A DNA stretch of 64,000 nucleotides, taken from NCBI GenBank assembly GCA_000283575.1, contig AP012044.1, forward strand, positions 1,364,001-1,428,000. Direction: 5' to 3'. Each line of letters opens with the position of its first letter. The first letter of the stretch is position 1. Below, piece after piece: positions 1 to 64,000 of the stretch. The translations under genes were made by a program, and so were the position numbers. This stretch comes from Oscillibacter valericigenes Sjm18-20 (lineage in GTDB: Bacteria; Bacillota; Clostridia; Oscillospirales; Oscillospiraceae). The notes beneath the pieces were generated by a model that was not told the DNA's origin, did not search any database, and saw only the letters and a program-made list of their open reading frames with translations.

Positions 1-1836
1 TGCCGCTACCTCGATGAATTAACGGGAGGTCGCGGCATTGTCTTTGCCACCGGCACTCCCATCAGCAACAGCATGGTGGAGCTGTATACGATTCAGCGGT
101 ACTTGCAGATGAACGCCTTGCAGGAGCAGGGCTTGCAGCACTTTGATTCATGGGCGGCAAACTACGGCGAAACTGTCACCGCAATCGAGCTGTCCCCGGA
201 GGGCACCGGCTACCGAGCAAAGACCCGGTTCGCCAAATTTTATAATCTGCCGGAGTTGATGTCCATGTTCAAGAATGTGGCGGACATCCAGACAGCGGAT
301 ATGCTGAAGCTCCCGGTGCCGGAGGCGCACTACCATAACGTGGCCTTAAAGCCTTCCGAGTACCAGAAAGAAATGGTGGCGTCGCTGGCGGAGCGCGCGG
401 AGCGTGTACGCAACCGGGAGGTGGACAGCAGTGTGGACAATATGCTGCTCATCACCAACGACGGGCGAAAACTGGCGCTGGATCAGCGGCTTGTAAACCC
501 CATGCTTCCAGACGACCCCAGCAGTAAAGCCGCCAAGTGCGCGGAGAATGTGTTTGAAATCTGGCAGCGCACAACGGAGAAACGATCCACCCAGATGGTA
601 TTCTGCGATTTGTCTACGCCTTCAGCGGCAAGACCCATTGAAATGGTGATGGATGGCGATACTGCGAAAATGGCTCCATTTCAAAATGTGTATGTAGATA
701 TTGAGAGGAAGCTGTTGGCTCTTGGCATTCCAGAAAATGAGATTGCATTTGTTCACAATGCAAAATCCGAGGCGCAGAAGAAGGACCTGTTTGCGAAAGT
801 CCGCTCCGGACAGGTGCGCGTCCTGCTGGGCAGCACCCAGCGCATGGGTGCCGGCACGAATGTTCAGCAAAAATTGGCGGCGCTTCACCATGTGGATTGC
901 CCGTGGCGGCCATCCGATTTGCAGCAGCGTGAAGGCAGAATCATTCGGCAGGGCAACGAAAATCCGGAGGTGGATATTTACAGTTACGTCACCGAGGGCA
1001 CCTTTGACGCCTACCTCTATCAGCTGGTGGAGAGCAAGCAGAAGTTCATTTCCCAGATCATGACCAGCAAATCGCCGGTACGCTCTGCCGAGGATGTGGA
1101 CGAACAGGCCCTTTCCTATGCCGAAATCAAGGCGCTTGCCAGCGGCAATCCGATGATAAAAGAAAAAATGGATTTGGATATTGCGGTTTCCAAGCTGAAG
1201 CTGCTGAAATCCAGCCATTTGAGCCAGCGGTACGCGCTGGAGGATGCCATTGCCAAGACATTCCCCAGAGATATTGCCGAGCAGCAAACTCGGCTTGCCG
1301 GCTACGGTGCTGACATCGCCGCGGTTACGGAGCATACATACCCCGGCGCGGAAGGCTTTTCCCCCATGACGCTGGCGGGGACTACTTATGCCGAAAAGAA
1401 AGAAGCGGGCGCAGCGCTGCTGGCGCTGTGCCAGAGCATGGTTTCGCCGGAGGCCATGCAGATCGGCACTTACCGGGGACTGACGCTGGAACTTTCCTTT
1501 GACAGTTTTGCGCAGGAGTACCGCCTGGCCATGATTGGGCAGCTGCGTCACATGGTGACACTGGGCACGGATATGTTCGGCAATTTGCAGCGTATGGATA
1601 ACTACTTGGAAACCCTGCCGGTCAAGGAGCAGACCTGCCGGGAAAGGCTGGGCGATCTGCAAACGCAGATGGAAACCGCCAAAACGGAGGTAGAGGCCCC
1701 CTTTGCCCGGGAGGACGAACTAAAGACCAAAACGGCCAGACTGGAGGAGCTGAACGCATTGCTGAATATGGATAATGAAGCGCCTGCGGAACCAGAACAG
1801 GCGGAAAAACCAAAAGAAAAGGAGATGGAACGATAA
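1..1836 (+). CDS. SNF2-type helicase of an ICE, C-terminal part (5' end outside window)
   Basis: The frame is already open at base 1 and 611 residues remain, so this is the tail of a much longer protein. Superfamily-2 helicase motifs are visible: FATGTPISNSMVELYT (bases 46-93), a motif V region around GAGTNVQQKL (about bases 850-880) and motif VI QQREGRIIRQG (about bases 922-954). A charged, coiled-coil-like tail follows. In Tn1549/CTn-type elements this gene usually encodes a giant fused DNA methylase/SNF2 helicase of around 2000 or more residues; the methylase part would lie upstream and is not visible here. The stop overlaps the next start (TAATG), so translation is probably coupled. The role in the element is inferred (DNA processing or protection during transfer). 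Confidence 0.85.
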   Translation, partial: CRYLDELTGGRGIVFATGTPISNSMVELYTIQRYLQMNALQEQGLQHFDSWAANYGETVTAIELSPEGTGYRAKTRFAKFYNLPELMSMFKNVADIQTADMLKLPVPEAHYHNVALKPSEYQKEMVASLAERAERVRNREVDSSVDNMLLITNDGRKLALDQRLVNPMLPDDPSSKAAKCAENVFEIWQRTTEKRSTQMVFCDLSTPSAARPIEMVMDGDTAKMAPFQNVYVDIERKLLALGIPENEIAFVHNAKSEAQKKDLFAKVRSGQVRVLLGSTQRMGAGTNVQQKLAALHHVDCPWRPSDLQQREGRIIRQGNENPEVDIYSYVTEGTFDAYLYQLVESKQKFISQIMTSKSPVRSAEDVDEQALSYAEIKALASGNPMIKEKMDLDIAVSKLKLLKSSHLSQRYALEDAIAKTFPRDIAEQQTRLAGYGADIAAVTEHTYPGAEGFSPMTLAGTTYAEKKEAGAALLALCQSMVSPEAMQIGTYRGLTLELSFDSFAQEYRLAMIGQLRHMVTLGTDMFGNLQRMDNYLETLPVKEQTCRERLGDLQTQMETAKTEVEAPFAREDELKTKTARLEELNALLNMDNEAPAEPEQAEKPKEKEMER

Positions 1837-2258
1837 TGGGCTATCAGGAGAGTTTGGTGTACATTCGCCCGCAGCGGATGTTTGATGTCATGGTGCGAAA
1901 ATGCGAGCAGGCGTTCAGGAATGGCTATTATGCCGCGCTGGGCGCGGAGCCGGAGTCTGTCATCACGCTCAAGCAGCCGCTGGAGGGAATGCCGCCCGGC
2001 ACTAAACTGCTGTGGGTATGCGGTGACCGGGGCTTTCACAATGAAATGGGAATCTTCAACGGCAAACTGAAGACGCCGGGATTTTATCATATTAAGATCA
2101 TCCCTGCGGAGCGGCTTTTTGCCTGTGACGGTGACAAAAGGCTTAACGGCATTAAGCTGGATTCTGGCAGCAAGGCGTCAGAAAATGCCTATCTGCGCCG
2201 GGACAGCTTTCGGAATTATGCGCAGCGGATGCACAGCCGCGACGACAGGGAAAGGTGA
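1836..2258 (+). CDS. ICE-conserved hypothetical protein (140 aa)
   Basis: The start codon overlaps the helicase stop by one base, so the gene belongs to the same operon. The product is a 140-residue soluble protein with no signal peptide or membrane segment. A basic, Arg/Lys-rich C-terminus ends in RDDRER. I do not recognise a catalytic motif. Proteins of this size and position are common between the helicase and DUF3849 genes of clostridial conjugative elements, but no function is assigned. Codon use and GC content match its neighbours, so it looks like an original part of the element. Confidence 0.7.
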   Translation: MGYQESLVYIRPQRMFDVMVRKCEQAFRNGYYAALGAEPESVITLKQPLEGMPPGTKLLWVCGDRGFHNEMGIFNGKLKTPGFYHIKIIPAERLFACDGDKRLNGIKLDSGSKASENAYLRRDSFRNYAQRMHSRDDRER

Positions 2259-2267
2259 GATTTTCTT

Positions 2268-3035
2268 ATGACGGAAGAAACAAAGGAACAGCTGGCACAG
2301 CAGCTTTATGACCGGGCGTCGCGGGAGCTGGACGCCTACCTTGCCAATCTGAAAACCCAGACGCCGGACCAGATCATTGACCGGGCGTATGAGGTGTCCG
2401 TCAAGCAGGATATGCTCATGGTTTTGGACGAACATGAATTTCCCCAGCATGAATTGGAGGAGCTTTGCAAGCTGGAGCATCCGCTGGACGTTATTTATAA
2501 CGACTGGCTTCACCAAGATGACAGCCGCATGGAGGAACTACACAGAACCATTCAGGATTACGCCGTACAGCGGCTGCGGGACCAGGCGGAGCGGCTTCAT
2601 GCCGACCCAAAAACGCCTCGTTATGAAGGATTGTACAGCGATGCCATCAAGCGCGGCGAGGCTTGCCTGTACCGAGCCAGCCGCAGCCGGGACGCGCTGT
2701 GTCTGGACACCTTTGACAAGGGCGTCAGCGACGCCAACGAGAATCGTGCCATGCGACCCTTTATCCGGAAATGGGCGGAAGATTTTGGCCATGACCGCTG
2801 TAAATTCGTCCTCGGCTATACCGTGCAGCGGGCGGATTGGGACACGCGGTACTCGCCCAAAGCAAAACAGGACGCCCAGCAGTACGACTACCACATCACG
2901 AAGGACCGAGATCCCTATTCCGGCTACTGCACAAATGCACACCCCTGCCTGGTCAACTGCGCCTATGAGCTGCTGATGGAGCAGGAGCGCGGCAGGCAAA
3001 AGCAAACCCCACAGAAAAATGAGATGGAACGATAA
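2268..3035 (+). CDS. DUF3848/DUF3849 domain protein
   Basis: A 255-residue cytoplasmic protein. The N-terminal ~90 residues (IIDRAYEVSVKQDML ... LDVIYNDWL) look like DUF3848. The middle (YEGLYSDAIKRGEACLYRAS, about residues 120-140) looks like DUF3849. Both domains are found almost only on conjugative elements of Clostridia and their function is unknown. The gene starts 9 bases after the previous stop. Its end overlaps an upstream in-frame start of the Toprim gene, but that gene has a better start at 3049. The C-terminus is polar and probably disordered. Confidence 0.75.
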   Translation: MTEETKEQLAQQLYDRASRELDAYLANLKTQTPDQIIDRAYEVSVKQDMLMVLDEHEFPQHELEELCKLEHPLDVIYNDWLHQDDSRMEELHRTIQDYAVQRLRDQAERLHADPKTPRYEGLYSDAIKRGEACLYRASRSRDALCLDTFDKGVSDANENRAMRPFIRKWAEDFGHDRCKFVLGYTVQRADWDTRYSPKAKQDAQQYDYHITKDRDPYSGYCTNAHPCLVNCAYELLMEQERGRQKQTPQKNEMER

Positions 3036-3048
3036 AGGAGGCTTCCCT

Positions 3049-4035
3049 ATGCCATTTGCAACGAAACAGCAGATAGAAAATGCCCGTCAGCCGGATTTGC
3101 TGACCTTTCTCCAGCGGTATAACCCCAACGATCTGGTGCCTGTTGGCCCCGGCGCTTACAAACTCAAAAGCCACGACAGCTTAAAAATCTCCAATGGAAA
3201 ATGGTGCTGGTGGAGCCACGACAAGCTGGGCGGCGTCAACGCGCTGGAATACCTTATCAAAGTCGAAAATAAGAACTTCCCCGAAGCCGTGCAGCTCGTC
3301 AACGAACTGTGCGGCTTTTCTCATGTCACCCCTGCCATCCCCTCCAGCCGACCTGCCCTAAAACCCGCAGAGTTAAAAAAGAATACAGAATTTCTTCTGC
3401 CGGTACGTTTTCAAAACAACAGGCGCATTACGGCATACTTACTTTCCCGCGGCATCGACATGGAGATTTTGGACTACTGCTATCAGCATGGACTTCTCTA
3501 TGAGGACGCCGACCACCACAACGCCGTGTTTGTCGGCTGCGACGGAGCTGAGCCGAAATATGCTGCATTGCGCGGTTCTACCACAGGCAGCATTTTTAAG
3601 CGTGAGGTCGCCGGCAGCAGCAAAGCCTACTGCTTTTCCATCCCGGCATTAGAACCAGGCGCGGTACTGAATGTGTTTGAATGCGCCATCGACGCGCTCT
3701 CGTACCTGACCCAGTTGAAGATGCAGGGGACCGGCTGGCACAGCCAAAGCGTTCTTTCCCTCGGCGGCGTCTACCAACCCAAAAAGAACGAAGCGCCCAC
3801 CATGCCAGTGGCGCTGAAGGGCTACCTGACCTCACATCGGGAGGTGCGGGAAATTGTGCTGCGACTGGACAATGATCCCGTGGGCCGGAGCGCGGCGCAG
3901 GCCATTCGCGTGACCATCGAAACCCTGGCCGTCACCATTGAGTACCCACAAAAGGGCAAGGACTACAACGAATGGCTCATGCTCCAGAAGGGTATTTCTC
4001 CTCGGCAAAGGACGCGGGACGAGCTGGAGCGGTAG
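3049..4035 (+). CDS. DUF3991/Toprim domain protein (primase-like)
   Basis: The start at 3049 is chosen because AAAGGAGG lies 8 bases upstream and the protein then opens MPFATKQQIENARQPDLL, typical of the family; an earlier ATG at 3019 lacks this. The 328-residue product has an N-terminal zinc-free primase-like fold (KISNGKWCWWSHDKLGG ... ALEYLI). A Toprim-like region follows, with FECAIDALSYL (the acidic 'E...D' pattern) and LRLDNDPVGRSAAQ near the C-terminus. Such proteins are thought to act in replication or priming of the transferred strand, but this is inferred from the domain. It is the last gene before the oriT-like intergenic region. Confidence 0.75.
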   Translation: MPFATKQQIENARQPDLLTFLQRYNPNDLVPVGPGAYKLKSHDSLKISNGKWCWWSHDKLGGVNALEYLIKVENKNFPEAVQLVNELCGFSHVTPAIPSSRPALKPAELKKNTEFLLPVRFQNNRRITAYLLSRGIDMEILDYCYQHGLLYEDADHHNAVFVGCDGAEPKYAALRGSTTGSIFKREVAGSSKAYCFSIPALEPGAVLNVFECAIDALSYLTQLKMQGTGWHSQSVLSLGGVYQPKKNEAPTMPVALKGYLTSHREVREIVLRLDNDPVGRSAAQAIRVTIETLAVTIEYPQKGKDYNEWLMLQKGISPRQRTRDELER

Positions 4036-4211
4036 GCCACAGGCGGCACAGCATTCGGAGCGTTCCGACGCTCCGAATATTCTGGCAAGCATAGCAAAAT
4101 GACGGCATTTTGCGTTTGCGCGTCCAGTCGTAACCGACTGGGCGCTGCTTGTTAGGGGGCGCTGCGCCCCCTAAGACCCCCGCGCGCAGGCGCACGAGAG
4201 GAGAGAAATGT
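4036..4211. other. Candidate origin of transfer (oriT) region
   Basis: The only long gap in the processing module lies directly upstream of mobC and the relaxase. It contains two strong inverted repeats. One has an 11-bp stem (ATTCGGAGCGT, 4053-4063, with 4068-4078). The other is TTAGGGGGC (4152-4160) with GCCCCCTAA (4166-4174), followed by a C-rich AAGACCCCC. GC-rich repeats of this kind just before mobC are where oriT usually lies in mobilizable and conjugative elements. The nick site was not identified, so the assignment is by position and structure only. Confidence 0.5.
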
Positions 4212-4517
4212 TTGAAGTTACGGGAACGAAAAATCACGGTGCGCCTGACTGATGCGGAGCGTGACCACTTGCAGGAACAGGCGGAATTGGTGGGCTTAAA
4301 GATTGAGCCGTTTATCCGCAACACCATCCTGGGCATTCAGATGAAGCCTCGCCCGCAGGAGGAGTGGGCAGAGCTGCTGCGGCAGACCGCCGGCATTTCC
4401 AATAACGTGAATCAGATTGCCAAAAAGATCAACAGCGGCGAACCCGTCACGGTCGAAGCCATGCGATTGGTACTGGATATGCAGCGTCAACTCTGGGACA
4501 AGTTACAGGAGTTTTAG
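4212..4517 (+). CDS. mobC: MobC-like relaxosome accessory protein
   Basis: A 101-residue basic protein opening with KLRERKITVRLTDAERD, a ribbon-helix-helix-like DNA-binding start. It continues with the MobC signature region LLRQTAGISNNVNQIAKKIN (about residues 59-78). The start is taken as TTG at 4212 because AGGAG (4199-4203) is 8 bases upstream; the ATG at 4208 is out of frame, and the longer open frame from 4149 runs through the oriT hairpin. MobC proteins bind oriT and help the relaxase. The relaxase starts 2 bases downstream. Confidence 0.8.
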   Translation: MKLRERKITVRLTDAERDHLQEQAELVGLKIEPFIRNTILGIQMKPRPQEEWAELLRQTAGISNNVNQIAKKINSGEPVTVEAMRLVLDMQRQLWDKLQEF

Positions 4518-4519
4518 CG

Positions 4520-5992
4520 ATGGCCGTGACGAAGATTTGCGTCATTCGGGAGCAATTGGAGAAAACCGTTCAGTACGCCGCCAACGAAAAAAAGACCTCA
4601 CTGGGCGGTGTCATCGACTACGCCGTGAACCCGGATAAAACGGAGCAGCGGCTTTTTGAAAGCTGCCTCAACTGCGGCAGCGTAGCCACCGCCTACGATG
4701 ACATGGCGCGGACGAAGCAGCGTTTTGGCAAGAGCGGCGGTGTACTCGGCTACCACTTTATCCAGTCCTTCAAGCCCGGTGAGCTGACACCGGAGCAGAC
4801 CCATGAAATCGGTGTGGAGTTTGCCAAGCGGCTCTTTGGTGACCGCTTTGAGGTGGTGGTGGGTACCCATCTGGATAAGCACCACCTACATAACCACATC
4901 GTGGTCAATTCCGTTTCCTTCAGGGACGGAAAAAAGCTGCGGTGCAATATGGGCACCTATTTCAATCAGGTGCAGCGGATTTCCGACGACTTGTGCCGGG
5001 AGCATGGGCTGTCCGTCATCACGCCCAAGGGCAAGGGACTGACCCATCAGGAGTGGAAGGCAAAGAAAGAGGGCAAACCCACCATCCGCAGTCAAATTCG
5101 CCGGGACATCGACGGCCTGATTACCAAGTCCCTCAACTTCACCACGTTTCTGGATCTGCTGAAAAGGAGCGGCTACGAGGTGAAATACGGCAATTACAAG
5201 CACACCGCCATACGCCCGCCTTACTCCAAGCGGTTTATCCGGCTGGACAGTCTCGGTAAGCAGTACACCGACGCCGGCATCGAGCGGCGGATTTTACAGC
5301 AGCGCTCATGGAGCCGAAAGACCTTGCCGCTGCCCAAGCGCCATTATCGCTGTAAGGGCAGCTTCCAGAAGTCTAAAAAACACTCCGGTTTCACCGCGCT
5401 GTATTTCCACTATGTGTATCTTCTGCGGGGCGCGGTGAAGGGCACAGGGCGAAAAAAGGTCAGCCGCTTTTTGCTGGAGGACACCGTGAAATTTGACCGT
5501 TATCTCGCCCAGCACAAATTTTTAGTTCAGAACCACATCGACACCACTGCCGATCTGCTGGCGGTCAAAGCAGCATTACAGGTAAAAATCGAAACGGCGG
5601 TGGCGGAGCAAAGGCCGCTTTATGATGAAAGGAGAATTGCTGATGAGCCGCAAAAAGAATTATTATCCCGGCAAGTTGCCGCGCACACCGCCCGTATCAA
5701 GGGCCTGCGGCACGATTTCCAGCTGTGCCGGCAGATTGAAGCGGACGCGGAGCGCGTGCACAGCCGCGTTCACGATGCACAGAAAATTGCTGATAAGGAG
5801 GAATTAAACCATGAGCCAAAGCAGCGAAGCCGCCGAGCAGATGACCCGCGAGGCTATCCAAATCTCAGAGGCGGCGGTGAAGCTGGCGGCGCTGGGAGCG
5901 AAGAATTTAGCCGCTTTGTGTCTGGCGCTGGCAAACGAGAACCAGAAGCTGGCCGGCAAGACGAATATGAAGAAGCTGCTGAAAAGCGGTAA
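4520..5992 (+). CDS. MobP-type relaxase
   Basis: A relaxase/mobilization nuclease (PF03432-like) that would nick oriT and pilot the strand. Motif I is IDYAVNPDKT with the probable catalytic Tyr34. The metal-binding motif III is HLDKHHLHNH at residues 117-126 followed by IVVNSV. The C-terminal part is basic and helical, as in the family. The last ~60 residues (after base 5811) overlap the pcfB gene out of frame for 182 bases and look like low-complexity read-through (Gly/Arg/Glu-rich). The original stop was therefore probably lost, or a frameshift lies near 5800. The catalytic domain is intact. Confidence 0.88.
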   Translation: MAVTKICVIREQLEKTVQYAANEKKTSLGGVIDYAVNPDKTEQRLFESCLNCGSVATAYDDMARTKQRFGKSGGVLGYHFIQSFKPGELTPEQTHEIGVEFAKRLFGDRFEVVVGTHLDKHHLHNHIVVNSVSFRDGKKLRCNMGTYFNQVQRISDDLCREHGLSVITPKGKGLTHQEWKAKKEGKPTIRSQIRRDIDGLITKSLNFTTFLDLLKRSGYEVKYGNYKHTAIRPPYSKRFIRLDSLGKQYTDAGIERRILQQRSWSRKTLPLPKRHYRCKGSFQKSKKHSGFTALYFHYVYLLRGAVKGTGRKKVSRFLLEDTVKFDRYLAQHKFLVQNHIDTTADLLAVKAALQVKIETAVAEQRPLYDERRIADEPQKELLSRQVAAHTARIKGLRHDFQLCRQIEADAERVHSRVHDAQKIADKEELNHEPKQRSRRADDPRGYPNLRGGGEAGGAGSEEFSRFVSGAGKREPEAGRQDEYEEAAEKR

Positions 5993-6389
5993 GGAGCTGC
6001 GGGTGTTTGACGTACAGGAGCAGGATTTAGCCGCGTTTTCCGTAGCCGCCAAGCAGTACGGCGTGTTGTTCACAGTCATCAAGCACAGTCAGGACGGTAA
6101 CGGCCATGTGGACGTGATCGCCAAGGCGGAGGACGTATCCAAGCTGAACCGCATTCTGGAGAAAATGGATTATGCTGTCCCGGAGCAGACGCAGGAGGAA
6201 ACCGAGCCAAAAAAAGCAGACCCCCGTGTTCGGCAAGAGAGCAGATCCGTCGAGCACGGGACTGGCTTGACGCAAGAGAGCCGGAGTGACCCGCGCTCCG
6301 TGCGGGCAAAAATCCAGCAAATAAAAATCAGGCAGGAGCAGATGCCGGTGGAGCCAATCCTGCCGGGAAAAGAGGAAAAAAGCCGATGA
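5811..6389 (+). CDS. PcfB family protein (DUF3801)
   Basis: A 192-residue protein preceded by AAGGAGGA and starting MSQSSEAAEQMTREAIQISEAAVKLAALG. This is a typical DUF3801/PcfB opening, followed by LFTVIKHSQDGNGHVDVIAKAEDV. PcfB of plasmid pCF10 is an accessory factor that helps couple the relaxosome to the VirD4-type protein; the same role is inferred here. The C-terminal third is charged and probably disordered. It overlaps the 3' end of the relaxase frame by 182 bases and overlaps the next gene by ATGA. Confidence 0.75.
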   Translation: MSQSSEAAEQMTREAIQISEAAVKLAALGAKNLAALCLALANENQKLAGKTNMKKLLKSGKELRVFDVQEQDLAAFSVAAKQYGVLFTVIKHSQDGNGHVDVIAKAEDVSKLNRILEKMDYAVPEQTQEETEPKKADPRVRQESRSVEHGTGLTQESRSDPRSVRAKIQQIKIRQEQMPVEPILPGKEEKSR

Positions 6390-7332
6390 AGAAAACCATT
6401 CCCATTCTGGCGGTGCTGTTGCTGCTGAGTACCACCACAGCGCTGGCGGCGGAGTATCCCACAGCGGTGGAATACAGCGCAGACAATGGAATTTATGAGA
6501 TTCGTAAAACCTATGAGCTGCCCGCGGGGCAGGAGCCGTCCGAAGAGGTCAAACAGGACTTTCAGCAGGACGGCTATTCTTACACCCTCACCGACCTGCT
6601 GCGTCAGGAACTGCCGGAGAAGCAGAGCCGGGATTATTCCGAAACGTTCACGGTGGACAGTAAAAGTAAGGAGCTTGCAAATGTACTGCCGCTGCTGGCG
6701 AATACAAAAACGGCGACCACTGAGGACGGTTTCACCGGGACGCTTACGCTGGACGCCTCCACCGTCGCGGTGGAACCAGCCGGATACAAAAGCAATTCGT
6801 GTACGGTGACGGCCACGCGCACCTATCCCAATCTCAGCGACATGGACATGCAGTACATCCCCAAGACCACCACGGAGAACGGGCGAACCCTGAATTTTTC
6901 CAGTGTGGATTGGCAGACAGACAACACCATGAACGTGACGATTACGCTATTGGTGACCGCTATACCGCCGTTGTCACCTATTCCGGCACGGCATCCGGCA
7001 AGAGCGTCACCGGCTACACCGTCACGGCGCAGTACAGCGGCACAGTGGAGAAGATTTCGCTGGACAAGGTACGGTATGTGGCAATATTCCGCGGAACGCC
7101 CATGGAGCCGGAGAAACAGCCTGTGGACTGGCGGTATCCGGCGATTTCTGCGGGGCTGCTGGCGCTGTGCGCTGTCGGCTTTGCGGTATCCAAATTTAAA
7201 AAGAAGGGATTGAAGGAACATGAAGAAATTCAGGATGCGGAGTATCAGCAGATTTCCAAAAACGACGCAGATACTCAGTCTGATGCTGCTGACCGCGATG
7301 ATTCTGGCACCTACCCCGGCGTCGGCGCTTGA
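6386..7332 (+). pseudogene. Secreted/membrane ICE protein upstream of the sortase, broken by a frameshift near 6941
   Basis: The first frame (from 6386) has a signal peptide (MKKTIPILAVLLLLSTTTALA) and a beta-rich domain to about residue 186. It then runs into Arg/Ser-rich nonsense. From about 6941 the +1 frame carries the natural continuation: YTAVVTYSGTASGKSVTGYT, a membrane helix YPAISAGLLALCAVGFAV and a KFKKK anchor. Adding one G at 6940/6941 (reading VTDYAIGDRYT) would join both halves into a protein of about 300 residues. It is either a real lesion or a sequencing deletion. The second frame's tail overlaps the sortase start by about 110 bases. The probable role is a membrane-anchored partner of the sortase and adhesin genes; function is unknown. 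Confidence 0.7.
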
Positions 7333-8035
7333 GTACACGGAAGCTGACGCAGCGGCGGGCAGCTTTGGCAAGCCCACCAGCGTGGAGCCGGTGACGGTGA
7401 TCGGCGGTACCTATGCCTACGAAACCGACGTGAGCAAAAACACCGCGTACATCCCGCCCGCGTTTGGCTCTCCCATGGCAGACCTGCCCGGTTCCGGCGA
7501 GCTGCTGATGCCCAATCTGGTGAGCGGCAGTGCCGAGACCGTGACAGGCGGCGGGGCGGTTACAATGATGCCGCCCAGCACGTCGGGCAGCACAAACGGC
7601 AGCCCAATTTCCACCGGCTATACCGTCGTGACCTCGGAACTCTATTACAGCGGCGGCTATCTGGGAACGCTGTCGGCCCCGGCCATTGGGCTGAACGTGA
7701 AGGTCTATCAGGGTGTGGAGATGGACTCACTCCGCAAGGGTGCGGGGCATTTTGAAAGCACTTCTATCTGGGACGGCAACGTGGCCTTTGCCGGTCACAA
7801 TCGCGGCGTAAACAATAATTTCGGCAAAATCCACACGCTGGAAATCGGCGATACCATTCAGCTGACCACCAAGCTGGGAACGCGCACCTATACCGTCTAT
7901 TCTGTCTGCAAGGTATCGGTCAACGACGTGTCCGTGTTGGATTCTACCGGGGAGAACATCGTGACCCTTGTCACTTGCGTGATGAATCAGCCGGACTATC
8001 GCTGGTGTGTGCAGGCTCGACAGGTAACGACTTAA
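7220..8035 (+). CDS. Class-B/D-like sortase of the ICE
   Basis: A 271-residue membrane-anchored sortase. An N-terminal hydrophobic segment (ILSLMLLTAMILAPTPASA, residues 18-36) is followed by a Ser/Gly-rich linker and the sortase barrel. The catalytic triad is visible: His193 in FAGHNRG, Cys253 in TLVTC, and Arg261 as the likely arginine. Sortases link LPxTG-type proteins to cell wall or pilin; the obvious candidate substrate is the large SpaA protein at 10527-15443, whose C-terminus is LPKTGY. The start overlaps the broken upstream gene. Confidence 0.85.
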   Translation: MKKFRMRSISRFPKTTQILSLMLLTAMILAPTPASALEYTEADAAAGSFGKPTSVEPVTVIGGTYAYETDVSKNTAYIPPAFGSPMADLPGSGELLMPNLVSGSAETVTGGGAVTMMPPSTSGSTNGSPISTGYTVVTSELYYSGGYLGTLSAPAIGLNVKVYQGVEMDSLRKGAGHFESTSIWDGNVAFAGHNRGVNNNFGKIHTLEIGDTIQLTTKLGTRTYTVYSVCKVSVNDVSVLDSTGENIVTLVTCVMNQPDYRWCVQARQVTT

Positions 8036-8057
8036 TGTGAATAAAATTTTCAAATTA

Positions 8058-8099
8058 AAAGTTATTTACATTGATGTTAATAACTTTACTTGCTAGAAA
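8058..8099 (+). promoter_or_regulatory. AT-rich inverted repeat and weak promoter before the cargo ATPase
   Basis: AAAGTTATT (8058-8066) pairs with AATAACTTT (8079-8087). TTGATG (8071) and TAGAAA (8094) are spaced by 17 bases. The stretch is much more AT-rich than the flanking ICE genes, which supports separate acquisition and expression of the next gene. The promoter match is weak. Confidence 0.35.
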
Positions 8100-8111
8100 A
8101 GAGGTGATACA

Positions 8112-9443
8112 ATGGAACATAAGGATGGTGAATGCGGTATGGAACTAAAAATGCGTGAGAGATATTTGAAGCAGCTCATTGCGTTTCAGGATATGGAAGT
8201 CGTTAAAGTCGTGACCGGCATCCGCCGCTGCGGAAAGTCCAGCCTGCTAAAACTCATGATGGAGCATCTCAAGCGGCAGGGAATCGGAGATAACCAAATC
8301 CTTGCCATAAACTTTGAGTCCATGCAGTTTGCGGATATGGACAGCAAGGGCCTTTATCAGTATGTGACGGAGCATTGCCCCAAGGAAAAACGGCTCTATC
8401 TTTTTTTAGATGAGGTACAAAAAATCAAGGATTGGCAGAATGCGGTCAATTCTTTCCGAGTGGACTTGGACTGTGATATTTATGTGACTGGCTCCAATGC
8501 GTTCCTTCTCTCTTCGGAACTGTCAACCTATCTGTCGGGGCGCTATGTGGAGATCAAAATGCTGCCGCTGTCCTTCCGTGAATTTTTGGAGTTCCATGGG
8601 TATTTGGTGGAGAACTATATTTCACCCAGCGGCGCGGCGAAAAAAAGAGTAAAAAACTCTGCTGGGGAGACCTTTGAACTGAGAGAACTGTTTGAAGCCT
8701 ATGCCCGCTTCGGTGGAATGCCGCCGCTGGTGGAAACCGGACTAGATCAGGAAAAAGCGAATATGCTGCTGGACGGTATCTACTCCGCCGTGGTTGTGCG
8801 GGACATTCTGGAACGCGGACGCAGAAAGGAGCAGCGGGCGATTACGGATGCGCTGTTGCTGCGAAAAATCATTCTGTTTCTGGCCGACAACATCGGCAAC
8901 AACACGTCGTCAGCCTCTATTGGGCGAACCCTTGTCAGTGAAGGACTGCTGGACGATGGCCGCAAGGCAAAGCCGGCAGTACAGACGATCTCCGCCTATA
9001 TTGACGCGCTGCTGGAATCCTATGTGTTCTATGAAGTGAAGCGTTTTGACATCAAGGGCAGGGACTACCTGCGGACACTGGGAAAATATTATATTGTGGA
9101 TACCGGTCTGCGGACGTATCTGCTTGGAGACCGTGGCGGCGATACGGGGCACATCCTGGAAAACATCGTGTATTTTGAATTGCTCCGTCGTGGTTATGAT
9201 GTGGCAATTGGAAAGATTGACGAGAAGGAAATCGACTTTATTGCCACCAAAACGGATGAGAAAAAGTATATCCAGGTGACCGAAAGCATGAACGCACCGG
9301 AAACTCGCGCACGGGAGCTTGCGCCATTGCAGGCGATCCGGGACAATTACGAAAAGCTGGTCATTGCATTGGACTGTGACCTGATGACCGATGTGGATGG
9401 TATTAAAATTGTCAAAGCGATGGATTTTCTGTTGGAAGGATAG
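8112..9443 (+). CDS. AAA ATPase with DUF4143 (AAA_14 family), ICE cargo
   Basis: A 443-residue protein with Walker A GIRRCGKSS (residues 36-44) and Walker B LYLFLDEVQ (D100/E101). The family motif MLPLSFREFLEF and a C-terminal DUF4143 region follow, with a nuclease-like stretch ERLTRRK-equivalent in frame as IGKIDEKEIDFIATKTDEKKYIQV. Such ATPases are widespread and mostly uncharacterised; some are thought to act like toxins or defence proteins. It interrupts the sortase/adhesin order and has its own AT-rich leader and downstream terminator, so I infer it is an inserted cargo gene and not a transfer function. Confidence 0.8.
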   Translation: MEHKDGECGMELKMRERYLKQLIAFQDMEVVKVVTGIRRCGKSSLLKLMMEHLKRQGIGDNQILAINFESMQFADMDSKGLYQYVTEHCPKEKRLYLFLDEVQKIKDWQNAVNSFRVDLDCDIYVTGSNAFLLSSELSTYLSGRYVEIKMLPLSFREFLEFHGYLVENYISPSGAAKKRVKNSAGETFELRELFEAYARFGGMPPLVETGLDQEKANMLLDGIYSAVVVRDILERGRRKEQRAITDALLLRKIILFLADNIGNNTSSASIGRTLVSEGLLDDGRKAKPAVQTISAYIDALLESYVFYEVKRFDIKGRDYLRTLGKYYIVDTGLRTYLLGDRGGDTGHILENIVYFELLRRGYDVAIGKIDEKEIDFIATKTDEKKYIQVTESMNAPETRARELAPLQAIRDNYEKLVIALDCDLMTDVDGIKIVKAMDFLLEG

Positions 9444-9459
9444 CCGCTTGCCTAAAAGT

Positions 9460-9562
9460 GCTGCGCAGTGCGCAGCGAATTTGGAACACACTGCGTTCCG
9501 AATTTTATAGCGCAAATAATGAGCCATTGCCCGCCCTGATTCTTTTAGGGTGGGCTTTTTTT
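9460..9562 (+). terminator. Hairpins and rho-independent terminator after the cargo ATPase
   Basis: The terminator is GCCCGCCCT (9529-9537) with AGGGTGGGC (9547-9555) and seven T residues (9556-9562). Two more hairpins lie upstream: GCTGCGC-agt-GCGCAGC (9460-9476) and AATTTGGAAC with GTTCCGAATT (9478-9504). The second resembles the ATTCGGA/TCCGAAT hairpin at 4053. Confidence 0.75.
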
Positions 9563-9629
9563 GACCAAATCGCAGAAGGGAGATATGCTGATGATACACA
9601 GCCGGGACGGACCGAAGGAGGAAAAGAAA

Positions 9630-10457
9630 ATGAAAAACAAAGCATTCTTGGCAGGACTGCTTTTGGGCGCACTTGTTTTCGGTGGCACCACGGCCTACGC
9701 TGCCGGCGTGGTGGCAAATCTGTCCACTCAGTCCATCTATGTGGATGGGCAGCAGGTATCCATGACGGCGTACAGCATTGGCGGCAACAATTATGTGAAG
9801 CTCCGGGACATCGGCAAAGCGGTGGGCTTCAATGTGTACTGGGACAACGGCGTCAAAATCGACAGCGACGCCGCCTTTACCGGAGTAGCTCCGACACAGG
9901 CCGTCGACGCCAACAGTACTGCCGTCACCATTCCCCAATCCGACGCCAAGCTAACGCTGAAAGTGGGCGACACCGTGCAGTGCGACGACGGCACCACCTA
10001 CGCCATCACGGACATGGGCCGGTATGACAGCAGCGCCTTTTCCGCAGGCCCGCTGGGTGCGCTGCCTGCTGCCACCTGCGACTGGAACAGTTTTCCCACA
10101 GTGGAGCTGCCCAGGGCCGAAGCACGGCACATCCGGAACAGCGCCGGCGACTATTTGTTCGTCCGCAATTTCTACGAAAGCCGCAGGATGCAGTACACTA
10201 TTCAGAATCTTGCCGGCAATGATCCGCAGACCAGCGAAAACGGCAAATTGAAGTACGACTTAAAAGGAACCCCCTATGTCCGGATTCAGCTTTCCATCGA
10301 CGCGGACAAAACCGCCCAGTCCTTCTGGCCGTGGAAGGAAAGCGAACTGACAGACCAGTTTAAGTCCTGCCCCATCGGAACTTACCAGATGGAAGCGTGG
10401 GACGTGTATCTAAATGGCGCGTTCCAGTATACCGAATATCTTATTTACGCACTCTAA
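9630..10457 (+). CDS. Secreted stalk-domain (copper amine oxidase N-like) protein
   Basis: The start is chosen at 9630, just after GAAGGAGGAAAAG. The 275-residue product has a clear signal peptide (AFLAGLLLGALVFGGTTAYA). It continues with a stalk/copper-amine-oxidase-N-like module: IYVDGQQVSMTAYSIGGNNYVKLRDIGKAVGF. The remaining ~180 residues are not recognised and end without an anchor, so the protein is probably secreted. This module is common in Clostridia surface proteins. Its place between the sortase and the large adhesin suggests a surface role during mating or colonisation, by inference only. Confidence 0.65.
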   Translation: MKNKAFLAGLLLGALVFGGTTAYAAGVVANLSTQSIYVDGQQVSMTAYSIGGNNYVKLRDIGKAVGFNVYWDNGVKIDSDAAFTGVAPTQAVDANSTAVTIPQSDAKLTLKVGDTVQCDDGTTYAITDMGRYDSSAFSAGPLGALPAATCDWNSFPTVELPRAEARHIRNSAGDYLFVRNFYESRRMQYTIQNLAGNDPQTSENGKLKYDLKGTPYVRIQLSIDADKTAQSFWPWKESELTDQFKSCPIGTYQMEAWDVYLNGAFQYTEYLIYAL

Positions 10458-10472
10458 AACTCAAACAATTTT

Positions 10473-10510
10473 GAAAGCGCAAGCCTGCAATAGGGCTTGC
10501 GCTTTCGTCA
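10473..10510 (+). terminator. Strong hairpin before the SpaA adhesin
   Basis: GAAAGCGCAAGCC (10473-10485) pairs perfectly with GGCTTGCGCTTTC (10494-10506). The T-tract is weak (GTCATTTT), so it may be a terminator for the stalk-domain gene or an attenuator for the adhesin 20 bases downstream. Confidence 0.5.
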
Positions 10511-10526
10511 TTTTCGGAGGCTTTTT

Positions 10527-13500
10527 ATGAAAAAACGATTTATGGCGATGCTTCTCTGCGTTGCCACACTCTTAACCCTCTGCACCGGCTTTGCGTCTGC
10601 TGCCAGCGGTACTGTGGACGGCGCACTGGGCGAGGTTAATATTTTTAACGGCGGATACAAGCTGAATTATCTCAGTATGAACGGTTCGCCCAAAACACAG
10701 AACTACACCTATTTCAATTACACCTCCGCCAGCGGCGCGGTAAAGGAAATCCCCGCCTACTGCATCAATCCCACCACCAAGGGTGTTCCCCAGTCGGTAG
10801 CCGAGGGCGAAAGCATCAAGTACATCGCCAACGAAGCCAGCAACGATCCCAAAATTGTGGGAATCATCGCAAACGGCTACCCCCACCGCAGTTTAGCGGC
10901 GTTGAAGCTGGACAACAAACATCAGGCGTACTACGCCACGAAAATGGCGCTCTGGAGCTACCTCATCGATGGCTGGAGCATCAACAATCTGACCGTTAAC
11001 TCCGCCTTGTCTGGTTTGGAAAAGGAACGCGGCGAAAAAATCCTCGCCGCCGCCAAAGATATTTACCAGCGTGGCATCTGGTGGACTTCCGTGCCTCAGC
11101 CCACCATCACTGTGACGCCGGATAAAGACGCCGCCTACTCCGTCACCATCGACGGAAAAGCGTACAAGCAGCAGATTTTTACCGTCCACAGCGAAACATG
11201 GGTGTGCGATTACGACATTGCCGTGGGCTTCACCCTGCCGGATGAAGTGCCCGAGGGCACCCGCATCGTGAACATGGCGAATGAGGACATCACCGCCATT
11301 ACCACCAGCACCACCGGCAGCGGCTTTGCGGGGCAATTCAAGGTGCTGTATCCTGCTGATACCGTGAACGGCCAGTCCGGCGCGGTGCAGCTCTCCCTCC
11401 GCGCCAACGTCTACAAATACGCCATCTACTACGCTCTGTGCGCGGAAACCAGCAAATACGGCACCTTGCAGCGGTATATGTGCGACACCGACCCGACAAC
11501 GGAAATGCGGCAGTCTACCTTCAGTCGCTACTCCGCAACCACAACAGAAACCCCGGACGAGCCGGATACGCCCACCGAAACCACACTCATTATTAAAAAG
11601 GTGGAAACCGGCACCAATAACGCCCTCTCCGGCGCACTGTTTGATGTCAAAGCTCCCGACGGCACGGTGCTGGGCAGCTTCACCACAGACAACAGCGGCA
11701 AGATTACCATTCCGCTGACTCTCTCCGGGCAGTATGTCCTCACAGAAAAGAGTGCTCCCAAGTGGCACCTGCTGGGCAGCGAAACCACGAAAACCGTCAC
11801 CGTCACCTACGGCAACATCGTGACGGTGACCTTTGAAAACGCCCCTTACGGCAATCTCCGGGTGGATAAAATTGACGCGGACAGCGGCGACCATCTGGCG
11901 GGCGCACAGGTGGAAATCAAGCATATTGAGAGCGGAGCCACCTACACCGGCACCACCGATCTCGCCGGCAGCGTCTATTTCGACCAGCTGAAACCCGGAG
12001 CCTATCAGATTCGGGAGTTGGCTGCACCTTCCGGCTGGGAAAAGGATGGCCAGACCTACACGGTCAACGTGGTATCCGGCACGGAAGTCAGCTATACGCT
12101 TAAAAATCAGGCGAAGCCGGGGCTGACCATTACCAAATACGACGAGCAGACCAAGACGCCTCTGCCGGACGTGACCTTTGCCGTCTACCGGGACACGGAG
12201 TTACTCGGCACCTTTGCCACGGATGAATTGGGGCAGATTCGCCTGACCAATCTCCAGCCGGGAACGTATCTCGTCAAGGAGGTTTCCACCGACGCAGGCT
12301 ATGTGCTGGATAGCACCCCGCAGGAAATTGAGCTGAGTGCCGGTGACGGCATCAAAACCATGACCTTCTTCAACACCGTCAAACCCGGCATCCACATCAG
12401 CAAAGTGGACAGCGTGACCATGCAGCCGCTGGCAAACGCCAAATTCAAGGTTTCCCTTGTGGGTGGCACTTTTTCCAAGGAATATGTTACCAACCAGAAC
12501 GGCGAAATCGACTTGACCGGACTGACACCGGGAGCCTACACCGTGGAGGAAATCACCGCCCCCGCCAGCTATCTCGTGGACGATGCAGCTCGCGTCATTC
12601 AGATTAACGCCGGGGAAAACGCTCGGTTCGTGTTCACCGACACGGCAAAGCCGGTGCTGTCCGTGGTGAAATACGACGCGGAGAACAACAAATATCTGGC
12701 GGGAGCCACTTTCCGCATCGCCAAAATTGAGGACGGAAGCCACTACCTTGACCGGGTAACCGACACCAACGGACGCATTTCCATTGCGGATTTGGAGCCG
12801 GGTGTGTACTCCGTACAAGAGATCGCGGCTCCAGGCGGTTATGTGCTGAATGATACCGAATACCATGTGCAGCTTTTTCCCGGCAGGGACAGTTCGCTGG
12901 TGGTCAACAATGAGAAAAAACCGGATTTGAAAATTGTCAAGACTGACGCCACCACAGGCAATCCCATTGCAGGCGTCACGTTCACCGTCAATAAGGCGGA
13001 CAGCAGTACCCTCACCACAGTCAAGACCGATGCCAACGGCGAAGCCCTGTTGACAGCCCTCGACCCCGGCGTGTATGTGGTGACGGAACAGTCCGTGCCG
13101 GAGGGCTACCTGCTGGACACCACGTCCCAGATGATTACGCTGGTGCCCAGCACCACCGGCACGGTACGTTTTCAGAACTACCCCAAGCCGACACTGACCG
13201 TCAATAAGGTGGACAGCATCACAAAAGACCCCATCCAAGGTACGAAGTTCCATATTACCTACGCCAGCAGCAACACGTTCAGCGGGGAGATCAACGACCT
13301 TGGCACCTATACCACCGACGAAAACGGACAGGTTCAGCTTTCCAAACTGACGGACGGCTGGTACCGGGTGACGGAGGTGGAGCCTGCGGCGGGGTACTCC
13401 ATCAAGGAGCCCGCTACGCAGGAATGTTACATTCAAGCCGGAACCGGCAAGGTACTGACCTTTGAGAATGTTCCTCTTTCGGCGCTGGTCATCAAAAAAG

Positions 13501-15443
13501 TAGACGCAGACAGCGGCGCAGTGCTGCAAGGCGCAAAGTTTCAGGTGCGGTTCTTAGGTGGGACTTTCGGTACAGGCGGCACGGTTATTGGCGAGTACAC
13601 CACCAGTGCAAATGGCACCATCGTCATTACCGGATTGAAAGCGGGCACCTACATTGTGGAGGAAACGAAAGCACCCACTGGCTACGAAATTGACGAAACG
13701 CCCCAGACCGTTTATCTCTCCGGCAAAGAGCAGGACGTGGCGACGGTGGAGTTTTCCAACGGCAAACATGGCGGGCTGATCGTGCAAAAAATCGACAGCG
13801 TGACGAAACAGCCGCTATCCGGCGCGCAGTTCCAGATTACCACATCAAGCGGAACCTTTGTAGATAACTACGGCGGCGCAGTTTCCTCCAACGGCATTTA
13901 TACCACGGATGAAAACGGTCAAATCCGTCTGGCGGATCTCGCTCCCGGAACCTATGTGGTGACGGAAACGAAAGCTCCGGACGGCTACATTTTGGACACA
14001 GCCTCACAGACTGTGGCGGTGAATCAGAACGACACACAGACGCTGACTTTCACCAACACGCCCATCGGCGGAGGGCAGATCATCAAGGTGGACGCGGACA
14101 GCGGCGCGCGCATCAAGGGCGTTCAGTTTGAAATTGCCAAGATGAACGGCGAGCGCATCGGCAACTATACTACGGATGCCGGCGGCGTCATCACCCTGCC
14201 GCAGCTGGCGGACGGCTGGTACACGGCAACGGAGCTGAAAGCGGCAGACGGGTATCTGCTGGATGCCACCCCCCACAACTTTGAGGTGAAAGCGGGTAAA
14301 ACCACCTCGCTGACCATTGAGAACACTAAGGCCAGCTCCATCCTGATTCATAAGGTGGATAGTGTTACCGGCAAGGGCATCTACGGCGTGACTTTCCTTG
14401 TTTCGGATGGAGAAGGCAACCCCATCGGCCAGTATACCTCTGACCAGAATGGATACGTCTACATCGACAAGGAGCTGACAGACGGCAAATACCAGGTGCG
14501 GGAGATCGAGGCGGCGGATGGCTATCTTTTGGACACTACCGTGCGCACCTTCTATGTGGAGTACGGCGCAACCTCCACGATTACATGGAAGAACACGCCG
14601 GTCATGGGACAAATCCAGATCACCAAGAAATCCGCGGATGACAATCCCATCAATGGCCTGCCTGCAGGGACGCTGCTGCCCGGTGCCACCTTTGAAATCT
14701 ATAATCGGGCAGGTAATCTGGTGGACACGGTGGTGACTGGTGCGGGCGGCGTGGCCATCTCGGACACTCTGCCGCTGGGCCGCTACACCATCCGGGAAAC
14801 CAAAGCTCCGGCCTATTACAGTGCGACCAGTCAGACTATCGAAGCGGAAATTGAGTTTTCAGGGCAGATCGTGCGGCTGGAGGTACTCAACAGCAGTATT
14901 TACATCAACGTATCCGTCACCAAGCGCGGCTACAGACAGGTGGTGCCGGGACAGACCATCCGCTACGATTTTAAGAACATCGCCAACAATTCCACCGTCA
15001 GCCTGAACAGCTTTTACTGGAGGGATACGTTTCCCACCGATGCCGTGCGGCTTCAGAAAATTATCACCGGCACATGGAACCAGCGCCTTTCCTACAAGGT
15101 GGCGTTCAAGACCAACCTGCACGACTACCGGACACTGGCGGATAACCTTTCCACCTATAAAAACAACGTGCTGGACGCATCCACTGCGGCGCTGGGGCTT
15201 GCCTCCAACGAGTACATCACGGAATATATGTTCGTGTTCGGCACGGTGAAATCCGGCTTTGCGCAGGTGGATGCACCCTATATCTTCTGCTCTGTCAGCA
15301 AGCGGCTCCGCAATGGATATCAGTTCACAAACAAGACTGATGTGGGCGGACTGTGGAACGGTCAGTGGATCATGGCCAATGACCGCTGGGTGACTACCGT
15401 TTACGGCAGGACCACCACGACGCTGCCCAAAACCGGCTACTAA
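10527..15443 (+). CDS. Giant SpaA/Cna-B repeat adhesin with N-terminal TQXA-like domain and terminal LPKTGY
   Basis: The start at 10527 follows TCGGAGG and gives a 1638-residue protein with a signal peptide (residues 1-26). An N-terminal thioester-type domain has Cys79 in PAYCINP, but the usual TQxA glutamine position reads ATKMALW (Lys139). About twelve SpaA/Cna-B-like modules of 88-99 residues follow (roughly 11580-14890). Each begins with a K.D motif and has a glutamate in ETKAP/EVSTDAG-type motifs expected to make isopeptide bonds. A unique C-terminal beta domain ends TTTTLPKTGY and then stops, with no hydrophobic anchor. The gene is followed 3 bases later by virD4, so it is part of the transfer operon and probably a mating adhesin or pilin. 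Confidence 0.85.
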   Translation: MKKRFMAMLLCVATLLTLCTGFASAASGTVDGALGEVNIFNGGYKLNYLSMNGSPKTQNYTYFNYTSASGAVKEIPAYCINPTTKGVPQSVAEGESIKYIANEASNDPKIVGIIANGYPHRSLAALKLDNKHQAYYATKMALWSYLIDGWSINNLTVNSALSGLEKERGEKILAAAKDIYQRGIWWTSVPQPTITVTPDKDAAYSVTIDGKAYKQQIFTVHSETWVCDYDIAVGFTLPDEVPEGTRIVNMANEDITAITTSTTGSGFAGQFKVLYPADTVNGQSGAVQLSLRANVYKYAIYYALCAETSKYGTLQRYMCDTDPTTEMRQSTFSRYSATTTETPDEPDTPTETTLIIKKVETGTNNALSGALFDVKAPDGTVLGSFTTDNSGKITIPLTLSGQYVLTEKSAPKWHLLGSETTKTVTVTYGNIVTVTFENAPYGNLRVDKIDADSGDHLAGAQVEIKHIESGATYTGTTDLAGSVYFDQLKPGAYQIRELAAPSGWEKDGQTYTVNVVSGTEVSYTLKNQAKPGLTITKYDEQTKTPLPDVTFAVYRDTELLGTFATDELGQIRLTNLQPGTYLVKEVSTDAGYVLDSTPQEIELSAGDGIKTMTFFNTVKPGIHISKVDSVTMQPLANAKFKVSLVGGTFSKEYVTNQNGEIDLTGLTPGAYTVEEITAPASYLVDDAARVIQINAGENARFVFTDTAKPVLSVVKYDAENNKYLAGATFRIAKIEDGSHYLDRVTDTNGRISIADLEPGVYSVQEIAAPGGYVLNDTEYHVQLFPGRDSSLVVNNEKKPDLKIVKTDATTGNPIAGVTFTVNKADSSTLTTVKTDANGEALLTALDPGVYVVTEQSVPEGYLLDTTSQMITLVPSTTGTVRFQNYPKPTLTVNKVDSITKDPIQGTKFHITYASSNTFSGEINDLGTYTTDENGQVQLSKLTDGWYRVTEVEPAAGYSIKEPATQECYIQAGTGKVLTFENVPLSALVIKKVDADSGAVLQGAKFQVRFLGGTFGTGGTVIGEYTTSANGTIVITGLKAGTYIVEETKAPTGYEIDETPQTVYLSGKEQDVATVEFSNGKHGGLIVQKIDSVTKQPLSGAQFQITTSSGTFVDNYGGAVSSNGIYTTDENGQIRLADLAPGTYVVTETKAPDGYILDTASQTVAVNQNDTQTLTFTNTPIGGGQIIKVDADSGARIKGVQFEIAKMNGERIGNYTTDAGGVITLPQLADGWYTATELKAADGYLLDATPHNFEVKAGKTTSLTIENTKASSILIHKVDSVTGKGIYGVTFLVSDGEGNPIGQYTSDQNGYVYIDKELTDGKYQVREIEAADGYLLDTTVRTFYVEYGATSTITWKNTPVMGQIQITKKSADDNPINGLPAGTLLPGATFEIYNRAGNLVDTVVTGAGGVAISDTLPLGRYTIRETKAPAYYSATSQTIEAEIEFSGQIVRLEVLNSSIYINVSVTKRGYRQVVPGQTIRYDFKNIANNSTVSLNSFYWRDTFPTDAVRLQKIITGTWNQRLSYKVAFKTNLHDYRTLADNLSTYKNNVLDASTAALGLASNEYITEYMFVFGTVKSGFAQVDAPYIFCSVSKRLRNGYQFTNKTDVGGLWNGQWIMANDRWVTTVYGRTTTTLPKTGY

Positions 15444-15446
15444 TCC

Positions 15447-17342
15447 ATGAAACGCAGCAATAACAAGGGAGCCGTCCTCATCTGGGCGGCTCTCGCCGTT
15501 CTTATTTTGTGGCTGGCGGTGCTGGCTGCGCAGTGTTGCGGCGAGGGTACGGGGCTGCTTGACTGGCTCAGCGCCATGAATGAGGCTTTGCAAACGCCCC
15601 TGTCCCTGCACCTTACGCCGTATACGAAAAAAGCGGTACTGGTTGCTCTTGCCGCCTACGGGTTTGCCATTGCATGGTATTACGCAGAAAAGGGCAACCG
15701 CCGACCCGGTGAAGAACACGGCTCCGCCAAGTGGGGACGAGCGAAGGAAACCTGCGCACACTTCCACACAAAAAAGACCGACCGTTACCTGATCGTCACC
15801 AAACACATCCGCATCAGCATGAACGTCCGGGCACTGCCGCCGGAGCATCAAATCAATTTCAACATTCTGGTAGTGGGCGGCTCCGGCTCCGGTAAGACCC
15901 GCTTTTTTATTAAGCCCAATCTGATGCAGGCCAACTGTTCCTACATTGTCTGCGACCCCAAGGGGGAAACTTACCGCGCCGTAGGCGGACTGTTGGAAGC
16001 GGAGGGCTACGAGGTCATGATTTTCAATCTGGTGGATATGGAGCATTCCGACTGCTACAATCCGTTTCTGTACCTGCACTCGGACACCGACGCCATCAAG
16101 CTGGTGACGAATCTCATTCAAAACACCACCCCCAAGAAGGCACAGACCAATGACCCCTTCTGGGACAAGGCGGAAACGGCACTGCTCACGGCGTTTATCC
16201 TCTATCTCATGCATGAAGCGCCAGAGAGCGAACAAAACTTTGCGACGGTGATGTATATGATTGAAAATGCCGCCGCCCGCGAGGACGACGAGAGCTACCG
16301 CAGCCCCGTTGATCTGCTCTTTGACGATCTGGAACGCGTGGACCCGGAGCATATCGCGGTCAAAGAATATAAGGTTTTCAAACAGGCCAGCGGCAAGACC
16401 GCAAAATCCATTCTGGTATCCACCGCCGTGCGGCTGGCAGCATTCAATCTGCCTGCGCTGGCGAATATCACCAGCCGGGACGATTTACAGCTTGCCACCA
16501 TGGGCGACCGCAAGCGCGTTATCTTTGCGGTCATCCCGGACAACGACACCAGTTTTAATTACCTTGTCGGGATGCTCTACTCGCAGGCGTTTCAGGAGCT
16601 TTACTTTGCCGCCGACAACCGATACGGCGGGCGGCTCCCCATTCCGGTGCGGGTGCTGATGGACGAGTTTGCCAATGTGGCGCTGCCGGATGATTTTGAA
16701 CGCATCCTCTCCACCTGCCGCAGCCGGGAGATCTCCATCAACATTGTGGTACAGAACATGGCGCAGCTGAAAGCTTTGTTTAAGGACAGCTGGGAGAACG
16801 TCACCGGCAACTGCGATACGCTCCTTTATCTCGGGGGCAACGAGGCTAGCACTCACGAGTACATTTCCAAGGCACTGGGCAAGGAAACCATCGACACGCG
16901 GACGCGGGGCGTTACCAAGGGGCGCAGTGGCTCCAGCAACACCAATTACCAGAATGCAGGCCGGGAGTTGCTGATGCCCGACGAGGTGCGGATGCTCTCC
17001 AACCGCAAGGCGCTGGTATTTATCCGCGGAGAGCGTCCGGTGATGGACGACAAATACCCCATTCAGAAGCATCCTAATTTCCACCGCACGGCGGACGGCG
17101 GGAAAACGCCCTATCAAAAACGCTATGACATCCCCCACTATGAACGGCTGGATTTGCCGGACGCGGTGGATGCCAGGGACATTGAAATACTTGAATTTAC
17201 GGAGGAACCTGACTATGAAAAAGAAACCGATTCTGGAACCCAGAAAGCAGACCGAATGGGTAAGACGCCGCTACTTCATGGCGGCGGCATCGTTGGCCGT
17301 CTTCTGCATTTTTGCCACACCCGCTTTGGCGGCGAGCGATGA
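15447..17342 (+). CDS. virD4: VirD4/TraG-type coupling protein
   Basis: A 631-residue inner-membrane ATPase that brings the relaxase-DNA complex to the channel. Two N-terminal membrane segments (residues 9-29 and about 62-78) precede Walker A VGGSGSGKT (residues 143-151) and Walker B VLMDEF (D406/E407). The family motif GNCDTLLYLGGNEASTHEYIS (near bases 16805-16870) is present. The last ~40 residues after EPDYEKET overlap the next gene out of frame by 128 bases and look like read-through sequence. The start follows the adhesin stop by 3 bases. Confidence 0.9.
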   Translation: MKRSNNKGAVLIWAALAVLILWLAVLAAQCCGEGTGLLDWLSAMNEALQTPLSLHLTPYTKKAVLVALAAYGFAIAWYYAEKGNRRPGEEHGSAKWGRAKETCAHFHTKKTDRYLIVTKHIRISMNVRALPPEHQINFNILVVGGSGSGKTRFFIKPNLMQANCSYIVCDPKGETYRAVGGLLEAEGYEVMIFNLVDMEHSDCYNPFLYLHSDTDAIKLVTNLIQNTTPKKAQTNDPFWDKAETALLTAFILYLMHEAPESEQNFATVMYMIENAAAREDDESYRSPVDLLFDDLERVDPEHIAVKEYKVFKQASGKTAKSILVSTAVRLAAFNLPALANITSRDDLQLATMGDRKRVIFAVIPDNDTSFNYLVGMLYSQAFQELYFAADNRYGGRLPIPVRVLMDEFANVALPDDFERILSTCRSREISINIVVQNMAQLKALFKDSWENVTGNCDTLLYLGGNEASTHEYISKALGKETIDTRTRGVTKGRSGSSNTNYQNAGRELLMPDEVRMLSNRKALVFIRGERPVMDDKYPIQKHPNFHRTADGGKTPYQKRYDIPHYERLDLPDAVDARDIEILEFTEEPDYEKETDSGTQKADRMGKTPLLHGGGIVGRLLHFCHTRFGGER

Positions 17343-17550
17343 CCCGCTGAGCGCCATCAACAACCTGTCCACCTTCGTCTTTGCCGCGATTAAGGCTATT
17401 GGCATTATTCTTCTCGGCTGGGGCGTGGTGCAGATCGGCTTGAGCCTGCAATCCCACGACCCGTCCCAGCGCTCCACCGGCTTTCTCACTTTTTTCGGCG
17501 GGCTGATGATTGCCTTTGCAAAAGAAATCCTCGACCTAATTCTGAAATAA
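17215..17550 (+). CDS. Maff2/VirB2-like small membrane protein
   Basis: The start at 17215 follows GGAGGAACCTGACT. The 111-residue product has a basic N-terminus, a signal/membrane segment (YFMAAASLAVFCIFATPALA), a second membrane segment (FVFAAIKAIGIILLGWGVVQIG) and a third near the C-terminus. This is the Maff2 family found in clostridial conjugative elements, with the layout of a VirB2/TrbC-like pilin or channel subunit; function is inferred. It overlaps the virD4 3' end by 128 bases. Confidence 0.75.
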   Translation: MKKKPILEPRKQTEWVRRRYFMAAASLAVFCIFATPALAASDDPLSAINNLSTFVFAAIKAIGIILLGWGVVQIGLSLQSHDPSQRSTGFLTFFGGLMIAFAKEILDLILK

Positions 17551-17554
17551 AACG

Positions 17555-17592
17555 GTGGGAGCTTGCCTCTGCCGAAGGGGGCAGGCTCCCAC
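17555..17592 (+). promoter_or_regulatory. Hairpin between the Maff2 and TrbL-like genes
   Basis: GTGGGAGC (17555-17562) pairs with GCTCCCAC (17585-17592), with extra inner pairing between TTGCC and GGCAG. There is no T-run, and AGGAGG follows at once. It is more likely an mRNA-stabilising or processing hairpin that sets pilin-to-channel stoichiometry than a terminator. Confidence 0.45.
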
Positions 17593-17610
17593 ATAGGAGG
17601 TGAACATGTT

Positions 17611-18453
17611 TTGGATGACAACTGGATTACAGAAAATCTGACGGGGGCCTTTGATACATGGAACAGCAAACTGACGGAGATATGGTCGTTAGTCAGCGAA
17701 ACGCCCCAGCACTTCAAGGGCGGGGCCATGTGGGATTTGGCACAGAACATCAACGGGGCGTTGCAGGCCATCGGCTACGGGCTGCTGATTTTGTTCTTTG
17801 CCATCAGTATTTTTAAGAGTAGCGCAAACTTCCGGGACTTCCGCAGGCCGGAGCAGGCGCTGCGCTACTTCATCCGCTTTGTGGCGGCGAAAACCGCCGT
17901 GACCTACGGCATGGATATTATGACCTCGCTGTTCAATATCTGCGCGGGAATTATCTCCACGGTGGCGGGGAGGCTAGGCAACCTCACCGGAGCAGCAGTC
18001 ACCCTGCCGGACGAGATTAAGACCGCCATCGACGAGGTGGGTTTTCTCGCCAGCATTCCGTTGTGGTTGGTGACCATTCTCGGAAGCGTGTTTATCACGG
18101 TGTTGTCTTTCGTGATGATTCTGACCGTGTACAGCCGGTTTTTCCGTCTGTATATGTATACCGCTTTGGCTCCGATTCCGCTTTCCACCTTCGCCGGGGA
18201 AAGTACCTCGAACACCGGAAAGACGTTCATCAAAAGCTACCTCGGCGTGTGTCTGGAGGGCGCGGTTATTGTGCTGGCCTGCATGATCTTTGCCGCGTTC
18301 ACATCCAGCGGCTCACCGGGCATCGTAAACCCGAATGCTTCCGCCGTTACCATGGTCTGGAGTTATCTGGCGGAGACCATTTTCAATATGCTGGTGCTGG
18401 TAGGACTGGTGAAGGGCGCGGATCGGATTATAAAGGAGATGTTTGGACTATGA
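17611..18453 (+). CDS. TrbL/VirB6-like polytopic channel protein
   Basis: A polytopic membrane protein of about 280 residues. It opens DDNWITENLTGAFDTWNSKL, followed by hydrophobic segments (ALQAIGYGLLILFFAISIF, IPLWLVTILGSVFITVLSFVMIL, GAVIVLACMIFAAFTS and a last one near FNMLVLVGLV). The best in-frame start is TTG at 17611, 10 bases after AGGAGG (17595-17600). An ATG at 17606 is out of frame and stops after eleven codons, so a one-base change near the start is possible. Family and position match the VirB6/TrbL-like subunit. An IS30 copy lies 15 bases after the stop and separates it from prgI-virB4. Confidence 0.8.
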   Translation: MDDNWITENLTGAFDTWNSKLTEIWSLVSETPQHFKGGAMWDLAQNINGALQAIGYGLLILFFAISIFKSSANFRDFRRPEQALRYFIRFVAAKTAVTYGMDIMTSLFNICAGIISTVAGRLGNLTGAAVTLPDEIKTAIDEVGFLASIPLWLVTILGSVFITVLSFVMILTVYSRFFRLYMYTALAPIPLSTFAGESTSNTGKTFIKSYLGVCLEGAVIVLACMIFAAFTSSGSPGIVNPNASAVTMVWSYLAETIFNMLVLVGLVKGADRIIKEMFGL

Positions 18454-18468
18454 GCTAAAAAATATGAT

Positions 18469-19682
18469 CGCAAATTGCAAGTGCAAGTTAGACACCCCGG
18501 CAAAACGGCAGCGGGGGTTCAGGCAGCGTAAACGCCGTCCAGGAATGCTTCAAACAGCTCCTCCGGCGTCTGGAAGCCGAGCCGCCTGCGTGGGCGTCCA
18601 TTCAGTTCATCGGCAAAGGCCAGAATCTGCTCGGGAGAGAACTTCTCCATGGAGACGCCCTTTGGAATAAAACCCCGCAGCAGGCCGTTATGGCGCTCGT
18701 TTACGGGTCGCTCCCATGACGAGTACGGATGTGCAAAGTAGACCAGCGTGCCCCACTGTTCAGCCTGAGCAAAGTCCTCAAACTCGGAGCCGTTGTCGAC
18801 GGTAATACTCTTGAAAACATCGTGAAAGCGGTTACCATATTCGGCACGGAGGGCCTGCATGGCGGCTTGTACTGCCCCGCTGGTCTTGCTGGGAATACGC
18901 ATGGCGATGTAGTTGTCAGTTACTCTCTCAACGAGGGAGAACACAACCGCTTCTTTGCCGTTCCGGAGACCAACAACTGTGTCAGCTTCCCAGTGACCCA
19001 GCTCCGCACGGGCAGCAACCTCGGCGGGGCGTTCCTCAATGCTGCGGCCTTTGGGACGTTTGTTGACACGGCTTTTTCCATTGGAAACTCTACGTTTTAG
19101 AACATCGGGGACTTCAAAGACCGTGAGTGGAAGATTACCAGCCTCCAGTTCATTGTAAAGCGTCTTGGTGCACACCATCTCGTCATCCCGGAACAGATTA
19201 TGCAGTCTTGCGTAGCCAACGCAGGCATCCAGAGACCAGCTGTGCTTTCGGACCATCTCAACTACGAACGCCACGAACTTGGAGCAGCGGATAATGGAAT
19301 GGCGCTTTCTGCATCGCTCTCTGTTTGCCTTGTAAACGGATTGACCTCGCTTTGCACTGTATCCGGGAGCACGACCCTTCCGGCTTTTGCGTGGCGGTGT
19401 TCCACGTTTCAGCTCATTCTGGACCGTGCCGTGAGCACAATTTACTTTGCAGGCAATGGCTCGATATGAAAGCCCTAATTTACGCAGTTCCTGAATGGCA
19501 CCACGTTCCGTGGGACCTAAATGCTGTCCACACTTGCGTTCCGGTTCGGTTGTGATATAATCTTGGCAGTCCATAGTGATTGCCCTCCTCGGTATTTGGT
19601 GTCTTTGTCGTTACCATTTTACCATGAGGAAAATCACTATGGATTTTTCTGTTCAAGTGTCCAACTTCATCTTACAATCGGC
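18469..19682 (-). mobile_element. IS30-family insertion sequence (1214 bp) with 14-bp target duplication
   Basis: Imperfect 26-bp terminal inverted repeats (18470-18495 and 19657-19682, about 19 matches, sharing AAGTT and GACAC blocks) enclose one transposase gene on the minus strand. The flanks carry an exact 14-base direct repeat, CTAAAAAATATGAT, at 18455-18468 and 19683-19696. This marks the target duplication and the exact ends. The insertion lies just after the TrbL-like gene and could be polar on prgI and virB4. Confidence 0.9.
18519..19574 (-). CDS. IS30-family transposase
   Basis: A 351-residue transposase. The N-terminal helix-turn-helix is LGPTERGAIQELRKLGLSYR ... IACKVNCAHGTVQNELKRG. 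The DDE core is present: first Asp in GHWEADTVVG, second Asp in ITVDNGSEF, and the Glu in ERPVNERHNGLLRGFIPKG. It is full length for the family and has no internal stop, so the element may be active. Confidence 0.92.
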   Translation of the reverse strand: MDCQDYITTEPERKCGQHLGPTERGAIQELRKLGLSYRAIACKVNCAHGTVQNELKRGTPPRKSRKGRAPGYSAKRGQSVYKANRERCRKRHSIIRCSKFVAFVVEMVRKHSWSLDACVGYARLHNLFRDDEMVCTKTLYNELEAGNLPLTVFEVPDVLKRRVSNGKSRVNKRPKGRSIEERPAEVAARAELGHWEADTVVGLRNGKEAVVFSLVERVTDNYIAMRIPSKTSGAVQAAMQALRAEYGNRFHDVFKSITVDNGSEFEDFAQAEQWGTLVYFAHPYSSWERPVNERHNGLLRGFIPKGVSMEKFSPEQILAFADELNGRPRRRLGFQTPEELFEAFLDGVYAA

Positions 19683-19720
19683 CTAAAAAATATGATACTT
19701 ACTCAATTAAAGGAAAATGG

Positions 19721-20269
19721 TTATTGATATACAGTAATTTCAGAAAGAATACCGGTTCCAACACTTAATTTGCCTGAAATTATAGAGTTTCCTGCAACAA
19801 AAACAATTATAGCATCTGTGCAGTCAATCTGATTAAACACTATACTGTAATGCTTGGCCCACCCATATATTCCTAAGTCAGAGTATCCAATTTTAGATGC
19901 ACCCTCTGGAATTAGCAGAGTACCACTACCACCGGAAAGGTTATCTAAAATAGAGGCAGTATCTACTGCGCTACTTATTGTAGAAATGGTTTCGTTTATA
20001 TCTGATACGCTACCAATGATGAGTGAAGGAATTGTAACTGATTCACTATATGACATACGCTTTGAATAAGGAATCTCTAGTTCATTTGTTTGCACGTCAC
20101 TGCCGTCAAAAATTTTCAAAGGAGAATAGCTAATACTTTGTTGTGTCATCCAGCACGAAACTAAACACAATGCTATAAAAGCTACTATACCAATAATGAC
20201 AACTTTTAAATGAGAGCGCAGAAACAATAAAGCATGGTCTATTATTCTATAAATATCATGTAACTGCAT
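19721..20269 (-). CDS. Unrecognised membrane-anchored protein, antisense within the conjugation operon
   Basis: The start at 20269 follows GGAGGC, and the protein opens MQLHDIYRIIDHALLFLRSHLK. The 182-residue product has one membrane segment (VVIIGIVAFIALCLVSCWM) and an extracellular, Ser/Ile-rich domain ending GILSEITVYQ. I do not recognise the family. The gene is clearly more AT-rich than the transfer genes, runs against them and has its own promoter (TTGATT-17-TAAAAT, 20329 to 20301). It looks like a recently gained accessory gene, possibly affecting the cell surface or exclusion, but this is speculation. Confidence 0.6.
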   Translation of the reverse strand: MQLHDIYRIIDHALLFLRSHLKVVIIGIVAFIALCLVSCWMTQQSISYSPLKIFDGSDVQTNELEIPYSKRMSYSESVTIPSLIIGSVSDINETISTISSAVDTASILDNLSGGSGTLLIPEGASKIGYSDLGIYGWAKHYSIVFNQIDCTDAIIVFVAGNSIISGKLSVGTGILSEITVYQ

Positions 20270-20300
20270 ATGAAGCCTCCTTATACCAAAAACAATGTAA

Positions 20301-20329
20301 ATTTTACTCTTTTTAGGCAAGTTAATCAA
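20301..20329 (-). promoter_or_regulatory. Promoter for the antisense membrane-protein gene
   Basis: On the minus strand TTGATT (20324-20329) and TAAAAT (20301-20306) are separated by exactly 17 bases. The start codon is about 32 bases downstream, with GGAGGC in between. Confidence 0.5.
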
Positions 20330-20363
20330 CGACTATAAATACAGATTCCACGGAGTGTTTTTT

Positions 20364-20747
20364 ATGGAAATTAAAATCAACCGCGAGGTGCGGACATACC
20401 ACGAAACCATCTTTTTCGGGTTATCCGCACGACAATTCTTCTGCTCCCTCGGTGCTGTCGCAGTTGCCGTGGGAGCTTACTTTTTATTTAAGGACCCGCT
20501 GGGCAAAGAAACGGCCAGCTGGCTATGTATGGTCTGCGCCGCGCCGCTGGCGGCTGCGGGCTTTTTTAACTACAACGGCTTGCCGCTGGAGAAGCTGCTC
20601 TGGGCGGTGTTCAAAACCAACGTGCTGTGCGCCGGTCGGCGGATCTACAAAAGCAAAAATCAGTATGCAGAGCTTATGAAAGCGCCGATAAAAAAGAGTA
20701 GGGGGAAGAAACATGAAGTTTCCAACAATACCAAAGAAAACAGATAA
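20364..20747 (+). CDS. prgI: PrgI family conjugation protein
   Basis: The start at 20364 (MEIKINREVRTYHETIFFGL) fits the PrgI family better than the ATG at 20355. The 127-residue product has two adjacent membrane segments (FFCSLGAVAVAVGAYFLF and ASWLCMVCAAPLAAAGFF) and the family motif GLPLEKLLWAVFKTNVLC. PrgI is a small inner-membrane partner of VirB4 in Gram-positive type IV secretion. It overlaps virB4 by 35 bases. Confidence 0.82.
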   Translation: MEIKINREVRTYHETIFFGLSARQFFCSLGAVAVAVGAYFLFKDPLGKETASWLCMVCAAPLAAAGFFNYNGLPLEKLLWAVFKTNVLCAGRRIYKSKNQYAELMKAPIKKSRGKKHEVSNNTKENR

Positions 20748-23046
20748 GACTGCTGTGCGCATCCCAAGATCGGCGCAGCAGACCATACCCATCCGGCGTA
20801 TTTACAAAGATGGTATCTGGGAGGTGAGCGGCAAATACAGCCGGACCTGGCGCTTTACCGACGTCAACTATTCCGTGGCCGACGAGGAGGACAAGCGGGA
20901 TATGCTGATTCTCTACTGCGCTCTGGAAAAGGCATTGCCCACGGACGCCATTACCAAAATCTCCATTGTCAACAAAAGGCTCAACCCCAAGGAGTTTCAG
21001 AAAGAAATGCTGTTGCCGACCAAACAGGACGGAAGGGACAATTACCGCAGCGAGTATAACCGCATGATGCTGGACAAGGCGGCAGAGGGCAACAACATCA
21101 TTCAGGAGCGATACATTACTGTGTCCGTGGAGCGCCGGAGCATTGAGGAGGCTCGCAGCTTTTTCGTACGCGTGGCGGGCGACCTCTCCAACAATCTGAA
21201 AAAACTGTCCTCCAGACTGTACGAAATGGAGAACGTGGACCGGCTCCGCGTTCTCCATGATTTTTTCCGTATCGGTGAGGAGGGTGGCTTTTCCTTTGAC
21301 TTCGACAAGCTGGCACGGCGCGGACAGGACTTTAAGGACCGCGTTTGCCCCGACGCCATTCAGTTTCGTTCCAATTACTTTGAGTTGGGCGATTCCAAGG
21401 TGGGGCGGGTACTGTTCCTGAAGGACTACCCATCCTATCTGGAGGACGGTTTCATCAAGGAGTTGACCGATTTCAGCCGTAATCTGGTGCTGTCCGTCGA
21501 CATTCAGCCGGTGCCCACGGACGTGGCGCTGAAGGAAATTCAAAATCAGGCACTGGCGGTGGAAACGGACATCACCCGCTGGCAGAACAAGCAGAACCAG
21601 AACAACAACTTTTCCGCCATACCGCCCATGCAGCTCACAGAGGCCCGAAACAATATGCGGGAGTTTCTGGACGACCTCACCGCCCGCGACCAGCGCATGA
21701 CGCTGTGCGTAATGACCCTCGTTCACATTGCCGACAGCAAGAAACAGCTGGACGCGGACACCGATACCATCAGGAGCATTGCGGGTGGTAAAAACTGCGA
21801 ACTATCCGTGCTGACCTATCAGCAGGAAGATGGGCTGAATACGGCGCTGCCCTACGGACTTCGAAAAATTGACACGCTGCGGACGCTGACCACGGAGAGC
21901 GCCGCGGCGCTGGTGCCCTTTTCCTCGCAGGAAATTCGGCACCGCAACGGTATCTATTACGGCGTCAACGCCACCAGCCGCAACCTGATCGTTTGCAATC
22001 GCCGGCAGCTGCTCAACGGCAACGGTTTCATTCTCGGCGTGTCCGGTTCCGGCAAGTCCTTTGCCGCCAAGGAGGAAATTACCTCGATTGCTCTGTCCAC
22101 CGACGACGATATTCTGATTGTCGACCCGGAGCGGGAGTACGCGCCCCTTGTCCGCGCCCTGGGCGGAGAAGTGGTGCAGATCTCCGCAGGCAGTCCCAAC
22201 CACATCAACGCCATGGACATGGCAAGCGGCTACGGCGAAGTGGACGGCAAGACGGAAAATCCGCTGATTCTGAAAAGCCAGTTCATCATGTCCCTGTGCG
22301 AACAGCTCATGAAGCCGGAAGTGGTGGGAGCTAAGGAAAAATCCATCATTGGCCGCTGCGTGGGCAATGTCTACCGGGATTACATCAAGAATTATGAGAA
22401 TCCGCCCACGCTGAAAGAATTCAGGGAGGAACTGCTGCGTCAGCCGGAGCCGCAGGCCCAGTCCATTGCCTTGGCGCTGGAGCTGTTCACAGACGGGAGC
22501 CTCAACGTCTTTGCTCATCAAACCAACGTGAACATGAACAACCGCATTATGCTCTTTGATATTTTTGATCTGGGCAGCCAGCTGAAAACCGTGGGGATGC
22601 TGGTCATGCTGGACGCCATTTTAAACCGCGTCATTGAAAACCACAAGCGCGGGCGGCGCACATGGATTTACATTGATGAAATCTACCTGTTTTTCACAAA
22701 CGAATACAGCACGAACTTCCTGGAGGAGAGCTGGAAACGGTTCCGCAAGAAAAATGCCGCAGCCACCGGTATTACTCAGAACGTCACCGACTGCCTGCGC
22801 TCTCCAACGGCGAAAAATATGCTGGCCAACAGTGAGTTTTTGCTGATGCTCAGTCAGGCCCCCACTGATCAGCAGGAACTTGTTAATCTGCTGCGCATCT
22901 CGGAGCAGCAGCTGGGCTACATCACCAATGCCGAAGTCGGCCACGGACTGATTAAAGTTGGCGGTGCACTGGTGCCTTTTATCAACCACTTCCCGGCGAA
23001 TACGGAGTTATATAAACTTATGACCACAAAACAGGGAGAGATGTGA
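20713..23046 (+). CDS. virB4: VirB4/TraE-type conjugation ATPase
   Basis: A 777-residue cytoplasmic ATPase that powers the type IV secretion channel. Walker A is GVSGSGKS at residues 442-449 and Walker B TWIYIDEIYLF (D655/E656). A typical late motif is GITQNVTDCLRSPTAKNMLANSEF. Length and motif spacing are normal, so the gene looks intact. It overlaps prgI and ends before a converging repressor gene. Polarity from the upstream IS30 could affect its expression. Confidence 0.92.
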   Translation: MKFPTIPKKTDKTAVRIPRSAQQTIPIRRIYKDGIWEVSGKYSRTWRFTDVNYSVADEEDKRDMLILYCALEKALPTDAITKISIVNKRLNPKEFQKEMLLPTKQDGRDNYRSEYNRMMLDKAAEGNNIIQERYITVSVERRSIEEARSFFVRVAGDLSNNLKKLSSRLYEMENVDRLRVLHDFFRIGEEGGFSFDFDKLARRGQDFKDRVCPDAIQFRSNYFELGDSKVGRVLFLKDYPSYLEDGFIKELTDFSRNLVLSVDIQPVPTDVALKEIQNQALAVETDITRWQNKQNQNNNFSAIPPMQLTEARNNMREFLDDLTARDQRMTLCVMTLVHIADSKKQLDADTDTIRSIAGGKNCELSVLTYQQEDGLNTALPYGLRKIDTLRTLTTESAAALVPFSSQEIRHRNGIYYGVNATSRNLIVCNRRQLLNGNGFILGVSGSGKSFAAKEEITSIALSTDDDILIVDPEREYAPLVRALGGEVVQISAGSPNHINAMDMASGYGEVDGKTENPLILKSQFIMSLCEQLMKPEVVGAKEKSIIGRCVGNVYRDYIKNYENPPTLKEFREELLRQPEPQAQSIALALELFTDGSLNVFAHQTNVNMNNRIMLFDIFDLGSQLKTVGMLVMLDAILNRVIENHKRGRRTWIYIDEIYLFFTNEYSTNFLEESWKRFRKKNAAATGITQNVTDCLRSPTAKNMLANSEFLLMLSQAPTDQQELVNLLRISEQQLGYITNAEVGHGLIKVGGALVPFINHFPANTELYKLMTTKQGEM

Positions 23047-23078
23047 GCGGGCAATGGAATAACCATTGCCCGCTTCAC

Positions 23079-23318
23079 TCAGTTCAGTCCTTTAAAGAAG
23101 TCATCAAAACTGCATTTCAGGATTTTTTGAAAAGCCACCAGTTCACTTGTGCGCACGTTATAACTGCCATTTTCGATGTGGGCATAGAAATCCCGCGACA
23201 TATCAATGCCGTAAAGCTGCATTTTCGCAGCCATCTGCTCCTGCGTCAAGCCTGTGGCTGTACGCAGTCTTTGAAGATTTGTTCCAATACATTGGTCCTG
23301 CTTGATTTTCTGATCCAT
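23079..23318 (-). CDS. XRE-family repressor (79 aa)
   Basis: The start at 23318 (MDQKIKQDQCIGTNLQRLRT) follows GAGGGG. A helix-turn-helix of the Cro/CI type covers about residues 14-68: LRTATGLTQEQMAAKMQLYGIDMSRDFYAHIENGSYNVRT. It is divergent from the downstream small protein and NlpC/P60 gene, and two TGTG/CACA palindromes sit between them. It probably represses that promoter and its own, as in many ICE switches; this is inferred from layout. Confidence 0.8.
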   Translation of the reverse strand: MDQKIKQDQCIGTNLQRLRTATGLTQEQMAAKMQLYGIDMSRDFYAHIENGSYNVRTSELVAFQKILKCSFDDFFKGLN

Positions 23319-23338
23319 AGCGCACCCCTCAATAGAAG

Positions 23339-23410
23339 TGTGTGGCAATCCACACATTACTATTGAGTATATGCGAAAAATGTTGTATTATTGTGTGAAA
23401 TACCACACAA
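23339..23410 (+). promoter_or_regulatory. Divergent promoter with two operators of the XRE repressor
   Basis: Operator 1 is TGTGTGG-caat-CCACACA (23339-23356). Operator 2 is TTGTGTG-aaatac-CACACAA (23391-23410). Between them is a rightward promoter TTGAGT (23363-23368), 17 bases, TATTAT (23386-23391). Operator 2 begins at the last base of the -10 box and so covers the start site; operator 1 lies near the repressor's own start. All of this is read directly; binding by the XRE protein is inferred. Confidence 0.65.
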
Positions 23411-23428
23411 AGAAATGAGGGGGTTATT

Positions 23429-23656
23429 ATGAACAGAAAAATCTATCGAAAACTCGCCAGGCAGCATGGCGTTACCGTTGCGGAGGTGAAGCAGAATATA
23501 CAGGAGGCCATTAACGCGGCCTATACGGACCCGGACAGGAATCTAATCACAATTAAGGCGCAAAATGCCGTCTTGCGCAGGGGCGAAATTCCAACGCCGG
23601 ACGAGCTGATCAATTATGCCGCCGCTGAGGTGCGGCGGCGGGAAAAAGAGAAGTAG
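23429..23656 (+). CDS. Small ICE protein with Spo0A-C-like helical fold (75 aa)
   Basis: A 75-residue protein preceded by AGGGGG. The sequence KIYRKLARQHGVTVAEVKQN followed by IQEAINAAYTDPD matches the short Spo0A C-terminal-like proteins often found on clostridial elements. These are probably DNA-binding helix-turn-helix proteins. It is the first gene after the operator region, so it may be a regulator of transfer. The family match is by memory of the pattern. Confidence 0.6.
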   Translation: MNRKIYRKLARQHGVTVAEVKQNIQEAINAAYTDPDRNLITIKAQNAVLRRGEIPTPDELINYAAAEVRRREKEK

Positions 23657-23663
23657 GTGTACC

Positions 23664-25568
23664 ATGAATGAGATTAAAACACGACCCAAGACGCGGGAAA
23701 TCAAGGTAAGGGACGCTGCCGCCCTCGCGCCGAAGGAGCTTTCAAAGCTGATGAAAGACAGTACCGCAATCAGACAACTGCGGCAGCGGGACTTCGGTGA
23801 GGACAGCGGTACAGCGGACAGCGCCGCCGTGCGGGATGCAATTGGCGAGTTTGAGGGTGACGCAAAAGACACCGCCGCTTACGGTTCCCGCAAGGCATAC
23901 CGCGCAGGGAAGCGGCTGGCGCAGAAAGAATACGATAAACAATTCAGAACAGATAAAACTAAAACAGAAAAGAAGGCTGACCATTCCACAGTGGATGGCC
24001 AGCCTTCTGATTTTTCCGGACAGGATACTCCCCAGACGGTCAAGGCCAAGCGGGTATACCGCAAGGAAAAGGCAAAACAGCAACGGGAAGACCAGCGGGA
24101 AATCAAAGTGCGCGGAGAAGTGTCGGAGAGCCGCAAGACCGTTGGAGATTTGCGTCAAGGTGGTGTTTTTTTCGATGATTCTGTGAATGTGTCAGAGCGC
24201 CGGTTTTCCTTTGGGCGTGACAGCGGTAAAAAGACGGCTACTGTGCCGAAGAAAAAAATGCCGTTGCTTGCAGATGACAATTTTCGCGCAGCCAACAGCG
24301 GGGCCACTACCACAGCGGAAAGAGCCAAGGTCCATGCCACGCGGAAAATGCAGCGGCAGCTTGCGCAGGAAATCGCTCAAAAATCCGCGCAGGCCACGAA
24401 AACTGCCTCAAAGGGTCTTTCCCAGTTGAAGGATGCCGTGGTTCGCACCGGCAAAGCCATCGTGAGGGCGGCAGTCGGTTTACTGGGCGGAGCAGGCGGC
24501 TTGATTGCGTTGGTGCTGGTTATCGGCGGCGCAGCGGCAGTCATCGGAACACCGTTCGGCGTGTTCTGGTCTGGACAGGACGCGGACGCTCAGTCCGTGC
24601 CGCAGGCCGTGGCGACCATCAATATGGAGTTTACGGCCAAAATCAATCAGATTCAGGCGGAGCATCCTGCGGACAGCGTAGTGATTCACCGTGTTCCTGG
24701 CGGCAGTGGCCTCTCCATCACCAACTGGACGGATATTGTTGCCGTGTTCGCGATGAAAACGGCGGGAGCCGATGCAGATGCCACCGATGTGGTAACGATG
24801 GACGAAAAGCGCGTTGATCTTCTGCGCAAAATCTTCTGGGATATGAACGTGGTGACATATTCCGTGGAAACCGTTGGCGATGGCGAGGATACCGAAACCG
24901 TCCTGCACATTATCATCACCAGCAAAACGGCGCAGGAGATGCCGGACATCTATCACTTCAATAAGAGCCAGAGACAGGCGCTGACGGAAATGTTGAAGCC
25001 GGAGTATACCCAGATGCTGGCGGAATTAGTGGGGACCTACGGCGACGAGCTGACCCTGACCGACGAGGAAATCCGTCAAATGCTCTCCAAGATGCCGGAG
25101 GACTTGTCTGCCGACCGCAAGGCCGTGGTGCAGACCGCCTACTCACTCCTCGGCAAGGTCAATTATTTCTGGGGCGGCAAAAGCAGCGCCATCGGCTGGG
25201 ACAGCCGATGGGGAACGCCCACGAGAGTAACTGCCACAGGCAGCAGGATGACCGGAACCATCCGCCCCTATGGGCTGGACTGTTCCGGTTTTGTGGACTG
25301 GGTATTCAATAATTCCATCGGCTATGTCATTGGACATGGTGGCGGCGCTCATGCCCAGCACACCTATTGTACCCCCATCTCATGGAGCGAAGCCCTTCCC
25401 GGCGATCTGGTGTTCTATCCCGGTGACAGCCATGTGGGTATATTTGTCGGTACAGACGAGAGCGGCAATCCGCTGATTGTCCACTGCGCTAGTAGCCAGA
25501 ATAACGTGGTGCTCACCGGCTTGCAGGGCTTTACCTCAATTGAGAGGCCGATAATATATAATTCATAG
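23664..25568 (+). CDS. Conjugation cell-wall hydrolase with C-terminal NlpC/P60 domain
   Basis: The start at 23664 follows GTAGGTGTACC. The 634-residue product has a long charged, Lys/Gln-rich N-terminal region (about 270 residues), one membrane segment (LLGGAGGLIALVLVIGGAAAVIG) and a VirB8/VirB1-like middle. The C-terminal NlpC/P60 peptidase has catalytic Cys540 in DCSGFV and His590 in GDSHVGIF. Such VirB1-like proteins open peptidoglycan for the transfer channel. It is the last recognisable transfer gene in the window. Confidence 0.85.
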   Translation: MNEIKTRPKTREIKVRDAAALAPKELSKLMKDSTAIRQLRQRDFGEDSGTADSAAVRDAIGEFEGDAKDTAAYGSRKAYRAGKRLAQKEYDKQFRTDKTKTEKKADHSTVDGQPSDFSGQDTPQTVKAKRVYRKEKAKQQREDQREIKVRGEVSESRKTVGDLRQGGVFFDDSVNVSERRFSFGRDSGKKTATVPKKKMPLLADDNFRAANSGATTTAERAKVHATRKMQRQLAQEIAQKSAQATKTASKGLSQLKDAVVRTGKAIVRAAVGLLGGAGGLIALVLVIGGAAAVIGTPFGVFWSGQDADAQSVPQAVATINMEFTAKINQIQAEHPADSVVIHRVPGGSGLSITNWTDIVAVFAMKTAGADADATDVVTMDEKRVDLLRKIFWDMNVVTYSVETVGDGEDTETVLHIIITSKTAQEMPDIYHFNKSQRQALTEMLKPEYTQMLAELVGTYGDELTLTDEEIRQMLSKMPEDLSADRKAVVQTAYSLLGKVNYFWGGKSSAIGWDSRWGTPTRVTATGSRMTGTIRPYGLDCSGFVDWVFNNSIGYVIGHGGGAHAQHTYCTPISWSEALPGDLVFYPGDSHVGIFVGTDESGNPLIVHCASSQNNVVLTGLQGFTSIERPIIYNS

Positions 25569-25633
25569 AAAGTGGATGAACTTTGGCATAAAAACAACCC
25601 AAAAGTTATTTCAATATATCATACTATCTAACT

Positions 25634-25963
25634 TTAGGGGTGCAGTTCAATTTTGAAAAACCCGTTAAGATCAACAATAATCGTTAACAAACGTTTTGTT
25701 GTGTATTGGATAGCTTTCTTCAGCGAATGTACGTTGCCACGCAGGTCGGTGATGCAATACCGTCCGCCGGTACGAAGAACGCGCCTTGATTCCTGAAGCG
25801 ATCATACACCGTTCCAGTCCTTGCGGTATCCCAGGGACAGGTGATCGGTATTACTGGCTGTACGGGACATTCCACTGGCCCACATCTTTATTTTGACATC
25901 ACGGAAGACGGCGAATAGGTGAATCCTCTGAAGTATTTGACCGATTATTCTAAGGCTTGGTAA
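25634..25963. pseudogene. Decayed coding remnants, including an M23 peptidase tail
   Basis: On the plus strand, 25823-25918 reads AVSQGQVIGITGCTGHSTGP then HLYFDITEDGE and a stop. This matches the end of an M23/LytM peptidase, but the second His of the usual HLHF is Tyr and no start or upstream domain exists. On the minus strand, 25634-25800 reads ESRRVLRTGGRYCITDLRG ending in a stop, vaguely like a methyltransferase motif. Nothing else was seen in 25569-26029. Confidence 0.5.
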
Positions 25964-26029
25964 TGTCAATGTTGATTGTAGTATGCCGCTCTACCATAAA
26001 TGAGAACATTGAAATAATATAAAACAAAA

Positions 26030-26069
26030 ACGAGAAGCTGTACCTCGAAGGTACAGCTTCTCGTTTTTT
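26030..26069. terminator. Bidirectional terminator at the ICE/assembly-cluster boundary
   Basis: A perfect 16-bp stem (26030-26045 with 26049-26064, loop CGA) is flanked by A-rich sequence on the left and TTTTTT on the right. It would end the minus-strand operon read from 30220 leftward. Confidence 0.85.
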
Positions 26070-26082
26070 AATGACTACTTTT

Positions 26083-26442
26083 TTACTCGCCGCATTCGTC
26101 ATGATGCTGGTGCTCGTGGCAGACGCTGCCAGTGGTCTTCAGTTCACCCTTCAGGTAGCGCTCCACCGCCGTCCGCGCGTCGCCGGACGCGCCGGTGATA
26201 ACCTCGACATCCCGCTCATTGAAAATGTCCACGGCGCCCTGGCCCATACCGCCGCTGATGATGACTTTTACACCCCGGTCTGCCAAGAAGTTGGGAAGGA
26301 ATCCGGGCTTGTGGCCGGGATTCTTTACGGATTCCTCTTTTGTAATCGTATTGTTCTCCACATCGTACAGCATAAAGTTGACACAGTGTCCAAAATGCTC
26401 CGTTACATTTTTGCCTTCAGCGGCAACTGCAATTTTCATCAT
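26083..26442 (-). CDS. NifX/NifB-like dinitrogenase FeMo-cofactor-binding family protein
   Basis: The start is placed at 26442 (MMKIAVAAEGKNVTEHFGHC) because GGAGG lies 8 bases upstream; a TTG at 26457 is less likely. The 119-residue protein is of the PF02579 type: HFGHCVNFMLYDV, then VKVIISGGMGQGAVDIFNERDVEV. A metal-ligand-rich tail (CHEHQHHDEC) follows. Members carry Fe-Mo or other metal-sulfur clusters; in ORP clusters similar proteins bind a Mo-Cu sulfide cluster. It is the last gene of the minus-strand operon. Confidence 0.85.
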   Translation of the reverse strand: MMKIAVAAEGKNVTEHFGHCVNFMLYDVENNTITKEESVKNPGHKPGFLPNFLADRGVKVIISGGMGQGAVDIFNERDVEVITGASGDARTAVERYLKGELKTTGSVCHEHQHHDECGE

Positions 26443-26462
26443 TGTTGTTTCCTCCAATTTAA

Positions 26463-27293
26463 TTATTGTCCTGCCAGCTGTTTGCCGACAGCGTCAAACC
26501 AGTTTCCGTCAAACTGTTCAATCATCCCATTGTCGCAGGCGGCCGAAATGTTCGGGTCGATGGGAAGCTTTGCCAGCACCTTCAGCCCGTGCTTTCCGGC
26601 AATCTCGTCAATATGGCTTTCCCCGAAGATTTTGTACTCTTTCCCGTTGTCCGGACACTTGAAATAGGACATGTTTTCCACCAGCCCCAACACGGGGACC
26701 TTCATCATCTCGGCCATTCTCAGCGCCTTGGCAACGATCATGGAAACCAGCTCCTGCGGCGAGGTGACAATGACGATTCCGTCCACAGGGATGGACTGGA
26801 AAACCGTCAGGGGAACGTCGCCGGTTCCGGGGGGCATGTCGATGAACAAAAAGTCCACGTCACCCCAGATCACGTCCGACCAGAACTGCTTGACCGTATT
26901 GGCTAGAATAGGGCCCCGCCAGATCACCGGGTCCGTGTCATTTTCCAAAAGCAGATTGATCGACATAATTTCAATGCCGGTGCTGCTCTGTTTCGGATAC
27001 AGCCCCTGCTCACTTCCCTCAGCCTTCCCCTGGATACCAAAGGCTTTCGGAATTGAAGGCCCTGTTACATCCGCGTCCAGCACGCCCACCCGATATCCAA
27101 GCCGCCGCATGGTGACCGCCAGCATGGCGCTGACCGAGGATTTTCCCACGCCGCCTTTCCCGCTGACAATGCCGATCACTTTTTTAATCTGGCTCAACTC
27201 ATTGGGCGCAGCCCGGAAATTCGGCTTTTCCCCTCTGCGGTCGGCGCAATCCTCGCCGCAGCTTCCGCAGTTGTTGTCACAGTGTTCGCTCAT
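26463..27293 (-). CDS. Mrp/NBP35-type Fe-S cluster carrier ATPase
   Basis: A 276-residue protein with four Cys in the first 16 residues (C5, C9, C12, C16), a deviant Walker A GKGGVGKS (residues 45-52) and MPPGTGDVPLTVFQ. A CPDN motif is at VENMSYFKCPDNGK, where the usual CxxC is reduced to one Cys. Mrp proteins transfer [4Fe-4S] clusters to targets. It lies between a NifX-like gene and a metallo-hydrolase gene, 17-20 bases from each, in one operon. Confidence 0.9.
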   Translation of the reverse strand: MSEHCDNNCGSCGEDCADRRGEKPNFRAAPNELSQIKKVIGIVSGKGGVGKSSVSAMLAVTMRRLGYRVGVLDADVTGPSIPKAFGIQGKAEGSEQGLYPKQSSTGIEIMSINLLLENDTDPVIWRGPILANTVKQFWSDVIWGDVDFLFIDMPPGTGDVPLTVFQSIPVDGIVIVTSPQELVSMIVAKALRMAEMMKVPVLGLVENMSYFKCPDNGKEYKIFGESHIDEIAGKHGLKVLAKLPIDPNISAACDNGMIEQFDGNWFDAVGKQLAGQ

Positions 27294-27309
27294 GGCTTCT
27301 CACTCCCTA

Positions 27310-28137
27310 TCAATTGATCTCCAACCGGCTTCCGGCCGAAAGATAGCTAATCTGATCTCCCATCGCGGCTTTCAGCCGCCGGTAGGCTTCCTGCCCGGTG
27401 CAGTGGCAGGTATAATACCGCGCGCCGGTTTGCAGCAGCTCCCGCGCTACGGCATCCACCGCCTCGGGCGTCTCGCTTTTCCCCAAGCCGCGGCTATGGA
27501 GGTGGAAGCCGCCGATGACGATGTCGGGGAAACGGCCGTTGTCCGCTTGAAACTGCCGGACGATGTTGACAATGCCGCGGTGGGCGCACCCGGCAATCAA
27601 AATCGCCCTCCCGTTTTGCCGGATTACCAAATTCTGCTCATGGGCAAAATCGTCCGGCAAATAGGAGTCCCCTGACTTTTGAAAGAGTTCTGCGTTGCCG
27701 GAGGGAACGGGCGTTTCTTCCCGGATCTTCGAAAACAGCTCCAGCTCCTCATCAAGGATATACCGCCCGTCGCAGAACACAAAGCGCTCACTTGGCAAAA
27801 GTCCGGTATCCAGGCCTATATAGGCTTTGGTTCCGTCAGGCCGGTTGGCATAATGGGGTTCAAAAGCTCGCTTATGCACGTACACATTTGCTTGGCTGTT
27901 TTTATTTAGAAAGGTTCTCAGGCCCCCGCCGTGGTCGTAGTGGCCATGGGATAAAGCAGCAACATCCACCATGGAAAGGTCAACGCCCAGCTTCGCGGCG
28001 TTTTCCGCAAACAGCCCGCTGGCGCCGGTGTCGAATAACAGCCGGTGCTTTGGGGTCTCCACATACAGGCTCAGCCCGTGCTCATATCCGAAATTTTCAG
28101 ATACCGAGGTGTTTTCCGATAAAACCTGAATGGTCAT
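27310..28137 (-). CDS. Metallo-beta-lactamase-fold hydrolase
   Basis: A 275-residue protein with the metal-binding motif SHGHYDHGGG (residues 63-72) and later His ligands in AGCAHRGIVN and GGFHLHSRG. A YTCHCTGQEAY stretch follows near the C-terminus. This subfamily (MBL proteins next to MinD/NifX genes) is common in anaerobes but its substrate is unknown. It overlaps the upstream MinD gene by 4 bases (ATGA), indicating tight co-translation with the Fe-S ATPases. Confidence 0.85.
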   Translation of the reverse strand: MTIQVLSENTSVSENFGYEHGLSLYVETPKHRLLFDTGASGLFAENAAKLGVDLSMVDVAALSHGHYDHGGGLRTFLNKNSQANVYVHKRAFEPHYANRPDGTKAYIGLDTGLLPSERFVFCDGRYILDEELELFSKIREETPVPSGNAELFQKSGDSYLPDDFAHEQNLVIRQNGRAILIAGCAHRGIVNIVRQFQADNGRFPDIVIGGFHLHSRGLGKSETPEAVDAVARELLQTGARYYTCHCTGQEAYRRLKAAMGDQISYLSAGSRLEIN

Positions 28138-29012
28138 GGTTGGCCGCCTCCCTCAAAAAGCAGGGCCATGGTATGATTATAAACTTCGCGCACCGCATGG
28201 CCGGACGGGCAGTCAAGCTCCGCGACACTCTTTCCGCTGTTGACGGCCCCGACGGCCTCCGGGTCGAACGGAATCGTGCCGGCAAAGGGAATAGAATGTG
28301 CCCCGCAGAATTTCCGGATTTCCTCCGTTTTTGCAGAATTGGCGTCGGCCTTGTTGACGCAGACCGCCGTTTTTGTACGGAATGTCTCCGCCGTTTTCAG
28401 GATGCGCTCCATATCGCTGATGCCGGACAGGGACGGCTCCGCCACGATCAGAACCATATCCACCCCGCTGATAGAGGCAATGACAGGGCAGCCGATGCCC
28501 GGCGAACCGTCAATCACCGCAAGCTCCGCATCCCCGGCGGTGGCAGCCATCCGCTTTTTCACTTCGGTGACCAGCTTTCCGGACGTGCCGCTGCCCATAT
28601 TGAGCTTCGCCGTGGAGAAAACACGATCTTCGTCCCGGTAAAGCGCCAGATCGCCCGCCACGGCGGGCTCCATGGAAACGGCTCCCTCCAGACAGATTTC
28701 CGCGCAGACCCCGCAACCCTCGCAGGCAAAGGGCTTTACCTGAAACGGCGTTCCGGCCTCGATTGCATCAAACCGACAGTGCTCCCGGCATTTCCCGCAG
28801 CCGACGCACCGGTCGGGATCGATCCGGGCCTTTGGCATACCATAGTAACCGGTACGCTCGGTGGGTTTTTCCCAATGGGAAATCAGGTGCAGATTCGGCG
28901 CGTCAACGTCGCAGTCCGCATAGGCCCTCGCCTGGGAGAGCGCAATAAACGCGCCGGCGACGGTTGTCTTTCCGGTGCCGCCCTTACCGCTGAGAATCAG
29001 AAGCTGCTTCAT
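28134..29012 (-). CDS. MinD-superfamily ATPase with inserted two-[4Fe-4S] ferredoxin domain (I)
   Basis: The start at 29012 gives MKQLLILSGKGGTGKTT, with the deviant Walker A at residues 9-17. The frame is open further upstream but lacks a start signal. A ferredoxin insert has Cys 69, 72, 75, 79 and 97, 100, 103, 107. The C-terminal half is the MinD-type ATPase (AVIDGSPGIGCPVIAS). Paired MinD/ferredoxin ATPases like DVU2103/DVU2104 of Desulfovibrio belong to the orange-protein system. A role in cluster assembly is inferred. It overlaps its paralogue by 29 bases. Confidence 0.88.
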   Translation of the reverse strand: MKQLLILSGKGGTGKTTVAGAFIALSQARAYADCDVDAPNLHLISHWEKPTERTGYYGMPKARIDPDRCVGCGKCREHCRFDAIEAGTPFQVKPFACEGCGVCAEICLEGAVSMEPAVAGDLALYRDEDRVFSTAKLNMGSGTSGKLVTEVKKRMAATAGDAELAVIDGSPGIGCPVIASISGVDMVLIVAEPSLSGISDMERILKTAETFRTKTAVCVNKADANSAKTEEIRKFCGAHSIPFAGTIPFDPEAVGAVNSGKSVAELDCPSGHAVREVYNHTMALLFEGGGQP

Positions 29013-29865
29013 GCCGCGCCTCCTTTCCGATGCGTTCCAGCAAAGAGGCGAAGAGCGCCTGGAACCGCTCACTTTCCCGCACTGCAATTTTCCCCTCCGA
29101 GTTGAGTGCACCCAGCTCTGGGTCAAACGAAATACGCGCGAGAATGGGAATACCGTGTTCAACGCAGAACGCCTCTGAGGGATTCTCGCTCGTCAGGCAT
29201 TTGTTCAGCACGGCGCCGCAGGGCTTTTGAAACAGGGTCACCAGCTCATGCACCATGGCGAGGTTGTGCGCGCCGAACACAGTGGGTTCCGCCACCAGAA
29301 TGCAGAAGTCCGCATCCCGGATGCTCTCCATCACGGCGCAGGAGCTTCCGGGCGGACAGTCGATGAAAACGGGACGATCTTGTTTGTTTGAAATTTTTTG
29401 CAACAGCGCTTTGATGACCGGGATTCCGGAAGCTTCTCCGATGTTCAGGCGTCCCGTGTATACGATAACCTTTTCGGAAATGCCGGAGGAAACCGTACCC
29501 ACAGCCTTCCCTGTTTCACGGATCGCGTTGGCAGGGCAGAGGAGGGCGCAGCCGCCGCAGGAATGACAGACCTCGTCAAATAGAAGCGGTTTGTTCCCCA
29601 CAAACGCCAGCGCGTGAAACGCGCAGAACTCCACGCACTTGCGACAGCCCGTGCAGCGGGCTGCATCAATTTCGGGAATTTTGACGGTGACCGTTTCCTC
29701 GCCGGACACCTCCGGCTTCAAAAAAAGATGTCCGTTTGGCTCCTCCACATCGCAGTCAAGATATACTGCTTCATTGGCGGCAGCGGCAAGATTTACGGAG
29801 ACCAGCGTTTTGCCGGTACCGCCTTTTCCACTGAGTACCGCGATCGTCCAAGCCTTATCCGCCAT
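28984..29865 (-). CDS. MinD-superfamily ATPase with inserted two-[4Fe-4S] ferredoxin domain (II)
   Basis: A 293-residue paralogue of the downstream gene. Walker A is SGKGGTGKT (residues 12-20). Ferredoxin Cys are at 71, 74, 77, 81 and 100, 103, 106, 110, and the later motif is FIDCPPGSSCAVMES. The two proteins probably form a heterodimeric, ATP-dependent Fe-S machine. It overlaps the neighbouring NifX-like gene by 11 bases and the next MinD gene by 29 bases, so the whole set is translated as a unit. Confidence 0.88.
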   Translation of the reverse strand: MADKAWTIAVLSGKGGTGKTLVSVNLAAAANEAVYLDCDVEEPNGHLFLKPEVSGEETVTVKIPEIDAARCTGCRKCVEFCAFHALAFVGNKPLLFDEVCHSCGGCALLCPANAIRETGKAVGTVSSGISEKVIVYTGRLNIGEASGIPVIKALLQKISNKQDRPVFIDCPPGSSCAVMESIRDADFCILVAEPTVFGAHNLAMVHELVTLFQKPCGAVLNKCLTSENPSEAFCVEHGIPILARISFDPELGALNSEGKIAVRESERFQALFASLLERIGKEARHEAASDSQR

Positions 29866-30220
29866 GGCCGTGGAAGCCCGCGTGAAATTCAGCCAGCGGC
29901 TGAAGCTTTCCCGCTTTCAGCGCGTCGATATTCTGCTTTGCCGTTCCGTCGGTGGAACGGTAAACCTCAATTTTCGCACCCCTCAGAACTTTTTCCGCAT
30001 TTTCGCCGCAGCGGGGTGCAATCAGGGCGTTTGCGCCGTTGTCTGCCAAGCTCTGCGCCGCCTGAATGCCCGCGCCGCCGGAGCTTTCCGCTGCGCTGTT
30101 TTTCAGCCACGTGGTTTCGTTCGTATCCGTATCGCAAAACAGAAAATAGGGGGCGCGCCCAAAGGAGATGCATACGTCGGTGTCCAGGTTTTGTTCATTC
30201 ATGGGAATGGCAATTTTCAT
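29855..30220 (-). CDS. NifX/NifB-like FeMo-cofactor-binding family protein (second copy)
   Basis: A 121-residue PF02579-type protein: MKIAIPMNEQNLDTDVCISFGRAPYFLFCDTD, then GIQAAQSLADNGANALIAPRCGENAEKVL. It ends in a His/Gly-rich tail (FHAGFHGHGG). It differs clearly from the first copy at 26083, so the two are not recent duplicates. A well-placed AGGATTTTT leader precedes it and the first MinD gene overlaps its end. Confidence 0.85.
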   Translation of the reverse strand: MKIAIPMNEQNLDTDVCISFGRAPYFLFCDTDTNETTWLKNSAAESSGGAGIQAAQSLADNGANALIAPRCGENAEKVLRGAKIEVYRSTDGTAKQNIDALKAGKLQPLAEFHAGFHGHGG

Positions 30221-30280
30221 AAAAATCCTCCGCTTCGTTTTACTTATAGCTTAAGTTAAGTGTTTGCCGCGCTGCTCCTG

Positions 30281-30793
30281 TTATAAAAAATTAATTTGGG
30301 AAAAGTCGATATTCCCGTCAGCATCCGCAATTCCGGCGTCGGCATGGACATATTCGACTTTTCCAATGAACATCTCATGGGAGCCTGTGACAATGGAGTC
30401 CACCACCGTGCATTCAATGTTTACAGGACAATCCGGAAGAATGGGGGCGTTCACTTTTTTGCCGTCCTGAAGCTTGACGTTCATTTTGGCCAGCTTGTCC
30501 CCATCCCGCTTGCTGTGGCTTCCCAGATAATCAAAGGTGTCCTTATAACGTCTGTCCACAAGATTTACAACGAAGCAGCCGGATTCCTTAATCAGCTTAT
30601 AGGAGTATCTCGAAGGGACAATGCCGACCATGACCATAGGCGGATCATAGCTGCAATTGCCGCAATAGCCTACCGCAAGCACATTGTTTTTTCCGTCCAG
30701 CCCTCGACAGGAGACGAGAACTTTGGGAGCTGGCTGAAGGCAGGATTTCTTTTTTGCCTCTTTTTTTTCTGTGACCTCATTTAATGTGTCCAT
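30281..30793 (-). CDS. Flavin reductase-like FMN-binding protein
   Basis: A 170-residue protein of the flavin reductase/flavoredoxin family. Features are PAPKVLVSCRGLDGKNNVLAV near the N-terminus, PPMVMVGIVPSRYSYKLIKESG, and FVVNLVDRR. Flavoredoxins pass electrons in anaerobes. The start codon overlaps the end of the nifU-like gene frame, with AGGAGG ahead. It may supply electrons for metal-cluster assembly by the neighbouring genes, by inference. Confidence 0.82.
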   Translation of the reverse strand: MDTLNEVTEKKEAKKKSCLQPAPKVLVSCRGLDGKNNVLAVGYCGNCSYDPPMVMVGIVPSRYSYKLIKESGCFVVNLVDRRYKDTFDYLGSHSKRDGDKLAKMNVKLQDGKKVNAPILPDCPVNIECTVVDSIVTGSHEMFIGKVEYVHADAGIADADGNIDFSQINFL

Positions 30794-31155
30794 AAAAACC
30801 TCCTATTATTTGGCTTCCGCCTTTTATAGTATGCCATACCGGGAAAAATTCCCGTAAACGGGAAATAATCACGGGAAGTTTTTTCGGTATCAGTCAGTTT
30901 CAAAGCTGTATCCAGAGATTTTCCTTTTACAAGTTCTGTTGTCATACTGCTTGTTGCAATAGCCGCAACACAGCCAAACACCAGAAAGCTTATATCTTCA
31001 ATCACATTATCTTTTACTTTGATATAGAGGGCAAGAGCATCGCCGCAGCTTGGAACTCCACAAGTTCCCTCAGCATCAGCGTCAGGCATGTTTCCGACGT
31101 TTCTTGGGCTCATGAAGTGCTCAATTACTTTATCAGTAAACAATTCACAGAACAT
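30781..31155 (-). pseudogene. Truncated NifU/IscU-type Fe-S scaffold
   Basis: The start at 31155 (MFCELFTDKVIEHFMSPRNV) begins a normal NifU/IscU N-terminus with two scaffold Cys (GTCGVPSCGD and FGCVAAIATSS, at C37 and C62). After ALKLTDT the frame becomes unrelated sequence (EKTSRDYFPFTGIF...), so the third ligand Cys (the usual HCS motif) is missing. The 3' part seems lost in a deletion that joined it to the promoter region of the flavin reductase. It may be non-functional or a partial scaffold. Confidence 0.7.
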
Positions 31156-31381
31156 TTCAGTACTTCCTTTGAAATTGATGCTTTTTATTGATAGCGACAG
31201 TGCTCCAATCATCTATCAGGTCATAAATAGAACAAAAAAGTAGTTCGCTCAATTAAATGCGACGCTTTTGATCAGATTATGACCATGCCGTGAGTTCCCG
31301 TGACAAGGCCTACTATTATAACAGTTTTGATATAATTTCTTCTATCGTTTGGTAGAGCAATCTTGACACGGCCTTGCGAGC

Positions 31382-31430
31382 CTATGCTCATAACTGCAAT
31401 TGTAATATTATTATGGTCATATGTCAATAA
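31382..31430 (-). promoter_or_regulatory. Promoter with CATATG-type operator upstream of the NifU/flavin reductase/MinD operon
   Basis: On the minus strand TTGACA (31422-31427), 17 bases, TACAAT (31399-31404). The -35 box is embedded in TTATTGACATATGACCATAA (31411-31430), and a related half-site GTTATGAGCATAGG lies at 31382-31395. The same motif occurs at 34470-34489 and 47325-47358. The first start codon is about 240 bases away, so a leader RNA is expected. Confidence 0.6.
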
Positions 31431-31446
31431 CTGAATGCAAAAATAG

Positions 31447-31484
31447 AAAAGCCTGATCCATAGAGCACTTTAGATCAGGCTTTT
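31447..31484 (-). terminator. Terminator of the DUF134 gene
   Basis: AAAAGCCTGATC (31447-31458) pairs perfectly with GATCAGGCTTTT (31473-31484). Read on the minus strand it ends the DUF134 transcript just after its stop. Confidence 0.8.
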
Positions 31485-31514
31485 CAAACTTTAATATATA
31501 TTAGCATTCATATG

Positions 31515-31991
31515 TTATTGATTGCACTTGCCGTGCCTCCAGCAGTTTCCACGCCCTAATTTTCCTCTGCAGGAATGATTGCATGCAATATTTTTTGATC
31601 CGCAGTCAGGACATCCATAACTGCCGTCCTTAATAGCATTCAGCTTTTCAAAGCTTTCCATCCATTCCTTGCCGCATTCAAGACACCTGACAGGGCAAAT
31701 GTTCTGCGTAAAATTGCCACCCTCGATATGAATTGTTTTTCCGCTTATCAGACTGTCAGCAATTTTCTCTCTCGCAGACAATAAAATGCGCTGAAACGTT
31801 GGGCGAGAAACTTCCATCTTGTCGGCGCATTCACTTTGCTCAAGGCCTTCTAAATCTTTTAGGCGAATGGCTTCCAATTCTTCCAGTTTTAATATATTCT
31901 CGGGGATTTCCGCAATCTCCTTCTCCGATGGTACAAAATAGGCAATAGCCGGAACATTTTCGATTTTTCTCCATTTTGTGGGTCTGGCCAT
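31515..31991 (-). CDS. DUF134 family DNA-binding protein
   Basis: A 158-residue protein starting MARPTKWRKIENVPAIAYFVP, the signature of the DUF134/UPF0251 family. A sigma-70-region-4-like helix-turn-helix follows (EAIRLKDLEGLEQSECADKMEVSRPTFQRIL). The C-terminus is a Cys-rich metal-binding part (CPVRCLECGKEW, CPDCGSKN, CNHSC, CWRHGKC). This family is usually next to NifX/MinD Fe-S genes and is a natural candidate for the regulator binding the CATATG motif; that link is inferred. Confidence 0.85.
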   Translation of the reverse strand: MARPTKWRKIENVPAIAYFVPSEKEIAEIPENILKLEELEAIRLKDLEGLEQSECADKMEVSRPTFQRILLSAREKIADSLISGKTIHIEGGNFTQNICPVRCLECGKEWMESFEKLNAIKDGSYGCPDCGSKNIACNHSCRGKLGRGNCWRHGKCNQ

Positions 31992-32075
31992 TACATTACC
32001 TCCATTTTACGAGATTTATGAATATACGCCCGCAGATCGATGTCCAGTCTGTGGACTAGCATTGCAAGCTTTGCT

Positions 32076-32439
32076 TCAGTTGTCTTGATGGTACACCCTT
32101 GTATTCAAATTTTCGTATATATCCTTCAAGTTCAGATTATCTTGATTGATAATGGAACATGGTATCACCTTATTGATAAATAAAATTCCGTCCAAATGAT
32201 CGAGCTCGTGACAAAGGGCTGTAGCCAAAAGACCGACTCCCTCTACTTTGACCAATTACAACAATACGCTTCAATATGCCGACCTGTGCGGCCGCCAGAC
32301 TGACTCCATTTGCAGTATACATTGTTTCGACCATATCTTCAAGCAGAATCAAAGTTCTCTCGTTTATCTTTACCACAATCCTTGAACGTTTTTTCAACAC
32401 AGCATCGTCCTGATAATGCATGATATTTCGCAGAGCCAT
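32076..32439 (-). pseudogene. def: Peptide deformylase pseudogene
   Basis: The 5' part reads MALRNIMHYQDDAVLKKRSR and [20 protein letters not shown], a deformylase start whose GLAAPQVG motif has decayed to SLAAAQVG. The middle of the gene (about 40 codons, including the EGC motif) is deleted and the frame shifts. A second frame then carries [20 protein letters not shown], with the zinc motif HELDH. The gene cannot make a normal enzyme; a functional copy presumably exists elsewhere. Confidence 0.8.
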
Positions 32440-32605
32440 ATTGTACCTCCTAATAAATTATGGAGAAAAGGTCTTGCTCTACAGACAACAGCTATTCCGA
32501 AAATATAAAGTTTGCGCAAAACCCTGCTTCGCGCTTTCCTGCGGGACCCAACCTTGAAAACCATGCTCAATTTTTACCACCATCTAAACAGCTCTCACTA
32601 AAACT

Positions 32606-32773
32606 TTATAGATAGATTGCTTCGACAGGGCATTCGCTGACACACGCACCACATTCAATGCAGTTGCCGCTTACTTTCGCCTTGGCGTCTTGAATTTTGA
32701 TTGTTCCCACCGGACAAGCTCTTTCACAGCTCCCACAACCAACGCATTTTTCTTCGTTTACCTTTGCGGCCAT
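32606..32773 (-). CDS. Small 2[4Fe-4S] ferredoxin
   Basis: The start at 32773 (MAAKVNEEKCVGCGSCERAC) follows GTAGGAGACGG. The 55-residue product has the two classical clusters CVGCGSCERACP and CIECGACVSECP. It is a full-length clostridial ferredoxin. It follows the CATATG motif region at 34436-34489, now separated from it by the IS110-family element, so it may originally have shared that promoter with the Fe-S assembly genes. Confidence 0.9.
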   Translation of the reverse strand: MAAKVNEEKCVGCGSCERACPVGTIKIQDAKAKVSGNCIECGACVSECPVEAIYL

Positions 32774-32879
32774 AAAACCGTCTCCTACAATATAAATTAC
32801 GGTACAGGCACGGCAACCAGCCGTGCTCGTTTCGTTTTTGTTGCCAAGGCTGTACAATGGGAGAGCGTCGGTCTGACCT

Positions 32880-33060
32880 AAATCATCAAGGACTCATCAC
32901 GTCCGAAAAGGAGTCCGTCAGCCGTCTCTCTCATTGACAGCAGTTCGCTTTGAGCAGGTAGTCCCGCCCATGTTATTGGGTGTGTTCGCGTAACCTAGGA
33001 GATTGAATCGGCAATGGAAGAACGGCAGAACCGCGTGCAAATCCGATCATCAGGAGGTAT
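32880..33060 (+). ncRNA. Possible IS110 bridge RNA region (5' non-coding end)
   Basis: Elements of the IS110 group carry a structured guide (bridge) RNA in the non-coding end next to the transposase start. This stretch is non-coding, sits in that position and can fold (for example GGACTC ... GAGTCC at 32891-32916). The loops that pair with target and donor were not identified. Confidence 0.35.
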
Positions 33061-33062
33061 TC

Positions 33063-34286
33063 ATGAACACAGTCGTTGGAATTGATGTGTCTAAAGGGAA
33101 AAGCGTTGTCGCTGCCATGCGTACGTTTGGCGAGGTCGCCCTGCCGCCGCGTGAATTTCTTCACACAAACAAGGGCCTTTCCATGTTGACGGAATCGCTG
33201 CGCTTGATTGATGGGGATACCCGTGTTATCCTTGAAGCAACAGGGCGTTACCATGAGCCGGTCGTTATGGCGCTTCAAGAGTCCGGATTCTTTGTCAGCA
33301 CGGTCAATCCCAAGCTCATCAAGGACTTCGGCAACAATTCGCTTCGAAAGGTTAAGACCGACAAGGCCGATGCGGTGAAGATCGCGCGGTATGGTCTTGA
33401 ATATTGGGAAGAGATGCGCGAGTATACCCAAACAGATACCGCACGGCAGCAGCTTAAGCTATTTTCACGGCAGTACAATCTGCACATGAAAACGGTGGTA
33501 TCGCTGCAAAACAACCTTATTTCACTGTTGGATTCTGTGTTTCCGGGCATCAACGAGCTTTTCAAAAGCCCGGTGCGTGAGGATGGACGCCAGAAATGGG
33601 TGGATTTCGTCTGCACCTTTTACCACCGCGACTGCGTATCCGGCGTGAGCGCTGCCGCTTTCTCCCAGCGTTATTACAAATGGTGCAAGCGGAAGGACTA
33701 CAATTTCAGCACGGCTAAAGCCGCTGAAATCTATACCACCAGCAGTGAGATGGTCGTGACGATGCCAAAAAACGCACTCATCAAGACGCTCATTACCTCC
33801 GCCGCCGGACAACTCACCGCCGCCACAGCGACGCTTGCCACGCTCAAGGCCGAGTTTATCCGCCTTGCCGCCACGCTGCCCGAATATGAAGTGGTTCGTT
33901 CCATGTACGGTGTGGGTGATGTCACCGGCGCACAGCTCATGGCCGAGATTGGCGATGTCCGCCGCTTTCAGAGCCGTGGTGCGCTCATCGCATTCGCCGG
34001 CGTTGACCCCGGCGTAAACGAATCTGGAAAGCACAGTGCACAGAGCGTCCGTACCACCAAGCGCGGCTCTCCGCACTTGCGAAAGACGCTGTTCCAGATT
34101 ATCAGTACGCACCTGAAACGCTCCCCGCTGGACGAGCCTGTGTACCAATTCCTTGACCGTAAACGTGTCGAGGGCAAGCCCTATCTCGTCTACATGACCG
34201 CCGCCGCGAACAAATTCCTTCGCATCTACCACGCCAAGGTCAGAGACTATTTGAACACTTTGGAGTCAGTGGATTTGAATACATAG
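33063..34286 (+). CDS. IS110-family transposase (DEDD)
   Basis: The start at 33063 follows CAGGAGGTATTC. The 407-residue protein has the RuvC-like N-terminal domain: Asp in VVGIDVSKGK, Glu in VILEATGRYHEP, Asp pair in VKTDKADAVKIA. The C-terminal transposase_20 domain has RSMYGVGDVTGAQLMAEIGD and the serine motif region FAGVDPGVNESGKHS. It is complete and has no internal stop, so the element may be active. Confidence 0.92.
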   Translation: MNTVVGIDVSKGKSVVAAMRTFGEVALPPREFLHTNKGLSMLTESLRLIDGDTRVILEATGRYHEPVVMALQESGFFVSTVNPKLIKDFGNNSLRKVKTDKADAVKIARYGLEYWEEMREYTQTDTARQQLKLFSRQYNLHMKTVVSLQNNLISLLDSVFPGINELFKSPVREDGRQKWVDFVCTFYHRDCVSGVSAAAFSQRYYKWCKRKDYNFSTAKAAEIYTTSSEMVVTMPKNALIKTLITSAAGQLTAATATLATLKAEFIRLAATLPEYEVVRSMYGVGDVTGAQLMAEIGDVRRFQSRGALIAFAGVDPGVNESGKHSAQSVRTTKRGSPHLRKTLFQIISTHLKRSPLDEPVYQFLDRKRVEGKPYLVYMTAAANKFLRIYHAKVRDYLNTLESVDLNT

Positions 34287-34435
34287 CCAGCTCTTGGATT
34301 CCCATTGATCAGGTGGGCGCGTATTGCGGCCGCTTCTTTGTCATGCTCGTTTTTACGTTCCAAATCCTTCTTGTTTTTTTCGCTTTTCCTATTGACTTTT
34401 GTTAGCAGGACTCCTTTAATTCGTGAGCCAACCTG

Positions 34436-34489
34436 TTATTGGCATATGCCCACAACCATAATAACTTAATTATGAGCATATGTCAATAA
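34436..34489. promoter_or_regulatory. Double CATATG-type operator with leftward promoter
   Basis: Two copies of the motif face each other: TTATTGGCATATGCCCA (from 34436) and, on the minus strand, TTATTGACATATGCTCATAA (34489 to 34470). The second contains TTGACA (34481-34486), 17 bases, TATTAT (34458-34463), a good promoter aimed at the IS110 element and the ferredoxin beyond it. The layout closely matches the site at 31382-31430. Confidence 0.6.
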
Positions 34490-34619
34490 GGCGTATAGCC
34501 AATGTCATTAAGTTAGGGGCACAAAAGATTCGCACTCTTAAATTAAAGCAATTTTTATCTGATACAATTAACTGGTATATTGGAAAACAATTTTTAATAT
34601 TTACTGATTATTTGAAGAA

Positions 34620-35060
34620 GGCAGCTAATGGGCGACAGCGTTTCTGCGATTATAAAACCCTCACTGAAGGCGATTTTTCTGACTGGCTGGGAACACTGCC
34701 GGGTTATTCTGTTCTCCATGCCCTGCAGCTGCGGCAAGACCACAACGGCGGGGCGTACAACGAAGACTTCTTAAACTCCGTCAAGCGCGAGTTGTTTCTT
34801 TATTTCGACGAGGCAGTCTACCGCCGCTTTGACGCACCCTTGTAGCAGCTGCTTATCAGTCTCGCACCGTTCCATCTGGAGCTTGCGAAGATGGTCAGCG
34901 GAGACCACCGTGCGGGTGAGCTACTGGATATCGTCCAGCGGAATACCACCATGCTCTTTTTTACGGATTGGAACCTGTCATTTCTGGTCTATCTTCCGGG
35001 TGCTTCTGATGCGGAAGCTCCGCCAGAAGCTCACCAGCGCTGTATTACGTGAAGAGACGC
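34620..35060 (+). pseudogene. Decayed LuxR/MalT-type transcriptional regulator fragment
   Basis: Reading on the plus strand gives DFSDWLGTLPGYSVLHALQL and FHLELAKMVSGDHRAGELLD then IVQRNTTMLFF, typical of the middle ATPase/sensor region of large MalT-like regulators. An in-frame stop (34843-34845) and a frameshift near 34970 break it. The continuation FWSIFRVLLMRKLRQKLTS is in another frame. No start, Walker A or HTH part is left. Confidence 0.55.
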
Positions 35061-35083
35061 AAGGCATCAATGCCTTGCGTCTC
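35054..35083. repeat. Near-perfect 14-bp palindrome with 2-base loop
   Basis: GAGACGCAAGGCAT (35054-35067), loop CA, ATGCCTTGCGTCTC (35070-35083). No T-run of note follows. It may be a terminator relic, a protein-binding site or the tip of a small inserted repeat. Confidence 0.5.
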
Positions 35084-35156
35084 TATTCTGTGCTTTATAT
35101 TCCCCAATCTATCGGTTTAACGTTGACCCTTTCTACCAATTGCGCCTACTGGGTAG

Positions 35157-35470
35157 CCATCATTTCATACATGAATGCAATGGCATCTTGGTAATTGAAA
35201 ACCTGTTCTGATGAAGCGTTTTTTATTGCTTCAGAAAAATCACGTTGCTCTGATCGTAATTCATCGAGCAATTCCTCAGCTTTTTTTCTCTGTTTTGTAA
35301 GTCATCAAGCCAACATCTATAAATTTCCTTACATGCCGAAACTTTATTAGCTGGGCTCTATTTTGGCTTATTTTATGGTATAGACTACCGTCTGATTTCA
35401 TGCTAAAAGCCATCGTTGCACCGAGTGAAACGAACGTAGAGGTAACGCCGTTGGAAAAGGTATCAGCCCC
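35157..35470 (-). pseudogene. Frameshifted unidentified coding remnant
   Basis: On the minus strand one frame reads NKVSACKEIYRCWLDDLQNR. After a run of seven A residues, the next frame continues AEELLDELRSEQRDFSEAIK and ends YQDAIAFMYEMMATQ at a stop near 35157. One extra A would join them. The upstream part (MAFSMKSDGSLYHKISQNRA) is in a further frame. I do not recognise the family. Confidence 0.35.
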
Positions 35471-35474
35471 ACAG

Positions 35475-36602
35475 TTAATTACCTAAGCACGCATTCAGTT
35501 CTTCGCAGATTGCCATTTTATCCATGCTTTGCCCAATAAAAACAAGCTTAATATAGCGGTCTCCATACTTCTTGTCCCAGCCAACTCTGCCTTCCAGATG
35601 GCCTTGAAACATTTTCCGCTGTTGAACGCTTCCAGCTGCAACCAACCACTTTCCAAACGGCTGGGCTGTAATCTGCTTTCCGGCCTGTTCAAACATATAA
35701 GAAATATCCGGTTCATCGTTAAACCATAGTATGCCCTTGCAACGAATGACGCTGGTCGGAAAGCGATCTTTGGTAAAATCCTCAAACTTGTGCGTAATAA
35801 ATGGCCTTCTCTGTTTATATACAAAGGTTCCGATTCCGTACTCTTCTGTTTCGGGAATTTCTTCTTCCTTCTCAAGCAATGTTTTTACCCATCCGGCAGA
35901 TTTTATTGCTTTGTCAAAGTGAAAAGCAAAGGTATCCAAGATGTCAGCGCAATCAACTACGCCAAAATTTGTTTCAATAACCTTTGCTTCCGGCTGCAAC
36001 CTCCGTATTACTGATAGAACTTCTTTTTTTACCTCAGTGGGAATCTCATCAACTTTATTCAGTACGACTGTGTTACAGAATTCGAGCTGCTGGATTAATA
36101 AATTTTCGATATCCTCATCATCCAAATTTTCCTTTAAGAGCGTAGAGCCATTAGCAAATTCGTCAGCCATACGCTTTGCATCCACTACGGTGACAATATT
36201 GTCCAGCCTGCAAAGCTCAGGTAATTCGTCCGAATCTTTTAGTGAACCGTCGATCAGGGTCAGCGTCTGCGCAATTGGTATAGGCTCACAGACACCACTT
36301 GCCTCGATCAAAATATAGTCGAATCGTTCCATTCTGACAAGGCTGAGGATCTGCGCGATTAAATCTAATTTCAGAGTGCAGCAAATACAGCCGTTCTGTA
36401 ATGGAATCAAATTCTGATTCTGCTCGGTTGCTTGCCCGTCTTTTGAAATCAAATCTGCATCTATATTAACTTCACCGATGTCATTTACGATTACAGCTAC
36501 TTTATACCCCTGTTGATTCCGCAACACATGGTTCAGAAGCGAAGTCTTACCCGCTCCTAAATATCCGGTCAGCAACGTGATCGGCAAAATATTTCTGCTC
36601 AT
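35475..36602 (-). CDS. COG0523 (CobW/ZNG-type) metallochaperone GTPase I
   Basis: A 375-residue G3E GTPase. Walker A is GYLGAGKTS (GAGKTS at residues 16-21), the metal-binding GCICC motif is at 71-75, EASGV is the switch region, and NKVD gives base specificity. The C-terminal CobW_C domain ends KLVFIGQSMDK. Such proteins deliver zinc (or cobalt) to client enzymes and are often induced by zinc shortage. It is the last gene of an operon with L28 and L33 paralogues under a TTGCAA-type box. A decayed copy of the same C-terminus lies at 50877-51068. Confidence 0.92.
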   Translation of the reverse strand: MSRNILPITLLTGYLGAGKTSLLNHVLRNQQGYKVAVIVNDIGEVNIDADLISKDGQATEQNQNLIPLQNGCICCTLKLDLIAQILSLVRMERFDYILIEASGVCEPIPIAQTLTLIDGSLKDSDELPELCRLDNIVTVVDAKRMADEFANGSTLLKENLDDEDIENLLIQQLEFCNTVVLNKVDEIPTEVKKEVLSVIRRLQPEAKVIETNFGVVDCADILDTFAFHFDKAIKSAGWVKTLLEKEEEIPETEEYGIGTFVYKQRRPFITHKFEDFTKDRFPTSVIRCKGILWFNDEPDISYMFEQAGKQITAQPFGKWLVAAGSVQQRKMFQGHLEGRVGWDKKYGDRYIKLVFIGQSMDKMAICEELNACLGN

Positions 36603-36640
36603 AATTCACTTGACCTCCTGTATCTAAAAAATACGATTCA

Positions 36641-36810
36641 TCACGACTTGACTTCTTTGTGAAGCGTATGTTTGCGAAGCCTGGGACAATATTTCGTCAT
36701 TTCCAGACGTTCGGGACATGTTTTCTTGTTTTTTGTCGTCGTGTAATTTTTTCACCGCATTCTGTGCAGGCAAGCGTAACCATCACGCGTCCTGAATTCT
36801 TAGTACTCAC
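36641..36810 (-). pseudogene. rpmG: L33 ribosomal protein paralogue with a one-base deletion in an A-run
   Basis: The start is a GTG at 36810 after GGAG, giving [20 protein letters not shown]. After a run of six A residues the frame is lost. The natural continuation [20 protein letters not shown] then [15 protein letters not shown] is one base out; seven A residues would restore it. The first CxxC is kept (CTEC), but the second pair reads CPRL, so it would be a zinc-poor paralogue. It is either broken or a homopolymer sequencing error. It lies between L28 and the CobW gene. Confidence 0.75.
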
Positions 36811-36831
36811 AAATTTCACTCCATCTTTTAA

Positions 36832-37017
36832 TCAGACTCGTTGGATTAGGCCGGATCTCAAGACACTGGTTGAAACCCAAATATGTTTCCGAGTCCCGTT
36901 TTCTACTACGTGAACTCTTTTTAGATTCGCCTTTATCTTTTTGTTTGATCTATGATGGGAATGACTGACTTTGTTTCCGAATGTTGTAGTCTTTCCGGTA
37001 ATTGCACACTTAGCCAT
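36832..37017 (-). CDS. rpmB: Zinc-independent L28 ribosomal protein paralogue
   Basis: A 61-residue bL28: MAKCAITGKTTTFGNKVSHS, HHRSNKKIKANLKRVHV, and LRSGLIQRV. The usual zinc ligands are lost: CxxC is CAIT and the second pair (CTRC in the zinc form) is STSV. Zinc-free paralogues of this kind replace the zinc form when zinc is scarce and free the metal for other uses. It is the first gene of the operon with L33 and CobW, behind a promoter with a Zur-like palindrome. Confidence 0.9.
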   Translation of the reverse strand: MAKCAITGKTTTFGNKVSHSHHRSNKKIKANLKRVHVVENGTRKHIWVSTSVLRSGLIQRV

Positions 37018-37038
37018 TCAAAATACCTCCACGTTCAA

Positions 37039-37090
37039 TTCGCAATTAATTTGCAAATTATATATTATCACAATTATTGGAAAACGTCAA
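37039..37090 (-). promoter_or_regulatory. Promoter and Zur-like box of the rpmB-rpmG-cobW operon
   Basis: On the minus strand TTGACG (37085-37090), 17 bases, TAATAT (37062-37067). Directly downstream lies the palindrome TTTGCAA-N5-TTGCGAA (37039-37057). The same TTGCAA-N5-TTGCAAA form precedes the CobW gene at 39408. Binding by a zinc-responsive Fur protein is inferred. Confidence 0.65.
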
Positions 37091-37137
37091 TTGATAATCC
37101 AAAAGTCTGGAACCAATTAATAAATTGTTTACAAGTA

Positions 37138-37190
37138 TTGACAAATGTACTGCGTGGCGATATTATAATATATGCAAATGCTTTGCAAAT
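37138..37190 (+). promoter_or_regulatory. Promoter and TGCAAAT repeats before the first zinc-ribbon gene
   Basis: TTGACA (37138-37143), 17 bases, TATTAT (37161-37166). Then ATGCAAATGCTTTGCAAAT (37172-37190) sits at the expected start site: two TGCAAAT half-sites, here in direct order around a short palindrome GCAAA-tgc-TTTGC. The promoter diverges from the rpmB promoter. Confidence 0.6.
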
Positions 37191-37208
37191 TAAATGGAGG
37201 GAAATTCT

Positions 37209-37508
37209 ATGTTTGAAGACAAAGTGCTGATATGTATTGAATGCGGCAAGGAATTCATATGGACTGCCGGTGAGCAGGAATTCTATGCTGAGAGAGGCTT
37301 CCAGAACGAGCCTAAACGCTGCCCGGAGTGTCGGAAATCTCGTAAGGAGCAGCGAAACGGTTCATCAAACGGGGAACGTGTTATGTATGACGCGATATGC
37401 GCCCGCTGTGGGAAACCTTGTAAGGTTCCGTTTAAACCAAGGGAAGACCGCCCTGTTTATTGCAGCGAATGCTTTGCGGAAATGCAAGCTGAGCGGAATA
37501 CCCGGTAA
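37209..37508 (+). CDS. Double zinc-ribbon protein (zf-trcl plus CxxC-x17-CxxC), copy 1
   Basis: The start at 37209 follows GGAGGG. The 99-residue product has an N-terminal ribbon (CIECGKEFIWTAGEQEF ... CPECRKSRK). The C-terminal part has two CxxC pairs exactly 17 residues apart (CARC ... CSEC, residues about 68-91). Both patterns are known small zinc-ribbon families of unknown function. A near-identical paralogue follows znuA at 46419. Control by a zinc-type box makes it odd that the product itself can bind two zinc ions. Confidence 0.8.
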   Translation: MFEDKVLICIECGKEFIWTAGEQEFYAERGFQNEPKRCPECRKSRKEQRNGSSNGERVMYDAICARCGKPCKVPFKPREDRPVYCSECFAEMQAERNTR

Positions 37509-37697
37509 TGTACTGATATAAAAACGCAATGCACAATGGCACTTGGTTCTTTTCAATTACCGATATATAATGCAATACGCAAAGAAAATAAAAGTGCTGA
37601 TCGCAAGCGAACGGATTTCTAGTGCTTATTACAAAGATAGTCTTTCCTCACGCAGGTTATCCCGATTGGATTCTTGGCTCTCTCTTTTTTAAATGGC

Positions 37698-37740
37698 AGC
37701 AAAAAGCCGACGGAAGCACTCGCTCCGTCGGCTTTTTGCT
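37698..37740. terminator. Bidirectional terminator between the zinc-ribbon gene and the Fur-family gene
   Basis: A perfect 17-bp stem (37698-37714 with 37724-37740) has A-rich and T-rich edges on both strands. It serves the rightward zinc-ribbon transcript and the leftward Fur-family gene. Bases 37509-37697 hold nothing recognised. Confidence 0.85.
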
Positions 37741-37748
37741 GCGTAAAT

Positions 37749-38171
37749 TCATTTGTTTTTATCTGCAGAGGAGCAGTTGCCGCAAACTCCGTATAACATG
37801 CTGCCCTCGCATTGCAACTCGAAATTGTGATGTTCCTTCAAGTGTCCTTTAAATTCGTCCATAAAGCCGCAATCCAAGTGAATGATCCTTCCGCATTTCA
37901 CACATTTCAGGTGTAAATGATCCTCGCAATGCTGATCCTCGGCTAATTGATAGACTGCTTTTGGGCTTTTGTCAGATATATATTTGATTACTGCATGGTC
38001 GGAACAAAGTTTATCAAGATAGCGATAAACAGTTGACTGGTTGACGGGCACTCCCTTTTCTGTCAAATACTGCAAAATGTCGGAAACGCTTACAGTTGCA
38101 GACCAGTTTTTTTTCAAACAGCTCATGATTTCCTGCCTTGCTTTTGTACTGTAACTTTCGCTTCTTGGCAT
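37749..38171 (-). CDS. Fur-family regulator I (probable Zur)
   Basis: A 140-residue protein with an N-terminal winged helix (ARQEIMSCLKKNWSATVSVS ... VNQSTVYRYLDKL). The C-terminal metal domain has HCEDHLHLKCVKCGRIIHLD and CGNC as the two structural-zinc pairs. The family includes Fur, Zur and PerR. The setting among zinc genes points to Zur, but which of the two Fur proteins here does the sensing cannot be told from sequence. Confidence 0.85.
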   Translation of the reverse strand: MPRSESYSTKARQEIMSCLKKNWSATVSVSDILQYLTEKGVPVNQSTVYRYLDKLCSDHAVIKYISDKSPKAVYQLAEDQHCEDHLHLKCVKCGRIIHLDCGFMDEFKGHLKEHHNFELQCEGSMLYGVCGNCSSADKNK

Positions 38172-38283
38172 AATGTCCTCCCTGTAAATTTCTGTAATTT
38201 TCAGTCATAGTACAATCTTTTCGTTGCTGTACTTTTCTTTATATTAGTCCTCGTGCTCCCTTGGCAAATATGCAATTTTCATC

Positions 38284-39408
38284 CTACGCAAGACAATCTT
38301 GCAATTTTCTTATGATTTCTCTTTGATTATATTCGCGCCCAATGAATACGACTTGATTCAAACGGTCTCCATAAACTTCGTCCCAGTCGTTCAATATCTC
38401 CGGATAATTTTCAAAAACTTCTTTTTGATCACTCTCTGGTAGCGATACTACCCAATTCGATACCTCCGTGATCGAAGCGTTTCGTCCTGCCTGCTCAAAC
38501 AACTGGACGTGAATATCGTCGTCTGAAAACCAGATATATCCTTTTGCGCGAATCATAGTGCCTGGGTAATCGTTCTCCATAAAAGCGGTAAATCGATCAC
38601 GGTTCAGCGGATGGCGATCTTCAAACACAAAAGAAGTGATCCCATATTCGGAATGCTGACCACTCGTTTCTGCTTTACCGGCAAGCGTCCGTGAAACCAT
38701 TGAGGAATTTCTAACCTTATCGTAATCAAGTTGCTGATGATTCATAATCAAAGCCGGACTAACCTTGCCCTGAATTGTCTCAACAATCATGGCTTCTGGC
38801 TGTAATTCGTGTAACGCCTGTTTTACCCGGTCTAATTTATCACGCGGCAGCAGATCACATTTATTGAGTAGAATTAGATTGCAAAATTCGATCTGATCCA
38901 TAATTAGGTTGATGATATCGGGATCTTGATCTTCAAATTCTTGTTCGGTTCGTTCTTCCAAATCGTCCAGAAATTCCGCATAAATGCGGTCAGCATCTGC
39001 CACGGTCACTACCATGCTTAAATAGACCGGGCTTTGAGGTTTTGTCTCCTGATACATCATAAAACTCTGGGCAATGTTGCCGGGGTCACTGACACCCGAC
39101 GCCTCTACAAGAATCATCTCAATATCGGGTACTGCTGACAGCTTTTCTATTTCTACCATAAACTGATCCCGGAGCGTACAGCAGATACAACCATTCTGCA
39201 ATTCGATCATATTATTACTGTAAGTAGAAGCACAACCACTGCGTAACAGTGTAGCATCGATGTTAACGCTGCCCATGTCATTGACAATAATGGCAAACTT
39301 CCTTCCGACCTGATTCTGCAACAGTTCTTTCATAACGGTGGTTTTCCCACTTCCGAGATAACCGGTCAGTATAATTACCGGTTTTTTCACAGTTTTCCCT
39401 TTGAGCAT
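38284..39408 (-). CDS. COG0523 metallochaperone GTPase II
   Basis: A 374-residue G3E GTPase with Walker A GSGKTT (residues 19-24), GCICC (73-77), EASGVSDPG and NKCD. The C-terminal domain ends NQVVFIGREYNQREI. It differs from copy I by a Cys in the RSGCAST loop. It is a single-gene unit, with a TTGCAA-N5-TTGCAAA box upstream and a separate Fur gene downstream. Likely function is zinc delivery under limitation, inferred from family and control. Confidence 0.92.
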   Translation of the reverse strand: MLKGKTVKKPVIILTGYLGSGKTTVMKELLQNQVGRKFAIIVNDMGSVNIDATLLRSGCASTYSNNMIELQNGCICCTLRDQFMVEIEKLSAVPDIEMILVEASGVSDPGNIAQSFMMYQETKPQSPVYLSMVVTVADADRIYAEFLDDLEERTEQEFEDQDPDIINLIMDQIEFCNLILLNKCDLLPRDKLDRVKQALHELQPEAMIVETIQGKVSPALIMNHQQLDYDKVRNSSMVSRTLAGKAETSGQHSEYGITSFVFEDRHPLNRDRFTAFMENDYPGTMIRAKGYIWFSDDDIHVQLFEQAGRNASITEVSNWVVSLPESDQKEVFENYPEILNDWDEVYGDRLNQVVFIGREYNQREIIRKLQDCLA

Positions 39409-39474
39409 TTTTTGCCCTCCCCAAAAGCATGATACGTTTTATGCATATGCAGCTTTGGCGCTCATCTGTTCATA

Positions 39475-39495
39475 ATTGCAACTAACTTGCAAATT
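39475..39495 (-). promoter_or_regulatory. Zur-like box before CobW GTPase II
   Basis: The palindrome AATTGCAA-CTAAC-TTGCAAATT spans this interval and shares arms and spacing with the rpmB box at 37039. No clear promoter was picked out. Confidence 0.55.
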
Positions 39496-39562
39496 ACACT
39501 TTACATGATGCGGGGCTCTGTGTCAATAGCGCTTCCCCAGCCGCTTTTTCTGCAAATGCTAC

Positions 39563-39605
39563 AAAAGTATGGCTCGGCTGTTTACTCAGTCTTAGCCATA
39601 CTTTT
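39563..39605 (-). terminator. Terminator of the YcgQ-type gene
   Basis: AAAAGTATGGCT (39563-39574) pairs with AGCCATACTTTT (39594-39605). The minus-strand operon from 43172 ends here. Confidence 0.75.
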
Positions 39606-39638
39606 ATGCATCATAGTTCCTTGCCTAAAAAAGAATCA

Positions 39639-40568
39639 TTACCACGGATAGACATATTCTTCTTTCGGTTTATCTGCAGAAGAAATATGCGCCACGGTAA
39701 TCTGAGGTTCATCCTCTCCCTGATATTTCCCTATGTGGATGACACCTGTTACCTCTACCCATGTATCTTCCTCTAATTCAGAAGCTTTATCATATTCGCA
39801 AATAATACCGCAGGGCGACAAATCGGCGCTGCAGCACCACATCAATAACCTTGCAGGAGCAAATTCATTTGATTTCATGGTTTCAGAGTCTTTGTAAACA
39901 AAGCCCTTGATTGTTATCGTGGTCCCGTCATATTGCTTCAGATTAGAGTATATCTCTGACATCCATGGGTAAAACAGATCATCCGATACATTTATTGATC
40001 CGTCTTCCGATAACTTCAACCCGTATTGTTTTTTAATACTGTCGCCCTGTTGCCCATCGGTTCCTGAACCTCCCGCAGTATCTGCACCGTTATCAGAAGA
40101 CATAGCCGCTGGAGCGGAACTCACGGACATATCTTCATTCGATGTATCTGCATTAACGGAACTGTCGCTTGTCACGGATGAATTGCTTTGCGGTGCGGCG
40201 GCCTCATAAGCTTTTACACTGGCGGAAGAAGTATTGCCCGATGCGTTGGTTAAGCTGCTGCCGCCAAGGTACCCCGACGACATTCCGGAAGTAATGACAG
40301 AACTGTGCGGCAACAGCAGGAACAAGATCGGAATGACCAAAATAAGGCAATGCGCCGCGCGCGTCCGATGCTGTGGGCGGAATATACCGGGGAACTTTGA
40401 AACTGCCCAGACTAGCATTACTGCCGAGGTGAAGTATAGATAGGGAGCCATCTTAGGCGTTACATAGGAAAGATATCTTCTGCTGGCGGTCAGATAAAAT
40501 AGCAATACGGCAAAAAAGGAAAAGCAAATAAATTCCAAACAAGCCTGTGAATTGATTCTCTTAAGCAT
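39639..40568 (-). CDS. TIGR03943/DUF1980 (YcgQ-like) membrane protein
   Basis: The start at 40568 (MLKRINSQACLEFICFSFFA) is 3 bases from the permease stop. The 309-residue product has two or three N-terminal membrane segments, a Ser/Thr-rich linker and a C-terminal domain. That domain contains ITIKGFVYKD, LMWCCSADLSPCGIICEYD and EPQITVAHI. YcgQ proteins always travel with YcgR-type permeases and probably work with them. Here the partner is the GTPase-permease fusion directly upstream. Confidence 0.8.
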   Translation of the reverse strand: MLKRINSQACLEFICFSFFAVLLFYLTASRRYLSYVTPKMAPYLYFTSAVMLVWAVSKFPGIFRPQHRTRAAHCLILVIPILFLLLPHSSVITSGMSSGYLGGSSLTNASGNTSSASVKAYEAAAPQSNSSVTSDSSVNADTSNEDMSVSSAPAAMSSDNGADTAGGSGTDGQQGDSIKKQYGLKLSEDGSINVSDDLFYPWMSEIYSNLKQYDGTTITIKGFVYKDSETMKSNEFAPARLLMWCCSADLSPCGIICEYDKASELEEDTWVEVTGVIHIGKYQGEDEPQITVAHISSADKPKEEYVYPW

Positions 40569-40570
40569 AT

Positions 40571-42145
40571 CTATACTCCCAAAAGAGGCCGTGCAAGTAT
40601 GAAAACAACAAGGTAACATACGATAAAGGTAAACAACAGGAGTTTTCCAACAAAACCTTTGGAAAAACCGCCTGACAACATGAACAGGTTTTTGATATCC
40701 ATCATTGGGCCAAATACCAGAAAACCCATAACAGCTCCGGTTGAGAAGTTTGAACTGAAGCTTCGGGCGACGACCGCATCAGATGTGGAGCAAAGCGATA
40801 AAACGAAGGCCATAATAATCATTACAAGCAGTGATAAAGCAAAACCTGCTCCATTCTGAACGGACAACGATCTAGTCCCGATTGTCTGGAAAAACGCAGA
40901 TATAAACGCGCCTGTCAAAAGGTATTTACCGACGTTGAAAAATTCTGCCTGAGAATGTCGTACAAAAAGCCCGAGTTTTCCTTTTACCCCAGGCATAGAA
41001 GCAACACCGTCATAGCAGCCACAGCTGCACATAATACCATCAAAGCTGTTAGACAGAATTTTCCCTCTGGATGGAAATATTGAAAAGAGCAAGCCAATTA
41101 AGACGGAGGAAACGATACCTAGACCCACTCGCACCGCGACAACCCGCAGGTTGCCGTTGAAAGCATAGTACGTGGACAAAATTACAACCGGATTAATAAC
41201 AGGTGTAGCTGTCAAAAAGGTTACCGCCGCGGGGATGGGAACTCCTTTTTTTACAAGACTTCTAAATATAGGAACAGAAGCACAGTCGCAGACGGGCAGG
41301 CAAAATCCCCAAAAAACGGCAACTAACAGCCCAAGTCCTAAATTTTTAGGGAATCTCCGTTCAATGGCATCGCTGGGTATAAAAATCTGAATTGCAGATG
41401 AAATCAGAACGCCAATCAAAAGAAACGGAACGGCCTGCAGAATAATGCCTAAAAATACATTGATTAATGTATTCAGCGGCGTGTGTGAAAAGTCGAAAGA
41501 CGGAGTGCCAAAAATATAATAGATCGCCCAAAAGCAGGCAATGCCGATACAAAGTATACTGATCGGATTTGCATATTCGCTATAAATACTTCTGAGCATT
41601 TTTGATATCTGCATTTCCCCGTATGTTTCCATACCGGGGTTAATGCTGTTCATTAACCGCCTAACATACTTTGCTTTGCTGCTTGAATCCATATTTCGCA
41701 CCACAGCAAAGTCGCAATTGGAAATCTGCTCTGGGAGTACTCCGCCCGTTTGCTTCAGCATGATATCCAGTGTATTGGCATCTGCCACATGGATCACTTT
41801 CTTGATTTTGCAGATATGATGCAAGTCCGAATTGGAAAAAAGAGACAAAAACTGGGAAAAAAAAGCAACCCCATTCCACTCAACCCAAACTTCATCTACT
41901 TCATATTCATTTAAATAGCTGATAATCTGTTGAACAATTTGGTTGGGAGATTGTTCTAAATGTGTTTTAGAAAAGGTTACTACATCGCAGTTATCATACT
42001 GGCTGGAAAACTCCTCATCGCCTGACTCAAACTGGATTAAGAGCAACTGTACCTCCCGCATTTCAGGTTGATTCAGCAGCTGATTCAGCAAGGATGTTTT
42101 ACCGGAGTCAAGAAACCCGGTTACAACATAAACGGATATCGCCAT
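40571..42145 (-). CDS. Fusion of a G3E GTPase-like domain to a YcgR/DUF318-type permease
   Basis: A 524-residue protein. Residues 1 to about 180 are CobW-like: VVTGFLDSGKTSLLNQL (Walker A at 13-18), VEWNGVA in place of the E.SGV switch, HVADANTLDIML. The Cys motif GCICC is absent and NKxD reads RNMD. From about residue 193 a polytopic permease follows (roughly eight to ten membrane segments) with the family motifs PVCDCASVPIF and ATPVINPVVI and a loop CSCGC. The gene lies 5 bases after CobW III and 3 bases before the YcgQ gene. It probably moves a metal or metal complex; the fused domain may gate or load it. This is inferred from the fusion. Confidence 0.85.
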   Translation of the reverse strand: MAISVYVVTGFLDSGKTSLLNQLLNQPEMREVQLLLIQFESGDEEFSSQYDNCDVVTFSKTHLEQSPNQIVQQIISYLNEYEVDEVWVEWNGVAFFSQFLSLFSNSDLHHICKIKKVIHVADANTLDIMLKQTGGVLPEQISNCDFAVVRNMDSSSKAKYVRRLMNSINPGMETYGEMQISKMLRSIYSEYANPISILCIGIACFWAIYYIFGTPSFDFSHTPLNTLINVFLGIILQAVPFLLIGVLISSAIQIFIPSDAIERRFPKNLGLGLLVAVFWGFCLPVCDCASVPIFRSLVKKGVPIPAAVTFLTATPVINPVVILSTYYAFNGNLRVVAVRVGLGIVSSVLIGLLFSIFPSRGKILSNSFDGIMCSCGCYDGVASMPGVKGKLGLFVRHSQAEFFNVGKYLLTGAFISAFFQTIGTRSLSVQNGAGFALSLLVMIIMAFVLSLCSTSDAVVARSFSSNFSTGAVMGFLVFGPMMDIKNLFMLSGGFSKGFVGKLLLFTFIVCYLVVFILARPLLGV

Positions 42146-42149
42146 TCTG

Positions 42150-43172
42150 TCACTTCCCGCTAAAGAGGTCCAACAGATCCTGCTTGTTCAGATTCCGACC
42201 AATAATACAAAGCATGTTGCCACTTACTGCGCATTCTGTCACTTTTATGTCTCCGGGGATATATTGCAGATTTATATATCCACTTGCCCCACGAACGATA
42301 CCTTTTGCGCGAAAAATCGTTCCACTTGTGTTTCTTTCCATGCTGGATACCCGCTCTTTCAGATCCTCAATGCTAAATATCTGATCAGTCTGTATGGTAA
42401 CCGTATCAAAAACATCTTCCGCAGTATGGTTATGACCGCAGGAACAATGGCTGTGGTCACAGGAGCAATTGAGGTCATGATCGTGGGTAACATCGTGTTC
42501 TGTATGATTATGCCCACTTTGGCACTCACATCCGCATTTGCAGTCATGTATATGTACGTGTTGCTCTATACAGACGTGATCGTTACAGTACGGAGATAGA
42601 ATTTCGTCTACCTTAATTTGATCCCAAGGCTTTGCCAAGATGAGGGCATGTGGATTTATGCCTCTGATCATTTCGTAAGCAGAGTTCACCTTGTCAGGGA
42701 ACTCCTCAGCACGGCTTAGTAAGACAACATCGGCGTTTTTAATCTGATCCTCAAAAAATTCACCAAAGTTGTCAAGATACGTTTTGCAACGTTTCACATC
42801 TGCAACGGTTATTTTAGCCGCAACTTTTGCATGGGGGTTGACACGCAGGTCAGCGCATGCCTTTGCGATATCCGACAGTTTGCCAACACCAGACGGCTCA
42901 ATAATAATTTTATCCGGATGGAAACGGTCCAAGAGTTCTTTAAGGGCTTTAATAAAATTACCCGAAAGGCTGCAACAAATGCACCCGGAATTCATTTCTT
43001 TTACCTCGACGCCGCCCGTATTAAGCAGGGCGGCGTCGACGCTTATCTCGCCAAAATCGTTCTCGATGAGGGCAACCTTTTCTTTTTGAAACGCCTCTTT
43101 CAGCAGCTTCTGGATCAGCGTGGTTTTCCCGGCTCCCAGAAAGCCGGAGATCACATATATTTCTGCAGTCAT
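42150..43172 (-). CDS. COG0523 metallochaperone GTPase III with His/Cys-rich metal-binding linker
   Basis: A 340-residue G3E GTPase with GAGKTT (residues 13-18), GCICC (63-67) and EPSGVG. SRAE stands where NKxD is expected. Residues about 196-250 form a very His/Cys-rich loop with repeated HNH, HDHD, CSC and HSH units, a classical zinc or nickel store. The C-terminal domain is shorter than in copies I and II. It is the first gene of a three-gene operon with the GTPase-permease fusion and YcgQ, so it likely hands metal to or from that transporter. Confidence 0.9.
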   Translation of the reverse strand: MTAEIYVISGFLGAGKTTLIQKLLKEAFQKEKVALIENDFGEISVDAALLNTGGVEVKEMNSGCICCSLSGNFIKALKELLDRFHPDKIIIEPSGVGKLSDIAKACADLRVNPHAKVAAKITVADVKRCKTYLDNFGEFFEDQIKNADVVLLSRAEEFPDKVNSAYEMIRGINPHALILAKPWDQIKVDEILSPYCNDHVCIEQHVHIHDCKCGCECQSGHNHTEHDVTHDHDLNCSCDHSHCSCGHNHTAEDVFDTVTIQTDQIFSIEDLKERVSSMERNTSGTIFRAKGIVRGASGYINLQYIPGDIKVTECAVSGNMLCIIGRNLNKQDLLDLFSGK

Positions 43173-43199
43173 TTATATGCTCCTTATGTCATGCGGTAA

Positions 43200-43622
43200 T
43201 TATTCTGAATAACAATCCTTACAAAGTCCAAATACTTCAAGATTATGTCCCATTACATGAAAATCATCTTCTTCAAGTTCCGGTATGAATTTCTCCATTG
43301 GGCAATTATCCATCGCAATAATCTTGTGACAATTCATGCAGACGGCATAGTGCTTATGTTTAAAGCGATTGAGTTCGTATACTGCCATTTCATTATTCAT
43401 TACCCTGGTTTTAATCACTACACCCTTTTTTTCAAAAAAATCCAATACCCTGTAAACGGTTGACATCCACGATGTATCTCCGCTTTTTTCCATCTTAGAG
43501 CAAATGTCCAACGCACTCAAAGGTGTATCGGAATGTTCCAGTATCGATAATACGCTTTCACGCTGTTTGGTTCTTTTTATTCCCTCAGGCCATCTATTCT
43601 GCTCCTTTTCCACTATACTCAC
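43200..43622 (-). CDS. zur: Fur-family regulator II (Zur-like)
   Basis: A 140-residue protein with a winged helix (RTKQRESVLSILEHSDTPLS ... WMSTVYRVLDFFEKKGV) and metal ligands HKHYAVCMNCHKII and LCKDC. It is preceded by a CGCAAAT-N7-ATTCGCA box (43679-43699), so it may control itself. It is 28 bases upstream of CobW III and is probably co-transcribed with it. It is a better Zur candidate than the first Fur protein because of this box, but that is inferred. Confidence 0.82.
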   Translation of the reverse strand: MSIVEKEQNRWPEGIKRTKQRESVLSILEHSDTPLSALDICSKMEKSGDTSWMSTVYRVLDFFEKKGVVIKTRVMNNEMAVYELNRFKHKHYAVCMNCHKIIAMDNCPMEKFIPELEEDDFHVMGHNLEVFGLCKDCYSE

Positions 43623-43678
43623 CTCATTCTTATTAAGAAAAGTCCATCCTGCGCTCTCTGATTTTATGTATTATGATA

Positions 43679-43699
43679 CGCAAATGCGTTCTATTCGCA
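43679..43699 (-). promoter_or_regulatory. Zur-like box before Fur-family regulator II
   Basis: CGCAAAT-N7-ATTCGCA, the same 7-7-7 form as the boxes at 45298 and 45362 flanking the znu genes. Confidence 0.65.
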
Positions 43700-43773
43700 A
43701 TTGAATTTATTACATTATAGAGTGCAGCTCACTCAAAGTCAAGTGTAACGCATCCACATGATGCCTATAGGTA

Positions 43774-44589
43774 TCATGTGCGGTAAGTGGTGTGAATGCT
43801 GGATTTTAACTTTTTTATGAGCAAGACCACAACAAGGACAGCAACGGAAACAAGGGCTGTAAACCCACCGGGCGCGACATTGAGATAATACGAAATAAAC
43901 AGTCCCAGCATAATGTCTATTACGCTAAAAATAATTGAAAATATCAGGGTAAGCTTAAAACCCTTTCCGAGCTGCAGCGCCGTGGCGACGGGGAGCGCGA
44001 TCATGGAACTGAGCACCAGCACACCAACAATCCTGATCGATACGGATATGGCGGAGGCAACCAGAACAGAAAAGACATAATTGATTGTCCGGACTTTGAC
44101 ACCGGCTACCTTGGCGGCTTCCTCGTCATAGGCGATATAGACCATCTGATGATACAAAAAGATAAGTGTCAAAACAGAAATTGCGCTGAGAATTACTACC
44201 ATGATCATATCAAACTGGGTCACGGTCAGGATGCTTCCAAACATAAACGAATCCGCATTTGCATGGAGCTTACCGGAACTGATGATGGTAATGGCGGTGC
44301 CTACGCCCAGAGCGAGGACGATGGTGAGGATCAGGTCCGTGTATTTTTTGAAATAGCTGCGTAGAAATTCGATCAACGCGCCACAGATGGACGTAAAGAT
44401 AAATGCTCCCAGTATGGGGTTTTGATTTGCCAGAAGGCCGAGCGCAATGCCAGCCAGCGAGGCGTGAGATAAGGTGTCGCCGATCATGGAGTAACGGCGG
44501 AGAACCAAAAAGATGCCAATGCAGGGACATAAAATCGAAATAAATACAGACACGAAAATTGCATTCTGCATAAAGACATAATGAAGCAT
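43774..44589 (-). CDS. znuB: Zinc ABC transporter permease
   Basis: A 271-residue ABC-3 family permease with about eight membrane segments. It opens MQNAIFVSVFISILCPCIGI, and LRRYSMIGDTLSHASLAGIALG is the typical first cytoplasmic loop motif of ZnuB/TroC proteins. VRTINYVFSVLVASAIS follows later. It lies 6 bases after the ATPase gene in the same minus-strand operon, divergent from znuA. Confidence 0.9.
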   Translation of the reverse strand: MLHYVFMQNAIFVSVFISILCPCIGIFLVLRRYSMIGDTLSHASLAGIALGLLANQNPILGAFIFTSICGALIEFLRSYFKKYTDLILTIVLALGVGTAITIISSGKLHANADSFMFGSILTVTQFDMIMVVILSAISVLTLIFLYHQMVYIAYDEEAAKVAGVKVRTINYVFSVLVASAISVSIRIVGVLVLSSMIALPVATALQLGKGFKLTLIFSIIFSVIDIMLGLFISYYLNVAPGGFTALVSVAVLVVVLLIKKLKSSIHTTYRT

Positions 44590-44595
44590 GGTCCT

Positions 44596-45258
44596 TTACC
44601 TTCCCTTATTTTTCAAAAATTCGTCTGCGTATTGCTGAGGCGAGCAGAGATGGCCACTTCCGCCCGTCAGGTGGTAAATCAGCGTCGAGTTTGAGATTGC
44701 AGCATCCAAATTGTGCTCAACGGAAATAATGGTGATGCTGCTTTCATCGTTTATTTTCTTTAAGAAACTGTATATCTCTTTTTGGCTGCCCACATCGACG
44801 CCCGTTGAGGGCTCGTCAAGAATCAGTAAATCCGGATTTCCCATGAGCGCTCGGGCAATCAATATTTTCTGGCTTTGCCCCCCCGAGAGGGTGCCCATCA
44901 AGGCACCCGCAAATTTGGACATTCCAACCTGCTCCAGATTTTTTGCAATCACGCTTTTATCTTTGATCCTTGAAATCTTTCGGTAGGAATTCAGAGCCTC
45001 ATACACCGTAATGGGGAAATTGGAGTTGGAGAAATCATTTTTCTGTGGGACATAGCCAATTCTTTTTGCTTTTAATTCAATGGTTCCTCTTGTGGGTTTT
45101 ATAAACTTCAGTATCAGCCGCATCAGTGTGCTTTTCCCGCTGCCGTTTTCGCCTACGACCGAAACATACTCGCCATCCCGTATCTCCAGATTGATCCCGT
45201 CCAGCACATACGGAGGCGAGCCTGTATAAGAAAAAGATAAATTTTCTGCCTTAATCAT
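44596..45258 (-). CDS. znuC: Zinc ABC transporter ATPase
   Basis: The start at 45258 (MIKAENLSFSY) follows AGGAAGG with a 9-base spacer. The 220-residue product has Walker A GENGSGKST, signature TLSGGQSQK, Walker B LLILDEPSTG and a switch His (VEHN). It is full length for ZnuC. It pairs with the permease downstream and with the binding protein ZnuA, which is divergently transcribed from the same intergenic region. Confidence 0.9.
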   Translation of the reverse strand: MIKAENLSFSYTGSPPYVLDGINLEIRDGEYVSVVGENGSGKSTLMRLILKFIKPTRGTIELKAKRIGYVPQKNDFSNSNFPITVYEALNSYRKISRIKDKSVIAKNLEQVGMSKFAGALMGTLSGGQSQKILIARALMGNPDLLILDEPSTGVDVGSQKEIYSFLKKINDESSITIISVEHNLDAAISNSTLIYHLTGGSGHLCSPQQYADEFLKNKGR

Positions 45259-45297
45259 GAGCAACATCCTTCCTGACTGCGGATTATAAAATTTAGA

Positions 45298-45382
45298 TGC
45301 AAATGCATTTTATTCGCACTTGACAAATATAACCACGCAGAGTTATCATTGCTATTATAAATGCGAATGGTAATCATTTGCA
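45298..45382. promoter_or_regulatory. Two Zur-like boxes in the znuCB-znuA divergent region
   Basis: Box 1 (45298-45318) is TGCAAAT-N7-ATTCGCA. Box 2 (45362-45382) is TGCGAAT-N7-ATTTGCA, the same site inverted. A TTGACA (45320) is adjacent to box 1; no well-placed -10 could be fixed. Two boxes allow separate zinc control of each direction. Confidence 0.7.
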
Positions 45383-45411
45383 AGTAAAATTTTTGGAGGT
45401 TGATTCACGTG

Positions 45412-46368
45412 ATGAAAAAATGGACTGTCATGCTGTTATCACTGCTTACCATTGTAAGCCTTGCAGCGTGTGGCAGTAATAATCCGGCAAGTACATCGGC
45501 AGGTACCGGCACGTCTGCAGGAAGCAGCGATCAAACGAGCACGCAGGAAACCAGCAAGCTTCAGGTGTCCGTAACGTTTGACGCCATGAAAGAGTTCGTC
45601 GAGGCTGTCGGACAGGATAAAGTCGAGATTTCCACGATTATACCCGACGGAACAGAGCCTCATGATTTTGAGCCCAAGGCACAAGATCTTGTTGGGCTTA
45701 GCACGGCTAAGGTTTTTGTGTATAACGGACTTGGCATGGAAGCATGGGTAGATAAGGCGGTCAATGCCGCCAATAATGCCGAACTGGTCACAGTGGAAGC
45801 GTCCAAGGGTGCTGATGCAATTGAAAACACGGACCCTGGAGAAATTGAAGAACACGGACAATATGATCCCCACCTGTGGATCAGCTTAAAGGGTGCTGAA
45901 CTGGAAGCAAAAAATATTAAGGACGGGCTTATTCAGGCGGACCCGGCTAACAAAGACTTTTACCAAACCAACTGTGATGATTTTGTTGCTCAGCTAGAAA
46001 GCTTGTACAATGAATATAATAAAAAATTCCAGTCGGTAGATAAAAAGAGCTTTGTGACGGGACATGCCGCTTTTGGCTATCTCTGCCGTGATTTTGGTCT
46101 GAAGCAAAACAGCGTGGAAGACGTTTTTGCCGAAGGCGAACCCACCGCGCAACAGCTCAGTGAGCTTGTTGAATATTGCAGAGCAAACAATGTAGCGATC
46201 ATTTTTGCTGAAGAAATGGCAAGCCCGGACGTTTCGCAGACGCTGGCCAAGGAAGTCGGTGCAGAGGTGGAAACCATCTACACAATTGAGAGCGCCGAGG
46301 ACGGTATGACATATCTGGAACGGATGCAAAGCAACCTGGCCAAAATTTATGAAAGTTTGACAAAGTAA
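45412..46368 (+). CDS. znuA: Zinc ABC transporter substrate-binding lipoprotein
   Basis: The start at 45412 (MKKWTVMLLSLLTIVSLAAC) follows TGGAGG. The lipobox is LAAC. The 318-residue product has the family pattern: IIPDGTEPHDFEPKAQD with the first His, HGQYDPHLWIS with the second, TGHAAFGYL with the third and FAEEMASPDVS near the end. The His-rich loop of many ZnuA proteins is absent. It is divergent from znuCB and probably co-transcribed with the second zinc-ribbon gene. Confidence 0.92.
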   Translation: MKKWTVMLLSLLTIVSLAACGSNNPASTSAGTGTSAGSSDQTSTQETSKLQVSVTFDAMKEFVEAVGQDKVEISTIIPDGTEPHDFEPKAQDLVGLSTAKVFVYNGLGMEAWVDKAVNAANNAELVTVEASKGADAIENTDPGEIEEHGQYDPHLWISLKGAELEAKNIKDGLIQADPANKDFYQTNCDDFVAQLESLYNEYNKKFQSVDKKSFVTGHAAFGYLCRDFGLKQNSVEDVFAEGEPTAQQLSELVEYCRANNVAIIFAEEMASPDVSQTLAKEVGAEVETIYTIESAEDGMTYLERMQSNLAKIYESLTK

Positions 46369-46418
46369 ATATAGTTCGTTTAACTAAATATGTCATGTTT
46401 AAGGGGTTGCTGAATTTT

Positions 46419-46703
46419 ATGTATGAGGACAAAGTCTTGATCTGCAAAGAGTGCGGAAAGGAATTTATCTGGACGGCGGGCGAACAGGAGTTTTATGCAG
46501 CACGGGGATTCCAGAATGAACCGCAAAGATGCAAAGAATGCCGAGAAGCTAGGAAACAAGCCGGAAGAGGTCCGCGCGTTATGTATGATGCTGTTTGCGC
46601 GAATTGTGGAAGGCCATGCAAGGTCCCATTCCAGCCTACAGAAGGTCGCCCTGTGTATTGCAGCGAATGCTTTGCGAAAATGAAAGAAACTGCAAATAGT
46701 TAA
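46419..46703 (+). CDS. Double zinc-ribbon protein, copy 2
   Basis: The start at 46419 matches the start of the paralogue at 37209. A 94-residue protein with the same CKECGKEFIWTAGEQEFYA start and the CxxC-x17-CxxC tail (CANC ... CSEC). It follows znuA by 50 bases with no terminator between, so it is likely in the znuA transcript. Two copies flanking the zinc island suggest dosage or recent duplication. Confidence 0.8.
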   Translation: MYEDKVLICKECGKEFIWTAGEQEFYAARGFQNEPQRCKECREARKQAGRGPRVMYDAVCANCGRPCKVPFQPTEGRPVYCSECFAKMKETANS

Positions 46704-46780
46704 GCAAATAAGTGAGAAAAGCCAAAGTGCCTAACGTGCTCAAGTAAGCGTTGCGCTAGCGGTTTTCAGCTTGTCGAAGA

Positions 46781-46804
46781 AGCCCAGCTTTGGCTGGGCT
46801 TTTT
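46781..46804 (+). terminator. Terminator after the znuA/zinc-ribbon unit
   Basis: AGCCCAGC (46781-46788), loop TTTG, GCTGGGCT (46793-46800) and then TTTT. Confidence 0.8.
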
Positions 46805-46842
46805 CGTTTTCATTTGGTAAAATAGGGGTTAGGTGATGCGGG

Positions 46843-46960
46843 ATGTTGCGACGTGGAAAATTAGATCACGGTGTGCTGGAAATGGTGGGTACAGAAAGTC
46901 TGGTGCCGCACAATCATCTGCTGCGGAAGATCGACGCAACGGTGAAATCGAGGTCGAGAG
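46843..46960 (+). pseudogene. Possible IS1182-type transposase N-terminal fragment
   Basis: The plus frame reads MLRRGKLDHGVLEMVGTESL and VPHNHLLRKIDATVKS. The LVPHNHLLRKID stretch is the start pattern of IS1182/DDE transposases. It ends after about 40 residues, so only a scrap remains. The rest of 46961-47320 shows no gene apart from a 39-codon open frame at 47079. Confidence 0.45.
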
Positions 46961-47040
46961 CTTTGTATTCAAGCATAACGACGGCTTTACAGATACGCGG
47001 AATCGTCGTAGGCATTCTTTTTCTCGCCAGTGAGATATAA

Positions 47041-47358
47041 ATGTCATATGCCATAAATAAGGTGGCAGGGGGGTAACTATGCCAAATATAGATGATACGG
47101 GTTTTCACAGATGTGGTATCAGGGTAGCTGAGGCTATGGCCGATACCGCAGTGCAAGCCACGTTAAAAAAAGAGCTTTTGTTGTTTCGTTGCCGATAGCG
47201 ACAAAGACGCTCTGACGGTGCAGAAAGTAGCTCTTGAACAGCGTTTCGCCTGCGTAGAGAAGCGTTTGCATAGAGGTTTGTTTACGGACTGACTGGTAGA
47301 CGATCCGGCTTGTACAAGCGAATACGGCATATGTCAACAGCAAAATTGACATATGCCG
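47041..47358. promoter_or_regulatory. CATATG-type operator cluster upstream of the molybdate operon
   Basis: A 13-bp inverted repeat CGGCATATGTCAA-N8-TTGACATATGCCG (47325-47358) and a single related site TGTCATATGCCATAA (47043-47057). The left arm, read on the minus strand, gives TTGACA-17-TACAAG, a promoter facing left. The same motif lies before the NifU operon and near the ferredoxin. Confidence 0.55.
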
Positions 47359-47558
47359 CAAGTAAAAGAATGCGATAAAGTAAGTCCTATTCCTTAGTAC
47401 CACATCGACGGTACCATGACCAGCACTATGCAGATCGCGGCTGCGCTGGTGCTGATATAGGATTTGAGCATAAAAAAAGCGGAACGCTGATCGGTGCGCT
47501 TTTCGCTTCCGTAAGATGCCACAGTTTAAATTAGTCCATAATATAAATTTCGTTATAC

Positions 47559-47587
47559 TTGACCGAGAATATCGACTGTGCTATTGT
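47559..47587 (+). promoter_or_regulatory. Promoter of the modABC operon
   Basis: TTGACC (47559-47564), 17 bases, TATTGT (47582-47587), 44 bases before the modA start. I saw no Moco riboswitch in the short leader. Confidence 0.5.
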
Positions 47588-47630
47588 TACATCAGCAGCC
47601 TACAAGTCAATTCATAAGGGGGAGAAACAG

Positions 47631-48464
47631 ATGAAAAAGATCTTAGTAACGGTTCTTGCGTTCTCAATGGCACTTGCGCTTGCTGCCTGCGGTGGACAGG
47701 GACAGGATTCCTCCGGCAGCGTCTCCGGCAATGCTGCCACCTCTGCGGCATCCGGAGAAGCAGCAGTCTCCACATTGGGGACACCGGATCTCAACGGTCA
47801 GTCGCTTTTGATTTACTGCGGCGCGGGAATGCAGCAGCCCTTCCAGGAAATTGCAGACGCATTTCAGAAGGAAACCGGCTGTCAAATGAATGTTACTTAC
47901 GCAAACGCGGCGCAGATTCAAACACAGATCACAGAATCCAAGGAGGGCGACTTCTTTATTGCCGGTTCCGCAGAAGAGGTAAAGCCCGTCAAAGACGATG
48001 TATCCAACAGTGTGGATCTTGTAAAGCATATTCCCGTTCTGGCAGTTGCCAAGGGAAACCCAAAAGGAGTTACTGGCATTGCGGATCTGGGCAAAAGCGA
48101 TATTGTGACCGTGATTGGAGATCCGGAGTCCACACCGATTGGAAAGATTGCAAAAAAAGCATTTTCTGATTTTGGTGTCTCCGATAGCGTAACGCTTGGC
48201 GCCACAACGACCACGGCTCCCCAGCTGGCAACGGTTGTTGGGCTGGGAGAGGCAGATGCGGCTATCATCTGGAAGGAGAACTGCAATGCCGACGGCGTGG
48301 AAATCTGTGAGACGAAGGACTTGGACAGCTATGTAAAAACGGTTCCAGCGGCAAGGCTCACTTTTTCCACTAGCAGCGCGGCTGCGGACGCATTTAGCAC
48401 GTTTCTCAGTTCAGATGCGGCCAACCAGATATGGTCTGCCTACGGCTATGAATTGGCGGAATGA
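47631..48464 (+). CDS. modA: Molybdate/tungstate-type ABC transporter binding lipoprotein
   Basis: The start at 47631 (MKKILVTVLAFSMALALAAC) follows AGGGGGAG. The 277-residue product has lipobox LAAC, then LLIYCGAGMQQPFQEIADAF, GDFFIAGSAEEVKPV, VIGDPESTPIGKIAKK and a C-terminal TFSTSSAAADAFSTF. It belongs to the ModA/WtpA-like oxyanion-binding family. Molybdate, tungstate or another anion cannot be told apart here. The permease start overlaps its stop (ATGA). Confidence 0.85.
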   Translation: MKKILVTVLAFSMALALAACGGQGQDSSGSVSGNAATSAASGEAAVSTLGTPDLNGQSLLIYCGAGMQQPFQEIADAFQKETGCQMNVTYANAAQIQTQITESKEGDFFIAGSAEEVKPVKDDVSNSVDLVKHIPVLAVAKGNPKGVTGIADLGKSDIVTVIGDPESTPIGKIAKKAFSDFGVSDSVTLGATTTTAPQLATVVGLGEADAAIIWKENCNADGVEICETKDLDSYVKTVPAARLTFSTSSAAADAFSTFLSSDAANQIWSAYGYELAE

Positions 48465-49267
48465 AACGGCGAGAACATAACATCTTCCAATCCGCCTGTA
48501 TGCTTCTCACACTTCTGACGATTCTTTTTATCGGGGGAAATATTGCCGTAATCGCATTCCGGGGGATACGCAGTCTCCCGGAATGCCTGCATCAGTCTGA
48601 GACGTTGTTTGCGATATATTTGAGCATCAAAAGCGCGTGCATATCCAGCATACTTTGTTTCCTGCTGTCGATTGCGGTTTCCTATGTCTTGACCAAGACC
48701 AGATTGTTCTGCCGGGAAGTCATTGAGATTCTTCTGGAACTGACGATGTCATTGCCCAATATTGTATTGGGGCTGAGCATGCTGATTCTATTTTCATCAC
48801 CTTTGGGAAAGGCTTTGAAGAGTGCGGGCTTTCCGGTAGTCTTCAACAGCAGTGGTGTTGTCCTGGCGCAATTGGTTGTCAATCTGCCGTTCGCTGTAAA
48901 GCTGACATCAACAGCCTTTCGCGGGGTCGATCAAAAGTTGGAGCGGGTGGCCGGGTTACTTGGGGCTACACAGGGAAAATGCTTTCTTACCATCCTTCTG
49001 CCTCTGTGTAAAAACGGCCTGATCAGTGCGTTTATTCTGGTATGGTCGAGAGCCTTGGGGGAATTTGGGGCGACACTGATGCTGGTGGGCGTCACTCGCA
49101 TGAAAACAGAGACGCTGCCTGCCAGCATTTATCTGGATGTCAGCACCAACAATCTGGGCGGCGCGCTGGCCAGCGCATTCATTTTACTGCTTATTTCCGC
49201 CGTCTCGCTTGGAATCGCAAACCACCTCGCCAGAGCGAACAGGAAGCTGAGTCGATATGAATCATAA
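48461..49267 (+). CDS. modB: Molybdate/tungstate ABC transporter permease
   Basis: A 268-residue permease with about six membrane segments. The ABC-coupling EAA motif region is FRGVDQKLERVAGLLGATQG and the late motif is SRALGEFGATLMLVG, which is typical of ModB/CysT-type permeases. It overlaps modA by 4 bases and modC by 11 bases, so the operon is translationally coupled. Confidence 0.9.
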   Translation: MKRREHNIFQSACMLLTLLTILFIGGNIAVIAFRGIRSLPECLHQSETLFAIYLSIKSACISSILCFLLSIAVSYVLTKTRLFCREVIEILLELTMSLPNIVLGLSMLILFSSPLGKALKSAGFPVVFNSSGVVLAQLVVNLPFAVKLTSTAFRGVDQKLERVAGLLGATQGKCFLTILLPLCKNGLISAFILVWSRALGEFGATLMLVGVTRMKTETLPASIYLDVSTNNLGGALASAFILLLISAVSLGIANHLARANRKLSRYES

Positions 49268-50024
49268 TTCGGACTGCCTTTTGGAAATACAGGATCTTTC
49301 GGTCAGACGCGGCAACTTTTCATTGGAGCACATCAATTTCTCGCTTCAGAAAAACGAGATCTTTTCCGTGATTGGAAAAACCGGTTCCGGGAAAACATTA
49401 CTTTTGGAAGCGGTTGCTGGATTCTATCAGCCGGATCAGGGAAAAGTCCTTTACGGGGGAATCCCGATGTGTGAGATTCCGGCCTTCCGGCGGCACATTG
49501 GGTACCTTTATCAGGATTATAGTCTGTTCCCGCACATGACGGCATTTTCCAACATTGCTTACGGACCCAAAATTCAGGGAGTCCCAAAGGCGGAAATACA
49601 GGCCAGGGTGAAGGAGATCGCGGCGCAGTTTGAGATCGGGCATATTCTCGATCAGTATCCCGGAACACTCAGCGGCGGAGAGCAGCAGCGTGTTGCTTTG
49701 GCACGCGCGCTGATCATGCGGCCATCTTTGCTGCTGCTGGACGAACCATTTTCCGCACTGGACCCGGTCACAAAACGCAACATGTATGATATGATCCAAA
49801 AAATTCGGGAAGATTTTTGCTGCTCTCTCATTTTTGTGACGCATGATTTTGCCGAAGCTGAGCGTCTGGCGGATCGAATTGGCGTGTTGATTGATGGACG
49901 CCTTTGTGGTATTGTAAAAAGCAATGAATTATACAGTGCCGAATGGGATCAGGCAGTTCAGAATTTTCTCGGAATTTCAGAACAAAATCGGAGGGATTGC
50001 CGTGACGAGGGAAGAACTTTATGA
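49257..50024 (+). CDS. modC: Molybdate/tungstate ABC transporter ATPase
   Basis: A 255-residue ATPase with Walker A GKTGSGKTLL, signature TLSGGEQQRVALARAL, Walker B LLLLDEPFSALD and switch VTHDF. It lacks the long C-terminal regulatory domain of E. coli ModC, as usual in Firmicutes. Its end overlaps the DUF364 gene by 23 bases. Confidence 0.9.
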   Translation: MNHNSDCLLEIQDLSVRRGNFSLEHINFSLQKNEIFSVIGKTGSGKTLLLEAVAGFYQPDQGKVLYGGIPMCEIPAFRRHIGYLYQDYSLFPHMTAFSNIAYGPKIQGVPKAEIQARVKEIAAQFEIGHILDQYPGTLSGGEQQRVALARALIMRPSLLLLDEPFSALDPVTKRNMYDMIQKIREDFCCSLIFVTHDFAEAERLADRIGVLIDGRLCGIVKSNELYSAEWDQAVQNFLGISEQNRRDCRDEGRTL

Positions 50025-50760
50025 AACACTGAAACTAAGATTTTCACAGGTCCTCAAACAGTATCATATTGAAGACGACGCCGTAACCGTGTCCTGCCGT
50101 GCTTTGACGCCGCAAGAGGCAATTGGAGAAACGGTGCGGAAGGACTTCCCGATTATTACCGGAAAGGATGTCATGATTGAAGCAAAGTACCGCGGCTGCC
50201 GAGGCCAGGCTTTTACAGACTCTCCGACCGCATTCAGCGGAACGCTTGCTGAGATTTTGCAAATGGAAATTGCCCACAACTCTCACAACTGCGGAATTTT
50301 TATTGCAACCTTGAATGCAGTGATGAACTCCGTGGGACTGTGCAGCGGGACCGTGCACTGCCGGACGGACGGACCGGAACAATGCGCGGTGGACATGCTG
50401 GCGTTTCTTCGGGAAAATTATCCGCACGTCAGGCGGATTGCGCTGATCGGCTATCAGCCCTCTCTTCTTGAAATGCTGTCCGGCAGCGAATACGAGGTCC
50501 GGGTACTTGATCTGAATCCGGGGAATATCGGGCAGCAACGATATGGGGTTGAGGTGGAGGATGGAACCCACAAGAAAGACGAGATTATTCATTCTTTCGC
50601 AGACCTGATTCTCTGTACTGGAAGCACGTTGTGTAACGGGACGATCGTTGATTATATGGGCCTGCCTGTGGAGGTACTGTTCTTCGGTATCACGATCGCC
50701 GGCAGTGCCGGTTTACTTGGGCTAAAGCGGGTCTGCTTTGCCGAAAAATACGAGAAATAA
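50002..50760 (+). CDS. DUF364/DUF4213 putative heavy-metal-chelation protein
   Basis: The start is a GTG at 50002 after GGAGGG; the longer frame from 49924 runs inside modC. The 252-residue protein has an N-terminal DUF4213-like part (YRGCRGQAFTDSPTAFSGTL) and a C-terminal DUF364 Rossmann-like part (IALIGYQPSLLEML, ILCTGSTLCNGTIVDYM). These proteins often sit with molybdate/tungstate transporters, and chelation or pterin-linked roles are proposed but unproven. It is the last gene of the mod operon. Confidence 0.8.
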   Translation: MTREELYETLKLRFSQVLKQYHIEDDAVTVSCRALTPQEAIGETVRKDFPIITGKDVMIEAKYRGCRGQAFTDSPTAFSGTLAEILQMEIAHNSHNCGIFIATLNAVMNSVGLCSGTVHCRTDGPEQCAVDMLAFLRENYPHVRRIALIGYQPSLLEMLSGSEYEVRVLDLNPGNIGQQRYGVEVEDGTHKKDEIIHSFADLILCTGSTLCNGTIVDYMGLPVEVLFFGITIAGSAGLLGLKRVCFAEKYEK

Positions 50761-50777
50761 ATCACAGGCGTGATTTA

Positions 50778-51068
50778 AAATGTATGGAATAGGATGTTCT
50801 TGCTTTGGATAGGCATCTCGTTTTAGATGACGAGATTATGCTGGTACTATAATGCAGGCGGAAGCAGATCACAGCTAAGCCGTTTAGAAAGAGGTTGGCC
50901 GCTGCTGGAAGAACTCGGCAGCGGGAAGCTTTTCGATGGCATCCGGAAGTGAGAAATAACTGGAACAAGAAGTATGGAGACCGTTGTACCAAACTCGTCT
51001 TTATAGGGCGGAACATGGACAAAGATACAATTTTTGAAAAGTTGAATTCTTGCCTGGAAATTGAGTAG
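50778..51068 (+). pseudogene. CobW C-terminal remnant
   Basis: The plus frame from 50877 reads KPFRKRLAAAGRTRQREAF then WNKKYGDRCTKLVFIGRNMD and LNSCLEIE with a stop. It aligns along its whole length with the C-terminus of CobW GTPase I (QPFGKWLVAAGS ... WDKKYGDRYIKLVFIGQSMD). Just upstream, MYGIGCSC resembles its EYGIG motif. The N-terminal GTPase domain is gone. Bases 51069-51232 show nothing more. Confidence 0.75.
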
Positions 51069-51232
51069 CATTTTCTAAACGTTCAAGAGTAACCCCCTGT
51101 CAAACTGATAGGGGAAAGTGAACTCAATGCGGAGCTCAAAACAGACGGGTTGTATCCATTGATTCTAAGTTTGTTCATTTTTAATCTATTACAATGCAGT
51201 GGCACACATATCGTTCATTTTTTCAAAGTTGT

Positions 51233-51772
51233 TTATCGTGCCACGAGGGTTTGCATCACTTCGGCTGTCCGGATCGCAACACCCCGCAAATCTTCCGCGT
51301 TGGGCCGATTTGAGATGTCGCCCAGTTTTCCAACACGGCTGCCCTCTTCCCAGCCCCGAAACCGTCCGGGAACATACCACTCATCCAACACCCAGAAGCC
51401 CATATGCTCAAAGAACTGCCCCAGATACTTTCCAGCAACCAGTCCCTCGTTTAAACCGGTATGCACCCCGGAAAAGGTGCAGAAGACCACGCCGAACTTT
51501 CCCGGCTTCCGGGGTGCGCCGATGGGGCGGACGCCATGGCGGGCGCGATCCATCTCGGCTTTCAGGTATTTGCAAACAGGCTCCGGCGGAATCCACTGGA
51601 TGGACGGCGCGCCCAGAAACACCAGATCGTAAGCGTCAAAATCAATTTCCAGCCCCTCCGTAATTTGAACAATGTCCGGCTGTGTTCCTGCCGCGCACAC
51701 CGCGTCCGCAATGGTCGCCGCCACTTTCTTCGTATTACCGCTGGCGCTGAAATACAGAATCAAGCTTTTCAT
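51233..51772 (-). CDS. Flavodoxin family protein
   Basis: The start at 51772 gives MKSLILYFSASGNTKKVAAT, the FMN-phosphate-binding loop SASGNTKK. LVFLGAPSIQWIPPEPVCKYL follows. The 179-residue length is normal for a flavodoxin-like protein, with a C-terminal extension (WEEGSRVGKLGD). It is divergent from the AraC regulator at 51905, which probably controls it. Confidence 0.82.
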   Translation of the reverse strand: MKSLILYFSASGNTKKVAATIADAVCAAGTQPDIVQITEGLEIDFDAYDLVFLGAPSIQWIPPEPVCKYLKAEMDRARHGVRPIGAPRKPGKFGVVFCTFSGVHTGLNEGLVAGKYLGQFFEHMGFWVLDEWYVPGRFRGWEEGSRVGKLGDISNRPNAEDLRGVAIRTAEVMQTLVAR

Positions 51773-51904
51773 ATCTATTCCTCCATGCAGATAAATTTGT
51801 GATTTCACGTCATCCGTGATACACTCAGTATACGGTGTATTGACTGGAGCCGCATGAATCATTTCACCGCAAATAAGCACAATATTGACTTTTGGAGGAT
51901 TGGC

Positions 51905-52759
51905 ATGGAGAACACGCTTTTGAAGCTGACCGATACGGCGTTTCCGCTTCAGGTCATTGAACACCGCAAGTCCAAGCTCGGAACGCTTTTTCCGACGCAT
52001 CTGCATGACCATCATTTGCAGCTCTTTTATTTTCTCACCGGAAGCGCGCGCATCTATGTAAATCAGACGCCGTTTACGCTGGACGCCCCGGTCATTCTGC
52101 TGGTCAACCCCGGTGAGCTGCACTACGGGGAGGAACTCTCCGGTGAAACGCATTATTTCGTCTATCGCGTTGACCTGAATCTGATGGAGCGTCAATCCGG
52201 GGCCGCCATACAATGCCTGCGGGCGCTGAAAGCTGGGCCGCTGCAAAACCGGCTTTCAGCCGATGATAATGCTATTGCCGCCCCGCTCCTGCAGCTGATC
52301 TCCGTTTGCCGAGAGCGCCCGAACGGTTACGAGCTGACACTTCTCGGTATTGTCTTTTCCCTGCTTGGCACGCTACTCCACACTTACAGCCGGGAAAACT
52401 GCTGCCGCTCTGAGGTGCTGATGAAAAAGCAGCAACGGTTTGCCGCCGTCTTTTCCTATCTTGAAAAGCATTACGCCCAGCCCATCTCGCTGCGGGACGC
52501 GGCGGCGCAGGTGCGGCTGTCCGAGAGCTATTTCTGCCGCCTGTTCCGCCAGAGTACTGGGCGGACGCCGATAGAGTATCTGAACCGGCTGCGAATTGAA
52601 AAAGCTGTAGACCTGCTGAATCAGGGCGGCTACAACGTGACGGAGGCAGCCATGGTGGTCGGCTTCGATGATGCGAATTACTTTTCCAGAGTGTTTAAGA
52701 AATATATGTCCCAGTCCCCGGAGCATTATCTTAAAAATGACCGCCGCTATTATCTCTAA
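51905..52759 (+). CDS. AraC-family transcriptional regulator
   Basis: The start at 51905 follows TTGGAGGATTGGC. The 284-residue protein has an N-terminal cupin domain (FPTHLHDHHLQLFYFLTGSA, with possible metal or ligand His). The C-terminal double HTH reads ISLRDAAAQVRLSESYFCRL ... GYNVTEAAMVVGFDDANYFSRVFKKYMSQSP. Its position suggests it controls the divergent flavodoxin. Confidence 0.88.
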   Translation: MENTLLKLTDTAFPLQVIEHRKSKLGTLFPTHLHDHHLQLFYFLTGSARIYVNQTPFTLDAPVILLVNPGELHYGEELSGETHYFVYRVDLNLMERQSGAAIQCLRALKAGPLQNRLSADDNAIAAPLLQLISVCRERPNGYELTLLGIVFSLLGTLLHTYSRENCCRSEVLMKKQQRFAAVFSYLEKHYAQPISLRDAAAQVRLSESYFCRLFRQSTGRTPIEYLNRLRIEKAVDLLNQGGYNVTEAAMVVGFDDANYFSRVFKKYMSQSPEHYLKNDRRYYL

Positions 52760-52851
52760 TTATATTTTCATGCAAATGTGTTAGATTTCCTTAATTGAGA
52801 AAAGAGGCAACATCATGGACAAGCGTTTGATGCGGGAACAGCATGAATAAG

Positions 52852-52890
52852 AAGGGCGCACTCTCCTGCAAAGGAAAGGTGCGCCCTTTT
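52852..52890 (+). terminator. Terminator downstream of the AraC gene
   Basis: AAGGGCGCAC (52852-52861) pairs with GTGCGCCCTT (52879-52888) and is followed by TT. Bases 52760-52851 contain no gene. Confidence 0.75.
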
Positions 52891-52951
52891 ATGAACTGCG
52901 GTGAACTCGATATAGGAAAGATTCGCTTAAGCCAAAAGAAAAGACGATCTG

Positions 52952-54127
52952 CTATCTTTGCACAATAGCCAGCACATCCTCAAGCGCAATAGCGCCCACC
53001 GTTTCACGTTTACTTTGACTGCGCCTAGGTTCCTCCTGCGCGTGGCCAAGGCGCACCTTGGCAAGGACGCTGTCCGTTTTGGCAAGCCCAAAGTTGGCGG
53101 GGGATTTCAAAAACGCTTCGAGCGCTTCGATTTTCGCCTTTTCCCACCACGAAACAAGCACGGTCATGCGCACCTGCCGCACGTCATCCTGCCCGCGCAG
53201 TACACGAAATTCTATCAGCTCACACGGATATCCCGCTTTTTCCATCGCCGCCTGTACGGTTTCGCGCATGACGGACCACTCAGCGGCATCCAACGGCTGC
53301 TCCACTTCAATGACCGTATCGTACCCAAAACGCGTATGCAGCTCTTTTGCCAGCAAGGGAACTGTTTCCACCAGTGTCTGCGCGGGAATGCCCTCTCTGG
53401 GCAGAAGGGAGAAAAATGCCCTCCTGCGGCCGCAGCCGTAGTCATCGATCTGCACACCGCAGATCGGTGCCGCGCCGGGGCAAAGCTCTCTGACGGCACG
53501 CCGCAGTGCGTCCAATTCCTCCGGCGTAGCCACCTCGCCCATTAGCCGCTCTACACTTTCGGAGATAGATTTGACGGCATTATAGAGAATCAAAAGCGCA
53601 ACGGCAAAGCCAAACCAGCCGTCCACCTGCCATTGAAACCAGTGATTAAACAACAGCGAGCAAAGTACGGCAAAGGTGGACACCGCGTCGCAAAGGCTGT
53701 CCAGCGCGACGGATTTCAGAGACAAAAGCCCCTGCGCCCGGCTCTTTTTGCTGTTATAAAAATACAGAAACACCTTGACCACGATGGAGGCCAGCAGAAT
53801 TGACAGCGTCAGCCATGAGAACACGGTGTCGCCGGGGGACTTGATCGCCGCAACAGAGCTTTGCAGCAGCTCCAAGCCCATTAGAAGAATGAACATGGAG
53901 GTAATGAGCGCGATGATCCACTCAAATTTTCCATGCCCGTCTGGGTGGCGCTGCCCCGGCCCCAGCGAAGCGACTTTGACGCCAAGCGACGCAAGACAGA
54001 CCGTGCCCGCGTCGGTCAGGTTGTTAAAAGCGTCCGCCATGACAGACACAGAACCGGACAGCCTTCCTGCGAGGAATTTTCCCGCGAATAGCAATAAATT
54101 CAAAATCACACCAACTATTTTGACCAT
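52952..54127 (-). CDS. Cation diffusion facilitator (CDF) transporter
   Basis: A 391-residue exporter with about six membrane segments. Metal-site residues lie in VMADAFNNLTDAG and HPDGHGKFEWI. The second site helix is SVALDSLCDAVSTFAVL. An unusually long cytoplasmic C-terminal part (about 190 residues) contains a CDF-C domain and an extra region. It is the last gene of a MarR-DtxR-CDF operon, which suggests Mn or Fe export, inferred from DtxR control. Confidence 0.88.
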   Translation of the reverse strand: MVKIVGVILNLLLFAGKFLAGRLSGSVSVMADAFNNLTDAGTVCLASLGVKVASLGPGQRHPDGHGKFEWIIALITSMFILLMGLELLQSSVAAIKSPGDTVFSWLTLSILLASIVVKVFLYFYNSKKSRAQGLLSLKSVALDSLCDAVSTFAVLCSLLFNHWFQWQVDGWFGFAVALLILYNAVKSISESVERLMGEVATPEELDALRRAVRELCPGAAPICGVQIDDYGCGRRRAFFSLLPREGIPAQTLVETVPLLAKELHTRFGYDTVIEVEQPLDAAEWSVMRETVQAAMEKAGYPCELIEFRVLRGQDDVRQVRMTVLVSWWEKAKIEALEAFLKSPANFGLAKTDSVLAKVRLGHAQEEPRRSQSKRETVGAIALEDVLAIVQR

Positions 54128-54130
54128 TCC

Positions 54131-54496
54131 CTATCCCGTCATATCGGACGCAAAATAATTTTTCAGCGCCGCAAAGCTGTCCGAGCTGATTGCGTGCTCC
54201 ACCTTGTGCGCGTCTATACCAGCGCGTTCCGGCGAGACGCCAAGCGAAACGAGAAAGCGGGTAAGAAAATGATATCTCTGCAAAATCTCGTTTGCCGCAT
54301 CTTGGCCACTTTGTGTAAGCTCAACGCCATTTTCATCAATATACGCAAGACCGTTTGCGCATAGCCCCTTGAGCGCAATGCTTACGCTTGGCTTTGAAAA
54401 ACCCATATACTCGGCAATGTCGATTGCTCGGACACAGCTGCGCTCACCTTTGAGCGTCAGAATCGCCTTGAGATAATCCTCCCGCGATTCACTCAT
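54131..54496 (-). CDS. DtxR/MntR-family metalloregulator I
   Basis: The start at 54496 (MSESREDYLKAILTLKG) follows GGAGGACGG; the longer frame runs inside the MarR gene. The 121-residue protein has the winged helix (VRAIDIAEYMGFSKPSVSIALKGL) and a metal-binding/dimer part with HFLTRFLVSLGV and HKVEHAISSDSF. It overlaps marR by 8 bases and is followed 3 bases later by the CDF gene. It probably regulates the CDF pump. Confidence 0.85.
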   Translation of the reverse strand: MSESREDYLKAILTLKGERSCVRAIDIAEYMGFSKPSVSIALKGLCANGLAYIDENGVELTQSGQDAANEILQRYHFLTRFLVSLGVSPERAGIDAHKVEHAISSDSFAALKNYFASDMTG

Positions 54497-55007
54497 TGCC
54501 GTCCTCCTGCGTGTCGGCGCCATAGCCCCGGTGCCGCCCATGGTGAAAGCTGCGTCCGAAATGTCCCCGCCCGCCCATGTCCGGCATCCGCGCCGAAAGG
54601 GAAGCCTCCACCTGACGCAGCGTATCAAGCAATTCCTGCTGCTTTTCGGGCGACAGCGCCGAAAACAGGTCGCTTCCACCGGTTTCCTCACTGACTGCTT
54701 GTCTGCCTTTTTCCGTAAGGCGTACAACGACGCTACGGCGATCCGTTTCAGACGGGACGCGGGTGACATAGCCGCTGTTTTCCAACTTGGCAAGCAACTC
54801 GCCCACCGACTGCGGGCGTACGCCCATCAACTCGCACAACTCCTTTTGTGTCATTTCAGGCTTGAGCCGCAGGAGCTTCAGCACACGCCCCTGCCCGCTA
54901 AAGGAGCTTGCCATCGAACCATTCATCCGCTCAATATGCGTATATCGGATAATTGTTCCGTAGAGAGACATAAACTGTTCCAATAACTGTCGATCCATTT
55001 CTGCCAT
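54489..55007 (-). CDS. MarR-family regulator
   Basis: A 172-residue protein with a MarR winged helix (MTQKELCELMGVRPQSVGEL and LENSGYVTRVPSETDRRSVV) and a Gly/His-rich tail (GHFGRSFHHGRHRGYG) that could bind metal. It is the first gene of the operon. Three AGGTACCT sites lie directly upstream, so it probably represses its own promoter. Confidence 0.88.
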   Translation of the reverse strand: MAEMDRQLLEQFMSLYGTIIRYTHIERMNGSMASSFSGQGRVLKLLRLKPEMTQKELCELMGVRPQSVGELLAKLENSGYVTRVPSETDRRSVVVRLTEKGRQAVSEETGGSDLFSALSPEKQQELLDTLRQVEASLSARMPDMGGRGHFGRSFHHGRHRGYGADTQEDGNE

Positions 55008-55035
55008 TGCTCTTATCCTTTCACTTAAATAAATT

Positions 55036-55106
55036 CACAGGTACCTTACAGTTTTAAATTATAAAGGTACCTGTGTAAAAAGTCAAGATTTTTTTCAGGT
55101 ACCTTT
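55036..55106 (-). promoter_or_regulatory. MarR-operon promoter with three AGGTACCT operators
   Basis: On the minus strand TTGACT (55081-55086), 17 bases, TATAAT (55058-55063). CACAGGTACCTT (55036-55047) is a perfect inverted repeat of AAGGTACCTGTG (55064-55075), which fills the spacer. A third site, CAGGTACCTTT, is at 55096-55106. Binding by the MarR or DtxR product is inferred. Confidence 0.75.
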
Positions 55107-55108
55107 AT

Positions 55109-55153
55109 AAAAAAGCCAAAGCCACACAAAACTGTGCGGCTTCGGCTTTTTTT
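55109..55153. terminator. Terminator upstream of the MarR promoter
   Basis: An imperfect hairpin AAAAAAGCC AAAGCC ... GGCTTCGGCTTTTTTT ends a leftward or rightward transcript from the decayed hydrolase region. Confidence 0.65.
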
Positions 55154-55202
55154 AAGAGAAGGAAAAGCGTATCGTTTATAGATACGCCGTCACTGCGGAG
55201 TT

Positions 55203-55620
55203 AAATTACAGGCATGGAAAGCGAGAAAAGCGCGTGAGAACTGATGCTTGGCTGATTCACCATCAGTCCAAGCATTTCCTTCTTAGCCACTGCCTTATTA
55301 TAGAGCAATCAGCAAAATAAGCCTGTAGCCGATGCAGATGGGAATTCGGACGGACATTTTTTCACCCTTGGGCGACAGATTGGTGCCATTCAAGATAATC
55401 TTTTCACCGTATTGCGGATATTTGGGCGCAAACAGTAACGCAGTATTAGCACCGTCTGAAAAGCCGAGAATATGAGGTTTTTGATATTTTTGCCGCCCAA
55501 AATGCCCTCAAATCCTCGGCAAACTGCCCAAGCGTAAAAGGCGCGGCGCTGTGCGGCGATTGTTCGTGGCCGTGGGCATCCACTGCAATGACGCGCGCCG
55601 CTACGCCAGAAAGCCAACGC
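55203..55620 (-). pseudogene. Alpha/beta-hydrolase pseudogene
   Basis: On the minus strand pieces of one hydrolase appear in three frames: VIAVDAHGHEQSPHSAAPFT then LGQFAEDL, next GFSDGANTALLFAPKYPQYG with KIILNGTNLSPKGEKMS, then EMLGLMVNQPSISSHALFSL. Two frameshifts and two stops interrupt it. GFSDG holds a Ser where GxSxG is expected. The start is missing, overlapped by the methyltransferase end. Confidence 0.75.
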
Positions 55621-56233
55621 CACTGGCGATCAGCAGGAGCAGTAAGCCAGTGATCTCAGCGTTTGAGAGCAGGCAGCGCGTGACTTTTTGCTGATATACG
55701 CGGTATTTCTCTCCAAAAAGCGGGATCAGATCGTACTTTTCCTCTGCCAGCGCGTGAAATAGATAGAATACGGCGATAAAAACCGCTGCCAGCATACACC
55801 AGAGCGAATGCATGGACAGCAGAAAACCGGATTGCAGAACAACGAACGAGCCGTACATCGGATGGCGCATCTTCGCATAGCAACCGGTGGTCAGGAGCGA
55901 CTGGGGCGCGGCTGTGTTCTCGCATTTGACGCTGTGGTTTTCCCGCGTGATTCTGGCAAGACGCAAGGCTCCGTAAATGTGGATCAAGAGTCCTGCGGCG
56001 AAATATCCCGCGTCGATCTTCAGAAAGTTCATACCCCAAAGCGTAAACCAATCGCCGGAACCGCTCCATGCCAATACATCGGGAACCAAGGTCTGCATCC
56101 ACTTGAAAAGCAGAAACAGCGCGCCATATTCAAGGATGGACCAGATCACCGCGCCGACAATCCGCGGCGTTTTTGCGGAAGTGAGCATCTCGTAATGCTT
56201 ATCAAGATGGAGCTTTTTTTCATAATCCAACAT
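55601..56233 (-). CDS. Isoprenylcysteine methyltransferase-like membrane protein
   Basis: A 210-residue protein with about five membrane segments. The ICMT/PEMT motif is GCYAKMRHPMYGSFVVLQSG, and EEKYDLIPLFGEKYRVYQQKV is the family C-terminal motif. Such bacterial proteins methylate unknown small or lipid substrates. It lies between the condensation-like gene and the broken hydrolase on the minus strand. Confidence 0.82.
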   Translation of the reverse strand: MLDYEKKLHLDKHYEMLTSAKTPRIVGAVIWSILEYGALFLLFKWMQTLVPDVLAWSGSGDWFTLWGMNFLKIDAGYFAAGLLIHIYGALRLARITRENHSVKCENTAAPQSLLTTGCYAKMRHPMYGSFVVLQSGFLLSMHSLWCMLAAVFIAVFYLFHALAEEKYDLIPLFGEKYRVYQQKVTRCLLSNAEITGLLLLLIASGVGFLA

Positions 56234-56294
56234 ACCTTATTATACCTCCCCAATATACCTGGCCTTTCCGACAAATATCGCGCGTCCCTTGTGC

Positions 56295-57356
56295 TCACTC
56301 TCGTCCCACCATGATGTTAAGCTGCCGCTCCGCCTTGCTATGGAATCCTCCCAACGTGGCGATCGCCGCCGTTTCGGTAAGGGAAGGCGTGAGGGTAAGG
56401 TAGCACGCCAGAATGAGCATTAGCTTTCTATTGTCCCCAATGCAGCGCTTGACCTGACGGTGAAGCGCCTGCGCATTCTTTATTAGATCGCCTCCGTGTG
56501 GGGCGGCGACGCCGATTGCGGAGGCATAGTTTCCCAAAGCGCTGCTGCTGTAGGACTTTAAAAAGCGGCGGATATCCGCGGCAATGATGACCTTTCTTGC
56601 GCCTGACGCCCGGAAAAGCCGCGCCAGCAGCAGATCGTTGATTGAAATTCCGTTCTCCTTGCATAGCCCCAACAGTTTGTCGGTTTCAGGTTGTTTCAGT
56701 GATGACAGCCTGTGCTCCACCGGGTTTTCTGCCGTGAAACGCGCCGCAAACGTGGCATACTCTTCATAGGTAACGCTCTCTTTTCCCTTTGCCCAGCACT
56801 TGTTTGCCCAGTGCATGAGAAAGCGGTTCATACGGGTCAAGGCGCTGCCGCTGGGTAGATCGTCCATGCTTCTGATCAGCCGTTCTTCAACCGCTACTGG
56901 CGCTTTTTTACCTGCATACGCTTCTGCAAACTCGCAGGCAAGGGAGGCGATGGCGCGCCCGTCACCCAAAAGATGGTGAGCGATGAAAAGTACCTGAAAG
57001 CCGTCCGCATCGGGGTAAAGGACTACCTTCAAAAGGCCACTTTCAAAGACATTCCAATTTGGCCTCCCGATTTCGGCGTAATCGCTCCAAAGTGTTTGGG
57101 GCATATCCCTTTCGCTGGCCTCAATTCTGGATTTTTCGCCCACTGCGTAATAGAGCTTCTCGGCATCCTCCCGCGCGACCACACTGCGTAAAAAAGGATG
57201 TGCCTGTGCCAGCAGCTCCAGCACTGCATTTGCCCTCTCGCTGCTGTACGCCGCGCTTATGCGCACAAGAATCCCAAAGTGCATATTGGGGCACATAAAG
57301 TGCGCCCGCTCGGAAAGAATGTATTGTCTTTCTATATAGCTCACCTCATTTTGCAA
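56295..57356 (-). CDS. Condensation/acyltransferase-domain protein, C-terminally short
   Basis: A 353-residue protein with the HHxxxDG-type motif AHHLLGDGRA (about residues 126-135) and the family helix NGISINDLLLARLFRA. It resembles stand-alone condensation or alcohol-acyltransferase proteins, usually about 430 residues. After GGFHSKAERQL it stops early, so the tail is probably lost and activity is uncertain. Its start overlaps the DtxR II gene by 16 bases, so the two form an operon. Confidence 0.65.
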   Translation of the reverse strand: MQNEVSYIERQYILSERAHFMCPNMHFGILVRISAAYSSERANAVLELLAQAHPFLRSVVAREDAEKLYYAVGEKSRIEASERDMPQTLWSDYAEIGRPNWNVFESGLLKVVLYPDADGFQVLFIAHHLLGDGRAIASLACEFAEAYAGKKAPVAVEERLIRSMDDLPSGSALTRMNRFLMHWANKCWAKGKESVTYEEYATFAARFTAENPVEHRLSSLKQPETDKLLGLCKENGISINDLLLARLFRASGARKVIIAADIRRFLKSYSSSALGNYASAIGVAAPHGGDLIKNAQALHRQVKRCIGDNRKLMLILACYLTLTPSLTETAAIATLGGFHSKAERQLNIMVGRE

Positions 57357-57712
57357 TTGGCGTGCTTACATATGGCTTGAAATGTCTTCTCGCTGATGTC
57401 ATGCTCTATTTTGCAGGCATCCTCACGAGCCGTCTCCTCATCCACGCCCAGATGAATCAAAAATTCCGAGAGCAGTCTGTGGCGGGTGTACATTCGCTCT
57501 GCAATTTCCAAACCGGAATCCGTGAGCGTAATCAAACGGTCGCCGTCCATCGTGATGTAGCCACCCTCGCGCAGACGCTTCGTGGCATAGCTGACGCTGG
57601 GCTTTGTGACGCCCAACTGCTCCGCTATATCCAGCGAACGGATAAAGCCGTACTTTTCCTTCATCATTAGCATTGCCTCAAGATAATCCTCGGAGGCTTT
57701 TAGTATTTTCAT
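57341..57712 (-). CDS. DtxR-family metalloregulator II
   Basis: The start at 57712 (MKILKASEDYLEAMLMMKEK) matches the family. The 123-residue protein has the winged helix (RSLDIAEQLGVTKPSVSYATKRL) and metal ligand region HRLLSEFLIHLGV, CKIEHDIS. It is short, lacking an SH3-like domain, as in MntR-type proteins. Several GGTTAG-type boxes lie between it and the divergent feoA remnant and before the ABC pair, so it probably senses iron or manganese. Confidence 0.87.
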   Translation of the reverse strand: MKILKASEDYLEAMLMMKEKYGFIRSLDIAEQLGVTKPSVSYATKRLREGGYITMDGDRLITLTDSGLEIAERMYTRHRLLSEFLIHLGVDEETAREDACKIEHDISEKTFQAICKHANCKMR

Positions 57713-57752
57713 GGCAAACTGAACCAACCTTCCATTCAAGATACATCATATA

Positions 57753-57893
57753 GGTTAACATACTCTAACCGAAACTTCAAGTTCCGAGAAAGAAGTTTAA
57801 AAAGGGTTGACATCGTAGGTTAGAGATGTTAAACTCAAAATGGTTAGAAAGCGCTAACCGTTTTTAAGGCCTTTGGAGTTAGCTCACGCTAAC
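57753..57893. promoter_or_regulatory. DtxR-type operator array and rightward promoter
   Basis: Four boxes: GGTTAA-N6-CTAACC (57753-57770), GGTTAG-N6-TAAACT (57818-57835), GGTTAG-N6-CTAACC (57842-57859) and GTTAGC-tcac-GCTAAC (57878-57893). The second fills the spacer and -10 of a promoter TTGACA (57807-57812), 17 bases, TAAACT (57830-57835). The array lies in front of the feoA remnant and the DtxR II gene. Confidence 0.75.
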
Positions 57894-57919
57894 TGCGGGA
57901 AATGAAGAGGGGGGCTATA

Positions 57920-58066
57920 ATGCCGCTATCAATGGCAAGGTCAGGAGAGACAGTAACTATTCGCAAGGTCACAGGTAAGGACGAGGTGCGTCAGCATCTG
58001 CCTATGAGCAAAACTGTACAGGCGGATCGGAAAGACGGCGAAAGGACATACTGTGCTGGAGTTTGA
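57920..58066 (+). pseudogene. feoA: Truncated FeoA
   Basis: The frame begins MPLSMARSGETVTIRKVTGK and continues to about DEVRQHL, the first third of an FeoA ferrous-iron protein. It then jumps into unrelated sequence and stops after 48 codons. The full gene is about 75 codons and is normally followed by feoB, which is absent. The DtxR-type operators remain in front. A deletion joined the feoA start to the hydrolase remnant. Confidence 0.7.
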
Positions 58067-58380
58067 AGCGACGGACGCCTTGTCTGAGAAAATAAATGAG
58101 GCCAGAAAAGGAATTCGCTTATCCAAACTACGCTTCACTGTTCAGGATATGTTTCAACTGCCTTATTGGCCCAATACCTGTCTGCTATGTGCACCTATGA
58201 TTACGACATGGCGGAACAGGGCGGCACCGTTTTTACCCGACAATATACACTGGCAAGCGGCGGTACCTACTGCGATTGCCGCGGTTTCAAGAATTCTTCG
58301 GCAGTCACGAGAGATGATATTTATTGTCCAAATGGAGCCAAACCTCGCCCGCTTTGAGTGGAACGAAATGAAGAAAATCG
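58067..58380 (+). pseudogene. L-2-amino-thiazoline-4-carboxylic acid hydrolase-like remnant
   Basis: Two frames carry pieces. One reads LEFEATDALSEKINEARKGI. The other, from 58166, reads YLSAMCTYDYDMAEQGGTVF then TRQYTLASGGTYCDC, which matches the C-terminal DY(T)MA ... LASGG.YCD motif of ATC-hydrolase-like proteins. It is frameshifted near 58165 and lacks a start. Confidence 0.55.
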
Positions 58381-58393
58381 TATAATACCCAAT

Positions 58394-58447
58394 AAAAGGT
58401 GCCGCAGGACACCTTTTCGCAGGATATGCGGTTAGATAAATCTAATT
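58394..58447 (+). promoter_or_regulatory. Hairpin terminator and DtxR-type box before the ABC exporter pair
   Basis: AAAAGGTG (58394-58401) pairs with CACCTTTT (58410-58417). GGTTAG-N6-CTAATT (58430-58447) has the same 6-6-6 layout as the boxes at 57753-57859. AGAAGGGGGAG follows before the start codon. Confidence 0.6.
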
Positions 58448-58473
58448 AAAGTATAAGAGAAGGGGGAGAATTT

Positions 58474-60249
58474 ATGAAGAAGCAATCAGATCTGCAAAGG
58501 CTGATGGGCTATGCAGGCGGCTACAAAATACTGACGGTTTCCTCATGGATACTTTCGGCTGTCAGCGCGTTCATGGCGCTTTTGCCGTTTGTATTCATCT
58601 GGAGAATAATTAAGGAGGTGCCGGACGTTGCACCCAACTACGGCGAGGCAGCCGACTTTGGACATAACGGGTGGATGGCGGTGCTGTTCGCCGTGCTGTC
58701 TATGTTTATTTATCTGTGCGCCTTGCTGTGCTCTCATCTGGCGGCATTCCGGGTGCAGGCGAATATCCGCAGCAAAGCACTGCACCATATTGTGACACTG
58801 CCTATGGGCTTTATGGACGACGTAGGCAGCGGCAAGCTCCGCAAGACGGTGGATGAGTGCTCCGCCTCGACGGAAACATACCTTGCACATCAGCTTCCCG
58901 ATCAGGCGGGCGCATACGCAACGCCCGTTGGCCTGCTCATCATGCTGCTGGCCTTCGACTGGCGGCTGGGGCTGCTGAGCCTTATTCCGGTGGCACTGGC
59001 CTTTGCTTTAATGAGCACCATGACGGGAAAACGCATGGAAGAAAAGATGAGGCAGTATCAGAACTCTCTCGACCGCATGAGCAACGAAGCAGTAGAGTAT
59101 GTGCGCGGCATTCCCGTTGTCAAGACCTTCGGACAATCTGTTTTCTCTTTCAAACGCTTTAAGACCGCCATCGACGATTACGAGAAATGGGTCATGTCTT
59201 ATACAAAAGACCTTCGCACGCCCATGATGTTCTATACGACCGCCATCAATGCAGTGTTCGCCGTCCTCATCGCGGCTGCAATGTTCTTCACAGCTGACGG
59301 CGTGACCAACGCTTTTTTGCTGAACCTGATGTTCTACATCATCATCACGCCGGTCATCACTGTGACGCTCAATAAGATCATGTATTCCAGCGAAAACAAG
59401 ATGATCGTGGCCGACGCAATGGAGCGCATCGATGCTGTCTTTGCGATGGAGCCGCTGCCTGAATCAAGGGAGCCGCTGCGCCCAAAGAACAACTCCGTAA
59501 CACTTGACGATGTGACTTTCAAATACAAGGACTCGACCGAAAATGCGCTGGAGCATATTGATTTGAAAGTGGCTCCCGGCGAGCACATCGCCCTCGTGGG
59601 CGCTTCCGGCGGCGGCAAGACAACGCTTGCCAGTCTCATCGCCCGGTTTTGGGATGCAACGAGCGGAGAGGTGAAAATCGGCGGCGTGAATGTGAAGAAT
59701 ATAGCCAAACGGGAGCTGATGGAGACGGTATCCTTTGTCTTTCAGGATTCCAAGCTCTTGAAAACCTCCATTTTTGAAAACGTTCGCATGGCGAAGCCGG
59801 ACGCAGAGCGCAAGGATGTTCTGAAAGCGCTGCACGACGCACAGTGCGATGACATCATTGAAAAGCTTCCCGATGGCATTGATACTGTGGTGGGAGCAAA
59901 GGGCGTGTATCTCTCAGGCGGAGAGCAACAGCGCATATCCATCGCCCGCGTCATGTTGAAAAACTCCCCGATCCTCATTCTGGACGAGGCCACGGCTTTT
60001 GCCGACCCGGACAACGAGGTAAAGGTACAGGCGGCGTTTTCAGAACTATCAAAGGGCAAGACTGTTATTATGATCGCCCACCGGCTTTCTACAGTGACGG
60101 GCTGCGACCGCATCTGTGTTTTGGAAAATGGACGACTGGAAGAAAGTGGAACGCACACAGAGTTGACCGGGCAGAGTGGGATCTATGCGCATATGTGGTC
60201 GGAATACGGTAAAGCCGTCAAATGGAAGGTAGGTGTTGGGAATGCGTAA
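58474..60249 (+). CDS. ABC transporter, fused membrane and ATPase domains (I)
   Basis: A 591-residue half-transporter with six membrane segments in the N-terminal ~320 residues. Walker A is GASGGGKTT (about residues 372-380), signature YLSGGEQQRISIARV, Walker B ILILDEATAFAD, and a switch His in IAHRLS. It overlaps its partner by 17 bases and is preceded by a DtxR-type box. Iron-regulated pairs like this (IrtAB/YbtPQ type) often import siderophores despite their exporter fold; that role is possible here. Confidence 0.88.
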   Translation: MKKQSDLQRLMGYAGGYKILTVSSWILSAVSAFMALLPFVFIWRIIKEVPDVAPNYGEAADFGHNGWMAVLFAVLSMFIYLCALLCSHLAAFRVQANIRSKALHHIVTLPMGFMDDVGSGKLRKTVDECSASTETYLAHQLPDQAGAYATPVGLLIMLLAFDWRLGLLSLIPVALAFALMSTMTGKRMEEKMRQYQNSLDRMSNEAVEYVRGIPVVKTFGQSVFSFKRFKTAIDDYEKWVMSYTKDLRTPMMFYTTAINAVFAVLIAAAMFFTADGVTNAFLLNLMFYIIITPVITVTLNKIMYSSENKMIVADAMERIDAVFAMEPLPESREPLRPKNNSVTLDDVTFKYKDSTENALEHIDLKVAPGEHIALVGASGGGKTTLASLIARFWDATSGEVKIGGVNVKNIAKRELMETVSFVFQDSKLLKTSIFENVRMAKPDAERKDVLKALHDAQCDDIIEKLPDGIDTVVGAKGVYLSGGEQQRISIARVMLKNSPILILDEATAFADPDNEVKVQAAFSELSKGKTVIMIAHRLSTVTGCDRICVLENGRLEESGTHTELTGQSGIYAHMWSEYGKAVKWKVGVGNA

Positions 60250-61972
60250 ATACTTACAGCACAAATTTGCACTCTCCGAGAAGGGCGCAAAGGATATGAT
60301 CAAGGCGTTTGTGTCCTGCACATTCTCTTATATCGTTTTGATGCTCCCGGTGAGCTTGCTGTACTTTCTTGTAGGCGACCTGATAAACGGGGCCAATGTC
60401 AGCGGGCGGCTGGTATTTTACATCATCGGTATCATTATCTGCCTTAGTCTGATCATGCTGACCACTTATATTCAGTATAACGCCACCTTCTTTGCCACAT
60501 ACGAGGAAAGCGGTGTGCGTCGGATCGCTCTTGCCGAGAAGTTGCGGAAGCTGCCGCTCTCCTTCTTCGGGAAGAAAGATCTCGCGGATCTTACCAGTAC
60601 CATCATGGCGAACTGTGCGATAATGGAAACCGCATCTTCACACTGGATACCCGAGCTTGTCGGCTCCATTGTGTCCACCCTCCTCATTGCCATCAGCCTG
60701 TTCTTCTTCGACTGGCGTATGGCGATTGCCGCACTGTGGGTGCTGCCGGTATCCTTTGCGGTGGTGCTAACCTCTGCTAAATTTGTAAACCGCAAGCAGG
60801 AAAAGCAGGACAAGGCAAAGATGGACTTTGCCGACGGCATTCAGGAGTGCCTTGAATCGGTGCGTGATCTGAAAGCCAACAACGCCGAGGAGAGATACAT
60901 GGTTGGTCTCGACGCGAAGATTAAGGCGGTGGAAAAGCGCACCATCATCACGGAACTGAACAACGCCATATTTAATGGCTCTGCCCGCATGATCCTCAAG
61001 CTCGGCATTGCGACAACGGCGCTGGTGGGCGGTACACTCTTGGCAAGCGGCAGTCTTGATGTTTTAACCTTTTTCATGTTCCTGTTGGTTGTCTCGCGTA
61101 TCTACGACCCCATGACGACCACGCTGGACAATCTCAGCGGCATTGTGGCACTGAACATTCCCTGCGGACGCATGAATGAGATCATGGAGCATTTGATTCA
61201 GGAAGGCGTGGAGCGCCTTTCCAACGATGGCTGCGATATCGTTTTCGAACATGTTGGTTTTGCCTATCATGAGAATGAACAGGTGCTCTCAGACGTTTCA
61301 TTTACGGCCAAGCAGGGCGAGGTTACGGCGTTGATCGGTCCCTCCGGCGGCGGAAAGACCACGGTATCCCGTCTTGCCTCCCGGTTCTGGGATGCCGTGG
61401 GCGGAAGTATCACGGTCGGCGGCATGGACGTGTCGAAGGTTGACCCGGAAACGCTGATGAGGCTCTATTCTATCGTGTTTCAGGACGTTACCCTGTTCAA
61501 TAACTCTATCCGGGAGAATATCCGCATCGGGCGCAAGGATGCCACCGACGCAGAGGTGCTTGCTGCCGCCAAGCTCGCCCACTGTGACGAGTTCACGGAT
61601 AAACTGTCGGAAGGTTATGATACGCTCATTGGTGAAAACGGCTCGGAGCTTTCCGGCGGCGAACGCCAGCGCATCTCCATTGCCCGCGCCTTTTTGAAGA
61701 ATGCGCCCATCATACTGCTGGATGAGGCCACAGCCAGCTTGGATGTAGACAACGAAACGCTTATTCAGGAGTCACTTTCCAAGCTGATTGCCAACAAAAC
61801 GGTGCTCATCATTGCCCACCGGATGCGTACTGTTTCCGGCGCGGACAAAATCGTGGTGCTGAAGGACGGTGTGGTTGCCGAACAGGGCGTGCCAGCCAAA
61901 CTTTCCAAAACAGGCGGCATCTACGCACACATGGCGGAGCTGCAGCAGCACTCCGATGGGTGGAAAATGTAA
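60233..61972 (+). CDS. ABC transporter, fused membrane and ATPase domains (II)
   Basis: A 579-residue partner with six membrane segments, Walker A GPSGGGKTT, signature ELSGGERQRISIARAF, Walker B IILLDEATASLD and IAHRMR. It overlaps the first gene, so the two probably form a heterodimer. Both signature and Walker motifs look intact, so neither ATPase site appears degenerate. Control by DtxR II is inferred from the box at 58430. Confidence 0.88.
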   Translation: MLGMRKYLQHKFALSEKGAKDMIKAFVSCTFSYIVLMLPVSLLYFLVGDLINGANVSGRLVFYIIGIIICLSLIMLTTYIQYNATFFATYEESGVRRIALAEKLRKLPLSFFGKKDLADLTSTIMANCAIMETASSHWIPELVGSIVSTLLIAISLFFFDWRMAIAALWVLPVSFAVVLTSAKFVNRKQEKQDKAKMDFADGIQECLESVRDLKANNAEERYMVGLDAKIKAVEKRTIITELNNAIFNGSARMILKLGIATTALVGGTLLASGSLDVLTFFMFLLVVSRIYDPMTTTLDNLSGIVALNIPCGRMNEIMEHLIQEGVERLSNDGCDIVFEHVGFAYHENEQVLSDVSFTAKQGEVTALIGPSGGGKTTVSRLASRFWDAVGGSITVGGMDVSKVDPETLMRLYSIVFQDVTLFNNSIRENIRIGRKDATDAEVLAAAKLAHCDEFTDKLSEGYDTLIGENGSELSGGERQRISIARAFLKNAPIILLDEATASLDVDNETLIQESLSKLIANKTVLIIAHRMRTVSGADKIVVLKDGVVAEQGVPAKLSKTGGIYAHMAELQQHSDGWKM

Positions 61973-62071
61973 TCAATACAAAATCGCAGATTAATGCAAG
62001 GTGTAGCGCCCATATACAAATTGATATTTATAGGCAAATCATTAGCCAATAAATAGACGGAGGAACTATTC

Positions 62072-63451
62072 ATGCAAGCAAAACAAAACACACGCGCGAT
62101 ACTTCTCACGGGCAACCCGTGGAAGGTTATGCTCTCCTTGAGTCTGCCGGCCATCATCGGCATGGTGGTCATCGGGCTTTACAACTTCATGGATGCCGTT
62201 TTCGTCGGTAACATAGTTGGCTCTGTCGCCATGACGGCGGTAAAGGTCTCATATCCGTTTACACTCCTTAACAGCGGCGTTTCAACACTTCTTGGCGTTG
62301 GCTCGGCATCGGTGCTTTCCCGTGCCATCGGGAAAAACGACCAAAACACGATTGACCATATTATGGGCAATTTAATAATGGGGATAATCGTGCTATCCCT
62401 CATCATTACAACGGGCGGGCTGATCTTCACAAAACAGCTTCTTTCCCTCACAGCGGCGGACGAAGAATGCATGGAGCTGGCCGTCCGTTATCTGCGCATC
62501 ATCTTTATAGGCTCTCTGTTCGTCAACTTCGCACAGGCGGCCAACATGGTCATGCGCGGCGAGGGCATTCTGAAAAAAGCAATGTTTTTTATGGGCATTG
62601 GCGCGGTGATGAACATCATACTTGACCCTATCTTCCTTGTCACTACCCGCAGCGTGGAGGGTGCGGCTTATGCCACGGTGATCGCTCAAATTACGCAGGC
62701 CGTCATCACCCTCTGGTATTTCCTCAAAAAGAGCAAAAATGTACGGGTCTATAAGATTTGCTTTGACGGCGCTATCATGCCGGAGGTGCTGGGCGTAGGC
62801 GTTTCCGCTATGCTGATGCAGGTCATGCAAATGGTTCAGCAGACCATTATGTACCGTGTGGCGCAGGATTGGGGCGGCGGAGACTGGCAGACCGTTCTGG
62901 CCGCAGCACTGAGTTTGCAGGCATTTGCATTTATTCCGCTCTGGGGCATCAGTCAGGGCTTCCAGCCTGCCGCCGGCACCAATTACGGTGCCAGGGCGTA
63001 TGACAGAGTGCGAAAATTCATGGCAGTGTTCTGCATCAGTGCCACAGTGCTGGCTCTCATCTTCTATATTCCCGTCATGTCCGCGCCAAAATTCATGCTA
63101 GGGATGTTTATTTCGGATAACCCGGCGGCAGTGGAAATGGGCGCGCCAATGCTTCGCCTGTTCTTTTCCACCTACATCACGCTTGGCATCATGATTATGT
63201 CCATTACACTCTTTCAGGCGCTTGGTAAGGCGAAGAATGCCGCAGTATTGACGCTGCTTCGCCAGATTGTGTTTTTCATCCCACTGGCTTACCTGCTGCC
63301 TCGCGTCGGTTCTCTGGGCGTGACTGGATTATTTCTTGCGCCCGTCGTCACTGATCTGGGCGTGTTGGTGCTGTCGTTTGTTATGGTATTCGCAGTCTTC
63401 CGCAAAATGCCAAGGGGCGACTTGCCCAGAATGCAGACACGCTGCTTGTGA
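62072..63451 (+). CDS. MATE-family efflux protein
   Basis: A 459-residue protein with about twelve membrane segments in two halves. It opens LLTGNPWKVMLSLSLPAIIGMVVIGLYNFMDAVFVG, the standard MATE start, with the second-half repeat VLGVGVSAMLMQVMQMVQQT. It follows the ABC pair by about 100 bases and may be in the same transcript. The substrate is unknown; a siderophore or drug is possible. Confidence 0.9.
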   Translation: MQAKQNTRAILLTGNPWKVMLSLSLPAIIGMVVIGLYNFMDAVFVGNIVGSVAMTAVKVSYPFTLLNSGVSTLLGVGSASVLSRAIGKNDQNTIDHIMGNLIMGIIVLSLIITTGGLIFTKQLLSLTAADEECMELAVRYLRIIFIGSLFVNFAQAANMVMRGEGILKKAMFFMGIGAVMNIILDPIFLVTTRSVEGAAYATVIAQITQAVITLWYFLKKSKNVRVYKICFDGAIMPEVLGVGVSAMLMQVMQMVQQTIMYRVAQDWGGGDWQTVLAAALSLQAFAFIPLWGISQGFQPAAGTNYGARAYDRVRKFMAVFCISATVLALIFYIPVMSAPKFMLGMFISDNPAAVEMGAPMLRLFFSTYITLGIMIMSITLFQALGKAKNAAVLTLLRQIVFFIPLAYLLPRVGSLGVTGLFLAPVVTDLGVLVLSFVMVFAVFRKMPRGDLPRMQTRCL

Positions 63452-63643
63452 AATGACCAGTATGTCTTGTCAACAAGTATATGCGCAGTTCCAATACCAA
63501 TCCTGATATTGAAGTGGATTTTAGCAGTTTTCCTATTATATTTGAATACACATAATCATCAAGACTTCAACAAATTTGAAATAGAAATTAAAGTGATAAC
63601 CGATTTTTTTGGGGGGTCGGCAATTTCTAAATATCAACATTAA

Positions 63644-63685
63644 GCCGCCAGACTGTCCCGAGTGGTCAGTCTGGCGGCGTTCCTT
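63644..63685 (+). terminator. Terminator after the MATE gene
   Basis: GCCGCCAGACTG (63644-63655) pairs with CAGTCTGGCGGC (63667-63678), followed by GTTCCTTTT. Bases 63452-63643 show no gene. Confidence 0.75.
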
Positions 63686-63909
63686 TTGTAAGAATCTGTT
63701 GATTGATGTGTGCAAAAAAATGTGAAGGAGGAATGTGTAAGTGACATTGAATTGCTACAGAGATTTGGAGAGAATAATGTCGGAATTCAAGGCACGTGGA
63801 GGTCGTTTGCTTACTGGAACGTGGCAAAAGCATTGAAAAATAGAGGGAGTGGGGAAGAGTTTGATATGAATTACTGAGAACGTTGAACTAGTCGTGAAGC
63901 TAGATAGAC

Positions 63910-64000
63910 GGTAAAACCCAGTATGGCAAGCTTTCAGGTGGTCAGCGACGCAGAGTGGATATTGCCCGAGCACTGTTACAAAAGCCGCAGATTCTATTCC
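63910..64000 (+). pseudogene. Fragment of an ABC transporter ATPase at the window edge
   Basis: The last frame reads KTQYGKLSGGQRRRVDIARA then LLQKPQILF, the signature motif and Walker B approach of an ABC ATPase. Upstream (about 63770-63910) stops break every frame and no Walker A is seen. It is either a decayed gene or frameshifted; the rest lies beyond base 64000. Confidence 0.55.

Follow-up and report, generated by a model that had tools for sequence, protein, structure and literature searches.

Results

Genes at the locus

The window, a stretch of 64,000 nucleotides of the Oscillibacter valericigenes Sjm18-20 genome, contained a same-strand run of genes for a ZnuC-like ABC ATPase, a ZnuB-like ABC-3 permease, a Fur-family regulator, a CobW protein, a fusion protein, and a DUF1980/TIGR03943 (YcgQ-type) protein. 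The gene for a ZnuA-like lipoprotein was oriented opposite to this run. The features are given below in positions of the window.

38284–39408, minus strand: COG0523 protein (the second one; ZigA-like) carrying both CxCC and CobW_C
39639–40568, minus strand: protein of the DUF1980 type (YcgQ/TIGR03943), with its corrected start at 40568; three stretches of hydrophobic residues (by eye), a Ser-rich linker, and DUF1980_C with CC-x-x-D
40571–42145, minus strand: G3E-like domain fused to an ArsP_1 permease, 524 aa
40598–41476, minus strand: ArsP_1 permease core of the fusion, residues 224–516 (C286-x-C288, H397, E401, C452, D483)
41600–42145, minus strand: G3E-like (pseudo-COG0523) domain of the fusion, residues 1–182; Walker A at residues 10–17, E40-x-G42, and E89-x-N91-G92, without CxCC and NKxD
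42150–43172, minus strand: CobW protein with CICC, a His/Cys-rich insert, and CobW_C; partner gene of the fusion
43200–43622, minus strand: Fur-family regulator (possibly Zur), no subfamily model at cut-off
43679–43699, no strand assigned: operator copy 3, in front of the Fur-CobW-fusion-YcgQ genes
43774–44589, minus strand: ZnuB-like ABC-3 permease (PF00950, 205.1 bits, cut-off 20.1)
44596–45267, minus strand: ZnuC-like ABC ATPase (PF00005)
45298–45318, no strand assigned: operator copy 1, TGCRAATN7ATTYGCR
45362–45382, no strand assigned: operator copy 2; copies 1 and 2 lie between znuC and znuA
45400–46368, plus strand: ZnuA-like binding lipoprotein (PF01297, 263.6 bits; H88, H158, H222)

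The three His residues of the ZnuA-like protein presumably occupy the usual ligand positions. The CobW gene ends at 42150 and the fusion gene starts at 42145. The YcgQ-type gene probably starts at 40568, right after the fusion stop, because GGGAG and then ATG stand directly behind that stop; a longer open reading frame starting at 40619 was set aside in favor of this start.

Since a second Fur-family gene (37749–38171, minus strand) and a third CxCC-bearing COG0523 gene (ZigA-like; 35475–36602, minus strand) were also present, there are two regulators of the Fur type and three CobW proteins with CxCC in the block. Genes for two similar small double treble-clef zinc-finger proteins (zf_Tbcl + zf_Tbcl_2; 37194–37508 and 46395–46703, plus strand) flanked the zinc genes, and inverted repeats like half of the operator were seen upstream of the one at 37194–37508. 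A transporter gene of the cation efflux family (PF01545; 52952–54127, minus strand) was located approximately 6 kb past the zinc block.

Domains of the fusion protein

The open reading frame analysis indicated a single 524-residue frame running from 42145 to 40571 on the minus strand with an ATG start. Pfam assigned cobW to residues 5–169 (49.1 bits against a cut-off of 20.7) and ArsP_1 (PF03773) to residues 224–516 (194.3 bits, above the curated cut-off of 32.3). These matches bear out the preliminary description, in which one frame was said to join a CobW-like part to a YcgR-type permease. Its account of the G domain also agreed with the sequence: Walker A was present as GFLDSGKT, CxCC was absent, and RNMD occupied the NKxD position. 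The neighbors were likewise as it had named them, namely a His/Cys-rich CobW protein with CICC and, just downstream of the fusion, the YcgQ-type (DUF1980) gene. Neither CobW_C (PF07683) nor the FeoB G-domain and gate profiles matched the fusion in Pfam at E up to 0.01.

Recurrence of the fusion and its partners

The preliminary description had allowed for a missing stop or a frameshift between the two domains, or for homologues that are never fused, and had suggested a search for the same fusion and gene order elsewhere. Full-length homologues with 28–61% identity were found in 22 further fetched neighborhoods, and the fusion recurred with the same gene order. A chance join was rejected on these homologues, and a sequencing error or missing stop was rejected on the occurrence of the same fusion in 28 distinct places among the fetched loci. 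The counts used here (28 places for the fusion, 5 for a split form, and 37 for a DUF1980_C-fused form) refer to fetched loci only, with identical G domains counted once; many more listed places with frames of 310–350 aa stand outside them.

At the limits set for the search, a full-length match was observed in 18 of 391 genomes, the window's own included, in an even draw of the class. Among 60 relatives, again including the own genome, the full-length fusion was found only in the own genome. Anaerotignum and two more clostridial records also carried the fusion, as did another four genomes from a draw of the phylum, and a distant form was found at L057/L131. The distant relative at L131:5943-7733 has 596 residues with a longer middle part, and the CobW protein beside it carries a long insert within its G domain. 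Plasmid records gave 54 matches, none of which covered at least 80% of the fusion query; the ten shown covered the permease half. As a separate observation, L100:1486-3288 encodes an ArsP_1 permease of the free form that bears PKD domains at its N terminus, another fusion of this permease family.

The DUF1980 gene followed the fusion in all 28 distinct places. A CobW gene adjoined the fusion in 25 of them (22 upstream on the same strand and 3 divergent), which confirms CobW as the usual neighbor. CxCC was in view in 24 of these 25 CobW proteins, the last one (L089) being truncated at the contig end ahead of the motif. The three fusions without an adjoining CobW comprised one at a contig edge and two for which no CobW match was found within their stretches of 17.6–17.7 kb. 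The fusion is thus a recurring architecture with a consistent partner set.

In five genomes (G305, G224, G356, G127, and G445), the order was CobW, short G domain, and permease, with the G domain encoded by a separate gene of 209–218 residues between the other two. The split form thus represents the fusion as two genes; DUF1980 was seen after the permease in three of the five genomes only (G305, G224, and G356).

The GC content was 0.42–0.46 over 36–48 kb of the window (36001–48000), as compared with 0.47–0.57 elsewhere in it. Given this low GC content, the absence of the fusion from 59 relatives, and the fact that the nearest G domains came from six other family groups, we infer that the zinc gene block was gained laterally. 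A gene for an IS110-type transposase (PF01548, PF02371; 33003–34286, plus strand) was noted close to one edge of the low-GC block.

Motifs and phylogeny of the G domain

We compared 70 G domains, consisting of 65 fused ones, whose labeling was independent of CxCC, and 5 split ones, for which absence of CxCC was used in the labeling. Walker A was retained in 70/70 and E-x-N-G, which replaces the usual E-x-S-G, in 69/70, whereas no domain had CxCC and only three had an NKxD string. Besides the P-loop, E40 and G42 in the switch region, E89, and N91-G92 were invariant in 29 aligned domains. According to passages of PMC2770081, COG0523 carries CXCC and the G3E family has an intact NKXD. The preliminary description spoke of GCICC and NKxD as lost; they are indeed absent from the window protein, but CxCC in 0/70 and NKxD in 3/70 G domains mark the loss as a trait of the whole family. 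A loss peculiar to this genome was accordingly rejected, and so was membership as an ordinary COG0523 protein, the CxCC and NKxD motifs and CobW_C, a domain of most members, being lacking. The domain shares its fold, Walker A, and the Walker B glutamate with the COG0523/CobW proteins (YjiA, ZigA/YciC, and CobW), and differs from them in these three features and in being joined to a permease or to DUF1980_C. As judged from its motifs, the G domain looks still able to bind nucleotide, but it lacks CxCC for metal binding and the motif for guanine specificity.

NKxD was also missing from 64 of 69 CxCC-bearing CobW rows and present in five, a point that the preliminary description had left unmentioned; these rows were labeled by CxCC, and a few are ZigA-type. 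All 29 partner CobW proteins lacked it, with L-S-R-T/S often at its position. The guanine motif thus appears weakened on both partners.

The tree was a quick version with a weakly supported root, and several permease-fusion rows stood on long branches. It placed the CxCC-bearing rows on one side of a branch with a support of 91 and the others outside; the DUF1980_C fusions and the split forms were supported at 98 and 99, respectively. On this quick tree, the permease fusions need three changes.

Structure models

The AlphaFold model of the fusion had a mean pLDDT of 81.5 and a pTM of 0.58, values at which the placement of the domains relative to each other is unreliable. Using Foldseek, YjiA was the best match to the G domain (E 3.4e-07), and it was also the sole family match among PDB sequences. 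Comparison of the G domain with HypB, UreG, IcmF, and YjiA gave Z values of 14.1–15.4, the IcmF match (Z 14.7) extending over residues 1–191, and the Ffh/FtsY GTPases scored lower. In the predicted structure, the G domain therefore has the overall G3E/SIMIBI fold.

The permease, taken from the whole-fusion model, aligned to ArsB with a Z of 14.5 (rmsd 4.8, 280 aligned residues) and to NaCT/VcINDY with Z values of 11.9–14.2. Two similar Cys/Pro stretches in the permease sequence agreed with these matches. The ArsB/ion-transporter fold is characterized by two inverted repeats that contain re-entrant hairpins. We take the fold match as a tentative lead, because helical proteins can reach a Z of about 13 by arrangement alone. 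C286, C288, C452, and D483 were kept in 25/25 fused or split permeases and in 23/23 free ones, indicating that the transporter half is not degenerate.

G domain joined to DUF1980_C

The G domain was also found fused to DUF1980_C, in proteins of 309–357 residues at 37 distinct fetched places. In the three proteins scanned, Pfam matched cobW and PF21537; our own profiles were also used to assign the form. This form also occurs elsewhere in the window's genome (L125:7451-8380). A CobW gene lay beside the fusion in 35 of the 37 places, and the other two were cut by contig ends; these figures were taken from a listing of 46 loci in which some places are repeated, with two misses. For the permease fusions, the neighbor counts were instead taken from the individual stretches, since the listing repeats places and labels overlapping genes as divergent. 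The CobW proteins beside this form were very His-rich in the cases read. ArsP_1 permeases gave no match in six 16-kb stretches around such pairs. Foldseek yielded no fold for DUF1980_C, all 50 matches shown being G-domain or other P-loop proteins, and the open-licence literature searched gave no description of a protein joining the G domain to DUF1980_C. Since the permease and DUF1980, both partners of the G domain, are already a known pair, the three forms may represent one working unit.

When DUF1980 proteins were aligned and inspected by eye, the order seen was a basic loop, a third hydrophobic stretch, the Ser/Thr-rich linker, and the CC-x-x-D domain. By the positive-inside rule, basic loops face the cytosolic side. 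DUF1980_C of the free DUF1980 protein would accordingly lie outside the cell, while the G-domain fusions require an inside position, and the CC-bearing domain would then serve both sides of the membrane. The topology model of ScfB, as given in part of PMC5584981, has two membrane helices, which would place both ends on one side and thus speaks against the two-sided reading.

Operator-like repeats

The 21-base pattern TGCRAATN7ATTYGCR was derived from sites in the window locus, and its inner half is presumably a Fur-family box of the 7-1-7 form. Exact copies occurred at three places in the 4.47-Mb genome, all in this locus. With one mismatch allowed, the whole genome gave 8 and 8 matches by strand against 6 and 6 for the reversed control; hence, only the exact sites and their recurrence across genomes carry weight. 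An independent test used 23 related stretches (389,838 bases) with the window excluded and L065, a 3.2-kb contig, left out. Here we obtained 7 exact, 4 one-mismatch, and 10 two-mismatch matches, as compared with 0, 0, and 1 for the reversed pattern, where matches within a stretch may overlap. At no more than one mismatch, the operator was present in 8 of the 23 stretches (L060, L061, L062, L063, L066, L069, L078, and L082) and absent from the other 15. It stood where the CobW frame begins in L062 and upstream of the CobW-fusion-DUF1980 genes in L069, a stretch that gave no ZnuABC or Fur match.

Near the CobW genes of DUF1980_C-fused pairs, no such operator was found in any of six stretches, the one two-mismatch match lying away from CobW. 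The few neighbors of these pairs that were scanned included no zinc genes. These two results suggest that the function of the pair may extend beyond zinc starvation.

The Fur-family regulator at 43200–43622 stayed below the cut-off of every subfamily model, and Zur is for this reason only a possible name. The locus is linked to zinc by znuABC, the Fur-family gene, and the shared operator; zinc as the metal, the import direction, and the regulation in the cell are putative assignments from gene context. The preliminary description, which read the fusion as a dedicated metal transporter with a built-in GTPase gate loaded by the adjacent CobW, is thus supported in part; metal transport by the permease, the gate, and the loading by CobW are putative as well. 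In favor of the zinc reading, PMC6336718 describes that Zur of a Bacillus binds in front of an operon that encodes an ArsP_1 permease with no known specificity and by gene number adjoins a yciC gene. The Zur boxes of this Bacillus lie upstream of the -35 region and were read by the authors of that study as positive, not negative, control, which counts against a repressor reading of the window operators.

Discussion

We tentatively propose, as a reading that may well be right while falling somewhat short of probable, that the locus is a zinc-starvation uptake module in which the permease-borne pseudo-GTPase docks or gates with CobW, which receives the metal there. A Fur-family repressor (possibly Zur) would act at the operators before znuCB, znuA, and the regulator-CobW-fusion-YcgQ genes. 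ZnuABC would be the first importer of the module, and the second would consist of the ArsP_1 permease and the DUF1980 protein as its partner. The CC-bearing domain of DUF1980, probably extracellular, may pass metal to the Cys-x-Cys hairpin of the permease. On the cytosolic side, the SIMIBI/G3E domain carried by the permease would pair with the neighboring CobW as a nucleotide-dependent heterodimer, modeled on SRP with its receptor or on the two halves of ArsA, and CobW docked at the permease exit would take the metal there. The heterodimer and the metal handover are put forward as a hypothesis drawn from these analogies.

The position of a permease-borne G domain beside a metal-binding GTPase suggests a putative two-GTPase metal handover at the membrane. 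In more general terms, it is possible, with doubt prevailing, that G domains joined to the permease or to DUF1980_C form a family of pseudo-GTPase receptors, each pairing with a metal-carrying CobW in a SIMIBI heterodimer for direct transfer of metal from transporter to chaperone. Such receptors would have given up metal and guanine recognition, and the transfer would be under nucleotide control, like that of SRP cargo at its receptor. The docking model is supported by the G domain staying paired with CobW even when joined to DUF1980_C, and weakened by the two fusions without a nearby CobW. The import reading is weakened because the named relatives of ArsP_1 are exporters by annotation; the nearest named subfamilies, SO_0444 (Cu/Zn efflux) and SaoE, were both far below cut-off. 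The free ycgR/ycgQ pair of B. subtilis is placed under ECF sigma factors in a portion of PMC5584981, which counts against the zinc-starvation reading.

Three other explanations were considered. The fused G domain could act as an autonomous gate in the manner of FeoB, hydrolyzing nucleotide alone to open the permease, with CobW taking up cytosolic metal later without docking. This seems rather unlikely: the conserved Walker A and E-x-N-G and the two fusions lacking a nearby CobW would agree with it, as would the precedent of FeoB, a known permease for which both ATP and GTP are under debate as the nucleotide used (PMC9164220), but CobW adjoins the G domain in 25/28 fusions and 35/37 DUF1980_C fusions, and the motif for base recognition is gone. 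Moreover, the six stretches around DUF1980_C fusions, having no ArsP_1 match, offer no such permease alongside to be gated. Transport in the outward direction, with the permease exporting a metal, a metalloid, or a metallophore and the G domain serving as an energizing or docking subunit, is in our judgment unlikely. The alignments of the permease model to ArsB and NaCT/VcINDY, the efflux annotation of the nearest named subfamilies, though below cut-off, and the parallel of the ArsA-ArsB pump favor export. Against it stand the operator-like repeat and gene order common to the permease and znuABC, and a helical Z near 13 can reflect a common arrangement.

The fused domain might finally do no more than hold CobW or a membrane complex in place, its P-loop being kept for folding and not for switching. 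The absence of CxCC in 70/70 and the scarcity of NKxD (3/70) would fit such a passive tether, but the invariance of E40, G42, E89, and N91-G92 in the 29 aligned domains goes, as we judge it, beyond the needs of folding and makes a mere tether very improbable.

Several known systems resemble the fusion and its partners in part. FeoB bears a cytosolic NTPase domain on the N-terminal side of a metal permease, as the fusion does, whereas no FeoB model matched the fusion in Pfam; we take the G class here to be G3E/SIMIBI and the permease to be ArsP_1. The ArsA-ArsB-ArsD pump combines a SIMIBI NTPase, a permease, and a metal chaperone like the set in the window, and the window permease model resembles ArsB; however, ArsA is separate and double-domain, and the pump works in export, unlike the import proposed here. 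The YcgR/YcgQ (ScfA/ScfB) pair has the same permease core residues and an adjacent DUF1980 gene, but its free forms are without the G domain. For ScfA/ScfB, the streptococcal YcgR/YcgQ pair, the relevant parts of PMC5584981 report fitness genetics and no known function, and the open-licence literature, as far as its accessible text went, yielded genetics and no transport data on the homologues. In IcmF-type proteins, a G3E domain is covalently joined to its client enzyme (PMC9164220, in part), as in the fusion, although the client is a soluble mutase and not a permease.

The consulted portion of the review PMC9164220 mentions no G3E-permease fusion, and the main text of PMC2770081 does not contain the words "fused", "fusion", or "permease". 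In the open-licence literature, we found no account of the permease fusion, no mention of TIGR03943, and no title on the fusion under DUF1980 or DUF318. Earlier notice in subscription journals is possible, and public domain databases may already show the two domains together.

As far as the open-licence search went, the fusion architecture is thus undescribed. To our knowledge, how metal passes from importer to chaperone and which clients most COG0523 proteins serve are largely open questions in bacteria. Here, a partner domain for the chaperone is possibly built into the transporter, so that both questions would become addressable by two-protein binding. If the proposal is true, FeoB would no longer be alone as a metal permease with an integral NTPase domain, and the domain here would come from a different GTPase class.
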